A stretch of DNA of 41,129 nucleotides from Oscillochloris sp. ZM17-4. Its GTDB lineage: Bacteria; Chloroflexota; Chloroflexia; Chloroflexales; Chloroflexaceae. The position numbers and the translations under genes were made by a program. Shown in pieces: positions 1-41,129 of the stretch. Location of the stretch: positions 78,849 through 119,977 of the forward strand of contig NZ_JAIEWN010000007.1 of assembly GCF_019599295.1 (NCBI RefSeq). The letters are read 5' to 3'. A model generated the notes under the pieces. That model was not told the DNA's origin and did not search any database. It was given only the letters and a program-made list of their open reading frames with translations. Positions within the stretch are counted from its first letter, which is position 1. The number at the start of each line of letters is the position of its first letter.

Positions 1-35
1 TCCCCCATACCCCCGCCGGTGGCGGGAAAGGATGA

Positions 36-44
36 TGCTATAAT
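36..44 (+). promoter_or_regulatory. Extended -10 promoter upstream of murF
   Basis: The sequence TGC followed by TATAAT (39-44) is a perfect extended -10 element. No convincing -35 box lies 17 bases upstream. Transcription would start near position 51, giving a leader of about 54 bases before murF. A 6-bp hairpin (74-79 with 86-91) sits just in front of the ribosome binding site. The murF-led part of the cluster may therefore have its own promoter besides any upstream one. Confidence 0.55.
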
Positions 45-104
45 TGCCTCCGGCTGTGTCCTGAAGATGCAGCCATCCCAGCGAAGGGATGTCAGGAGGG
101 CGAT

Positions 105-1586
105 GTGTTACGACTGGTTCATGTTCTGTATGGTGTGCAGCCACAGTGGTCCCGCGAGATGCCGCATATCCCCCCCGCGTGGGCGGATGTGACCTTCAGC
201 GAGGCGGTGACCGACTCGCGCGAGGTGGAGCCGGGGACGCTCTTCATCGCCCTGGCCGGCGAGCGCACCGACGGACATCGCTTTCTCCCCGATGTGATCG
301 CACGGGGCGCGCAGGGGGCGCTGGTCTCCCGCGCCGAGGTGCTGGCCCGCAGCGCGGCTCTGGCCCAGACTGAGCGCCCCTGGGCGCTGATCGACCCGGC
401 GACGGGCGAGGGCCTGGCTGATGCGGCACCCGGAACGTGCCTTCTCATCGCAGTAGACGACCCGCTGATGTCTGTGCAGCGGCTGGCCGCCTACCATCGC
501 CGACAGCTCACGCCGACCGTTGTTGGTATCACCGGTAGCGTGGGCAAGACCTCGACAAAAGAGGTCGTGGCGGCTGTCCTGAGCCGCCGGTTCCGCACCT
601 TAAAAAGTAAACGCAGCTTTAATAGCGAGGCCACGCTGCCCACATCTCTGCTTCGCCTGACGCCGGACCACGAGGTGGCGGTGCTGGAGATGGGGATGTG
701 GGCGCCGGGCGAGATCCGCTTTCTGGCGAGTCTCGCCCGGCCACAGATCGGCCTGGTGACGAATGTCGGCCCCACGCACCTGGAGCGGCTGAAGAGCATC
801 GAGGCCATCCAGCTCGCCAAGAGCGAGCTGCCCGAGTCGCTGCCCGAGGACGGCTGGGCGGTGCTGAACGCAGACGACCCGCTGGTGATGGCGATGGCTG
901 CCCATACGAAGGCCAGGGTCTTCTCCTACGGCCTCACGCCGACGGCGACCCTGTGGGCCGACGCGGTGGAGGGCCACGGCCTGGGCGGGATCAGCATGCG
1001 CGCCCACTATGGCGGCGGGAGCGTGACGGTGCGGCTGCCCCTGATCGGGCGTCACAGCGTCTATCTGGCCCTGGCGGCGATCAGCGTGGGCCTGATTATG
1101 GGGATGGCCTGGGACGATATCCTCGCCGGCCTAAGCGACCCTGAGGCCCAGCCCCGGCTGCGGGTGCTGCCCGGCGTCGGCGGATCGACCCTGATCGACG
1201 ACACCTACAACGCGGCGCCGATCTCGACCTTGGCGGCGCTGGACCTGCTCGCCGACACTGATGGGCGGCGGGTGGCCATCCTGGGCGATATGCTTGAGCT
1301 GGGGGCCGCCGAGGAGGAGTCCCACCGCCAGGTCGGGCGGCGGGCCGCCGAGGTCGCCCAGCTGCTGGTCACGGTCGGCCGGCGGGCGAGGTGGGTCGCG
1401 GCGGCCGCCGAGGAGGCGGGGATGCCCGCGAGCCAGATCATGGCCTTCGACACGAGCGAGGATGGGGTCGCTGCGATCCTCCCGCAGCTTCAGGCCGGCG
1501 ACTATGTGCTGGTCAAGGCGTCGCGCGGTATGGAGCTTGAGCGCGCTGTCGCGGCGCTCCAGCGCCGGCCCGAGGAGGAGGACTAA
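105..1586 (+). CDS. murF: UDP-N-acetylmuramoyl-tripeptide--D-alanyl-D-alanine ligase MurF
   Basis: MurF adds D-Ala-D-Ala to the UDP-MurNAc-tripeptide, the last cytoplasmic step of the peptidoglycan precursor. The 493-residue protein has the Mur ligase layout: an N-terminal substrate-binding domain (about 1-135), the central ATPase with P-loop GITGSVGKTS (141-150), and a C-terminal domain with the DDTYNAAP segment typical of MurF. Start: GTG at 105 with AGGAGGG at 94-100; the spacing of 4 bases is short, but no better start in this frame precedes the conserved region. An overlapping ATG at 103 is in another frame. The stop codon directly abuts the mraY start. MurF is first in the visible part of the dcw cluster, and ddl, which makes its D-Ala-D-Ala substrate, lies 9 kb downstream in the same run of genes. 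Confidence 0.95.
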   Translation: MLRLVHVLYGVQPQWSREMPHIPPAWADVTFSEAVTDSREVEPGTLFIALAGERTDGHRFLPDVIARGAQGALVSRAEVLARSAALAQTERPWALIDPATGEGLADAAPGTCLLIAVDDPLMSVQRLAAYHRRQLTPTVVGITGSVGKTSTKEVVAAVLSRRFRTLKSKRSFNSEATLPTSLLRLTPDHEVAVLEMGMWAPGEIRFLASLARPQIGLVTNVGPTHLERLKSIEAIQLAKSELPESLPEDGWAVLNADDPLVMAMAAHTKARVFSYGLTPTATLWADAVEGHGLGGISMRAHYGGGSVTVRLPLIGRHSVYLALAAISVGLIMGMAWDDILAGLSDPEAQPRLRVLPGVGGSTLIDDTYNAAPISTLAALDLLADTDGRRVAILGDMLELGAAEEESHRQVGRRAAEVAQLLVTVGRRARWVAAAAEEAGMPASQIMAFDTSEDGVAAILPQLQAGDYVLVKASRGMELERAVAALQRRPEEED

Positions 1587-2690
1587 TTGGACGTTCTACG
1601 AGCGGTGCTGGTGCAGGATATGGCCCGCGCCCTGCTGCTGGCCGCCGCAGCCTTTGTGCTGACTCTCTTTGTCGGCGGGTGGTGGGTGAAGTTCGCCCGC
1701 CGCCATAAGCTCGGCAAGCAGATCCGCATCGATGGCCCGCAGAGCCATATGACGAAGATGGGCACGCCGACGATGGGCGGCGTCATGATCGTCAGCACGG
1801 TGGTGCTGCTGACGGTGCTGTTTAACCTGGTCGACCGCTGGTCGATGCTGCTGCCCCTGGCGGTGCTGGTCAGCTTCGCCGTCCTGGGCGGCATCGACGA
1901 CTGGATGACGCTCACGAAGTCGAACTCGAAGACCTACGGCTTCACGGTGCGCTACAAGTTTCTGCTGATGCTGGCGGTGGCCTTCATCGCCAGCCTGGCG
2001 CTCTACCTGCCCAAGCCCTTCGGCCTGGAGCACGACGGGCTGGTGCAGATCCCCTTCCTGGGCGAGCGGAACATCGGGGTCTGGTTCATCCCGATCGCCA
2101 CGCTGATCATCGTCTTCATCTCCAACGCGGTAAATATCACCGATGGGCTGGACAGCCTGGCCGGATGGAACCTGACGATGGCCTTTGCGGCCTACGGGGT
2201 GATGACCTTCCTGGCCGAGCCGCGGCTGACGAACCTGATGGCCTTCAGCTTCACGCTGGTGGGGGCGTGCGCGGCCTTCCTCTGGTACAACGCCCACCCG
2301 GCCCAGGTCTTTATGGGCGACCTCGGCTCGCTGGCCCTGGGCGCGGTGCTGGCGATCGTGGCCCTCCAGTCGCAGCAGTGGCTGCTGCTGCCGGTGGTGG
2401 GGGTGATCTTTATCGTCGAGGCGCTCTCCAGCATGCTGCAGACCGGCTACTTCAAGTGGACGAAGCGCCGCTACGGCGAGGGCCGGCGGATCTTCAAGAT
2501 GGCGCCGCTGCACCACCACTTCGAGCTGCTCGGCTGGAGCCAGGTGCAGGTGACCCAGCGCTTTGTGCTGATCGGCACGGTGGCCGCGATGGTCGCGATC
2601 TCGCTGGCGATCACCTTCGCCCGCCCGAGCCCGGACACCCAGCGGGCTGACTCTGAGCCGATCGTCATTGTGGAGAAACCAGGGCAGTAA
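1587..2690 (+). CDS. mraY: Phospho-N-acetylmuramoyl-pentapeptide transferase MraY
   Basis: MraY is an integral membrane enzyme that transfers phospho-MurNAc-pentapeptide to undecaprenyl phosphate, forming lipid I. The 367-residue protein has about ten hydrophobic segments. Family signatures are present: GGIDDW (101-106), NAVNITDGLDSLAG (180-193), MGDLGSLALG (243-252) and the histidine motif APLHHHFE (306-313). The start is TTG at 1587, immediately after the murF stop, with a strong AGGAGGAG at 1573-1580 and a spacing of 6, so translation is probably coupled to murF. The stop codon is inside the left arm of an inverted repeat (2687-2728). Length and motifs are normal for the family, and the assignment is secure. 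Confidence 0.95.
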   Translation: MDVLRAVLVQDMARALLLAAAAFVLTLFVGGWWVKFARRHKLGKQIRIDGPQSHMTKMGTPTMGGVMIVSTVVLLTVLFNLVDRWSMLLPLAVLVSFAVLGGIDDWMTLTKSNSKTYGFTVRYKFLLMLAVAFIASLALYLPKPFGLEHDGLVQIPFLGERNIGVWFIPIATLIIVFISNAVNITDGLDSLAGWNLTMAFAAYGVMTFLAEPRLTNLMAFSFTLVGACAAFLWYNAHPAQVFMGDLGSLALGAVLAIVALQSQQWLLLPVVGVIFIVEALSSMLQTGYFKWTKRRYGEGRRIFKMAPLHHHFELLGWSQVQVTQRFVLIGTVAAMVAISLAITFARPSPDTQRADSEPIVIVEKPGQ

Positions 2691-2728
2691 GGGCACCCCT
2701 TGTGGGCGCCCACAAGGGGCGCCCTTAC
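2687..2728. repeat. Palindromic 'gtaagggc' element at the mraY stop
   Basis: Two 21-base arms (2687-2707 and 2708-2728) are reverse complements with one mismatch and no loop. The outer sequence gtaagggc...gcccttac is shared with hairpins at 15347-15383 and, shortened, at 27846-27867, so this is a dispersed intergenic palindrome family. It overlaps the mraY stop codon. It could act as a terminator or an mRNA end, but there is no T-tract and murD follows on the same strand. Confidence 0.7.
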
Positions 2729-2779
2729 AGTTACCGTGTGGGGGAGCTCAGCCTTCCTCACACCCCAGACACCCCAGAT

Positions 2780-4318
2780 ATGGATCTACGCGGGAAGCGC
2801 ATTCTGGTGATGGGGCTGGGGGTTCACGGCGGCGGGCTGGGGTCGGCCCGGTGGCTGCTCGGCCAGGGCGCCCGCGTCACTGTCACCGATATGGCCTCGC
2901 CCGAGGCCCTGGCCGCGCCGCTCGCCCAGCTCGACTCCGCCGCCGCCGCGCTCGGCGTCAGCGTCGGCTACACCCTCGGCGAGCACCGCGCCGAGGACTT
3001 TACCTCCAGCGATCTCGTCGTGGTCAACCCCGCCGTCCGCCCGGACTCGCCCTGGCTGGCGCTCTGCCGCCAGGCCGGCGTGCCGATCGAGACGGAGATG
3101 ACCCTCTTCTTCCGGGCCTGCCCCGGCCCCATCCTCGGCGTCACCGGCACCAAGGGCAAGACCACCACCGCGCTGATGCTGGCCGCCATGCTCCGCGAGG
3201 CCTTCCCCGACACGGTGGCCGCCGGGAACCTGCGCGTCTCGGCACTGGAGGCGCTGGAGACGATCACCGCGCAGACGCCGGTGGTGCTGGAGCTGAGCAG
3301 CTTCCAGCTTGAGCGGCTGGGCGAGGCCGGGCTGAGCCCGCGCTACAGCCTGATCACGAACCTCTCGGCCGACCATATCAACTGGCACGGCTCGATGGAG
3401 GCCTACGCCAGGGCCAAGGCGCAGATCTTCGCCCACCAGGGCGCGGATGGGGTGGTGGTGCTGAGGCGGCAGGAGGCCGTCGGCAGGCGGCAGGGAGCCT
3501 CAGGCCGGGTGATCTTGTACGACGCGGTGCCGGGGGCTGAGGCCGAGGCGCGGATATCGTCTGATGGCAACTTGCTGCTGGGCGATGAGGCGCTGGCGCA
3601 GGCGGGCGACATCCGGCTGCCGGGGGCGCACAGCCGGGCCAACGCACTAGCCGCCGCCGCCCTGGCCCGCAGCTTCGGGGTTGCGCCCGCGCAGATCGCC
3701 GCCGCCCTGCGCGGCTTCGCCGGGGTCGAGCACCGGCTGGAGCTGGTGGCCGAGATCGATGGCGTGCGCTACGTGAACGACACGACGGCGACGAACCCGG
3801 CCGCCGCCCTGGCCGCGCTGGAGTCGACCGAGACGCCGATCGTGCTGATCGCCGGCGGGGCCGACAAGGAGCTGATGTTCGAGGATCTAGGCAGGGCGAT
3901 CGCCCGGCGGGTGAAGGCGCTGGTGCTGCTGAAAGGCAGCGCGACGGCGCGGCTCACACAGGCAATTGCAGATTGCAGATTGCAGATTGCAGATTGTAGG
4001 CTGCAGATGGTCGATGGGCCATATGGCGACTTCGAGCAGGCCATCCTGTCGGCGCGGGGGATGGCCGAGTCCGGGGACACGGTGCTGCTCTCGCCGGGGT
4101 GCGCGAGCTTCGGGATGTTCCGCAACGAGTTCCACCGCGGCGAGGAGTTTCGCCGGATCGTGTATGGTCTTGCGGCGGATGACGCCATCCCATCCGATGA
4201 TGCCGTCCAACCCGATGGGCATCCCGCACCCGATGGGCATCCCGCACCCGATGGGCATCCGGCGGCGCTGCTTCTGGCGATAGCCGCGATGGCGCTGCTG
4301 CTCCCGCCAGCCTCATGA
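2780..4318 (+). CDS. murD: UDP-N-acetylmuramoyl-L-alanine--D-glutamate ligase MurD, with repeat insert and C-terminal extension
   Basis: MurD adds D-glutamate to UDP-MurNAc-L-Ala. The N-terminal Rossmann-like domain begins MDLRGKRILVMGLG, and the ATPase P-loop GVTGTKGKTTT lies at 120-130. I chose ATG 2780 because upstream codons are encoded by the palindrome and lack family similarity; no clear ribosome binding site is visible. From here the protein is 512 residues, against a usual 450 or so. Two things explain the excess. A heptanucleotide array adds an in-frame segment ([17 protein letters not shown], about 396-411) in the C-terminal domain just before the segment DGPYGDFEQAI. After the expected end (EFRRIVYGL) come three PDGHPA repeats and a hydrophobic tail. 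A region around 3467-3508 (CGGCAGG units) also looks like a decayed array replacing the usual 'LNxDDP' segment. Core motifs are intact, so the enzyme is probably active. Confidence 0.9.
   Translation: MDLRGKRILVMGLGVHGGGLGSARWLLGQGARVTVTDMASPEALAAPLAQLDSAAAALGVSVGYTLGEHRAEDFTSSDLVVVNPAVRPDSPWLALCRQAGVPIETEMTLFFRACPGPILGVTGTKGKTTTALMLAAMLREAFPDTVAAGNLRVSALEALETITAQTPVVLELSSFQLERLGEAGLSPRYSLITNLSADHINWHGSMEAYARAKAQIFAHQGADGVVVLRRQEAVGRRQGASGRVILYDAVPGAEAEARISSDGNLLLGDEALAQAGDIRLPGAHSRANALAAAALARSFGVAPAQIAAALRGFAGVEHRLELVAEIDGVRYVNDTTATNPAAALAALESTETPIVLIAGGADKELMFEDLGRAIARRVKALVLLKGSATARLTQAIADCRLQIADCRLQMVDGPYGDFEQAILSARGMAESGDTVLLSPGCASFGMFRNEFHRGEEFRRIVYGLAADDAIPSDDAVQPDGHPAPDGHPAPDGHPAALLLAIAAMALLLPPAS
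3963..4009 (+). repeat. (GCAGATT)n heptanucleotide array inside murD
   Basis: About six heptads of the ATTGCAG/GCAGATT family in one orientation, the last two degenerate (gtaggct, gcagatg). The array is translated as repeats of the cyclic heptapeptide ADCRLQI. There is no opposing arm, unlike the hairpin copies elsewhere. The only GTAG variant unit falls in the phase that reads TGT-AGG, so no stop arises. It lies in the MurD C-terminal domain. Confidence 0.9.
4211..4264 (+). repeat. 18-bp tandem repeat (x3) at the murD 3' end
   Basis: Three units of cccgatgggcatcccgca (4211-4228, 4229-4246, 4247-4264; the last has a changed end) encode PDGHPA three times. The sequence just upstream (from about 4180) carries diverged relatives of the unit. 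It lies beyond the normal end of MurD and is followed by a hydrophobic stretch of about 14 residues. Confidence 0.85.
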
Positions 4319-4349
4319 TTGCTGATTGCAGATTGCAGATTGCAGATTG
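4317..4349 (+). repeat. (GCAGATT)n array between murD and ftsW
   Basis: Four to five heptads (gattgct, then gattgca units) begin inside the murD stop codon and run into the 78-base gap before ftsW. It has a single orientation with no opposing arm. It is the same family as the array inside murD 300 bases upstream. Confidence 0.85.
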
Positions 4350-4396
4350 GGCGCAGCGCCTTCAATGTTTGACTCTGCACGCGGAAGGTATCACGG

Positions 4397-5665
4397 ATGA
4401 CCGAACGAGCAAACAAGCCTGACTATGTGCTGCTGGCCACGGTGGGCATCCTGGTCTGTATCGGCCTGGTGATGGTCTACAGCGCCAGCTTCGTGGAGGC
4501 CTTCGCCCTCTACGAGAACCAGTACTACTATCTGCTCAGGCAGATCGTGGGGGCCTTCGTCGGCACAGCGGGCCTGCTGGTGGCCCAGCGGATCCACTAC
4601 AGCTTCTGGCGCACCTACTCGGTGCAGCTGATGGCGCTGGCCCTCGTCCTGCTCTTCCTGGTGCTCATCCTGCCGTCCTCGATGACCCAGGTCAACGGCT
4701 CGCGCTCCTGGCTGCGCTTCGGCGAGGGCGGGGTCTTCGGCCTGATCAGCATCCAGCCGACGGAGTTCACCAAGCTGGCGATCATCATCTACTTCGCCGA
4801 CTGGCTCTCGCGGCGCAGCGAGAAGCTGGGGAATGTGAGCTACGGGCTCATCCCCTTCGCCGTGATGCTCGGCCTCGTCTGCGGCCTGGTGATGCTGGAG
4901 CCGGACCTGGGCACGACGGTGGTGCTGGTCGTGATCGCCGGGGTGGTCTACTTCGCGGCCGGGGCGAATGTCTGGCACGTGCTGGGGGCGGCCGGCCTGG
5001 GCGGGGTGGCCTTCTGGCTGATGATCAATGTGGTCGGCTTTGGCAACAACATGCGGATCAAGGCCTTCCTCGATCCCTGGGCCTACTACGACGGGGCTGG
5101 CTTCCAGCCCATCCACGCGCTCTACGCTCTGGGCAGCGGCGGCATCTTCGGGGCCGGGCTCGGCCAGGGCCGGCAGAAGTTTCAGTGGCTGCCGCAGGCT
5201 CACACCGACACGATCTTCGCCATCGTGGGCGAGGAGCTCGGCCTGATCGGCACGCTGGCGGTTGTGGCGGCCTTCACCCTGATCGCCTACCGGGGCTACA
5301 AGATCGCCGGGCGTGCGCCGAGCCCCTTCGCCGCCCTGGTCGCCGTCGGCATCACCACCTGGGTCTGCTTCCAGGCCCTGATCAATATCGCGGTGACAAC
5401 CTCGCTCATCCCGTTCACCGGGCTGACGCTGCCCTTCCTCTCCTACGGCAGCAGCTCGCTGATGGCCTGTATGGTGGGCGTCGGCATCCTGCTGAATATC
5501 TCGCGCTACACGGCGCCGCACCAGGCCCAGGAGACTAGCGATGGCCCGACTGTCCGCCGGCGGCCCGCCCGCCGCATCCTCGACAATCTTCCTGTCTGGC
5601 GGGGGAACGGGCGGACACGTCTACCCAGCCCTGTCGGTGGCCGCCGCGCTCGCCGCCGGTGGTGA
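4397..5665 (+). CDS. ftsW: SEDS-family lipid II polymerase FtsW
   Basis: FtsW is the septal peptidoglycan glycosyltransferase of the SEDS family, working with a class B PBP. The protein has the multi-span membrane topology and SEDS signatures: NGSRSWLRFG, the IQPTEFTKLA segment, LEPDLGTT, the HTDTIFAIVGEELGL segment and PFLSYGSSSL near the end. ATG 4397 has GGAAGG at 4383-4388, spacing 8. The membrane core ends around residue 380. The remaining 40 or so residues are a basic tail (RRRPARRILDN...) encoded in the 125-base overlap with murG. Such a long same-strand overlap is unusual, and the tail may be a by-product of GC-rich sequence with few stops. Placement between murD and murG is the classic dcw order. 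Confidence 0.93.
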   Translation: MTERANKPDYVLLATVGILVCIGLVMVYSASFVEAFALYENQYYYLLRQIVGAFVGTAGLLVAQRIHYSFWRTYSVQLMALALVLLFLVLILPSSMTQVNGSRSWLRFGEGGVFGLISIQPTEFTKLAIIIYFADWLSRRSEKLGNVSYGLIPFAVMLGLVCGLVMLEPDLGTTVVLVVIAGVVYFAAGANVWHVLGAAGLGGVAFWLMINVVGFGNNMRIKAFLDPWAYYDGAGFQPIHALYALGSGGIFGAGLGQGRQKFQWLPQAHTDTIFAIVGEELGLIGTLAVVAAFTLIAYRGYKIAGRAPSPFAALVAVGITTWVCFQALINIAVTTSLIPFTGLTLPFLSYGSSSLMACMVGVGILLNISRYTAPHQAQETSDGPTVRRRPARRILDNLPVWRGNGRTRLPSPVGGRRARRRW

Positions 5666-6836
5666 GGGCCGCCGCCTGGTCTATGTCGGCAGCGTTGGCG
5701 GCATGGAGGAGGCGATCGTGGCCCGCGAGAGCGACCTGCCCTTCCGGGCGCTGCCGGCGGCGGCGCTGCGCGGGCGGGGGCCAGCCCAGATGGCCCGCGG
5801 GGCCGCCACGATGGCGGCGGGCACCCTGGCCGCGCGGCGGCTCATCCGCGAGCTGCGCCCGGCGGCGATCCTTGGCACCGGAGGCTATGTCTGTGTCCCG
5901 CTGTTCCTGGCCGCGAGGCTGATGGGTGTGCCGACGATGATCTACCTGCCCGATGTGGTCCCTGGGCTGGCCGTGAAGCTCCTGAGCCGGATCGCCACGC
6001 TGACGGCGGTGAATGTGGAGGATGCGTTGCCGTATTTAGGCTTTCGGGCCAACGAACGACCAATGACGAACGACCAACCCTTGCGCACTACGGCGGTCGC
6101 TCATCGCTCGTCGTTCGTCGTGGCGGGCTACCCGGTGAGGGCCGAGCTGTTCGGCCAGGATCGGGCGGCGTGTCGGCGGGCATTCGGCCTGGGCGACGGG
6201 CTGCCGGTGGCCCTGGTGTACGGGGGAAGTCGGGGGGCGCGCAGCCTCAACCGGGCGGTCGCGGCGCTGCTGCCCGACCTGCTGGAGCGCTGTCAGATCA
6301 TCCACGTCTGCGGGCGCGAGGGCGACGATGCCTGGCTGCGCGAGGCGGCGGGGCGGCTGGGGACGGAGCTGAGGGCGCGGTATGTGCTGTATCCGTACTT
6401 AGAGTCTGGAGTTGGGAGCTGGGGGGTGGGGGGTAAGGCGTCCCAACCCCCAGCCCCCAACCCCCAACCCCCAACAATGACCCAGGCATTCGGCGCGGCC
6501 GACCTGGCGGTCTGTCGGAGCGGTGCCTCGACGCTGGCCGAGCTGCCGGCGGCCGGTCTGCCGGCGGTGCTGGTGCCCTACCCCTACGTCCATCAGGATG
6601 AGAACGCCGACTACCTGGTTCGCCGGGGCGCTGCGGTGAAAGTGGGCGACTCCGCGATGCTCGGCGACGGGAGGCCGCAGGACGGGCCGCTGGCCCGCGA
6701 GGTGATCCGACTCTTAGAGAACGAACACGAGCGACAACGCATGGCTAAGCAGAGTCGGGCGCTGGCCCGGCCAGATGCGGCCCGGCATCTGGCGGAGGCG
6801 ATCAGCCGTCTGGCGACAAGGAGTGCTGGCAGATGA
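5541..6836 (+). CDS. murG: UDP-GlcNAc--lipid I N-acetylglucosaminyltransferase MurG with two in-frame repeat inserts
   Basis: MurG converts lipid I to lipid II at the inner face of the membrane. The N-terminal glycine loop FLSGGGTGGHVYPALSVA, the GTGGYVCVP segment, the GYPVR linker, the GGSRGARSLN loop and the donor-site block RSGASTLAEL with PYPYVHQDENA are all present. The usual HEQN-type acceptor motif reads YLPDVVPGL instead. The protein is 431 residues against a usual 350-370. Two inserts account for the excess: about residues 171-193 (NERPMTNDQ...HRSSF), between the two Rossmann domains, and about 289-312 (SGVGSWGVGG...NPQPPT), before the MTQAFGAADLAV helix. Both are encoded by inverted heptanucleotide arrays and both keep the frame. 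ATG 5541 overlaps ftsW; the stop overlaps the next start as ATGA. Confidence 0.93.
   Translation: MARLSAGGPPAASSTIFLSGGGTGGHVYPALSVAAALAAGGEGRRLVYVGSVGGMEEAIVARESDLPFRALPAAALRGRGPAQMARGAATMAAGTLAARRLIRELRPAAILGTGGYVCVPLFLAARLMGVPTMIYLPDVVPGLAVKLLSRIATLTAVNVEDALPYLGFRANERPMTNDQPLRTTAVAHRSSFVVAGYPVRAELFGQDRAACRRAFGLGDGLPVALVYGGSRGARSLNRAVAALLPDLLERCQIIHVCGREGDDAWLREAAGRLGTELRARYVLYPYLESGVGSWGVGGKASQPPAPNPQPPTMTQAFGAADLAVCRSGASTLAELPAAGLPAVLVPYPYVHQDENADYLVRRGAAVKVGDSAMLGDGRPQDGPLAREVIRLLENEHERQRMAKQSRALARPDAARHLAEAISRLATRSAGR
6052..6120 (+). repeat. Inverted heptad element (CGAACGA family) inside murG
   Basis: The left arm is made of imperfect 7-base units (cgaacga, ccaatga, cgaacga, 6053-6073) and the right arm of their partial reverse complements (tcgctca, tcgctcg, tcgttcg, 6097-6117). 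The whole element stays open in the murG frame and encodes the first extra segment of the protein. The spacing in multiples of 7 is what links it to the other arrays here; the base sequence is a separate family. Confidence 0.7.
6408..6474 (+). repeat. Inverted heptad element (CCCCCAA family) inside murG
   Basis: The left arm has four G-rich heptads (ggagttg, ggagctg, gggggtg, gggggta, 6408-6435). The right arm has four C-rich heptads (cccccag once, then cccccaa three times, 6447-6474). It can fold as an imperfect hairpin and encodes the second extra MurG segment, rich in Gly on the left and Pro/Asn/Gln on the right. Pure CCCCCAA arrays have no stop in any of the six frames. Confidence 0.8.
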
Positions 6837-7480
6837 ACTACGAGTGGCTCACGTTGATGCCTCTGGCCCAGGCAGCGATCACCCTAAGCCTGAGCGGCTT
6901 CGCGCTGCTAGTGATTCTGATGGCGATCGGTGCCTATGGCGGCTACCAGGCGGGGATTCGCAACATCCTGACGATCGCGATCTGGTCGATTATCGCCTAC
7001 ATCACCTGTGTGCAGGGCGGCAACTTCCTGGTTGATCTGATCAATCGCTTCTGGCAGAACGGGCCGCGGCTGGTTGCCTTCGCCATCGGCAATAACCCGG
7101 ACGCCGCCCTGCGCCTCGACCCGCTGATCGAGCCGGGTTTCCAGGTGCCGCTGTTCTTCCGCGTCGTGTCGTTCATCGCCCTGGTGCTGTTCGGCTTCTT
7201 CTTCAACCGCAAGGCGGCCTGGAAGGGCCCGCCGAAGGAGCCGCTGGCCAAGCCCCTCGGCCTCTTTGTCGGCGGCCTGATCGCGCTGATCTGGACGAAT
7301 GCGTCAGTGGTCTTCTGGAGCGACTTCCAGTCAAATGGGGGCACCTTCGGCGGGCCGGTCGCCACCATCCTGAACACACTCCCCGACGTGAGCCTGCTGC
7401 TCCCGTCGCTGATCGCGGTCTTCTTCTTGATCTTGATCATCCTGGTGGTCTTCTACTTCCCGAGGGTCTGGAAGCCCTGA
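6833..7480 (+). CDS. CvpA-like integral membrane protein
   Basis: This 215-residue membrane protein has about five hydrophobic segments (about 14-35, 45-63, 105-122, 143-160, 190-210). The glycine-rich start of the second segment (GAYGGYQAGIRNILTIAIW) resembles the GxxRG entry of CvpA-family proteins, but similarity is weak, so the family call is tentative. ATG 6833 overlaps the murG stop (ATGA), with AAGGAG at 6818-6823, spacing 9, so it is coupled to murG. Sitting between murG and murC suggests a role connected with the envelope, but nothing in the sequence gives a reaction. It is followed directly by heptad repeats. Confidence 0.6.
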   Translation: MNYEWLTLMPLAQAAITLSLSGFALLVILMAIGAYGGYQAGIRNILTIAIWSIIAYITCVQGGNFLVDLINRFWQNGPRLVAFAIGNNPDAALRLDPLIEPGFQVPLFFRVVSFIALVLFGFFFNRKAAWKGPPKEPLAKPLGLFVGGLIALIWTNASVVFWSDFQSNGGTFGGPVATILNTLPDVSLLLPSLIAVFFLILIILVVFYFPRVWKP

Positions 7481-7481
7481 G

Positions 7482-7594
7482 AGGGGACAGGGGACAGGTG
7501 ACAGGGGACAGGCCGGGCATCGCTCGTCTTCCACCCGGTCTCCTCCACCCGGTCTCCTCCACCCTGTACCCTGTACCCTGTACCCTGTACCCTA
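7482..7594. repeat. Heptad-array element between the CvpA-like gene and murC
   Basis: The gap is filled by 7-base units. The left part (7482-7512) contains ggggaca-type units. The right part is nine consecutive heptads (7532-7594): cacccgg and tctcctc alternating twice, then caccctg, taccctg three times, and taccctа-type last unit (ends in a). Left G-rich and right C-rich units can pair imperfectly. The array ends 4 bases before the murC ATG and leaves no room for a normal ribosome binding site. The same GGGTACA unit recurs after the TetR gene (27765-27787). Confidence 0.85.
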
Positions 7595-7598
7595 GCTT

Positions 7599-9017
7599 AT
7601 GCACTACCACATTGTCGGCATCGCTGGCGCCGGTATGAGCGCCATCGCCAATCTACTGCTCGACCAGGGCCACCGCGTGAGCGGGTCGGACCTGGCACAT
7701 AACCGGCTCACGGCGGCCCTGGCCGCGCGCGGGGCGACGCTGCACGTTGGCCATAGCCCCGCGCACGTGGACGGGGCCGACGCCCTGGTGGCCACGGCGG
7801 CCGTGCGGCCCGACCACCCCGAGCTGGCGGCGGCGCGCGAGCTGGGCATCCCCATCCTTAAGCGCGGCGACCTCTGGCGCGACTGGTCGCGGCAACGGCG
7901 GGTGGTGGCTGTGGCCGGCACGCACGGCAAGACGACGACAAGCGCGATGATCGCGGTGGCGCTGCGCGGAGCCGGGATGAACCCCGGCTTCTTGATCGGC
8001 TCCGAGGTACACGACTTGGGCGGCAACGCGGCCTGGGGCGACCCTGACGCGCCGCTGGTGATCGAGGCCGATGAGTATGACCGGGCCTTCCTCAGCCTGA
8101 GCCCGGCCCTGGCGGTGATCACGAATATCGAGTGGGACCACCCGGATATCTACCCGAGCGCGGAGGCGTATGACGCGGCCTTCGCCGAGTTCGCCGCGCT
8201 CGTGTCGGCCCCCGGCCAGCTGGTGCTCTGCGGCGATGACGAGGGTGTGGGCCGGCTATCTGCCCCCGGCGCGGTCTTCTACGGCATCGAGGAGCGCCTG
8301 GCGACCGACCCGATCTCCTGCAGGCTGGCCCCGCTCGACTGGACGGCCAGCGGGGTGGCGGGCACGCCGGCTGGCGGGGTGAGCTTCGACCTCTGGCAGT
8401 TCGATCGGCGGCGCATGGGCCAGCGCCGGGTCGGCGTCCTGGAGCTGGCCCTGCCGGGCGCGCACAATGTGCGCAACGCGCTGGCCACCCTGGCCGTGGT
8501 CGCATTGCTCAGGGCTGACATGGCCGGCGCGGCGGCCGCCCTGGCGACATTCCAGGGCACCGCGCGGCGCTTCGAGCTGAAGGGCGATGCCGGCGGGGTG
8601 ACGGTGATCGACGACTACGGCCACCACCCCACCGAGGTGCGGGCCACCCTGGCGGCGGCGCGCATGCGCTACCCCGGCCGGCGGATCGTCGCCTACCTAC
8701 AGCCGCACACCTTCAGCCGCACCGAGGCCCTGCTCGACCAGTGGCCCGACGCTTGCGCCGGGGCCGATATCTTGCTGGTGGGGGACATCTACGCCGCCCG
8801 CGAGCAGGGCGACCCGGCGGCCCTGGCGCAAACCCTGGCCGGGCGGATCGCCGTCGGCGGGGCGGACGCCCGCCACAGCGGGGATGTGGCGGCCAGCGCC
8901 GCCGCCCTGATCGGCCTGGCCCGGCCCGGCGACGTGGTGATCACCTTCGGCGCGGGCGATGGGGATGCGGTGGGGACGGAGCTGTTGAGGCATTTGGGGG
9001 ATGTGGGCCATATGTAG
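7599..9017 (+). CDS. murC: UDP-N-acetylmuramate--L-alanine ligase MurC
   Basis: MurC joins L-alanine to UDP-MurNAc, the first amino-acid ligation of peptidoglycan precursor synthesis. The 472-residue protein begins [17 protein letters not shown], the MurC Rossmann motif. The ATPase loop GTHGKTTTS is at 107-115, followed by the [12 protein letters not shown] segment, the NIEWDHPD motif and the DDYGHHPTE motif of the C-terminal domain. Length is normal and, unlike murD and murG, no repeat insert is present. ATG 7599 matches the family start exactly, yet no Shine-Dalgarno is visible because a heptanucleotide array lies directly upstream. The stop codon (9015-9017) falls within the left arm of a perfect inverted repeat. 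Confidence 0.95.
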
Positions 9018-9087
9018 GGCCGAAGCATCTGGCCCTCATACCACAAGCTTTAAGCAATTGAATCAGGGCCAGATGCTTCGGCCCTAC
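9014..9087. repeat. Perfect 23-bp inverted repeat between murC and murB
   Basis: The arms 9014-9036 and 9065-9087 are exact reverse complements (gtagggccgaagcatctggc..., 23 bases) around a 28-base AT-richer loop. The element overlaps the murC stop and ends 14 bases before murB. There is no T-tract, so a mobile or dispersed intergenic palindrome is as likely as a terminator. The arms begin gtaggg, similar to the other gtaaggg palindromes in the window. Confidence 0.8.
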
Positions 9088-9101
9088 GGGGCGCACGATA
9101 T

Positions 9102-10013
9102 ATGACTATGATCACAACATATCCCGCACCACCGATACCCCTAGCCGAGCACGAGCCGATGGCCCGCCACACCTCGTGGCGTGCCGGCGGGCCGGCGCGC
9201 TACTACGCCGAGGTGCAGAGCGCCGACGAGGCCCGCGCGCTGGCGGCATGGGCTGGCGCTGCCGGCCTGGAGCTGATCTGGGTGGGCGGCGGCACGAACC
9301 TGCTGGTGCGCGACGCCGGATTCCCCGGGCTGGTGGCCCGCTACCGCGCCCAGGCCTGGCAGATCGCGGAGCAGGGAGAGATGGCCACCCTGCGGGCCGA
9401 GGCCGGCGCGCCGATGGCCGGAACCGCCCGCCGTATGGGAGCGATGGGCTGGGCCGGGCTGGAGTGGGCCGAGGGCGTGCCCGGCACGGTCGGCGGCGCG
9501 GTCTTCGGGAACGCCGGTTGCTATGGCGGCGATATCGCCGGCCTGCTGGAGCGGGTCGAGATGCTGGTCGGCGATGTGGTGGAGGAGTGGCCCGCCGAGC
9601 GGATGGCCTACGGCTACCGGAGCAGCGCCCTGAAGGGGGCCGCCGCGCCCGCATCCGGCGCGCCGCCGCTCATCCTGGCGGCCAGCCTGCGGCTCCGGCG
9701 GGGCGACCCGGCCGAGCTGGCGGCCGCCATGGCCGGCATCGCGGCCCAGCGCAAGGGGAAGACGCCGGTCGGCAGTTCCTGCGGCAGCGTGTTTCAGAAC
9801 CCGCCCGGCCAGAGCGCCGGCCAGCTGATCGAGCGGGCCGGGCTGAAGGGCCGGCGCATCGGCGGCGCGGAGATCAGCCAGCGCCACGCGAACTACATTG
9901 TCAACCTCGGCGGCGCATCGGGCGAGGACATCCTTGGCCTGATCGCCACAGCCCACGAGGCGGTGCGTAGCCAGTTTGGCGTTGACCTGGAGCTTGAGGT
10001 GAGGGTGATATGA
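9102..10013 (+). CDS. murB: UDP-N-acetylenolpyruvoylglucosamine reductase MurB
   Basis: MurB is the FAD- and NADPH-dependent reductase that makes UDP-MurNAc. The 303-residue protein carries the family blocks [13 protein letters not shown], the FAD-binding [11 protein letters not shown], the [20 protein letters not shown] segment, YRSSALK, and the active-site block [11 protein letters not shown] with the proton-donor serine. The conserved C-terminal glutamate lies in LELEVRVI. The size fits a MurB that lacks the extra loop of the E. coli enzyme. ATG 9102 is used here; a second ATG two codons on is also possible, and neither has a strong ribosome site. It ends with an ATGA overlap onto ddl. Confidence 0.95.
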
Positions 10014-11125
10014 AAAAGACAGTCGCAGTTCTCTTTGGCGGCCAGAGCGGCGAGCACGAGGTCTCGCTGGCCTCGGCCCAGGCGGTGATCGCCGCCCTGA
10101 GCCCGGAGAAGTACACCGTCCTCCCGGTTGGCATCGCCAAGGATGGGCGCTGGCTGGTCGGGCCGGGGGCCATGTCGGCCCTGCTGGCCGCCGCCGACCA
10201 GGCCCGCCTGCCGGCGGGCGCGGGGGCGGGGCCGCACTACCCCGAGGAGCACCTGGACGAGGCCGAGGACGAGGTGACCCGGCTGTCCCAGCACAGCCTC
10301 CCCGGCGTGCCCAGCGTGGCCCGCCTGCTGCCCCCAGGCGTCGATGTGGTCTTCCCGGTGCTCCACGGCCCCATGGGCGAGGACGGCACCGTGCAGGGGC
10401 TCCTGGAGCTTGCCGGCGCGCCCTACGTGGGCTGCGGGGTGGCCGCCAGCGCCGTGGGCATGGACAAGGCGCTGATGAAGGCGGCCTTCGCCGCCGCCGG
10501 CCTGCCCCTGCTGCCCTGGCTGCTGCTGCGCCGCGCCGACTGGCAGCGCGACCCGCAGGCCGCCTACGCCGCCGTCGAGGGCGCGCTGCGCTACCCGGTC
10601 TTTGTCAAGCCGGCCAACATGGGCAGCAGTGTGGGCGTGGGCAAGGCCAAGGACCGCGCCGGCCTGGAGCTGGCGATCGCCGAGGCCGCCCGCTACGACC
10701 GGCGGATCGTGGTCGAGCAGGGCGTCCCGGCCCGTGAGATCGAGATCAGCGTGCTGGGCAACGAGACGCCCGAGTCCAGTGTCCCCGGCGAGGTGGTGCC
10801 CTCGGGCGAGTGGTACGACTATAACGCCAAGTATATCGACGGCCAGTCTGCCATCCACATCCCCGCCCCGATCGACGCCGACCTGGCCGGGCGGGTGGGC
10901 GAGCTGGCCGCCCGCGCCTTCCAGTCCATCGACGGCGCCGGCCTGGCCCGCGTCGACTTCCTGCTCGACAAAGAGACCGGCGAGCTCTGGATCAATGAGG
11001 TCAACACCATGCCCGGCTTCACGCCGATCAGCATGTACGCCAAGATGTGGGCCGCCAGCGGGCTGGCCTACCCCGACCTGCTCGACCGCCTGATCGACCT
11101 GGCGCTGGAGCGGAAAACCTCATGA
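10010..11125 (+). CDS. ddl: D-alanine--D-alanine ligase
   Basis: Ddl makes the D-Ala-D-Ala dipeptide used by MurF. The 371-residue ATP-grasp protein starts [20 protein letters not shown], the usual N-terminal motif. It has [32 protein letters not shown], and the catalytic and metal-binding segment ending [13 protein letters not shown] 10010 overlaps the murB stop (ATGA) and is preceded by a GAGG-rich stretch, so translation is coupled. The next gene, ftsQ, begins 56 bases after the stop. The assignment is secure. Confidence 0.95.
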
Positions 11126-11180
11126 TGCGGAATGTAAGGGCGCAGCGCGCCAGGGCCGCCCGGCCGCCGGCGGGTCGCAG

Positions 11181-11927
11181 GTGCGACCCGACTCGCGGCG
11201 AACGACTCTTGCCTGGATGGCGAGCGGCAGGCTGCTGAGCCTGCTGATCTTCCTGGCCAGCGTGGGGGCGCTGGGCTACCTGCTCACCAGCGGGCGCTAC
11301 AGCATCCAGCGGGTGACGGTGGCGGGGGCCAGCGCGCTCAAGGCCGATCAGGTGATCGCCGAGGCGGGCATCCTCGGCCGGCCGATCTGGTTCGTCGGCG
11401 CGGCGGCGGCCGAGGCGCGGCTGCGGACGAACCCCTATGTCGAGTCGGCCCAGGTGCGCTTTGCTCTTCCCGACCAGGCCACCATCACGGTGGTCGAACG
11501 GCGGCCCGAGGTGCGCTGGCAGGCTGGCGGCGTGCAGTATCTCGTCGATGGGCGGGGCCAGGTGCTCGCCGCTGCGCAAGAGCCGGCCTCTGCCGACGTT
11601 CTTGTCGTTATCGACAAGTCGAACGCCGAGCTGAAGCCGGGCGATCAGATCGACCCCGACGCCCTGGGCCTCACCCGCGCCCTGGCCCTGCGCCTGCCGG
11701 CCGAGCTCTCGTTCGCGCCGGCCCAGATCGGCTGGGACTTTGGCATCGGCGTCTATGTGCGCTCACAGGCCGGCCAGACGATCGTCTTCGGCCAGAGCAA
11801 GCAGCTTGATCAGAAGCTCGCGATCTTTCGCGCGCTCCTGCGGGACCAGACTCAGTTCACCTACCTCGACCTCCGCTCATCGAACCCGTTTTATCAGAAT
11901 CAGCCGCAGGCGGCGAGCCAGCCCTAA
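11181..11927 (+). CDS. ftsQ: Cell division protein FtsQ/DivIB (POTRA domain)
   Basis: FtsQ is a bitopic membrane protein that links the early and late divisome. The sequence shows a short basic cytoplasmic tail, one transmembrane segment (about 18-37, LLSLLIFLASVGALGYLL), a POTRA domain starting at YSIQRVTVAGASALKADQV, and the FtsQ domain with ATITVVERRPEVRW and YLVDGRGQVLA. Start: GTG 11181 has no clear ribosome site and lies in the loop of a small perfect hairpin (11172-11179 with 11182-11189). The in-frame ATG 11217 would remove 12 residues and still leave the membrane segment. I keep GTG, with moderate certainty about the start. The stop is followed within 3 bases by a heptanucleotide hairpin. 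Confidence 0.88.
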   Translation: MRPDSRRTTLAWMASGRLLSLLIFLASVGALGYLLTSGRYSIQRVTVAGASALKADQVIAEAGILGRPIWFVGAAAAEARLRTNPYVESAQVRFALPDQATITVVERRPEVRWQAGGVQYLVDGRGQVLAAAQEPASADVLVVIDKSNAELKPGDQIDPDALGLTRALALRLPAELSFAPAQIGWDFGIGVYVRSQAGQTIVFGQSKQLDQKLAIFRALLRDQTQFTYLDLRSSNPFYQNQPQAASQP

Positions 11928-11929
11928 AA

Positions 11930-12002
11930 ATTGCAGATTGTAGATTGTAGATTGCAGATTATTTTGAGACCGATCTGCAATCTGCAATCTGCAATCTGCA
12001 AT
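11930..12002. repeat. Inverted (GCAGATT)n hairpin between ftsQ and ftsA
   Basis: The left arm 11930-11959 has four heptads, two of them gtagatt. The right arm 11973-12002 has four pure units in reverse complement. The 30-base arms pair throughout if T-G is allowed, around a 13-base loop. The element fills nearly the whole ftsQ-ftsA gap and ends 14 bases before ftsA. With no T-tract, termination is unproven. Confidence 0.92.
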
Positions 12003-12016
12003 CGGAAGAGAAGCCA

Positions 12017-14233
12017 ATGCAGCGTACCATCGTCGGAATTGATGTCGGGACCACGAAGGTCTGCACGATTGTCGCCCAGGTCTCGGACTCGGGCAGCATG
12101 AATATCCTCGGGGTCGGCCTTACGCCGAGCAAGGGGCTTGATAAGGGCGTGGTGGTCAACATCGATGACGCCGTGAATGCGATCGCCACCAGCGTCGAGA
12201 AGGCCGAGCGGCTGAGCGGCTACCGCATCGGCACGGCCTTCGTGGGGGTCGCGGGCCGGCACATCTCCTCGCTCAACAGCCGGGGCGTGGTGGCGGTGCA
12301 GCGCCCCGATCACGAGATCACCCGTAATGACGTGGCCCGGGCGGTCGAGTCGGCCCAGGCGGTGGCCATCCCGACCCAGCGCGAGATCATCCACGTCATC
12401 CCGCGGGCTTATGTGGTGGACGGCCACGAGGGCATCCGCGATCCGATCGGCATGAGCGGCTTCCGCCTGGAGGTGGAGACCCACATTGTCACCGGCGAGG
12501 TGATGGCCATCCAGAACCTGATCAAGAGCGTGCAGAAGGCCGGCGTCGAGATCGATGACCTGGTGCTCCAGCCGCTGGCCTCGGGCGAGGCGGTGCTGAC
12601 GGCCGAGGATAAGGACCGCGGGGTGATGCTGGTGGACATGGGCGGCGGCACCACCGACATGGCGATCTTTGTGCAGGGCGGCGTCTGGCACACGAGCGTG
12701 CTGCCGGTGGGCGGCACCCATTTCACCAACGACATCGTGTACGTCCTGCACACGCCCCACAACACCGCAGAGTACCTCAAGCTGAAGTACGGATCGGCGA
12801 TCGCCGGCGACCCGCCCGCCGACGATGACGCGTCGGACCTGATCGACGCCGAGAGCCTGACCGTGGGCGAGAAGCAACAAATCAGCCGCCACCTGCTCAA
12901 CGAGATCATCCAGGCCCGCGCCGAGCAGGTGGTCGAGCTTATCTATAACGAGATCAAGCGCAGCGGCTACGAGGGTATGCTGCCCGCCGGGATCGTGCTG
13001 ACGGGCGGGGCGGCTCAGCTGAGCGGCTTCGACGACCTGGTGCGCGAGATGCTGGGCATGCCGGTGCGGATCGGCGTCCCGGGCAACCTGACCGGGCTGG
13101 CCGACTCGCTGGATAGCCCGTCCTACGCGACCGGCGTGGGGCTGCTGCGCTGGGGGGCTCGCCACGGGCTCTCGATGCTTGGGACAAGCCACCGCTCGGA
13201 TGAGCGGCAGGGCTGGGGGAATGTCTACGAGCGCTTCAAGGGGTGGATGCGGGAGTTTCTTGGCGGCTCTGGTGATGGATATCGACGATGTGCAGATCGA
13301 CCAGCGCGGCAAGCGGGCGGCGCCGCGCTTCATCGGGCGGCTGCGCATGGAGGCCCAGGCCGCCCACGATGTGGTGGCGCCACACTTTCGGAACCTGGGC
13401 TTCACCGCGCTGCTCCAGGAGGATCGCCGGGGCGTGGCCCTGGAGGCGCTGCCGGGCGTGTTCAGCCCCGCCCCCTCGCGGCTCTGGGTGGCCCTGCTGC
13501 TCTTCGCCCTGACCATCGTCTCCACCATCGCCGTCGGCGGCCAGGACCTGGTGGACGGCCAGGCGGTCTTCAACTGGGGCTACGGGCTCTCGTACAGCGC
13601 GGCCCTGCTCGGCATCCTGCTGGCCCACGAGCTCGGCCACTACATCGTGGCCAGGCGGGCCGGCGTGGCGGTGAGCTACCCGTTCTTCATCCCGCTGCCT
13701 CCGCCGGTCGGCATCCTCGGCACGATGGGCGCCTTCATCTCGATCAAGGAGCCGGTGCCCAACCGGCGCACGCTGCTGGCCATCGCCATCGCCGGCCCCC
13801 TGGCCGGCCTGGCCGTCACCATCCCGGTGCTGCTGATCGGCCTCAGCCTCTCGGAGGTCCACAGCCTGGCCGAGATGCGCCAGGCCATGCCCGGCCAGGT
13901 CTACTTCACCGAGGGCAACTCGCTGATCTACGCCGCCGCCAAGCTGCTCGTCTTCGGGCGGGTGCTGCCCGGCGGCGGCGAGGATGTCTTCCTGCACCCG
14001 GTGGCCATGGCCGGCTGGGCGGGGCTGCTCGTCACCGGCCTGAACCTCATCCCGGCCGGGCAGCTCGACGGCGGGCACATCTTCTTCTCGCTGTTCGGGC
14101 CGCGGGCGGCCCAGATCGCCAGCATGATCATCGCCGTGCTGCTGCTGGCCATGGGCTTTATCTGGAGCGGCTGGTTCCTCTGGGCGGTGCTGGTGGCCCT
14201 GCTCGGCCGGGCCCGCGCGCCCCTGCGCAATGA
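12017..14233 (+). CDS. ftsA: Cell division protein FtsA with lost stop codon (natural end near 13262)
   Basis: FtsA is the actin-like protein that anchors FtsZ to the membrane. Residues 1-415 or so match the family: phosphate loop VGIDVGTTKVCTIVAQV, GVMLVDMGGGTTDMAIF, the adenosine motif GIVLTGGAAQLSGF, and a C-terminal amphipathic membrane helix (VYERFKGWMREFL). Proteins of the family end right there. Here the frame stays open to 14233, which would add about 320 residues that are simply the out-of-frame reading of the overlapping protease gene. A TGA at 13273-13275 overlaps the protease ATG as TGATG but is one base out of register, suggesting loss of one base near the 3' end of ftsA or a sequencing error. 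ATG 12017 has GGAAGAG at 12004-12010. No ftsZ follows. Confidence 0.88.
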   Translation: MQRTIVGIDVGTTKVCTIVAQVSDSGSMNILGVGLTPSKGLDKGVVVNIDDAVNAIATSVEKAERLSGYRIGTAFVGVAGRHISSLNSRGVVAVQRPDHEITRNDVARAVESAQAVAIPTQREIIHVIPRAYVVDGHEGIRDPIGMSGFRLEVETHIVTGEVMAIQNLIKSVQKAGVEIDDLVLQPLASGEAVLTAEDKDRGVMLVDMGGGTTDMAIFVQGGVWHTSVLPVGGTHFTNDIVYVLHTPHNTAEYLKLKYGSAIAGDPPADDDASDLIDAESLTVGEKQQISRHLLNEIIQARAEQVVELIYNEIKRSGYEGMLPAGIVLTGGAAQLSGFDDLVREMLGMPVRIGVPGNLTGLADSLDSPSYATGVGLLRWGARHGLSMLGTSHRSDERQGWGNVYERFKGWMREFLGGSGDGYRRCADRPARQAGGAALHRAAAHGGPGRPRCGGATLSEPGLHRAAPGGSPGRGPGGAAGRVQPRPLAALGGPAALRPDHRLHHRRRRPGPGGRPGGLQLGLRALVQRGPARHPAGPRARPLHRGQAGRRGGELPVLHPAASAGRHPRHDGRLHLDQGAGAQPAHAAGHRHRRPPGRPGRHHPGAADRPQPLGGPQPGRDAPGHARPGLLHRGQLADLRRRQAARLRAGAARRRRGCLPAPGGHGRLGGAARHRPEPHPGRAARRRAHLLLAVRAAGGPDRQHDHRRAAAGHGLYLERLVPLGGAGGPARPGPRAPAQ

Positions 14234-14336
14234 GGTCACGCCGCTTGATGGGCGCTGGCGGCTGCTCGCCATCGCCGGCCTGATCGTCTTCGTCCTGGTC
14301 TTCACCCCGGTGCCGATCACGATCGGCGCGCCCTGA
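13275..14336 (+). CDS. Site-2-type M50 family membrane metalloprotease
   Basis: This is an intramembrane zinc protease of the M50 family, with the HELGH motif (118-122) in a membrane segment and the second metal-ligand motif NLIPAGQLDGGH (257-268). About seven hydrophobic segments are visible. The N-terminal 60 residues are soluble (MDIDDVQIDQ...). The overall form (no PDZ domain, NPLAGL-like GPLAGL at 174-179) resembles the cyanobacterial and plant EGY-type S2P group more than RseP. Start: ATG 13275 overlaps the presumed ancestral ftsA stop as TGATG; a GTG lies directly before it. In-frame starts further upstream would lie within ftsA. Substrate unknown. It occupies the place where ftsZ is expected after ftsA. 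Confidence 0.88.
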   Translation: MDIDDVQIDQRGKRAAPRFIGRLRMEAQAAHDVVAPHFRNLGFTALLQEDRRGVALEALPGVFSPAPSRLWVALLLFALTIVSTIAVGGQDLVDGQAVFNWGYGLSYSAALLGILLAHELGHYIVARRAGVAVSYPFFIPLPPPVGILGTMGAFISIKEPVPNRRTLLAIAIAGPLAGLAVTIPVLLIGLSLSEVHSLAEMRQAMPGQVYFTEGNSLIYAAAKLLVFGRVLPGGGEDVFLHPVAMAGWAGLLVTGLNLIPAGQLDGGHIFFSLFGPRAAQIASMIIAVLLLAMGFIWSGWFLWAVLVALLGRARAPLRNEVTPLDGRWRLLAIAGLIVFVLVFTPVPITIGAP

Positions 14337-14339
14337 TCC

Positions 14340-14414
14340 GAATTGCAGATTGTAGATTGCAGATTGCAGATTGGCCGGCCAAATCTGCAATCTGCAATCT
14401 ACAATCTGCAATTC
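14340..14414. repeat. Inverted (GCAGATT)n hairpin with covarying unit
   Basis: The arms 14340-14372 and 14382-14414 are perfect 33-base reverse complements around a centre of ggccggcca. The left arm has one gtagatt unit at position two, and the right arm carries the matching aatctac, so the base pair changed on both sides. It lies between the protease stop (14334-14336) and the promoter of the next gene. Confidence 0.93.
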
Positions 14415-14423
14415 TGATAGAAT
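14415..14423 (+). promoter_or_regulatory. Extended -10 promoter of the FAH-family gene
   Basis: TGA followed by TAGAAT (14418-14423) is an extended -10 starting one base after the heptad hairpin. No -35 is recognisable because that region is the repeat arm. The predicted transcription start is near 14430, about 32 bases before the start codon. Confidence 0.5.
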
Positions 14424-14461
14424 AGCGGGCACACAACTATTCAGCGAAGAAAGGAACCCCT

Positions 14462-15322
14462 ATGCGGCTGGTAACGTACCTCGACGGCGCGGTCGAGCGG
14501 GTCGGCGCGGTCCACAACCACCTGGTGATCGACCTGAGCGACATCGCCCCGGATATGCTCGCCCTGATCGCGGCCGGCCCGCAGGCCCTGGAGGCGGCCC
14601 GCGCCCGCGTCGCCGCAGCCGATGGCGGCACGCCCCTGGACAGCGTCACCCTGCTGGCGCCCATCCCGCGTCCGCGCCAGAACATCATCTGCCTGGGTAT
14701 GAACTACGCCGCCCACGCCATCGAGTCGATGCGGGCCAAGGGGCTGCCCGAGGTGCTGCCCGAGTACCCCGTCTTCTTCACCAAGTCGCCCTCGGCGATC
14801 AACCACCCCGGCGCCAGCATCCCCCTGCTGCCCGAGATCTCCTCGAAGCGCGACTGGGAGGTCGAGCTGGCCTTCATCATCGGCGGCGCGGCGCACAACG
14901 TGGCCCCCGCAGACGCCCTCGGCGCGATCTTCGGCTACACCATCCTCAACGATGTGTCCGCGCGCGACCTGCAGAACAAGCACCAGCAGTTCTTCTTCAG
15001 CAAGAGCCTGGAGGGCAGCGCACCCATGGGGCCGTGGATCGTCACCGCCGACGAGATCCCCGACCCGCACGCCCTGGGGCTGCGGCTGCGCCTGAACGGC
15101 CAGACGATGCAGGAGTCGAGCACGGGCGATATGATCTTCGACATTCCGACGATCATCGCCACGCTGAGTAAGGGCATGACCCTGGCGCCCGGCGATATCA
15201 TCGCCACCGGCACGCCCTCGGGCGTCGGCATGGGCATGACGCCGCAGCTCTGGCTGAAGTCGGGCGATGTGATGGAGGCCGAGGTGGATGGGATCGGGGT
15301 GCTGCGCAATACTGTAGTCTAG
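14462..15322 (+). CDS. Fumarylacetoacetate hydrolase (FAH) family protein
   Basis: The 286-residue protein has a short N-terminal domain and an FAH/MhpD-like catalytic domain. The family landmarks are the FTKSPSAINHPG segment, metal ligands in KRDWEVELAFIIG, the GYTILNDVSARDLQ motif, and GDIIATGTPSGVGMG. Relatives cleave or hydrate acylpyruvates and 2-oxo-alkenoates, or decarboxylate oxaloacetate; the sequence does not decide the substrate. ATG 14462 has AAGGA at 14451-14455, spacing 6. It has its own promoter after the dcw cluster and a bidirectional hairpin terminator after it, so it is a single-gene unit. Confidence 0.88.
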   Translation: MRLVTYLDGAVERVGAVHNHLVIDLSDIAPDMLALIAAGPQALEAARARVAAADGGTPLDSVTLLAPIPRPRQNIICLGMNYAAHAIESMRAKGLPEVLPEYPVFFTKSPSAINHPGASIPLLPEISSKRDWEVELAFIIGGAAHNVAPADALGAIFGYTILNDVSARDLQNKHQQFFFSKSLEGSAPMGPWIVTADEIPDPHALGLRLRLNGQTMQESSTGDMIFDIPTIIATLSKGMTLAPGDIIATGTPSGVGMGMTPQLWLKSGDVMEAEVDGIGVLRNTVV

Positions 15323-15346
15323 CGCCTGCGAGATCTGGCCAGCGCC

Positions 15347-15383
15347 GTAAGGGCGCAGCAGCGCCGCGCTGCTGCGCCCTTAC
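15347..15383. terminator. Bidirectional hairpin between convergent genes
   Basis: The 17-base arms 15347-15363 and 15367-15383 (gtaagggcgcagcagcg) pair perfectly around a 3-base loop. It lies between the FAH gene (+) and the PAS-STAS gene (-), whose stop is two bases away, so it can serve both transcripts. The outer gtaagggc matches the palindrome at 2687-2728. Confidence 0.75.
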
Positions 15384-15384
15384 C

Positions 15385-16623
15385 CTACCGCCGCCCGGCG
15401 GCGAGGGCGTAGGCGATGCCGGACTGGAGGGTGGAGAGGGTGCGGATGCTGCTGAGATCGAGCCCGAGGCCCACCAGGGTCTGGGCGACCTCGGGGCGGA
15501 TGCCGGTGATGATCACCTGGGCTCCGAGCAGCTTGACGGCCTGGGCGGCGCGCAGCAGGGCGTTGGCCACCTGGGTGTCCACCACCTGCACGCCGGTGAT
15601 ATCGAGGATGGCGATCCTGGCGCGGCTGGTGGCCACGCCCTCCAGCAGCGTCTCGATCACCAGCTGGGCGCGCATGCTGTCGATGTTGCCGATCAGGGGC
15701 ATGGCCACGGCGCCGTCGCCGATCGGGATGATCGGCGTGCTCAGCTCGCGCAGGGTCGCCTGCTGGGCCTCGATCACCTGCTCCTGGAGGGCCACGCGCT
15801 CCTGCTCGGCCTGTAGCTGCTCGGTGATGTCCTCGGTCTGCGAGAGCCAGCCGGCCACGCTGCCGTCGGTGTTGTAGAGCACGGCGTTGTACCACTGGCA
15901 GGTGATCATCCGGCCGCTCTTGGTCGTGTTCTCGTTGCGGCTGTTGTTGGCGTTGCCGCTCAGCAGGGCGCCGACCACCTGCTCGACCTGCTCGCGGGCC
16001 AGGTTAGGCACCAGCAGCTCGATCGCGTTGCGGCCGATCGCCTCGGCGGCGCCCCAGCCGAAGATTCGCTCGGCGGCGCGGTTCCAGCGGGTGATGATGC
16101 CATGGTTGTCGGCCTCAATGTTTGCCAGGGGCGAGGTCGCGAAGCTCTGCTCCATGCGGTACAGGGCGGCCCGCAGCTCGGCGGCCTGGGCGTCAGCGCG
16201 GCGCTGGGCGTTCTCAATCTGCCAGTTCACCTCGGCCTCGCGGGCGGCGCCGAGCAGCTCGCTCAGCCGATCCACGAACGTCACCCCGGCCTCGGGGTAC
16301 TCCGCGAACAGCGGGCGGAGCTGGTTCAGCGTCGCTCGCCTGGTGAGTCCGAAGATCTCCTGCGTGTCGGCGAACGAGCGGTCGGCGGGCAGTAGGTTGG
16401 AGTCGAGCAGCGTCCGCATCGCGGCGGGCCGCGACGTCGCGAGAGCCTCAAGCAGCGCATCGACGAGGGCGCCAGCTATGCGCCCGCGCCGCTCGACGGG
16501 GAGCTGGGCGAAGCTTGTTGTGCTGCGGGCGATCTCGGCGCCGATGACCGACACGAGCTCCACCCGCCGCCCGGCCAGATCCTGCTGGAAGAATGTGATC
16601 TCGTCTGAAAGTGGCGTCGTCAC
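15385..16623 (-). CDS. PAS and STAS domain protein, RsbR/stressosome type
   Basis: This 412-residue cytoplasmic protein has three parts: an N-terminal helical region (1-155, coiled coil at about 125-155), a PAS domain (about 160-275, including NIEADNHGIITRWNRAAERIFGW) and a C-terminal STAS domain (about 295-410). The STAS part matches the RsbR pattern: AILDITGVQVVDTQVANALL followed by LLGAQVIITGIRPEVAQTLV. RsbR proteins form stressosomes with RsbS and RsbT; the Thr of VDT lies where RsbR is phosphorylated. No RsbS, RsbT or other partner is in the window. Start is GTG 16623, with GAGAGGG complementary to 16631-16637, spacing 7. A possible -10 (TATACT) is complementary to 16663-16668. Confidence 0.88.
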   Translation of the reverse strand: MTTPLSDEITFFQQDLAGRRVELVSVIGAEIARSTTSFAQLPVERRGRIAGALVDALLEALATSRPAAMRTLLDSNLLPADRSFADTQEIFGLTRRATLNQLRPLFAEYPEAGVTFVDRLSELLGAAREAEVNWQIENAQRRADAQAAELRAALYRMEQSFATSPLANIEADNHGIITRWNRAAERIFGWGAAEAIGRNAIELLVPNLAREQVEQVVGALLSGNANNSRNENTTKSGRMITCQWYNAVLYNTDGSVAGWLSQTEDITEQLQAEQERVALQEQVIEAQQATLRELSTPIIPIGDGAVAMPLIGNIDSMRAQLVIETLLEGVATSRARIAILDITGVQVVDTQVANALLRAAQAVKLLGAQVIITGIRPEVAQTLVGLGLDLSSIRTLSTLQSGIAYALAAGRR

Positions 16624-16735
16624 AGGTAGACCCTCTCGCGCGTTTCTTTCATCCTGTGGCGCAGTATAGCCGGTGTACGTTACGGTACATCATTGGAAAT
16701 CGATCCCGGGGGGCGTAACGTCTTCAGCGTATCCT

Positions 16736-16862
16736 CGGGCGGGCGGCTGAAGCCGCGTCGCCGGGGCGCTGCGCGCCGGGCGTCGGCCTGCGCCGACGCC
16801 GGAACCGCCCGCGAAGGCGGGCGGCCGCAGGGCTCCCCGGCGCGGCTTCAGCCGCCCGCCCG
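16736..16862. repeat. REP/MITE-like palindromic element
   Basis: Perfect 22-base terminal inverted repeats (16736-16757 and 16841-16862) carry the palindrome ggcggctgaagccgcg. Inside are two smaller hairpins (a gcgtcggcctgcgccgacgc-type palindrome near 16780, and ccgcccgcgaaggcgggcgg, 16805-16824). It encodes nothing convincing. The rest of the 378-base gap before carB (16863-17001) holds another GC-rich repeat-like stretch beginning gtaggggcgacc (16904) and ending ccacccctac (16983-16992); I see no gene in it. Related 'gcttcagcc' pieces lie at 31321-31349 and 35413-35530. Confidence 0.75.
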
Positions 16863-17001
16863 CATGCAGAAACTTCCGTCGCACCCATCGATCCCGGGGG
16901 CCGTAGGGGCGACCCCGCGTGGTCGCCCGCATGGCGCCGGGCCAATGCGGCAATAATCCGCATGGTGGGCGGACACGTTGCTCCACCCCTACGCGCTCAC
17001 C

Positions 17002-20298
<3,297 letters not shown>

Positions 20299-20339
20299 CG
20301 TGAGAGTGGCTCCTCGCTGGGTATGTGCTATTGGCGGCG

Positions 20340-20348
20340 ATTATAACA
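20340..20348 (-). promoter_or_regulatory. Extended -10 promoter of carB
   Basis: On the minus strand the sequence reads TGT then TATAAT (complement of 20340-20345), a perfect extended -10. The -35 region would fall in the neighbouring terminator hairpin and is not recognisable. The predicted start is near 20333, giving a 35-base leader to carB. Confidence 0.6.
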
Positions 20349-20350
20349 TA

Positions 20351-20399
20351 AGGGGTTTCGCCGCCCCCGCGACACGGTCGCGGGGGCGGCGAAACCCCT
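20351..20399 (-). terminator. Perfect 22-bp hairpin terminator after the lipoprotein gene
   Basis: The arms 20351-20372 and 20378-20399 (aggggtttcgccgcccccg...) pair perfectly around a 5-base loop. It lies 24 bases past the lipoprotein stop and just ahead of the carB promoter, so it insulates carB from read-through. On the minus strand the stem is followed by a short T/A stretch (TTATGTTATAAT). Confidence 0.75.
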
Positions 20400-20423
20400 A
20401 TCGAAGGCCAGCGGGACGCAGCG

Positions 20424-21170
20424 CTACTGGATCGACGCCTCGGTGTCGATGCTGTAGGCGTTGATGATCTCATTGGTCTGATCGACCAGGCTGTCGAACT
20501 GGTCCGAGGGTACCAGCGTGCTGAGCAGCGAGATCTTGTTGCCGCGCTGCTCGATGAAGGTGTTGCCGAGCAGATCCGCATTGACGCCGTTGTCGGCGGT
20601 GGCGGTGTAGCCCCAGACGATCAGGATGCTGCCATCAGTTTGGGGCGTCGGATCGTCGGTGAAGAAGTCGGGCTGGCTGCCGAAGCTGTTCTCCAGGTAC
20701 TTTGTGAGCGTGCTGGTCAGATCATCGTCCGTGTAGGTGCTGGAGTCCTCGTAGATATCGACGATCACCGCGCCGTTGCGGCTCGGGTCGGTCCAGACCA
20801 GGATGAGCTCGTCGGGCTTGCTGCTGTCCTGGATCGCCCAGTTGTTGGGGATGTCAATCTGGAAGACCCCGGAGTCGTGGGCGTAGGTCTCAAGGGGGCC
20901 GATGTCAACCGGCTGGAGCTCGCCGGCGGCGGGGGCGCTGGTGGGCGTGTCGTCGATGAGGACGACGGCGGTCGGCTCGGGCTCGGCGGTCGGCTCGGGC
21001 TCGGCGGTCGGCTCACGGGTGGGCCGGGGCGTGCGGGTGGGCGCGGGGGCCTCCGTCGGCGCGGGGGGCGACGTAGGCGCGGCGGCCTGGCCTCCTCCGC
21101 CGCAGGCGGCGAGCGAGAGGAGCAGGGCCAGCGAGAGCGGGGCGACCATACGACGAAGCGAGCGGAGCAT
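20424..21170 (-). CDS. Predicted lipoprotein with Pro/Thr/Glu linker, function unknown
   Basis: This is a 248-residue exported lipoprotein. The signal peptide MLRSLRRMVAPLSLALLLSLAAC ends in the lipobox with Cys23. A low-complexity linker (about 30-75) of Pro, Thr and Glu follows, including EPTAEPEPTAEPEPTA. The soluble domain (about 85-248) begins at a Val/Phe-rich beta stretch (SGVFQIDIPNNWAIQD) and has an alternating pattern seen in PsbP/DcrB-like lipoproteins, but I cannot name the family with confidence. ATG 21170 is chosen over an upstream start because it gives an exact signal peptide and has a strong GGAGGAAG (complement of 21172-21179). Single gene with its own terminator. Confidence 0.75.
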   Translation of the reverse strand: MLRSLRRMVAPLSLALLLSLAACGGGGQAAAPTSPPAPTEAPAPTRTPRPTREPTAEPEPTAEPEPTAVVLIDDTPTSAPAAGELQPVDIGPLETYAHDSGVFQIDIPNNWAIQDSSKPDELILVWTDPSRNGAVIVDIYEDSSTYTDDDLTSTLTKYLENSFGSQPDFFTDDPTPQTDGSILIVWGYTATADNGVNADLLGNTFIEQRGNKISLLSTLVPSDQFDSLVDQTNEIINAYSIDTEASIQ

Positions 21171-21350
21171 ACTTCCTCCAAATCTGCTACTGCAGGGCGG
21201 CCCGCCCTCCAATGTCGGGCCCCAGACAGCAACACCATCTTAGCACCCCAGCGAACGAGCGAGTAGCACATGGGCGCTCACGCACGCTCTATGTACGCGC
21301 CGCCTTCGCCCGAAGTTCCACACACTCGCAGCGGCGCGCATACCACCTGA

Positions 21351-23486
21351 TCACGGGGCCATGCCGCTCGGGAGATCCACTAGGCTCATCAATTGCACAA
21401 GAGCCCCCAGCCGCCGTGTATCTGGCAGAGCGCGCTCGGTCTGATCTACCTCCAGCTGAAGCTGCGAGTAGCCGGGTGGCACAGCCACCAGAAGGCGATA
21501 GGTGCGATAGGCGGGGGCGATGGGAATTGTGCCGATAGCGACGGGGGCTACGGCGGCCTGCCGCAGCGATACGGCGACGGATTTGGAGGAATCATACGAG
21601 CGCATGCGCAGCTCGAACTGGGTAGTTCGGGTAGATGGGTACGGGTTAAACACAGAGATCGTCGCCCTTTTGCTCGTCCACTGCCAGCGATCCGCACCCA
21701 CGCGCTCTAACTCATACCAGCCCGTGTCGAGCGCGATCGTTATCTGCGGCTGCGCCAGGGTCGGCCGCTGATAGAGCGTTGTCTGATCATCGGTGTAGGC
21801 GAGCACGAAGCGCTTAGCAAGCTGATCTGCGATTCGCTCATACCTTGAGCTAAGCAGATCGCGGTGAACCAAGATATAGTCGATATTTTGTGCGCTCATC
21901 GCCGAGATCAACGATTGCAGCCAGTCATCGCTCAGGATAGTCGGCTCTGATTTGCCAAACCAAACCATTGAGATACCATCCACCCGATTAAAAGGGTATT
22001 CCGGCGTGCGCGCCATATAGCTCCCGATCAGCGGCCGGCGGTGGGTGATCTGGGCAAAGAGCGGGCCGGATTGATCCATCTGAAACGGCATCTCAAGGAT
22101 AGCGCCGGAGCCGGGCGGGATCGCACTGTAGACCGGCGGAAGATGATATGTCACCCCAGGAACGGGAACCGGGAGAAGATCAATTATCAGCAAACCAACG
22201 AGCGCGCCGAGCAGCACGATCCTCCCGCTGGGCCGGGATCTGGCGAGCAGCCACTGTATACCAAAGGCTGCGAGCAGACACAGATGAACCGCAGCAATAA
22301 CAATAAAGTGGTTTGGCCGCTGCCCAGATCGGACACCTGGCAGAAGGTTGAGCAGTACATATGGCAGCGGAATGGAGGTAGTATGATCGTTCCAGACAAG
22401 CCAGGGGCCCAGGGCAAGCAGCATGCTGCTGATAACCAGCACGCTATGCAGGCGCGCCTGCCGCTGGCGAAACAGCGCGACCGCCCCGATAATCGCGAGG
22501 GGCCAGATCAGGGTGCCGAGCGAGATATTCACCATGACCGCCCCTGGATGCAGGTACGACTGGATCGCCACAACCGCATCGCCCCACAGCGGATGGTGCG
22601 GGCTTGGCAGGAAAAAATCTAGCGGCGTCGCGGAGTGCAAGATCTGGCGTATGTCGCCTCCATTCTCAGGGCCAGTATCATTCAGGATCTCCCGAATCTG
22701 CGAGAGCAACAGGATTATAGGTGGCAGCGCGATCACGATCAGCCGCCCGGCCAGGCGCAACACCTCACGATACGGTGGCCGATACACTAACACAAACACA
22801 GCGCTGAATAGGCCAATATATACTAATGCAAAAAAACCATAGTACAGGCTCGTTAAGAGAATCCACACGATCAGCAGGCCGCTCATAAGCGCGGCAATCC
22901 AGGATTTCCTACTGCTACTATAGAATAAGCCGAGGGTCAGGAGCGGAAAGTACTGGATGCTCATAATCTCAAGCTGGCCATCAAAGAGCTTGCCCACATG
23001 AAACGACGAGAATGCGTAGATCATCGCTGCGCAGCCTGCGCCCACCGGGGAGCCAGTCAGCACACGGGCCAGCCAATACATCGCCAGCGCGCTACAGACA
23101 AAGCTGGCCATTGCCACAGCATTGTAGGCGGCCACCGGCCCGAATCCATAGGTGACCGGCAGCGCGAGCAGCCCATTCGTGATATTTAAGGTCTGCCAAA
23201 ATAGATTGATCTGTAGCGGATAAAAGATGCTATCGGTCAAGAAGGGGTTTGTGCCGCGCCGGAGCGCCTCTGCAGTCCACCAGAGCATCCAGACATTTTG
23301 ATAGCCGTCATTGATACCTATATAGCCATCTGCGGCAACCACGCTATTCATCGAGCCCAGAACACGGATGAACAGCCAGCATGTGGCTATCACGCTGATG
23401 GCTGACACGAACAGCCATTCCCATATCGTCGCTCTCGTCTTGTGCGCGTCATGATGTGGCTGATTATTCTCATTACGGTGCGTCAT
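21351..23486 (-). CDS. Large multi-span membrane protein, GT-C glycosyltransferase-like
   Basis: The 711-residue protein has roughly 11-12 hydrophobic segments in its first 450 residues and a soluble C-terminal part of about 250. The first extracytoplasmic loop carries GINDGYQNVWMLWWTAEAL and then NPFLTDSIFYPLQINL, the arrangement (acidic residue in loop 1, then a Pro/Tyr-rich segment) typical of GT-C lipid-sugar-dependent glycosyltransferases and YfhO-like proteins. The donor and acceptor cannot be read from the sequence. ATG 23486 has only a weak GAGG. The gene is visibly poorer in G+C than its neighbours and lies next to a transposase remnant, which fits horizontal acquisition. It has a strong own promoter (23549-23577). 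The 180-base gap downstream of its stop (21213-21350) holds nothing I recognise. Confidence 0.7.
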   Translation of the reverse strand: MTHRNENNQPHHDAHKTRATIWEWLFVSAISVIATCWLFIRVLGSMNSVVAADGYIGINDGYQNVWMLWWTAEALRRGTNPFLTDSIFYPLQINLFWQTLNITNGLLALPVTYGFGPVAAYNAVAMASFVCSALAMYWLARVLTGSPVGAGCAAMIYAFSSFHVGKLFDGQLEIMSIQYFPLLTLGLFYSSSRKSWIAALMSGLLIVWILLTSLYYGFFALVYIGLFSAVFVLVYRPPYREVLRLAGRLIVIALPPIILLLSQIREILNDTGPENGGDIRQILHSATPLDFFLPSPHHPLWGDAVVAIQSYLHPGAVMVNISLGTLIWPLAIIGAVALFRQRQARLHSVLVISSMLLALGPWLVWNDHTTSIPLPYVLLNLLPGVRSGQRPNHFIVIAAVHLCLLAAFGIQWLLARSRPSGRIVLLGALVGLLIIDLLPVPVPGVTYHLPPVYSAIPPGSGAILEMPFQMDQSGPLFAQITHRRPLIGSYMARTPEYPFNRVDGISMVWFGKSEPTILSDDWLQSLISAMSAQNIDYILVHRDLLSSRYERIADQLAKRFVLAYTDDQTTLYQRPTLAQPQITIALDTGWYELERVGADRWQWTSKRATISVFNPYPSTRTTQFELRMRSYDSSKSVAVSLRQAAVAPVAIGTIPIAPAYRTYRLLVAVPPGYSQLQLEVDQTERALPDTRRLGALVQLMSLVDLPSGMAP

Positions 23487-23503
23487 GAAGCCTCTGTAGA
23501 TTA

Positions 23504-23519
23504 TGTGAAATCAGTCACA
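23504..23519. promoter_or_regulatory. CRP-like palindromic operator
   Basis: TGTGA-N6-TCACA matches the CRP/FNR-superfamily consensus half-sites exactly. It lies 18-33 bases before the GT-C-like start codon and downstream of the predicted transcription start, where binding would block rather than activate. No CRP gene is in the window. Confidence 0.45.
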
Positions 23520-23548
23520 CATATAATACTTATAGAGCACAGCCATTC

Positions 23549-23577
23549 ATTGTAGAAAAAAGACATCCGGCTGTCAA
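23549..23577 (-). promoter_or_regulatory. Strong sigma-70-type promoter of the GT-C-like gene
   Basis: On the minus strand TTGACA (complement of 23572-23577), a 17-base spacer and TACAAT (complement of 23549-23554) form a near-consensus promoter. The predicted start is near 23542, giving a 55-base leader that contains the CRP-like palindrome. Confidence 0.65.
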
Positions 23578-23666
23578 CTTCCGAGGGGACGCTGGCAGGG
23601 CTGCTGCAACGCCCTGGGGCTGGCCCCCATGCGCATCAACGTAAGCCCTGGCCCCCCCAGAATTTC

Positions 23667-24407
23667 TTGTTAGACATGGTTTGTCGCCAGCCGGTGGGGC
23701 TTGACCCAGCGCTTATTCGCGCTAACAACTTCTTTCAGCCCTCGCTGAAGCTGAAGGAGAAGCGGCAGACGGGCAAGGCCGTGCAGCGGATCTATCTGCC
23801 GGCCCAAACGCCCTTTGCGCGTCTGTGTGCCGCGTCCGTGCTGAGCGACGACGTGCGCGCACGGATGGACACGATCGTTGACGCGCTTGATCCGGTGCGC
23901 CTGCTCGCGCAGATCGGCCAGCTACAGGCGGCGCTGTGGTCACAAGCTCTTGTGCGGGATGGAGCCGCCAACGACCACGGCCCGCTGCCACCGGTGCGGT
24001 TTGTGGTCGAGGCAGATGGCGTGGGCGCTACACTGCCGCAGACGGAGGCCGCCGCACCACTGCTGCGCCACCAGAAGCGCGCCTACCATCGTGCAGAGAC
24101 GGCGCTTCCGCGCTGGTGGCGGACACGGCTCGACCCCTTTGCGACGGTTTGGGCTGAGATTGAGCAGTGGCTGGAAGCCGCGCCGACGCGCACCGCCAAA
24201 TCGCTCTTCGCGGAGCTCCAACAGCGCTATCCCGATCAGTATGCGCCAATGCAGCTGCGCACGCTCCAGCGGCGGATCGCCACGTGGCGCACGACGATGG
24301 TCACCACGTTTGATGACCACTGGCTCCAGGACGAGGTGCTGTCACCGGCGAACGTGCCGCGCCCCTTGGGCGTGGCCCGCACGGTGGTGCCGAATGGGGA
24401 GGAGTGA
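23667..24407 (+). pseudogene. C-terminal remnant of an integrase-core transposase
   Basis: The 246-codon frame matches only the end of a DDE integrase-type transposase. Its NNFFQPSLKLKEKRQTGKAV, QTPFARLCAA and MQLRTLQRRIATWR segments are typical of the region after the catalytic domain in such enzymes. The helix-turn-helix and catalytic DDE parts are missing; upstream sequence up to the GT-C gene promoter contains none of them. The first codon is TTG with no ribosome site. A 13-base direct repeat (ggggacgctggca) at 23585-23597 and 24618-24630 brackets the fragment. I regard it as a decayed insertion sequence without activity. Confidence 0.7.
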
Positions 24408-24566
24408 TGTGCCGAATCTGGCGCATCTGGCAGGCCAGCCACACCATACGCAACAAGCAGCGTGCGTACGATCTTCGGTGAGGTATGGTAAGATCTCTCG
24501 TGAGGCAGCGATCCCCCCCATGGAAAAGAGCTTCCTTGGCTATTCTGGCTTAGCTTGATGCGTATA

Positions 24567-24587
24567 GGGGGCGGCGAAGCCGCCCCC
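24567..24587 (+). terminator. GC-rich hairpin after the transposase remnant
   Basis: A perfect 9-bp stem (24567-24575 with 24579-24587) with a GAA loop. It belongs to the 'ggcggcgaagcc' palindromes also seen at 20351-20399 and 28871-28887. The stretch from 24408 to here and on to 24707 holds no gene that I can support. Confidence 0.45.
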
Positions 24588-24707
24588 ACCCCCCCACCGG
24601 TTTAGGGGCGGACAGAAGGGGACGCTGGCACCTGCCAGCGGCATCTTTCGGTGGCCGCGGCGGTGTCCATGGATGACGATGGCGTGGCCCTACGGGCGGC
24701 ATAGCGC

Positions 24708-24736
24708 TTGCAGCTTTCGCAAGCTAGTGCTATCAT
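24708..24736 (+). promoter_or_regulatory. Promoter of the FMN-riboswitch transcript (ribXY)
   Basis: TTGCAG (24708-24713), a 17-base spacer and TATCAT (24731-24736), preceded by TGC as an extended -10. The predicted start is near 24743, about ten bases before the first aptamer stem. Confidence 0.65.
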
Positions 24737-24752
24737 AACCTCAAACTTATCG

Positions 24753-24875
24753 ACGATCTTCGGGGCAGGGTGAAATTCCCGATCGGTGGTACAGCCCACG
24801 AGCGTGTTGCGAGGCACGCATGATCCGGTGAGACTCCGGGGCCGACGGTTACAGTCCGGATGTAAAGGAGATCGT
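24753..24875 (+). promoter_or_regulatory. FMN riboswitch (RFN element)
   Basis: The stretch contains the conserved RFN blocks in order: GGGGCAGGGTGAAATTCCCG, a GGTGGTacAGCCCACGAGC block, ATGATCCGGTGAGACTCCGG, GGCCGACGGTtAcAGTCCGG and the closing AAAGGAGAT. The closing stem P1 is ACGATCT (24753-24759) with AGATCGT (24869-24875). FMN binding in this class turns down riboflavin synthesis or uptake genes. Here it lies upstream of a transporter pair and is followed by a terminator-type hairpin, so control at the level of transcription is likely. Confidence 0.93.
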
Positions 24876-24978
24876 GCAGACGACGGGCGCACTGCGCGCA
24901 CCTTTGGGGTGTGCTCCTGCGCACCGTGCTACCCGGTGTGGCGGCCACGGCCGCTGCGCTGACGTACCTGTCTGTCCG

Positions 24979-25010
24979 CCCCGAAGCCAATGGCCTCGGG
25001 GCATTTTGTT
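24979..25010 (+). terminator. Expression-platform terminator of the FMN riboswitch
   Basis: CCCCGA-a-GCC (24979-24988) pairs with GGC-c-TCGGGG (24992-25001) around AAT, followed by CATTTTGTT. This is an intrinsic terminator placed about 100 bases after the aptamer and 25 bases before the ribX start. An ATG at 24990 lies inside this hairpin and is not the gene start. Confidence 0.7.
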
Positions 25011-25034
25011 GCCCCAGGCCACGGAGCGACGGCT

Positions 25035-25844
25035 ATGCAGCAGACCTTACCCATCCAGCGTATGACGACAGAGCCTGAGTCCCCGCAGCGGCGGCGGCTC
25101 AGCGCGCAGTGGGTCGGCCTGCCGGCGACGATCATCGGCCTGCTGGCGATCTGGCAGGCCGCGGTGAGCGTCGGCGGCTACCGCGCCTTCATCCTGCCCG
25201 CGCCGGGCCTGGTCCTGGAGCGGCTGGCGTCGGCGGCGACGAGCGGCATCCTCTGGCAGCACAGCTCGGCCACCCTGGTCGAGGCCCTGGGCGGCTTCGG
25301 GATCGCCCTCGCCCTCGGGCTGAGCCTGGGCTACGTGCTGGCCCACATCCCCTGGCTGGAGCGCGCCCTGTCCCCGGTGCTGGCGGCCAGCCAGTCGGTG
25401 CCGGTGCTGGCGGTGGCCCCGCTGATCATCCTCTGGTTCGGCCCGGGCCTCCAGTCGAAGCTGCTGATCGCCGCCCTGATCACCTTCCTGCCCATCCTGC
25501 TCAGCACGGTGATCGCCCTGCGCGGCATCCCGCGCGAGCTGCGCGAGATGGCCCTGATCAGCGGGGCCAGCCGCTGGCAGATGCTGCGCTATGTCGAGGC
25601 CTACCTGGCCCTGCCGGTGATCTTCGGCGGGGTGCGCACCGGGCTGGCCCTGGCCACCACCGGGGCCGTGGTGGGCGAGTTTGTGGCCGGGCGCGATGGC
25701 CTCGGCGCGCTGATCAATATCGCCCGCGGGCTCTTCGACACGCCCCTGATCTTCGTGGCCCTGATCACCCTGGCCGCGATCACCCTCGGCCTCTACCTGA
25801 TCGCCACGCTGCTGGAGCGGCTGCTGGTGACATGGGAGGCGTGA
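25035..25844 (+). CDS. ribX: Riboflavin ABC-type transporter permease RibX
   Basis: This 269-residue permease is of the binding-protein-dependent ABC family (SsuC/ThiX-like), with about six membrane segments. The EAA loop, which contacts the ATPase, reads ELREMALISGASRWQMLRYV followed by LPVIFGGVRTG. Regulation by an FMN riboswitch and pairing with an NMT1-type binding protein identify it as RibX of the RibXY riboflavin uptake system known in Chloroflexota and others. ATG 25035 has GGAG at 25023-25026, spacing 8; earlier in-frame ATG 24990 lies in the terminator stem. No ATPase gene follows, so the energising subunit must be encoded elsewhere or shared. Confidence 0.87.
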   Translation: MQQTLPIQRMTTEPESPQRRRLSAQWVGLPATIIGLLAIWQAAVSVGGYRAFILPAPGLVLERLASAATSGILWQHSSATLVEALGGFGIALALGLSLGYVLAHIPWLERALSPVLAASQSVPVLAVAPLIILWFGPGLQSKLLIAALITFLPILLSTVIALRGIPRELREMALISGASRWQMLRYVEAYLALPVIFGGVRTGLALATTGAVVGEFVAGRDGLGALINIARGLFDTPLIFVALITLAAITLGLYLIATLLERLLVTWEA

Positions 25845-25944
25845 GGAGTTTTGCGGAGAGGGACAAGCCCTCTCCGCAAGACTCCGACATCAAGGATGGA
25901 AAGAGGTTTTTGCGGAGAGGGACAAGCCCTCTCCGCGCCTCTCC
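25845..25944 (+). repeat. Tandem duplicated hairpins between ribX and ribY
   Basis: Two copies of a gcggagaggg-acaag-ccctctccgc hairpin occur. The first (25845-25862 with 25868-25885) has an 18-bp stem with one wobble. The second (25903-25921 with 25927-25941) is flanked by gagg/cctc. They occupy most of the 117-base gap and may lower or stabilise one part of the transcript, giving unequal RibX and RibY levels. Confidence 0.8.
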
Positions 25945-25961
25945 CAATAAAGGAGTGCATT

Positions 25962-26996
25962 GTGCTCAACCGTCTTCTGCTGATCGCGACGTTGGCCCTG
26001 ACTCTGGCGGCCTGCGGGGCTACGCCCGCCGCGCCCGCTGCGACAAATGCCCCTGCTGCGACAAATGCCCCCGCCACAGAGCTGCGCAAGGTGACCCTGG
26101 CCATGTCCTATATCCCCAACGTCCAGTTCGCGCCCTACTATGTGGCCGCCGCCAAGGGCTACTACAAAGATGCCGGGATCGAGGTCGTCTTCGACTACAA
26201 CTTCGAGAACGACGTCGTCCAGCGCGCCGCCTCCTGGCCCGAGAGCAAGGTCGAGTTCGCTACGGCCAGCGGCACCTCGACGCTGCTCGCCCGCCAGCAG
26301 GGCCTGCCGGTGAAGACGGTCGATACGCTCTACCAGCAGTTCCCGGTGGTCTTCTTCGCCAAGTCGTCCACCGGGCTGAAGAGCGTGGACGACCTGAAGG
26401 GCAAGACGGTCGGCATCCCGGGGCGCTTCGGCGAGAGCCTCTACGCCCTGATGGCCGTGCTCTACGCCAACAAGCTCGACGAGAGCGCCATGACGGTGCA
26501 GGAGATCGGCTTCACCCAGGCCCAGACCGTGCTTGAGGATAAGGTCCAGGTGGCGATCGGCTACGCTATGAATGAGCCAGTCATCCTGCGCCAGCAGGGC
26601 GAGCAGGTGGACGTGCTGCGCGTCGCCGATATCTACGACCTGGCGGCCAACGGGATCGTCGCCAGCGAGGCGCTCATCCAGCAGGACCCGCAGCTGGTGC
26701 GCGGATTCATCATGGCCTCGCTGCGCGGCCTGAGGGACACCCTGGACAACCCTGACGAGGCCTACACCACCAGCCTCACCTTCATCCCCGAGGCCCAGCT
26801 GGGCGACCCCACGCTCCAGCGCCAGGTGCTCCAGGAGAGCCTGCCCTACTGGTCGAGCGCCAAGACCGCCAGCGAGGGGCTCGGCTTCACCGACGCCGAC
26901 CTCTGGGCGAAGACCGAGCAGTTCATGCGCGACGCCAAGATCCTGGCCGGGCCGGTCGATGTGAGCGCGGCCTTCACCAACGAGTTCATTAAGTAA
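25962..26996 (+). CDS. ribY: Riboflavin-binding lipoprotein RibY (NMT1/THI5-like)
   Basis: This is a 344-residue substrate-binding lipoprotein. The signal peptide MLNRLLLIATLALTLAAC has a lipobox with Cys18, followed by an Ala/Pro/Thr/Asn linker with a repeat (PAATNAPAATNAPA). The mature part is an NMT1/THI5-like domain starting LAMSYIPNVQFAPYYVAAAKGYYKDAGIEV, with LKGKTVGIPGRFGESLYALM. Homologues bind thiamine precursors, riboflavin or taurine; the FMN riboswitch upstream points to riboflavin. GTG 25962 has AAGGAG at 25950-25955, spacing 6, and gives an exact signal peptide; upstream in-frame codons are repeat sequence. The stop overlaps the first base of a perfect terminator. Confidence 0.88.
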   Translation: MLNRLLLIATLALTLAACGATPAAPAATNAPAATNAPATELRKVTLAMSYIPNVQFAPYYVAAAKGYYKDAGIEVVFDYNFENDVVQRAASWPESKVEFATASGTSTLLARQQGLPVKTVDTLYQQFPVVFFAKSSTGLKSVDDLKGKTVGIPGRFGESLYALMAVLYANKLDESAMTVQEIGFTQAQTVLEDKVQVAIGYAMNEPVILRQQGEQVDVLRVADIYDLAANGIVASEALIQQDPQLVRGFIMASLRGLRDTLDNPDEAYTTSLTFIPEAQLGDPTLQRQVLQESLPYWSSAKTASEGLGFTDADLWAKTEQFMRDAKILAGPVDVSAAFTNEFIK

Positions 26997-27056
26997 TTCT
27001 CTATACATAGACAAAAAGGCCAGCTTCGCTGGCCTTTTTGTCTATGTATAGAGAAT
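26996..27056. terminator. Perfect 29-bp bidirectional terminator after ribY
   Basis: The arms 26996-27024 and 27028-27056 are exact reverse complements with a 3-base loop. The stem contains AAAAAGGCCAGC and its complement CTGGCCTTTTT, so it is a terminator on either strand. It begins on the last base of the ribY stop codon. Confidence 0.9.
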
Positions 27057-27069
27057 TTATGCGGAATCC

Positions 27070-27098
27070 TTGACGTGAGGTCATAGTGGCGGTACACT
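27070..27098 (+). promoter_or_regulatory. Promoter of the TetR-family gene
   Basis: TTGACG (27070-27075), a 17-base spacer and TACACT (27093-27098). The -10 lies inside the left arm of the operator palindrome, so bound repressor would block polymerase. Confidence 0.6.
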
Positions 27099-27127
27099 AT
27101 TGATTGACTGGTCAATCAATAGTGTAC
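27092..27127. promoter_or_regulatory. TetR-type operator, perfect 17-bp inverted repeat
   Basis: The arms gtacactattgattgac (27092-27108) and its exact reverse complement (27111-27127) are separated by TG. The core TTGATTGAC-TG-GTCAATCAA has the size and symmetry of TetR-family operators. It overlaps the -10 and ends 11 bases before the regulator gene, which indicates autoregulation. Confidence 0.8.
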
Positions 27128-27138
27128 GGAGACGCGCT

Positions 27139-27759
27139 ATGCCGCCACGCGATGAGCAAGACTACGAGGAACGACGCCAGCAGATCATCGATGGCGCCCT
27201 GGAGGCATTCGCCGCAAAAGGCTTCGACGGAGCCTCGAACAAAGATATTGCCGAGGCGGCCAAGATCGGCTCGCCGGGGCTGATCTACCACTACTTCAAG
27301 GATAAGGTCGATCTGCTGCACCAGGTGGTGCTCCAGCGCATGGCGCTGATCAAGATCATGGACTCGGCCGAGACGATGCTGGATCAGCCACCGGAGCAGG
27401 CGCTGCCCGAGCTGGCGGACAAGCTGCTGGAAGCGCTCACCCTATGGCCAACGCTGGCGATCGCCCGCGTCGTGCTCGCCGAGTCGATACGTAACAAGCG
27501 GGTGGCGCACATGGTCAGCGAGATCGGCCCCGGGCGCGGGCTGGGCATCCTGGCAACCTACCTGGAGCGCCAGATGGACGCCGGGAAGATCCGCCGCATG
27601 AACCCGCAGATCGCCGCGCGCATGCTGGTCGGCCCGATCCTCGCCTACGCCCTCACCAACTATATCTTCGAGCAGCCCGAGATCCAGGACGTCTCACCCA
27701 GGGAGATGGCCGACCAGACGATCCAGGGCTTCCTGCGCGCGATGGCGATTGACGCGTAA
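27139..27759 (+). CDS. TetR/AcrR-family transcriptional regulator
   Basis: This is a 206-residue regulator. The N-terminal helix-turn-helix (about 10-57) reads RRQQIIDGALEAFAAKGFDGAS, then IYHYFKDKVDLLHQVV, the TetR signature. The C-terminal ligand and dimer domain is all-helical. ATG 27139 has GGAG at 27128-27131, spacing 7. No target gene besides itself is evident: ribY upstream ends in a terminator and downstream genes are on the other strand. The ligand is unknown. An earlier in-frame start at 27100 would lie inside the operator. Confidence 0.9.
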   Translation: MPPRDEQDYEERRQQIIDGALEAFAAKGFDGASNKDIAEAAKIGSPGLIYHYFKDKVDLLHQVVLQRMALIKIMDSAETMLDQPPEQALPELADKLLEALTLWPTLAIARVVLAESIRNKRVAHMVSEIGPGRGLGILATYLERQMDAGKIRRMNPQIAARMLVGPILAYALTNYIFEQPEIQDVSPREMADQTIQGFLRAMAIDA

Positions 27760-27764
27760 GACAA

Positions 27765-27787
27765 GGGTACAGGGTACAGGGTACAGG
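27765..27787 (+). repeat. Short (GGGTACA)n heptad array after the TetR gene
   Basis: Three full gggtaca units and a partial one start 6 bases after the stop. It is the complement of the taccctg units before murC (7560-7594), so this is a second locus of that heptad family. The rest of the gap to 27845 holds nothing recognisable. Confidence 0.8.
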
Positions 27788-27845
27788 TGGAGTGCATCAA
27801 CAAGCGATACGTGCCACCAAACTATCAAGCTGGTTTGACCTTGCC

Positions 27846-27867
27846 TAAGGGCGCTGCGTCGCCCTTA
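27846..27867. terminator. Short hairpin between convergent genes
   Basis: Taagggcg (27846-27853) and cgccctta (27860-27867) form an 8-bp stem around six bases. It lies between the TetR gene and the convergent ACT-domain gene, overlapping the latter's stop. The ends match the gtaagggc palindrome family. Confidence 0.5.
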
Positions 27868-28251
27868 CAGTGGCGATAGCTGATGCCCCGCGGCCTGGAG
27901 CGCGGACACGGCCGCCTCCAGGTCGTCGGCGCGCACCAGCAGGTAGTCGGTGTCGTAGGTGGACACGGCGAAGATCGAGACGCCGGCCTCGGCCAGGGGC
28001 GCGGCCAGTGATGCCAGCACCCCGACCAGGCTGAAGTCGAGGGTGCCGGCCACGCGCATGGCCCGCCAGCCCCGGCTCAGCACGGCCGCGCCCACGTCGG
28101 CGGGCAGGCCATCCTCGGCGCAGACCAGCGACAGCTCCTCGGCGCTGCGGGTGAGCGACCAGAGCCCCGCGCCGGCGCCCCAGGTGGGGGCCTCGGCGGC
28201 GGCGGGCAGCCGGCAGACGGCGTAGCCCTCGGGCAGCAGCAGCAGCTCCAT
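27865..28251 (-). CDS. ACT-domain protein, amino-acid sensing type
   Basis: The 128-residue protein has two ACT-like halves. The first (1-60, MELLLLPEGYAVCRLPAAAE...) is of the type paired with DUF2241/ACT_7 domains. The second contains LDFSLVGVLASLAAPLAEAG and VSIFAVSTYDTDYLLVRADD, a clear ACT pattern. Related small proteins are predicted amino-acid sensors; no target is visible. ATG 28251 has a GGGGGAG just upstream; 11 bases separate it from the DUF1499 gene before it, so the two are co-transcribed. A longer open frame running to 28767 is rejected because its extra part is the out-of-frame reading of the DUF1499 gene. Confidence 0.82.
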   Translation of the reverse strand: MELLLLPEGYAVCRLPAAAEAPTWGAGAGLWSLTRSAEELSLVCAEDGLPADVGAAVLSRGWRAMRVAGTLDFSLVGVLASLAAPLAEAGVSIFAVSTYDTDYLLVRADDLEAAVSALQAAGHQLSPL

Positions 28252-28262
28252 GCGTCTCCCCC

Positions 28263-28754
28263 CTACCTCAGCACCGCCTCCAGGGCGGCGCTCAGCCCCT
28301 GCATGCGCCGGCGGTTCACCCCCAGGTCGCTCTCGCCCAGGCGCGCGGCCGAGCGGAAGTGGATCAGGCCGGCGGCCTCGTCCACATAGAACTCGACATC
28401 GTCGGGGTAGCCCATGGTGGGCGAGCGGAAGACGGCGTGCAGGTACGGCCCCTCGGAGGTCACGATCTCGGCGCGCGGCTCGGCGGCCACCAGCTCGGCG
28501 ATGCTCGTGATGGCCGAGGCCGCCGGGCCGCCGTAGGTGATCGGCTGCATAGCGTGCTCCCGGTCGGCCGGGTCGGCCTGGGTGGAGACACAGTTGGGGC
28601 TGGCGGGGCAGGGCGCCAGACGGCCATCGCGCACGCCGAGGCCGTCGGGCGCGCCGACCACGCGCGCGGCCACAAACAGCGCCCCCGTCCCTAGCGCGCC
28701 TAACGCGGCGAGGCCGCCCACGGCCCCGATAATAAACTTCATGATCTTCGACAT
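28263..28754 (-). CDS. DUF1499 family protein with N-terminal membrane segment
   Basis: This 163-residue protein has an N-terminal hydrophobic segment (about 5-32). The DUF1499 signature follows: CPASPNCVSTQ, then DPADREHAMQPI, the YLHAVFRSPTMGYPDDVEFYVD block and IHFRSAARLGESDLGVNRRRM. The family is widespread but of unknown function; the segment after the membrane anchor should lie outside the cytoplasm. ATG 28754 has an AGGA-containing site. It is first in a two-gene unit with the ACT-domain gene. Confidence 0.87.
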   Translation of the reverse strand: MSKIMKFIIGAVGGLAALGALGTGALFVAARVVGAPDGLGVRDGRLAPCPASPNCVSTQADPADREHAMQPITYGGPAASAITSIAELVAAEPRAEIVTSEGPYLHAVFRSPTMGYPDDVEFYVDEAAGLIHFRSAARLGESDLGVNRRRMQGLSAALEAVLR

Positions 28755-28788
28755 TGGTTATCCTCATCTATCTCCAGAGCTACGATTC

Positions 28789-28797
28789 AGTGTAGCA
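28789..28797 (-). promoter_or_regulatory. Extended -10 promoter of the DUF1499-ACT unit
   Basis: On the minus strand the sequence reads TGC then TACACT (complement of 28789-28794). No -35 is evident. The predicted start is near 28782, a leader of about 28 bases. Confidence 0.5.
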
Positions 28798-28948
28798 CGA
28801 TTCGTGTCACGCCAGCGCCTCGCACACCGATGCGGGCAGGGCTGTTGCACTGCCACCTCCCGGTGGGGGCGCGGGGGCGGCTTCGCCGCCCAAACCCACT
28901 ATAAAACCGGGTCTGGGGCGAAGCCCCAGAGCTTTGTAACAACCACAC

Positions 28949-28979
28949 CGATGCGGGATGGCAAAGCCATCCCGCATCG
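28949..28979 (-). terminator. Hairpin terminator after recD2
   Basis: A perfect 14-bp stem (28949-28962 with 28966-28979, cgatgcgggatggc) with an AAA loop, 12 bases past the recD2 stop. The rest of the 236-base gap (28755-28990) holds two more hairpins of dispersed families (ggggcggcttcgccgcc near 28871 and tctggggcgaagccccaga near 28912) and a diverged copy of the gatgcgggcagg arm near 28831; no gene is visible. Confidence 0.65.
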
Positions 28980-28990
28980 ATGTGTGAGAT

Positions 28991-31183
28991 TCACCGCCCG
29001 CCGCGCAGGCGGCCGGCGAGGCCGCTGTAGCGGTCCTGCACCTCGTGGTTGGCCACGGCCCGGGCCACGGCCCGCCGGTCGCCGGCGATCACGGCCAGCT
29101 GGCGCGCCCGCGTCACCGCCGTGTAGAGCAGGTTGCGCTGGAGCATGGCGTAGTGCTGCATGAGCATGGGCAGCACGATCGCGGGGTACTCGCCGCCTTG
29201 GCTCTTGTGGACGCTGAGGGCGTAGGCCAGGGCCAGCTCGTCGAGGATGGCGAAGTCGTAGGGCACGCTGCGTCCATCCTCGAACTGCACGTGCAGCTGC
29301 TCCTCGCCGTGATCGATCGCCGCCACCACGCCCACGTCACCGTTATACACGTCCAGGTCATAGTTATTGCGCTGCTGGATGACCCGGTCGCCGGTGCGGA
29401 AGAGGCTCATGCCGAAGCGCTTCTCGATCTTGCCGGGCGCCTCAGGGTTGAGCGCCTCCTGGAGCAGCTTGTTGAGCTGGAGCACGCCGGCCGGCCCCTT
29501 GTGGGTGGGCGAGAGCACCTGGATGTCGCGGCGCGGGTCGAGCCCGAAGCGGCGCGGGATGCGCTCGGCCACCAGCTCCACCACCATCTGGGCGCAGCGC
29601 TCGGCCTCGGCGGCGGCGAAGAAGAAGAAGTCGCTGTGGCCCGAGAACTCGGGCGGCTCGCCGAGGTTGATCCGGCGGGCGCTCTCGGCGATCCCGCTGC
29701 CGGCGGCCTGGCGGAAGATCTCGTGCAGGTGGACGCTGGGCACCGCCCCGCTGTCGAGCAGGTCACGCAGCACCCGGCCGGGGCCGACGCTCGGCAGCTG
29801 GTCGGCGTCGCCCACCAGCAGCAGGTGGGCCTGGGGCGGCAGGGCCTTGAGCAGATGGTTGGCCAGGAGCACATCGAGCATGCTGACCTCATCGATCACC
29901 AGCAGGTCGCACTCCAGGGGCCAGTCGGCGTTGCGGCGGAACAGGCCGCTGGCGCCGGGGGCGTACTCCAGCAGGCGGTGGATGGTGCGCGCGGGCGCGC
30001 CGGTGGCCTCGGTGAGCCGCTTGGCGGCCCGCCCGGTGGGCGAGGCCAGCAGGCAGCGGTAGCCCCTGGCGGCCAGCAGCACCGTCACCGCGCGCAGGGT
30101 CATCGTCTTGCCGGTGCCGGGGCCGCCGGTGAGCACGCTCACCTTGGAGGTCAGGGCCATGCGCACGGCGTCCTGCTGACGCTCGCTCAGGCGGATCTCG
30201 CGCCGCTCGGCGAGGTGCGCGAAGACGTCGCCCCAGCGGGCCTGGGCGTAGAAGCCGGCGATGTCCGAGGGCGCGCGGGCCTGGCGAATGATCGCGGCGG
30301 CCACGCCGGTCTCGGCCATGGCGAGCGGGGGCAGGTAAATTGCAGATTGCAGATTGTAGATTGTAGATTGCGAGCCCGGCTCTCCATCAACCTGCAATCT
30401 GCAATCTGCAATCTGCAATTGAAGCCCCTCGGCGGCCAGATCCTCTGTGATGTCGAGGATATCCGTAGCGCGGCGGGTCAACTCCCCGGCGGGCAGGTAG
30501 CAGTGGCCGTCGTCGGTGGCCTGGCCGAGGGTGTGGCGCAGGCCGGCGCCGATGCGCTGGGGGTCGTCGGGGGCCACGCCGAGGCCGGCGGCGATCTTGT
30601 CGGCGGTGAGGAAGCCGATGCCGTAGACCTCATCGGCCAGGCGGTAGGGCGTGTCGCGCACCACGGCCATGGCGGCGTCGCCGTACTGCTTGTAGATGCG
30701 GACGGCCAGGCCGGTGGGCAGGCCAAGATCCTGGAGGAAGAGCATGACCTCCTTGATCTGCTGCTGGGAGCGCCAGGCGGCCTTGATCACCTCGACCTTG
30801 CGCCGCCCCAGGCCGGGCACCTCGACCAGCCGGTCGGGCTCGCGGTCGAGCACGTCCAGCGTGTACTTGCCGAAGGTCTCGGTGATCTTCTTGGCGGTGG
30901 AGGGGCCGACGCCCTTGATCAGGCCGCTGCCGAGGTAGCGGCGCATGCCGTCGATGGTGGCCGGCATGAGCGTGTGGTAGCCGCTCACCAGGAACTGGCG
31001 GCCGTGCTCGCGGTGCTCCTGCCACTCGCCCTCAAGCGAGAGCGTCTCGCCGGGGCGCACGCCGATCAGCTTGCCGACGATCGTCACCAGGTAGGCCTTG
31101 CCGCTGGGGGTCAGGCGGGCCACCAGGTAGCCGTCGTCGTCGCTCTGGAAGGTGATCCGTTCGAGGGTGCCCTCTAAAAGCAT
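28991..31183 (-). CDS. recD2: RecD2-type SF1B DNA helicase, with in-frame repeat insert
   Basis: RecD2 is a 5'-3' helicase of the RecD/TraA family acting without RecBC. The 730-residue protein has the RecD2 N-terminal region (OB-like start, helix-hairpin-helix segments YLGSGLIKGVGPSTAKKI and VPGLGRRKVEVI). Walker A is GGPGTGKT (353-360), then the Q/III region LLVIDEVSML, LLLVGDADQLPSVGPG and, near the end, LAYALSVHKSQGGEYP and LLYTAVTRAR. The insert [12 protein letters not shown]...IYNLQSAIY (about 255-283) lies between the HhH region and the helicase core and is encoded by a heptanucleotide hairpin. ATG 31183 sits directly against another heptad array, leaving no Shine-Dalgarno. A possible -10 (TATACT, complement of 31226-31231) lies upstream. 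Confidence 0.93.
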   Translation of the reverse strand: MLLEGTLERITFQSDDDGYLVARLTPSGKAYLVTIVGKLIGVRPGETLSLEGEWQEHREHGRQFLVSGYHTLMPATIDGMRRYLGSGLIKGVGPSTAKKITETFGKYTLDVLDREPDRLVEVPGLGRRKVEVIKAAWRSQQQIKEVMLFLQDLGLPTGLAVRIYKQYGDAAMAVVRDTPYRLADEVYGIGFLTADKIAAGLGVAPDDPQRIGAGLRHTLGQATDDGHCYLPAGELTRRATDILDITEDLAAEGLQLQIADCRLQVDGEPGSQSTIYNLQSAIYLPPLAMAETGVAAAIIRQARAPSDIAGFYAQARWGDVFAHLAERREIRLSERQQDAVRMALTSKVSVLTGGPGTGKTMTLRAVTVLLAARGYRCLLASPTGRAAKRLTEATGAPARTIHRLLEYAPGASGLFRRNADWPLECDLLVIDEVSMLDVLLANHLLKALPPQAHLLLVGDADQLPSVGPGRVLRDLLDSGAVPSVHLHEIFRQAAGSGIAESARRINLGEPPEFSGHSDFFFFAAAEAERCAQMVVELVAERIPRRFGLDPRRDIQVLSPTHKGPAGVLQLNKLLQEALNPEAPGKIEKRFGMSLFRTGDRVIQQRNNYDLDVYNGDVGVVAAIDHGEEQLHVQFEDGRSVPYDFAILDELALAYALSVHKSQGGEYPAIVLPMLMQHYAMLQRNLLYTAVTRARQLAVIAGDRRAVARAVANHEVQDRYSGLAGRLRGGR
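30338..30420. repeat. Inverted (GCAGATT)n hairpin inside recD2
   Basis: The 29-base arms 30338-30366 and 30392-30420 surround a 25-base loop. Two adjacent left-arm units are gtagatt; the right arm is pure. Read on the minus strand the element is open and supplies about 30 residues between two RecD2 domains. Confidence 0.92.
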
Positions 31184-31213
31184 TGCAGATTGCAGATTGC
31201 AGATTGCAGATTG
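31182..31213. repeat. (GCAGATT)n array abutting the recD2 start codon
   Basis: Four attgcag units plus attg begin within the recD2 start codon (31181-31183) and extend upstream. It has a single orientation. On the recD2 mRNA it would be the last 30 bases of the leader, CU- and A-rich with no purine-rich ribosome site. Confidence 0.9.
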
Positions 31214-31320
31214 GCGCTACCTGGCAGTATACCCGATTATTTTAGCGGTGCCCCGCTGGCGGGTGCGACGGACGGGCGGAGGGCGGTCAATCCGGTTTCG
31301 GTTCACCGAACGCACATGGG

Positions 31321-31349
31321 CTTCAGCCCCCCGCCGGGCGACGCCGCAC
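31321..31349. repeat. Fragment of the 'gcttcagcc' REP-like family
   Basis: The segment cttcagccccccgccgggcg and its continuation acgccgcac match 35509-35533 with a small gap. It lies in the 293-base gap between recD2 and the kinase gene (31184-31476), which otherwise contains the heptad array, a possible recD2 -10 at 31226-31231 and no gene. Confidence 0.55.
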
Positions 31350-31476
31350 AGCGTGACTTCTGCGGTGTTGCGCTCAGGCGTATGTTGGCGCAGCCGCACG
31401 CGGGGCCTGGGGGGCAGGCCCGGGCGGTACAAACTGTGTTGCTGGAGCTGCATCCAGCCAGGCCACGCTTCGCCGA

Positions 31477-32928
31477 TCAGGGGGCCGGCGACGCCCCTGC
31501 GGTAAGCGTGAACGTATCCAGGTCGGCGACGCCAAAGCGCTGCCCGTCGGTGCGGAACCTGATCGTGTGCGATCCTGCCGCAATCCTCCCGAGGTCAATT
31601 GGCGCAGTCGTGACGAACTGATCCCAGCTTTTCTGGTCGATCGGGTTGAAGGTCGCCCTTGGGGCCGGCTCATCGTCAAGGTAGACCAGGATGGGGACGG
31701 TCGCCGGGCTGTCTTTGGAGTAGCGCACCTGCAGCAACAGGTGATCGACATCGGGCAGCGTGATATCCCCGTAGCTTACGGAGCCAGGCTGCGCCGGCCA
31801 TGGGGCCGTGCTGGCTGCGCCAAACTGCCCATAAACATACCCATCCGACGCGTGTGATCGGGCGATGTTCACACCTACGCTGCTCTGAGTCACCGCCTCA
31901 CCCTCGCGCGTGTAGGCCCAGGGCGTCGACGCGCGCGGCCAGAGCCAGTACCCGCCCAGGGCCAGCCCCACGCACGCCACCAGTATGCCGACAGCTGGTA
32001 GGCGCACCGCCCCGGCGCGGCGCGGGGGCGACCGCAACACCGGCGCGGCGGGCGCCGAAGTCCTCGGCAGATGGATTGTCGGCGTAGCGACAAGCGGCTG
32101 GCCGTTGAGCACATCGCGCAGGTCGGCCGCCATCTGCTGCGGGGTCTGGTAGCGGTCGTCAGGATCTGCGCGGGTGGCGCGCTGGATCACCTCGGCGATG
32201 CCCTGGCTGGCCTGCGCAGACACGGCGGGCAGCGATGGCGGGCCGGGCGGGGCCGGGTGCGGACAATCCTCATCCGTCAGCATCTCCCAGATACCGATGC
32301 CCAGCGCGTAGAGATCTGTCCGCACATCCACCGGATTCCTGATATCCCGCTGCTCGGGGGGCATATAGTCCCATGTGCCGGGGTGGGGGCCGCCGAGCTG
32401 CGTGGTGGGCTGCCCGGCGCGCCGCTTATCCAGATCCTTGGCGATCCCGAAGTCGCCAAGCTTCACTGCTGTGATCTGGCCCTGCTCATCCGTAAAGAGC
32501 AAGCTGTTCGAGGGCTTGACATCGCGGTGGGCGAACCTGCTGGCGGACACCGCCCCCAGGGCGGCGCAGATATCAAGGGCGATGCGGATGGCCTGTGGCT
32601 CCGGCAGCGGGCCACAGCTGCGCAGGTGGTCGGCGAGCGACCCGCCATTGGCATACTCCATAATCAGGTACTGCTCGTGGGTCAGCGGGTCTTCTGGCTC
32701 AAGATGGTAGACCCGGATAATGTTGGGGTGGTTGAGGATCGTGTGAAGCCGCACCTCTTTTTTAAAGCTATCGATGCACTCCTGATGTGATGAGCGCGCC
32801 TCTTTCACCGCAACCACGCGCCCCATATTATCGACGGCGCGGTAGACCATCCCGCACGCCCCCTTGCCAATCAGTGCGATCTGGGTGTATTTGCCGGATT
32901 GGGCCAAGTAGCTATCTGGGAACGCCAT
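31477..32928 (-). CDS. Membrane Ser/Thr protein kinase with CBM-like extracellular domain
   Basis: This 483-residue Hanks-type kinase has GKGACGMVY (21-29, with GxGxxG replaced by GKGACG), lysine 42 in VAVKEA, the catalytic loop HRDVKPSN (134-141), DFG (159-161) and a P+1 segment GTWDYMPPEQ (184-193). A Pro-rich juxtamembrane region leads to one transmembrane helix (about 310-330, LPAVGILVACVGLALGGYWLW-like). The outer part (about 340-483) ends in a beta-sandwich pattern, LGRIAAGSHTIRFRTDG followed by VADLDTFTL, as in carbohydrate-binding CBM6/CBM35 modules. This suggests a receptor for a glycan, perhaps the cell wall; PASTA repeats are absent. Last gene of a unit; the FHA-winged-helix gene 42 bases upstream is its likely partner. 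Confidence 0.87.
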   Translation of the reverse strand: MAFPDSYLAQSGKYTQIALIGKGACGMVYRAVDNMGRVVAVKEARSSHQECIDSFKKEVRLHTILNHPNIIRVYHLEPEDPLTHEQYLIMEYANGGSLADHLRSCGPLPEPQAIRIALDICAALGAVSASRFAHRDVKPSNSLLFTDEQGQITAVKLGDFGIAKDLDKRRAGQPTTQLGGPHPGTWDYMPPEQRDIRNPVDVRTDLYALGIGIWEMLTDEDCPHPAPPGPPSLPAVSAQASQGIAEVIQRATRADPDDRYQTPQQMAADLRDVLNGQPLVATPTIHLPRTSAPAAPVLRSPPRRAGAVRLPAVGILVACVGLALGGYWLWPRASTPWAYTREGEAVTQSSVGVNIARSHASDGYVYGQFGAASTAPWPAQPGSVSYGDITLPDVDHLLLQVRYSKDSPATVPILVYLDDEPAPRATFNPIDQKSWDQFVTTAPIDLGRIAAGSHTIRFRTDGQRFGVADLDTFTLTAGASPAP

Positions 32929-32970
32929 GCCCGCACCCCCTCTGCGCTGCGGTCGATCATTGCCCCCATT

Positions 32971-33756
32971 CTACTCGGTGGCGTTGTCACATGGTAGTTG
33001 GCATTGGCTTGGCGAATCCTTGCAGAAACCTGATATGCACGAGGTTCGCAGACAGAGCCCCTCCCCGCGGATCGTCTCGATCAGCGCCAGGCCCCCGCTC
33101 GCCTCGCTGATCTCCCTCCGGATACGCGATAGGATCGAATTCAAGGACTCTCTTCGGATCGAGTACTCATCGGGGTCGCTGCGCAGCTTCGCAAGGTATG
33201 CCTGTACCAGCTCAGGGGTACGTGGATCTGGCGCCCAGATCGTGGCCAGGATGTCTGCATAGGGGCAGATCTGATTTTTTTTGCTGTAGAGGTATTCCAG
33301 CAGCGCATACTCTTGCGGCCTAAAGCTCACCAGCTGGCCAAAGATCCTGAAGTGCGGCGGCGCGCAGCGCTCGATCTCCAGGCAGGTCGTGGCATTATCG
33401 AGATAGAACAGGATCGAGAAGTAGGGGTCTGCTGGGTCGGTCAGCACGCCGGGGATCTGGAAGCCATAGCCGCTCTGGAGGGCGCACTGATCGCCGAGCA
33501 GCAGGAGCTTCTCATAGAGGCGAATGCCCGTGCGCCCGCGCACATTCTTCAGGGTGTAGCTCGTCCCCTCGCCCGGCTTCGGCACGACGACAGCGGCGTG
33601 CTTGCGCGATACCTGTGGGAGGTCGAGATTGACCCCGGCCTCGCTCTCCTCCAGCCGACCGATGCTGATCTCGCCGTCGGTAAGCAGCACTCTGCGCCAG
33701 ACCTTCAACGGCTCGGTCGAGCGGCGAATCTCAAGGTAGGCCTTGTCCTGCTCCAT
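32971..33756 (-). CDS. FHA domain - winged-helix (OmpR-type) transcriptional regulator
   Basis: This 261-residue protein combines an FHA domain (about 10-110, with SIGR 31-34, SRKH 50-53 and N71 for phosphothreonine binding) and a C-terminal winged helix of the OmpR/trans_reg_C type (about 140-235: VSFRPQEYALLEYLYSKKNQ, then ILSRIRREI and IETIRGEGLCLRT). There is no response-regulator receiver. It is followed directly by a Ser/Thr kinase, so phospho-dependent control is likely. The pair recalls mycobacterial PknH and EmbR, but the domain order is reversed and there is no BTAD domain. The tail has four cysteines (SCISGFCKDSPSQCQLPC). ATG 33756 has GAGGAG complementary to 33765-33770, overlapping the stop of the preceding gene. 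Confidence 0.83.
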   Translation of the reverse strand: MEQDKAYLEIRRSTEPLKVWRRVLLTDGEISIGRLEESEAGVNLDLPQVSRKHAAVVVPKPGEGTSYTLKNVRGRTGIRLYEKLLLLGDQCALQSGYGFQIPGVLTDPADPYFSILFYLDNATTCLEIERCAPPHFRIFGQLVSFRPQEYALLEYLYSKKNQICPYADILATIWAPDPRTPELVQAYLAKLRSDPDEYSIRRESLNSILSRIRREISEASGGLALIETIRGEGLCLRTSCISGFCKDSPSQCQLPCDNATE

Positions 33757-33768
33757 TGCAGTAGCTCC

Positions 33769-34626
33769 TCAGACAAATGTGGATCGCTGGAAGAGGTAGT
33801 CGCCGGCGCGGCGCAGGCTGACCGGCCGCAGGCGCGGCGGGGCGTCGGGGCTGAAGCCGACCCCCTCGACGAGGCTGGGGCGCGGCGGGCGGCCGGGCGG
33901 GCTGCCGATCACGATCGGGCTGATGGTGAGGAAGGTCTCGTCGATCATGCCGGCGGCGATCAGGGCGCCGTAGATTCTGGCCCCGCCCTCGCTGAGCAGG
34001 TGGCGCACGCCGTGGCGCGTCCGCAGCTCGGCCATGAGCGCGGCGAGGTCGACCGAGTCGCCGGGCGAGATGTGGTAGCTGAGGCCGGGGCGGTCGCCGA
34101 GGCTGGCGCGGGCGCGCGCGGCGCCGGCGGCGGTGGTGGCCAGCAGGGCGGGCTGCGGGTCGCCGCGCAGGGCGTCGGCGTCGGCCGGCAGGTCGCCGCT
34201 GGCGCTGGCGACGACCAGCAGGGGCACGGGGGCGCGGCCCTCGGCGGCGCGCAGCTCGGCGAAGGTGCGGGCGTCGTCGGGGAAGACCTGGCCGGGCGTC
34301 CAGAGGTGGCGGCGGGCCACGCGCAGGGTGCCGGAGCCGGTGATGATCGCGTCGGCGCGGGCGCGGAGCAGCGCCATGAGCCAGGTGTCGTGGCGGGAGT
34401 GGCGGCTGACATCGCCGCCGCCGGAGCGCCCCGGCTCATCGAAGGAGATCCGCCCGTCGTGGGAGGCCACAAAGTTGGTGAAGACGTATGGCCGTTGGGC
34501 GGGCGGGTCGGGCAGATGCCAGTCGCCGTCGTAGATCGCGCGGAGCGGCGCGGGGAGGCCGGGCCCGTCGCGGGGGCCATCGTCGAAGAGCAGGGTGTAG
34601 GGGGAGCCGGGGCCGAGGGGGGACAT
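33769..34626 (-). CDS. RibD C-terminal domain-like reductase
   Basis: This 285-residue protein has the RibD-C/dihydrofolate-reductase-like fold of pyrimidine reductases. Landmarks are PYVFTNFVASHDGRISF at about 46-62, DTWLMALLRARADAIITGSGT, the VRHLLSEGGARIYGALI segment, and the IDETFLTISPIVIG end. In riboflavin synthesis such a domain reduces the ribosyl side chain; stand-alone members act on unknown substrates. The N-terminal deaminase half of RibD is absent. Only 3 bases separate it from the Psd-like gene before it, and it ends within the ribosome site of the FHA gene. No FMN riboswitch precedes this unit. Start ATG 34626 lacks a clear ribosome site. Confidence 0.8.
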   Translation of the reverse strand: MSPLGPGSPYTLLFDDGPRDGPGLPAPLRAIYDGDWHLPDPPAQRPYVFTNFVASHDGRISFDEPGRSGGGDVSRHSRHDTWLMALLRARADAIITGSGTLRVARRHLWTPGQVFPDDARTFAELRAAEGRAPVPLLVVASASGDLPADADALRGDPQPALLATTAAGAARARASLGDRPGLSYHISPGDSVDLAALMAELRTRHGVRHLLSEGGARIYGALIAAGMIDETFLTISPIVIGSPPGRPPRPSLVEGVGFSPDAPPRLRPVSLRRAGDYLFQRSTFV

Positions 34627-34629
34627 CGG

Positions 34630-35328
34630 CTAGAGCGAAGCGAGCTCGCCGATCCGGGTCAGCCCAGCGGCGGTGTGCTGGCCGATGCCGATCAGGAGCC
34701 GCGCGACATCGCGCTGGATGTAGAGGTCGGTGCGGGAGCCGAAGCGCACGGTGCCGAGGCGCGCCCCGGGCTCGACCGAGTCGCCGACCTGCACCTTGGA
34801 GCTGATCCGCCGGCCGAGCGGCCCGGCGATCTGCACCACCATCAGCAGCCCCCAGGCGGTGGTGATGCCAACATAGACCCGCTCATTGCGCTCGGCGGCC
34901 TCCGGGTCGCTCGCCGGGCGGTACTCGCCGGGCACGTGGGCGACATAGCCGATCACGCCGCCGGCGGGGCTGCGGCAGACGGGCACATCCAGGGGCGAGG
35001 TGTCCACCGCGATCCGGACACAGTCGGTGTGCAGGAAGCGGTGCTCGTAGATCTCATCGATCCGCAGGATGCTGCCGTCGGCGGGGGCGAAGATGGTGCC
35101 CGGGGCAGTCGGCGTCGTGCGCTCAGGGTCGCGGTAGAGGGCGGCGGCGAGCGCGGTGAGGGCGAGGGGGAGCGGGGCAAAGCGCGGGCGGAACCCGAGC
35201 GCTAGGCCCGTCAGCCCAAGGCCAAGGCCAAGCAGCGGCGTCGCCTCGGCGTCGAAGCCGGGGATGTGCGACGCGCGATCTTTGGCGACACTCTGCTGGG
35301 GCGCTGACTCTGGCGTGTGCGGTTCCAT
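34630..35328 (-). CDS. Phosphatidylserine decarboxylase-like protein (short, FGSR type)
   Basis: The 232-residue protein matches the short Psd family: a hydrophobic N-terminal part (about 20-60), YRDPERTTPTAPGTIFAPADG, SPLDVPVCRSPAGG, and the autocleavage region RFGSRTDLYIQ, where GS takes the place of LGST. In the family, cleavage before that serine creates the pyruvoyl group used to decarboxylate phosphatidylserine or a related lipid. ATG 35328 is chosen over a start 16 codons upstream because a promoter -10 lies at 35336-35344; the message would then be nearly leaderless. It is first in a unit with a RibD-C-like reductase, the FHA regulator and the kinase. Confidence 0.83.
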   Translation of the reverse strand: MEPHTPESAPQQSVAKDRASHIPGFDAEATPLLGLGLGLTGLALGFRPRFAPLPLALTALAAALYRDPERTTPTAPGTIFAPADGSILRIDEIYEHRFLHTDCVRIAVDTSPLDVPVCRSPAGGVIGYVAHVPGEYRPASDPEAAERNERVYVGITTAWGLLMVVQIAGPLGRRISSKVQVGDSVEPGARLGTVRFGSRTDLYIQRDVARLLIGIGQHTAAGLTRIGELASL

Positions 35329-35335
35329 AGCACTG

Positions 35336-35344
35336 ATTCTAGCA
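35336..35344 (-). promoter_or_regulatory. Extended -10 promoter giving a near-leaderless message
   Basis: On the minus strand TGC precedes TAGAAT (complement of 35336-35341). The predicted start is at about 35328-35330, the position of the Psd-like ATG itself. No ribosome site is seen before that ATG, which agrees with leaderless translation. Confidence 0.5.
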
Positions 35345-35412
35345 TGGCTACTGGCCAAATGCAACCACTGGATCACGACGTAGCGCTACGTCATTGTCAT
35401 CCAGCGCCGCCG

Positions 35413-35530
35413 CCGTGGGGCTGAAGCCCTCGGCTCTCTTTTTCCGAAGGCCGTCTACGCGGCCTCAGTCATGCCGCGTAGGCAGCCTTCGCAGACCATA
35501 GCCCGCGGCTTCAGCCGCCGGGCGACGCCG
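35413..35530. repeat. REP-like element of the 'gcttcagcc' family
   Basis: An element of about 118 bases bounded by palindromes (ggggctgaagcccc-like at 35417-35429 and gcggcttcagccgcc at 35505-35519). Between them lies a nested hairpin, cgaaggccgtctacgcgg against ccgcgtaggcagccttcg. No coding potential is seen. Its right end matches the fragment at 31321-31349, and its palindromic ends resemble those of 16736-16862. Confidence 0.7.
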
Positions 35531-35546
35531 CACCGGGCGCGTGTTA

Positions 35547-35600
35547 CGGAGGACGCGAAGGCGGCGGGCGCACCTGTGCCCGCCGCCTCCGCGTCCTCCG
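35547..35600 (-). terminator. Long GC-rich hairpin after the tandem-HTH gene
   Basis: The arms of about 25 bases (35547-35573 and 35576-35600, cggaggacgcg...cgcgtcctccg) pair with one mismatch and a bulge. It lies 22 bases past the regulator stop on the minus strand and probably terminates it. Confidence 0.6.
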
Positions 35601-35622
35601 CCTCATTTTGCGTCCTTCGTGG

Positions 35623-36336
35623 TCACCCTTCGGCGAGCAGCGTGGCGATGTACTGGACCGTGGCCCGGCGGCCCTGGGGGTGCAGACGCCGCCAGAGCGA
35701 GAGCAGGTGGTCCTCATCGTTGCCGGCGGTGTGGGGCGATGTGGCGACCGACGCGGCGGGGGCGTCGGCGGGGATGGGCGCCATCGTCACGGAGTCAGTG
35801 GCGAGGGCCATCGCGCCTGCGGGCGGCGCCTCGGACTCGGCGGGCGCCTCGGGCTGGGCGAAGCTGCCGCCGCTCTCGGCCACCTGGTTCGCCACGATCA
35901 TGCTCGCGATCTGCAGGCTATCGACCTGGAGCGCCATCACGAGCCGATTGGCCTGATCTGCGTCGGGCAGGGTCTGGCCGCTCAGGTAGTTGCGCAGCGC
36001 GCCGTCGCTGATCTTTGTCTCGCGGGTGAGCTTGGCCCGTGAGAATCGGCCCTCGATCTGGGACTCCAGCCACTCGTTGAACTTTGGCGCCGCCTCAGGC
36101 AGCAGATCCATCCGCCGGCGCACATCGTCCGACGAGATCCCCAGCGTCTGGCCGATGAGGTCGATCGTCTTCTGGCGCGGGCGCTGTGTCTTGCCGAGGA
36201 TGAACTGGCGCAGTGAGATCGGGCCGACCCCTAGCGCCTCGGCGAAGTCGCTGATCGACTGGTCGCGCCCCATCGCGGCGTGGAAGAGCAGTACGGAAAG
36301 TGGCAATTTCTCAGGGTAGGATCCGCCAGTGGACAT
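35623..36336 (-). CDS. Regulator with two tandem XRE-type helix-turn-helix domains
   Basis: This 237-residue protein has two lambda-repressor-like helix-turn-helix segments. The first (about 8-65) contains SISDFAEALGVGPISLRQFI and the second (about 80-145) RAKLTRETKISDGALRNYLS, then LPDADQANRLVMALQV. An Ala/Pro-rich linker (about 155-205) and a short helical end (LLSLWRRLHPQGRRATVQYI) follow. Two XRE domains in one chain suggest binding of a long or directly repeated operator without needing a dimer. ATG 36336 has GAGGAG complementary to 36346-36351, spacing 9; an ATG seven codons upstream would include that site and is rejected. A weak TTGACG (complement of 36391-36396) might be its -35. Targets unknown. 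Confidence 0.75.
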   Translation of the reverse strand: MSTGGSYPEKLPLSVLLFHAAMGRDQSISDFAEALGVGPISLRQFILGKTQRPRQKTIDLIGQTLGISSDDVRRRMDLLPEAAPKFNEWLESQIEGRFSRAKLTRETKISDGALRNYLSGQTLPDADQANRLVMALQVDSLQIASMIVANQVAESGGSFAQPEAPAESEAPPAGAMALATDSVTMAPIPADAPAASVATSPHTAGNDEDHLLSLWRRLHPQGRRATVQYIATLLAEG

Positions 36337-36833
36337 TTTCGGTCGCTCCTCTATCATCCATCATGCGTGAACTAAACCGATGGGATTCTGCGTCAATACC
36401 TGGGCCGCTGAGCTAGCTGGGCTATGTGGGCGGTTCAGGCTGTGTCTAACACGGGGTGAGTGACAGAGAACACTGAATCAGTGGCGCGCCCTACGATGAT
36501 CGGACGGCCAATGCTGTCACATACAAGGTCGGCATAGTGTCTTAGATGTTGATACGTCCCTAATGCTGCGAAGTATAAATCTATTGAACTGCATTGTCAA
36601 GCATGCCTGCGCGTATCTTGCAGATTTCGTGAGATCTTACTGTGTTTCATATTGTTTTAGAAGATGGTGTGATTGATAGGGGCAGTTTTTGAGCGAAAGA
36701 CCAGTGCGAAGAGCGGGTGCGGCGAGCAGATTTTGCCCGCGCAGCCGAGGGCCGGTGTGATACAATGTCATCAGGATGTGTGCCCCTCGCGTGCCCCGGT
36801 GTATTACCCGCGACTCTGAACTTGGGATAACCT
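36337..36833. other. AT-richer divergent intergenic region
   Basis: About 500 bases between the tandem-HTH gene (-) and the S9 peptidase gene (+), clearly poorer in G+C than the coding parts. It holds regulatory sequence for both directions: a weak minus-strand -35 at 36391-36396 and the plus-strand promoter at 36758-36766. No gene, repeat or riboswitch is recognisable. It is a plausible place for operators of the divergent HTH protein. Confidence 0.6.
36758..36766 (+). promoter_or_regulatory. Extended -10 promoter of the S9 peptidase gene
   Basis: TGA followed by TACAAT (36761-36766), with no recognisable -35 at the usual distance. The predicted start is near 36773, about 60 bases before the GTG start. 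Confidence 0.5.
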
Positions 36834-38885
36834 GTGACCAGCAACCAAGCGCCATTTACGGTCGATGACCTCTATGATCTGGCCTGGCTGGAGGATGTGC
36901 GGCTCAGCCCAGATGGCCGCCACGTCGCCTTTGTGCAGGTGACGGTCAACCGTGTAGCGAACGGCTACCGCCGCGCAGTCTATCTGGCGCCCACGGGCGG
37001 CGGGCCGGCCCGCCGCTTTAGCGCCGGACTCCATCAGGATCGCCAGCCGCGCTGGAGCCCCGACGGGGGCCGGCTCGCCTTCGTCTCCTCCCGCGATGAT
37101 ACGGCCGGCCAGATCTATGTGATCCGCATGGATGGCGGCGAGGCCCAGCAGCTCACCGCGCTGCCCAACGGCGCGAGCGACCCGGCCTGGAGCCCCGACG
37201 GCCGGATGATCGCCTGCCTCTCGCAGGCACACGAGGAGGAGCGCCGCCGCGAGGACGCCGGCGAGCCCCCGCCGCCGCCGGCCGACGAGTGGGCCGCCAC
37301 GCAGGCGAAGGCGCAGCGCGACCGCGACGAGGAGCGGCGTCACGACCCGCGCGTGGTGACGCGGCTGCCCTACCGCAGCGGCACCAGCTTCTTCGACGAC
37401 CGCCGCCGCCATATCTACCTGGTGGATGTGCCCGAGGGCGATATCGATCAGCCCGCCGCCGCCCGCCGTATCACCCACGGCGACCTGCACCACGCCCCGC
37501 CGGCCTGGATGCCTGACGGCGCGAGCCTGCTCTCCACCGCCACCCGCGACCCTGAGGCCGACTCGCTCTTCGCCTACTACGATGTCCTGCGCGTCCCCGC
37601 CGACGGCGGGCCGGCCCAGACCCTCACCGCCGCCGGGCACTCCTACTTCGACCCGCAGCCCTCGCCCGACGGCACCCGGATCGCCTTCCGCCGCCTCCGC
37701 GAGGACCGTCTGCTCGCCGAGGGCAGCCAGGTGGCGATCATCCCCGCCGATGGCGGCGACCCTGAGGACCTCACATCGCACACCGACCTTGATGTCGATC
37801 AGTTCCACTGGCAGCCCGACGGCCAGGGGGTGCTCTTCGTGGCCGGGTGGCAGGGCGACGCCCATATCTACGCGATCGGCCTGCCCGGCACGCCCACCTT
37901 CCGCAATGGCGTCACCCTGGCCGGCGGCACACGCATCGTCGATGAGTTCTCCGTCGCCGGCGATGGCACGATCGCCTTTATCGCCGGGACGCCCGAGAAC
38001 CCCTGTGACCTGTTCGTGCGCGCGCCCGACGGCGTCGAGCGCCAGATCACCCAGATCAACCGGGCGCTCCTCGACGCGCGCATCGTCGCGCCCACCGAGG
38101 AGATCCGCTACCAGGCCCCCGATGAGGCTGATGTGCAGGGCTGGGTGCTCTACCCGCCCGGCTTCGACCCGAGCCGGCAGTACCCGCTGGCCGTGCATAT
38201 CCACGGCGGCCCGCACGTGATGTGGGGGCCGAGCATGCGCTCCATGTGGCACGAGTGGCAGGCCACCGCCGCCGCCGGCTATATCTGCTTCTTCTGCAAC
38301 CCGCGCGGCAGCGACGGCTACGGCGAGCAGTGGCGCGACGCCATCCACAGTAGCTGGGGCGAGGCCGACCAGGGCGATATCCTCGCCGGCATCGACCTCC
38401 TGATCGCCCGCGGCCACGTCGACACCGAGCGCATCGCCGTGACCGGCGGCTCCTACGGCGGCTATATGACCACCTGGCTGATCAGCCACAGCGACCGCTT
38501 CCGCTGCGCGGTGGCCGCCCGCGGCGTCTACAACCTGCTCACCGAGCATAGCACCAGCGACGCCCACGAGCTGATCGAGATCGAGTTCAGCGGCTACCCC
38601 TGGGAGCTCTACGAGGAGCTGTGGGATCACTCGCCGCTGGCCCACGCCCACAAGATCAACACGCCGCTGCTGCTGCTCCATAGCGAGCGCGACTACCGCG
38701 TGCCGATCAGCGAGGCCGAGCAGCTCTTCGCCATCCTGCGCCGTCAGAAGAAGGTCGTCGAGCTGGTGCGCTACCCCCGTGAGGGCCACGAGCTGACCCG
38801 CACCGGCGAGCCCGACCATCGCGCCGACCACATGCGGCGCACGCTTGCCTGGTTTAACCGCTACTGCACGGAGACCGCACCATGA
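36834..38885 (+). CDS. S9 family prolyl oligopeptidase / acylaminoacyl-peptidase
   Basis: This is a 683-residue peptidase of family S9C. The N-terminal half is a beta-propeller with WD40-like PD40 repeats (WSPDGGRLAFVSSRDD, WSPDGRMIACLSQA, PSPDGTRIAFRRLRED). The C-terminal alpha/beta-hydrolase domain holds the catalytic triad: Ser540 in GGSYGGYM, Asp620 in HSERDYRVP and His652 in REGHEL. No signal peptide is visible, so it is probably cytoplasmic and degrades peptides that fit the propeller-capped cavity. GTG 36834 fits the family N-terminus (FTVDDLYDLAWLEDVRLSPDG), though the ribosome site is weak. The stop overlaps the next start as ATGA. Confidence 0.92.
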   Translation: MTSNQAPFTVDDLYDLAWLEDVRLSPDGRHVAFVQVTVNRVANGYRRAVYLAPTGGGPARRFSAGLHQDRQPRWSPDGGRLAFVSSRDDTAGQIYVIRMDGGEAQQLTALPNGASDPAWSPDGRMIACLSQAHEEERRREDAGEPPPPPADEWAATQAKAQRDRDEERRHDPRVVTRLPYRSGTSFFDDRRRHIYLVDVPEGDIDQPAAARRITHGDLHHAPPAWMPDGASLLSTATRDPEADSLFAYYDVLRVPADGGPAQTLTAAGHSYFDPQPSPDGTRIAFRRLREDRLLAEGSQVAIIPADGGDPEDLTSHTDLDVDQFHWQPDGQGVLFVAGWQGDAHIYAIGLPGTPTFRNGVTLAGGTRIVDEFSVAGDGTIAFIAGTPENPCDLFVRAPDGVERQITQINRALLDARIVAPTEEIRYQAPDEADVQGWVLYPPGFDPSRQYPLAVHIHGGPHVMWGPSMRSMWHEWQATAAAGYICFFCNPRGSDGYGEQWRDAIHSSWGEADQGDILAGIDLLIARGHVDTERIAVTGGSYGGYMTTWLISHSDRFRCAVAARGVYNLLTEHSTSDAHELIEIEFSGYPWELYEELWDHSPLAHAHKINTPLLLLHSERDYRVPISEAEQLFAILRRQKKVVELVRYPREGHELTRTGEPDHRADHMRRTLAWFNRYCTETAP

Positions 38886-39142
38886 GCGAGCCGTCTGTCC
38901 GGCAGGACCCGCAGCAGTGGGATAACCTGCTCCCTGAGCAGGTTATCGACACCCTGATCTATGAGATCTACAACCCGGTGAGCCTGCTGGGCAGCCAGCT
39001 CAAGCGGCTCACCGACGACGATGACCCGATCTCCGAGGATGATTATGAGGCGATCTTCGAGCAGATGCACCAGGCGGTGCGGCAGCTCAGCCGTACGGTG
39101 GTGCATCTGAAGCGCTACCGCGAGGGCCAGAAGCAGCGCTAG
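38882..39142 (+). CDS. Small HisKA-like helical protein without catalytic histidine
   Basis: This 86-residue, acidic, all-helical protein is translationally coupled (ATGA overlap) to the S9 peptidase. The stretch LIYEIYNPVSLLGSQLKRL has the spacing of a histidine kinase H-box (S-H-E-x-R-N-P-x), with the histidine replaced by tyrosine. The second helix (QMHQAVRQLSRTVVHLKRY) resembles the rest of a DHp hairpin. No ATPase domain follows. It may be a dimerisation module or a decoy DHp, or simply a chance resemblance; I am not sure of the family. A perfect terminator follows, ending this unit. Confidence 0.65.
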   Translation: MSEPSVRQDPQQWDNLLPEQVIDTLIYEIYNPVSLLGSQLKRLTDDDDPISEDDYEAIFEQMHQAVRQLSRTVVHLKRYREGQKQR

Positions 39143-39172
39143 CCTGAGTGTGCTGCCTGCTCGTGGGCATCA

Positions 39173-39211
39173 CGCGCAGCGCCGGGGGACATCGTCCCCC
39201 GGCGCTGCGCG
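39173..39211 (+). terminator. Perfect 18-bp intrinsic terminator
   Basis: The arms 39173-39190 and 39194-39211 (cgcgcagcgccgggggac) with a 3-base loop, followed by TTTCTAGTTTT. It terminates the peptidase unit. The rest of the gap to 39453 is AT-richer (39212-39300), then GC-rich, and must hold the symporter promoter, but I find no convincing box and no riboswitch. Confidence 0.9.
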
Positions 39212-39453
39212 TTTCTAGTTTTACCGAAACTTTACAGAAAACTTAATCTGCGATCAAAAACCCCTGGTACTCTGATATCACCGTGATATCTAACCTATAG
39301 CCCCCGCGTCTTATATCCGCCGGCGACCGCCACGACGCGGCACAGCCGTACACATGCACGACCATGGTGTCGCGCATCTGGGATGGGGGCAATTGGCAGA
39401 TGGCAGGCGCAATCTGGAGCGTCTGCAAGGTAATGGCTCAAAGGAGGAGCGGC

Positions 39454-39747
39454 ATGCAATCAAGCTCAGCGCGGAAGGGTTCATCTGCCAAGGCGGATGA
39501 GGAGCGGGCCATCGGCTACTGGAAGGCGAACATCCAGCTTATCGGGATTCTGCTGGCGATCTGGGCGTTCGTCTCGTTCGGCCTCGGGTATTTGCTCGCC
39601 GGGCCATTGGGCGGTGTGAACATCGGCAATGTGCCCTTCCCCTTCTGGATGGTGCAGCAGGGCGCGATCATCGTCTTCGTCATTGAGATCTTCGTGTACG
39701 CCGTGATGATGGATGGGATCGACAAGAAGTTCGACGTTCACGAGTAG
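39454..39747 (+). CDS. DUF4212 sodium:solute symporter small subunit
   Basis: This 97-residue protein has two membrane helices (about 27-52 and 68-90). The DUF4212 pattern is clear: YWKANIQLIGILLAIWAFVS, FGLGYLLAGPL, then FPFWMVQQGAIIVFVIEIFV and a VYAVMMDGIDKKF end. Members are always found next to a large SSS symporter and are taken to be its small subunit; here that gene starts 27 bases on. ATG 39454 has AAGGAGGAG at 39441-39449, a strong site, and is preferred over an in-frame start 30 codons upstream. Confidence 0.9.
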   Translation: MQSSSARKGSSAKADEERAIGYWKANIQLIGILLAIWAFVSFGLGYLLAGPLGGVNIGNVPFPFWMVQQGAIIVFVIEIFVYAVMMDGIDKKFDVHE

Positions 39748-39774
39748 ATCTGACTAGGCGAAGGAGCCATTGCC

Positions 39775-41129
<1,355 letters not shown>

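Follow-up and report, generated by a model that had tools for sequence, protein, structure and literature searches.

The murG gene and its two heptad elements

The window analyzed here, a stretch of 41,129 nucleotides, lies in the 6.7-Mb draft genome of the filamentous green bacterium Oscillochloris sp. ZM17-4 (G000), whose genus also includes Ca. Oscillochloris fontis (G002) and Chloroflexales bacterium ZM16-3 (G005). It contains a dcw cluster in which murG, an essential cell-wall gene, is a single intact open frame of 431 codons, and no second full MurG was found in the G000 genome. Two elements built of tandem 7-base units (heptads) lie in frame within this gene:

5541..6836, + strand: murG, intact frame with both elements (MurG domains detected; AlphaFold2 model similar to the MurG structures of E. 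coli and P. aeruginosa)
6052..6077, + strand: left arm of element 1, heptads ACGAACG/ACCAATG, ACGAACGACCAATG ACGAACGACCAA (sequence, period-7 score)
6078..6094, + strand: spacer of element 1 (sequence; alignable in part with G005 and G003)
about 6095..6120, + strand: right arm of element 1, 79% complementary to the left arm over 24 nt
about 6408..6433, + strand: left arm of element 2, GGGGGTT/GGGAGCT type, GGAGTTGGGAGCTGGGGGGTGGGGGG (period-7 score, DNA fold)
6434..6441, + strand: short spacer of element 2 (sequence)
6442..6475, + strand: right arm of element 2, about five copies of CCCCCAA, CCCAACCCCCAGCCCCCAACCCCCAACCCCCAAC

Element 2 had a period-7 score of 19, far above the maxima of 9 from 1000 local shuffles and of 13 from 200 shuffles of the whole gene; its DNA fold had a z of -2.6. 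For element 1, the score of 10 was just above the local shuffle maximum of 9, and the DNA fold was no better than that of shuffles (z = -1.0; RNA z = -2.1). A tandem signal barely above the shuffles and a DNA fold no better than theirs mark element 1 as a degenerate copy, of which homologues are present at the identical codon in G005 and G003.

Compared with relatives that lack the inserts, MurG has about 15 extra residues at site 1 and about 12-19 at site 2, and its conserved motifs are undisturbed by both elements. The AlphaFold2 model, for which 36 sequences were used (mean pLDDT 85.9), has the normal MurG fold, with 1f0k and 3s2u as the best structure matches. The inserts fall between secondary-structure elements of this model, at about residues 171-193 and 289-312, with low-confidence block-mean pLDDT values of about 54-65 (site 1) and 38-53 (site 2), and both are predicted to form flexible loops. 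The preliminary description of this gene, which had read the two elements as real in-frame segments extra to a normal MurG and had called for modelling of the loops, is borne out here by the open frame, the located arms, the distance of element 2 from shuffles, the shorter loops of insert-free relatives, the intact motifs and the predicted flexibility.

Site 1 is occupied in G000, G005 and G003, and site 2 in G000, G005, G003, G004 and G001. The right-arm units at site 2 are CCCCCAA in G000, GACTCCC in G005, CCCCAAT/CCCCCAA in G004 and GTCACCG in G001. Neither finding that would have counted against the preliminary description came about. Identical inserts were not found in distant MurG sequences in this comparison. 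As to the frameshift that the description had envisaged, the frame is open in G000, G005, G003 and G004, but the G001 copy is out of frame. There (G001:C388, L105), site 2 holds a long GTCACCG/GTCACCA array and the frame is off by 2 (mod 3), which may reflect either a collapsed repeat assembly in a draft metagenome bin or true variation in heptad length. Short reads may fail to resolve arrays of this kind.

Heptad hairpins in the window and across the genome

In-frame heptad elements were identified in four genes of the window (murG, murD, carB and recD2). Together with the arrays located outside genes, the other elements of the window are:

3965..4008, + strand: ATTGCAG array lying in frame within murD (at this position both arms are ATTGCCG in G004)
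4316..4349, + strand: ATTGCAG array directly after murD
7482..7593, + strand: intergenic pair AGGGGAC ... ACCCTGT; G005 and G003 are without heptads there
11930..12003, + strand: intergenic ATTGCAG/CTGCAAT hairpin before ftsA, common to G005 and G003
14342..14412, + strand: intergenic ATTGCAG/CTGCAAT hairpin
17595..17668, - strand: in-frame heptad hairpin in carB, with a different unit in G005 (DNA fold z = -10)
27764..27787, + strand: single AGGGTAC array after a putative TetR-type regulator gene (by its sequence)
30339..30419, - strand: in-frame heptad hairpin in recD2, common to G005 (DNA fold z = -8.8)
31182..31213, + strand: ATTGCAG array upstream of recD2

The arms of the carB and recD2 hairpins are imperfect mirrors at variant positions. 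The ftsA frame (12017-14233) has 738 codons, extends far beyond the FtsA domains and crosses the next gene, an M50 peptidase in another frame; ftsZ was not seen directly after ftsA in the window.

The genome statistics cover part of G000 (about 1.1 Mb) and part of G005 (about 0.57 Mb), with one setting each for the array score, pairing distance and flank matching thresholds; p-values are nominal, and several of the relatives are metagenome bins. This Oscillochloris-type genome has tandem 7-base arrays at a density of roughly 260 per Mb. We counted 234 arrays of period 7 in 1.09 Mb of G000 and at most 17 for every other period from 4 to 24; the 0.57 Mb of G005 gave 114 arrays of period 7 and no more than 11 for each of the other periods from 5 to 14. 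A contig with 65 arrays had 0-2 after shuffling. Most neighbouring arrays within 150 nt (71 of 85 pairs) were inverted with an identical unit (55) or one differing by a single substitution (16), the remainder being direct (3) or different (11). Arrays were also denser between genes (about 595 per Mb) than in genes (106 per Mb) according to heuristic gene calls.

At least 39 units are present, the commonest being AATCTGC, AACATTC and ACAGGGG, and the spacers of 104 hairpins are mutually unrelated with the exception of one clear pair, on which ground a mobile hairpin with a fixed spacer was rejected. Since the units are many and the spacers unrelated, the hairpins are not copies of one mobile sequence. 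The earlier proposal of a general mechanism in place of such a sequence is partly supported, the process being tied to length 7. Its wording that any 7-base unit would serve goes too far, since each genome is dominated by a few families (AATCTGC in G000, with 69 of 270 arrays, and GGGAGTC in G005).

About 14 full hairpins lay well within called genes in 1.1 Mb, as judged from heuristic gene calls with no dedicated gene finder. By such calls, 10 of 14 full hairpins well inside genes were stop-free, compared with 39 of 88 elsewhere; stop-free units were rejected as a test of selection in genes, the argument being circular for single arrays. Intrinsic terminators were also rejected, as the 3' side was T-rich in only 1 of 104 hairpins and convergent gaps were not strongly preferred. 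The same applies to loss of the hairpin nuclease SbcD, which is present in 39 of 41 genomes, and to loss of MutL, with MutL-family matches in 40 of 41 genomes, including the heptad-poor G002, the G000 match falling on both sides of an assembly gap. In viral contigs, a scan detected two of the units, each in few copies.

Other repeats were noted in passing. In G000, mutL (C150:164788-164900) contains AACATTC and ACAGGGG arrays beside a run of N, and G005 mutL has GGAGTC-type arrays at the same place with the frame open. Non-heptad dispersed repeats of about 110-135 nt, MITE-like and in tens of copies, are present in G005 (L033:19400-19542 and 19722-19832; L051:1430-1558).

Conserved sites and changing units in related species

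Most aligned blocks of G000 and G005 are 80-94% identical. Among their matched gaps, heptads were present in both species in 24, in G000 alone in 20, in G005 alone in 12 and in neither in 87, a co-occurrence with Fisher p = 3.7e-7 (nominal), and in 15 of the 24 shared gaps the two species did not share a single unit family. Across a broader set of 48 site pairs, the unit was the same in 19, differed by one substitution in 8, by two in 9 and by more in 12; the 8 pairs with one substitution compare with 2.7 expected by permutation. Where units were the same or near, the spacer was usually conserved (9 pairs, against 1 with an inverted spacer), and no spacer conservation was found in pairs with unrelated units. 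These last pairs may represent loss and fresh gain and not rewriting, because their spacers are not conserved either. From this behavior of the spacers we distinguish two regimes, i.e., a well-supported drift in place and a replacement that may be due either to rewriting or to loss and regain. At C150:4803-4915 of G000, an AGGGGAC hairpin has a 53-nt spacer that is inverted relative to G005:C117.

The clearest site is C150:56176, where a heptad hairpin starts at the identical base after the same flank, with the register kept, in five species and is absent from G002. Its units are AGGTAAC in G000, AGGTAAA/AGGCAAA in G005, ATGCAAC in G003, AGGCAAC/GGGTAAC in G004 and ATGCAAA in G001. Between G000 and G005 the flanks and spacer are nearly identical, and almost all units in both arms differ by one base. 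At the murD site, likewise, both arms read ATTGCCG in G004 and ATTGCAG in G000.

Some families are private to a species. The pattern (GGGAGTC)3 had 268 matches in G005 and none in 60 other genomes searched. The counts of (ATTGCAG)3 were 630 in G000, 178 in G005, 127 in G004, 30 in G001, 5 in G003 and 1 in G002, and 210 in G016 vs 0 in G027 of the same genus. Overall, G000, G005, G004, G016 and G007 are rich in heptads, and G002 and G027 are poor in them. The reversed control pattern (CTGAGGG)3 was itself abundant in G000, G004, G015 and G034, and is therefore another heptad family met by accident. GGGAGTC-type arrays of G005 mostly fell where G000 has other heptads; this was so for 8 of the 9 gaps mapped, the base rate being 31% (p = 5e-4). 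Of 21 such elements mapped, 13 lay at G000 heptads (12 of other families, 1 shared). Traces of G000 units at G005 sites exceeded permutation, an example being AGGGGACAGG beside a GGGAGTC array (C150:52234).

In summary, length 7 alone is favored, the two arms of a pair have one and the same unit, and the sites are retained from one species to another. At a fixed site, both arms change their unit together, and some units have expanded in single species. To judge from these sequence comparisons, site and repeat length seem to be conserved while the letters turn over. This departs from the preliminary description, which took each murG element as a separate insertion: several elements are old, common to species and have units that drifted in place, and the two units in murG need not have arrived independently of each other, as sites 1 and 2 are both occupied in relatives.

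Origin of the hairpins and their meaning

The arrays share the properties of STRR-type repeats, namely dispersed tandem 7-base units of several families per genome (39 units), mainly intergenic, and the CCCCAAT and TTGGTCA types presumably resemble cyanobacterial STRR families. STRR heptanucleotide repeats are known in cyanobacteria, GGGAATC and GGGGA(C/T)T heptads in Xanthomonas and Nostoc (PMC4692102) and TAACTGA repeats in Beggiatoaceae (PMC4679880, which cites a published proposal that seven bases may be a polymerase contact length). All of these are tandem 7-base units found genome-wide, mostly between genes and partly in them, and those of Xanthomonas also form convergent inverted pairs. 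Here, however, dozens of families are found together, arrays are as a rule paired in inverted orientation, sister species use different units at orthologous sites, and elements lie in frame in murG, murD, carB and recD2. In the P6b stem-loop of the Nostoc trnL intron, a hairpin composed of heptad repeats, one heptad class has repeatedly been replaced by another (PMC4476775), in both arms at a fixed site as here, although this concerns two classes at a single RNA locus, whereas the present case is genome-wide, includes protein genes and involves many classes and species-private families. The cyanobacterial and xanthomonad repeats and the Nostoc hairpin are the nearest known systems. For heptads of Chloroflexales, we found in the literature only a note on heptamer-derived GATAGRA satellites in Chloroflexus aurantiacus, of the same bacterial family (PMC6749651); the passages of that source concerning them describe satellites of one unit and give no account of hairpin pairing or unit turnover.

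We consider it probable that these are resident hairpins of the STRR kind at long-lived tolerated sites, kept at a length of 7 by slippage and alike in both arms by template switching, with invasion by species-specific families and, in genes, filtering for frame. On our best reading, the tolerated sites are gaps between genes and disordered protein loops, and the murG elements are members of this resident class. As the pattern suggests, slippage in 7-base steps would homogenize an array, and a stalled strand could switch template to the opposite arm, whereby the unit would be copied across and the spacer might flip. An occasional switch to an array elsewhere would import a new family, and within genes the only survivors would be copies that preserve the reading frame without introducing stops. 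A dedicated transposase would be unnecessary. Several observations do not fit easily: arms can be imperfect mirrors at variant positions, as in carB and recD2; at C150:56176, some alternating variants survive while a different position of the unit is changed in almost all copies, a pattern not expected from simple slippage; and the rise of one unit to hundreds of copies in one species lies outside this explanation.

It is possible, though rather unlikely, that whole hairpins disappear and others are inserted independently, the sites coinciding because tolerant gaps and loops are few. The unrelated spacers of unrelated-unit pairs, the non-heptad hairpins at some sister-species sites and the variable MurG and CarB loop lengths in distant genera without heptads would agree with this, and shared sites could in part reflect few insertion-tolerant places, some of which hold non-heptad hairpins in other species. 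Such turnover leaves unexplained the conserved spacer, register and flanks around changed units, as well as the excess of single substitutions and the excess over base rate in mapped gaps. The non-heptad hairpins concern C1:327498 and C150:71205, where G000 has heptad hairpins and G005 a different palindrome (GAGAGGGTCTCAGGGAG...), in one case within a called gene and in the other as what looks like a terminator with a T-run; at C150:71205 a heptad hairpin thus swaps with a normal-looking terminator.

We regard as improbable a sequence-indifferent writing of 7 bases in trans that overwrites resident hairpins with the currently active heptad, so that species respell them, essential genes included. 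Still less probable is a dedicated writer, e.g., a reverse transcriptase or a terminal transferase using a template of 7 bases that changes between species, adding the heptads: strict length 7, indifference to sequence and species-private families would suit it, but variation within arrays suggests decay and slippage and not clean writing, and no candidate was found, the Y1 transposase being the sole gene searched. Classical mobile palindromes are very unlikely, even though dispersed hairpins, in frame in genes and with a patchy distribution, recall them. REPINs are likewise short dispersed inverted pairs (PMC3116915), but Y1_Tnp (PF01797), present in 25 of 41 family genomes, has no match in G000, the most heptad-rich genome, which led us to reject RAYT/REPIN, and no conserved core of two palindromic repeats was found among the many unrelated units and spacers. 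For the same reason, the conserved terminal inverted repeats and internal sequence of MITEs are lacking; both definitions are already contradicted. At the compared sites, junctions read by eye showed no constant target-site duplication. Rickettsia palindromic elements, also in frame inside genes, are conserved families of about 150 bp that encode a conserved peptide (PMC10969869), whereas here period and inversion are conserved, not sequence, and peptides differ between loci and species. Chance or assembly artefact, which draft genomes and the out-of-frame metagenome bin G001 might suggest, is already refuted by the shuffles, the same sites in independently assembled genomes and the open frames.

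Bacterial heptad repeats have been noted for decades, and to our knowledge there is no settled account of their length of 7 or of their spread. Here, close and partly cultured species have different heptads at the same sites, sometimes with flanks and spacers intact. Such species pairs make slippage, copying from arm to arm and spread between loci separately testable. As far as sequence can indicate, resident heptad hairpins may also offer a route by which essential proteins gain disordered, fast-changing loops while the gene stays open.

Follow-up and report, generated by a model that had tools for sequence, protein, structure and literature searches.

Does a receptor kinase encoded beside a phosphothreonine-reading regulator pass its signal directly to genes? 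The question is raised by two adjacent genes in the window, the 41,129-nucleotide stretch of Oscillochloris sp. ZM17-4 DNA analyzed here, which is part of a 6.7-Mb genome. A first-pass annotation had proposed a short path in which a glycan sensed outside the cell activates the kinase, and the kinase modifies the regulator. The genes at issue and their upstream neighbor are as follows.

33769..34626, minus strand: RibD_C reductase gene, 12 bp upstream of the regulator gene (spacing)
32971..33756, minus strand: FHA and OmpR-type winged-helix regulator, 261 residues (ORF, Pfam, model, fold matches and homologues)
31477..32928, minus strand: Hanks-type (PknB-type) receptor kinase, 483 residues (ORF, Pfam and PknB match)

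The kinase gene follows the regulator gene on the same strand after a gap of 42 bp, and a purine-rich sequence resembling a ribosome-binding site stands at the start of each. Further upstream, a phosphatidylserine-decarboxylase-like gene precedes the RibD_C gene. Because the successive spacings are short (3, 12, and 42 bp) and all four genes lie on one strand, they may be co-transcribed. A promoter scan returned nothing useful for the regulator-kinase pair. Close relatives of the window belong to Chloroflexales and Herpetosiphon. A mobile or phage origin of the pair was rejected, the regulator having no relative in viral contigs or plasmids; the kinase matched 24 phage records, none at 80% query coverage or more (the five matches listed cover 55–62%), which we read as ordinary similarity between kinase domains.

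The regulator is composed of two domains, the second of which carries an additional helix.

33391..33756, minus strand: FHA domain, residues 1–122 (fold matches, alignment of 77 relatives)
33040..33381, minus strand: OmpR/PhoB-type winged-helix DNA-binding domain, residues 126–239 (Pfam Trans_reg_C; CovR, PrrA, and GlnR fold matches; ArlR/PhoB profile match)
33175..33219, minus strand: extra helix ahead of the recognition helix, residues about 180–194 (four-sequence alignment; helix 181–193 in the model)

A structure model built from four sequences (mean pLDDT 78) consists of an FHA sandwich (residues 1–122) and a winged helix (residues 126 to about 239). The FHA part matches the folds of MDC1 (Z 14.4) and of the EmbR FHA domain (2fez, Z 13.4, 27% identity), and a profile made from the four regulators picks up the EmbR FHA domain by sequence too (E 4.9e-5). 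The Pfam FHA match (6.7e-4, 20.5 bits) falls just below the 20.7-bit cut-off. The DNA-binding part is recognized as Trans_reg_C above the Pfam cut-off (7.3e-11), matches CovR with a Z score of 12.7, and has the features of an OmpR/PhoB DNA-binding domain. Pfam, model, and fold matches agree that the FHA domain is joined directly to an OmpR-type DNA-binding domain, as had been claimed from the sequence; the receiver domain of OmpR/PhoB response regulators is absent, and the FHA domain occupies its N-terminal place. In the alignment, the three closest relatives lack both the inserted helix and the disordered tail formed by residues 239–261. The inserted helix, ELVQAYLAKLRSD (33175-33219), resembles a second recognition helix placed just before the real one, and SaeR aligns to it; the likeness may stem from duplication or from chance.

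The further claim that the FHA domain keeps its phosphothreonine-binding residues was not confirmed as it stood, since the pocket is preserved only in part. The fold and the G-R and S-x-x-H residues of the phosphothreonine-binding class are present, with G33, R34, S50, R51, and H53 kept in the window regulator and G33, R34, S50, and H53 conserved in 76 or 77 of the 77 FHA-winged-helix proteins of the phylum assembled below. What is missing is the Asn of the N-G motif, which in FHA domains contacts the phosphopeptide: it is replaced by T76 in the window regulator and by Tyr in its three closest relatives. This Asn is present in 73 of the 77 proteins, and Thr or Tyr is found only in the four members of the window clade; since the loss is confined to that clade, phosphothreonine binding by its FHA domains may be weak or altered.

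The kinase comprises a catalytic domain, a membrane helix, and an outer module.

32074..32895, minus strand: kinase domain with intact catalytic motifs, residues 12–285 (PknB alignment, motif positions)
31939..31995, minus strand: single transmembrane helix, residues 312–330 (hydrophobic character of the sequence)
31480..31920, minus strand: ectodomain, a CBM6/CBM35-like jelly roll, residues 337–483 (Pfam CBM_6 below cut-off, CITase CBM matches, fold matches, weak model)

The catalytic domain is identified by Pfam (Pkinase, 4.3e-37) and by alignment with PknB (2e-30), and its motifs GKGACG, AVKEA, HRDVKPSN, and DFG are intact. It carries the Hanks-type (PknB-like) features, namely the P-loop, VAIK-type Lys, HRD, DFG, and an APE region in which PPEQ replaces APEQ. 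Assignment to the PASTA kinases (PknB/Stk1 equivalog) was rejected, the NCBIfam match scoring 164.5 bits on the kinase part alone vs a cut-off of 450 and no PASTA domain being found by Pfam. In the activation loop, T175-T176 (PTTQLGG) aligns near the VTQT stretch of PknB. This loop also resembles TQLGT, described in a part of PMC4601284 as the core autophosphorylation motif of PknH; we give the likeness no weight because the relatives of the window kinase have TTVFPG and the like.

The outer module had been said to resemble a carbohydrate-binding domain, and its best matches, by both sequence and fold, are indeed CBMs. Pfam detects CBM_6 below its 28.9-bit gathering cut-off, whether in the whole kinase (0.0073, 17.0 bits) or in the ectodomain alone (5e-4, 20.8 bits). 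The best sequence matches among solved structures are the CBMs of cycloisomaltooligosaccharide glucanotransferase (CITase; E 0.036 to 0.1), and the best fold matches of a single-sequence model are of the CBM35/CBM6 type (Z up to 8.5). Structure prediction, suggested earlier as a check for both proteins, gave FHA and OmpR-type matches for the regulator and, on a weak model (mean pLDDT 52.8), CBM35/CBM6 matches for the ectodomain. A CBM6/35-like fold is likely, and the ligand is perhaps a glycan, the resemblance to CBM6/35 being remote. Alternatively, the module could have this fold and bind no glycan, acting as a spacer, a dimerization module, or a protein-binding module; we give this not quite an even chance, and it is compatible with either reading of a functional pair discussed below. 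Apart from the subthreshold Pfam score and the low model confidence, it is favored by the Eph ligand-binding domains, which match the same model at Z 7–8, and by an Asp that aligns with the Asn of the 'AINLD'-type loop, an Asn that we take to be a sugar contact. Against it stand the CBM matches themselves and the only other class relative of the ectodomain, a weak match among 158 class genomes, which lies in a protein whose PDB-like neighbors are glucanotransferases (by eye). No relative of the ectodomain was found in viral contigs.

Is the kinase a constant companion of the regulator? When the 158 class genomes were searched with the window regulator, close relatives were found only in G029, G032, and G043 (Herpetosiphon geysericola). 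In G029, the kinase gene lies directly downstream on the same strand, and in G043 it lies one FHA-membrane gene further downstream. The protein encoded by the intervening Herpetosiphon geysericola gene (L036, 9488-10174) is hydrophobic in its N-terminal part and carries, at its C-terminal end, an FHA domain with a canonical N-G motif. In G032, the regulator contig and the kinase contig end in the same repeat at facing ends; contigs broken at a repeat are compatible with adjacency and do not prove it. An ORF for a SpoIIE-type (PP2C-like) phosphatase in G032 (L037, 869-1774) runs divergently from the FHA-winged-helix gene, whose called start it overlaps; it is a possible off-switch for the pair. 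Over the 158 genomes, a close regulator occurs in four, a close kinase (E 1e-35 or better) in seven, and both in four (hypergeometric P 1.4e-6, with thresholds picked after seeing the data). No FHA-winged-helix match was found near the window-clade kinases of G050 and G034. The G050 kinase (L143, 1046-4096), whose ectodomain is of the SBP_bac_3 type, has an AraC-type regulator gene directly upstream.

Comparison of the six window-clade kinases reveals catalytic domains that are 45–67% identical. The five ectodomains available, that of G029 being cut by a contig end, have no convincing mutual similarity: the best pair reaches E 0.002 across a 66-residue stretch that is Pro/Thr-rich by eye, and the window ectodomain has no match among the remaining four. 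Pfam assigns SBP_bac_3 to the ectodomain of G050 (5.8e-10), DUF2807 to that of G032 (4.8e-29), PASTA to that of G034 (2.8e-7), and, below cut-off, 3keto-disac_hyd (3-keto-disaccharide-hydrolase-like, 0.0066) to that of G043. Because related kinases carry unrelated ectodomains, this kinase chassis would take several kinds of input, a glycan being one of them.

The pairing extends beyond the clade. A profile of four regulators, run against 400 genomes drawn from a larger phylum set, gave 90 matches, from which 15 consisting of the DNA-binding domain only were excluded; the 75 that cover both domains (window, G043, and G501:C48 included), together with G029 and G032, form the set of 77. A kinase gene lies within 1.5 kb in 46 of the 77, the window counted (40 divergent, 6 tandem). 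The other 31 include two further copies in the window's own genome, and a few, G032 among them, lie at contig ends. The background was computed on 61 of the first 64 loci, G029, G043, and G032 having no kinase count and 12 later-added loci being left out: a kinase is near in 36 of the 61, vs 0.8 expected from per-genome kinase counts, which excludes chance adjacency, although the P value overstates independence and is not literal because the loci are related to each other. On a tree of 65 of the proteins, the label for a kinase near or none changes nine times. The kinds of kinase differ by clade: there are short kinases whose membrane helix lies close to the C terminus, a fusion of a kinase to NACHT, kinases whose outer stretches look proline-rich by eye, and the receptor type of the window. 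The fusion (L126, 1-3564, minus strand) is a large kinase joined to a NACHT NTPase (Pfam) and divergent to an FHA-winged-helix gene, as is another large kinase (L091, 1-2574, minus strand) that is like it by eye. Other FHA-winged-helix proteins encoded in the window's own genome number two, probably three (L122, L123, and L003), and no kinase was found within 4 kb of L122 or L123. Adjacency that is conserved in the window clade, and also for many FHA-winged-helix proteins elsewhere in the phylum, gives the proposed kinase-regulator pair strong comparative support, and a direct kinase-to-gene switch is likely on these sequence grounds. In the open-access literature, our searches found no FHA/winged-helix/kinase combination in Chloroflexi, which does not prove the architecture undescribed, no CBM with a Hanks-type kinase, no Trans_reg_C, FHA, and kinase combination beyond reference-list mentions of FHA and EmbR, and, by titles, nothing on an FHA-kinase pair in Herpetosiphon.

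Where would such a kinase act on the regulator? The alignment of the 77 relatives points to one residue.

33388..33390, minus strand: linker Thr123, candidate phospho-acceptor, right after the FHA fold (alignment of 77 relatives)

Thr occupies this linker column in 73 of the 77 proteins and lies within one residue of it in 75. In the 65 proteins aligned first, the column falls six residues past an invariably aromatic position (Phe or Tyr) and is accompanied by Asp or Glu at −2 (49/65), Pro at +2 (40/65), and Leu at +3 (37/65). The model has pLDDT below 50 at residues 122–125, T123 included. Among 20 FHA loci of the same genome used as a control, the three that resemble FHA-winged-helix proteins all have the linker-Thr motif; the script flags three of the other 17 (L013, L015, and L018), L015 being out of register by eye, and in FHA proteins without a winged helix the Thr is mostly missing. 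T123 is a good candidate for, and the likeliest, phosphorylation site in the regulator. A structural role is possible instead, because conservation of the Thr extends to regulators that lack a kinase neighbor.

We infer a tandem Ser/Thr signaling pair, a reading we consider slightly more probable than even. The kinase would span the membrane and expose its CBM6/35-like module on the outer side, and ligand binding or clustering would lead to trans-autophosphorylation of the activation loop at T175/T176. The FHA domain would then dock on a kinase phosphothreonine, bringing in the regulator to be phosphorylated, most likely on T123 beside the FHA fold. The phosphorylated linker would be bound by its own or a neighboring FHA domain, which would alter how the winged helix dimerizes or binds DNA; the regulator would then switch its target genes, perhaps with its own operon among them. 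PknH phosphorylates EmbR in a manner that depends on the FHA domain, and FHA domains can bind a phosphothreonine of their own protein, as stated in parts of PMC4601284; in OdhI, the FHA domain is the kinase docking site, according to a part of PMC8546545.

Two other readings have to be weighed against this signaling pair. The two proteins could be a functional pair in which the regulator, docked on the kinase through its FHA domain, is never phosphorylated, tethering to the membrane alone silencing or activating it. The retained FHA fold with R34, S50, and H53 fits such sequestration, and many divergent partner kinases are short and have a single membrane helix close to the C terminus, which would anchor them in the membrane; the near-invariant linker Thr (73/77), however, is needless for pure tethering, and loss of the N-G Asn should weaken the docking, so that we regard this reading as unlikely. 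That same loss fits co-transcribed neighbors acting apart, the regulator answering another kinase or a ligand of its own and the kinase having other targets, as do the 31 of 77 relatives with no kinase neighbor and the window-clade kinases of G050 and G034 that occur with no regulator beside them. The excess of adjacency over expectation (36 of 61 vs 0.8) and the recurrence of the pairing with different kinase types and in both orientations argue the other way, and independent action appears improbable to us. The signaling pair is of interest because the pairing recurs, its sensors are interchangeable, and the linker Thr can be tested. For few bacterial Hanks kinases are the activating signal and its route to the genes known; with a dedicated pair, a recognizable sensor, and a single candidate acceptor, two purified proteins are enough to test the entire path, and ectodomain swaps on a common kinase chassis would illustrate how receptors of this kind acquire new inputs.

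In OmpR/PhoB-type two-component systems, the gene of a membrane sensor adjoins that of a winged-helix regulator and the sensors are swappable; in the window pair, a Ser/Thr kinase and an FHA domain replace the histidine kinase and the receiver domain. The nearest concept named at the outset was PknH-EmbR of Mycobacterium tuberculosis, with a different domain order and sensor, and this comparison proved apt. Both systems combine a receptor Ser/Thr kinase with a regulator that has OmpR-type DNA-binding and FHA domains, but EmbR is organized as wHTH-BTAD-FHA, whereas the window regulator is FHA-wHTH in 261 residues: its FHA domain is N-terminal instead of C-terminal, and its DNA-binding domain (residues 126–239) is C-terminal. 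No BTAD match was found in the regulator at E up to 1, and there is no room for one, the wHTH directly following FHA 1–122. The sensor differs too, and the N-G Asn is lost in the window regulator. Membership of the EmbR family was rejected because its domain order is reversed and BTAD, the other defining feature tested, is absent. The pair most likely works like PknH-EmbR and is best read as the Ser/Thr equivalent of a two-component pair.

Two further FHA proteins share single traits with the window regulator. EspM of mycobacteria likewise has an N-terminal FHA domain and a C-terminal DNA-binding region; unlike the window regulator, it has a helical bundle flanked by two HTH domains, and the portion of PMC11005418 describing it mentions no partner kinase. 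In OdhI/GarA with PknG/PknB, as in the proposed pair, the acceptor Thr lies outside the FHA fold, and the autophosphorylated kinase is the docking partner of the FHA domain (PMC8546545), but these are enzyme inhibitors with no DNA-binding domain and the acceptor Thr is N-terminal. More broadly, the FHA-winged-helix regulators and their Ser/Thr kinase neighbors might form a phylum-wide class in Chloroflexota, a generalization that is tentative and on balance doubtful: a Ser/Thr counterpart of two-component systems in which the linker Thr would serve as receiver site, recognized by the FHA domain of the regulator itself, and in which the kinase chassis of the window clade would carry interchangeable outer sensors (CBM-like, solute-binding, DUF2807, and PASTA).
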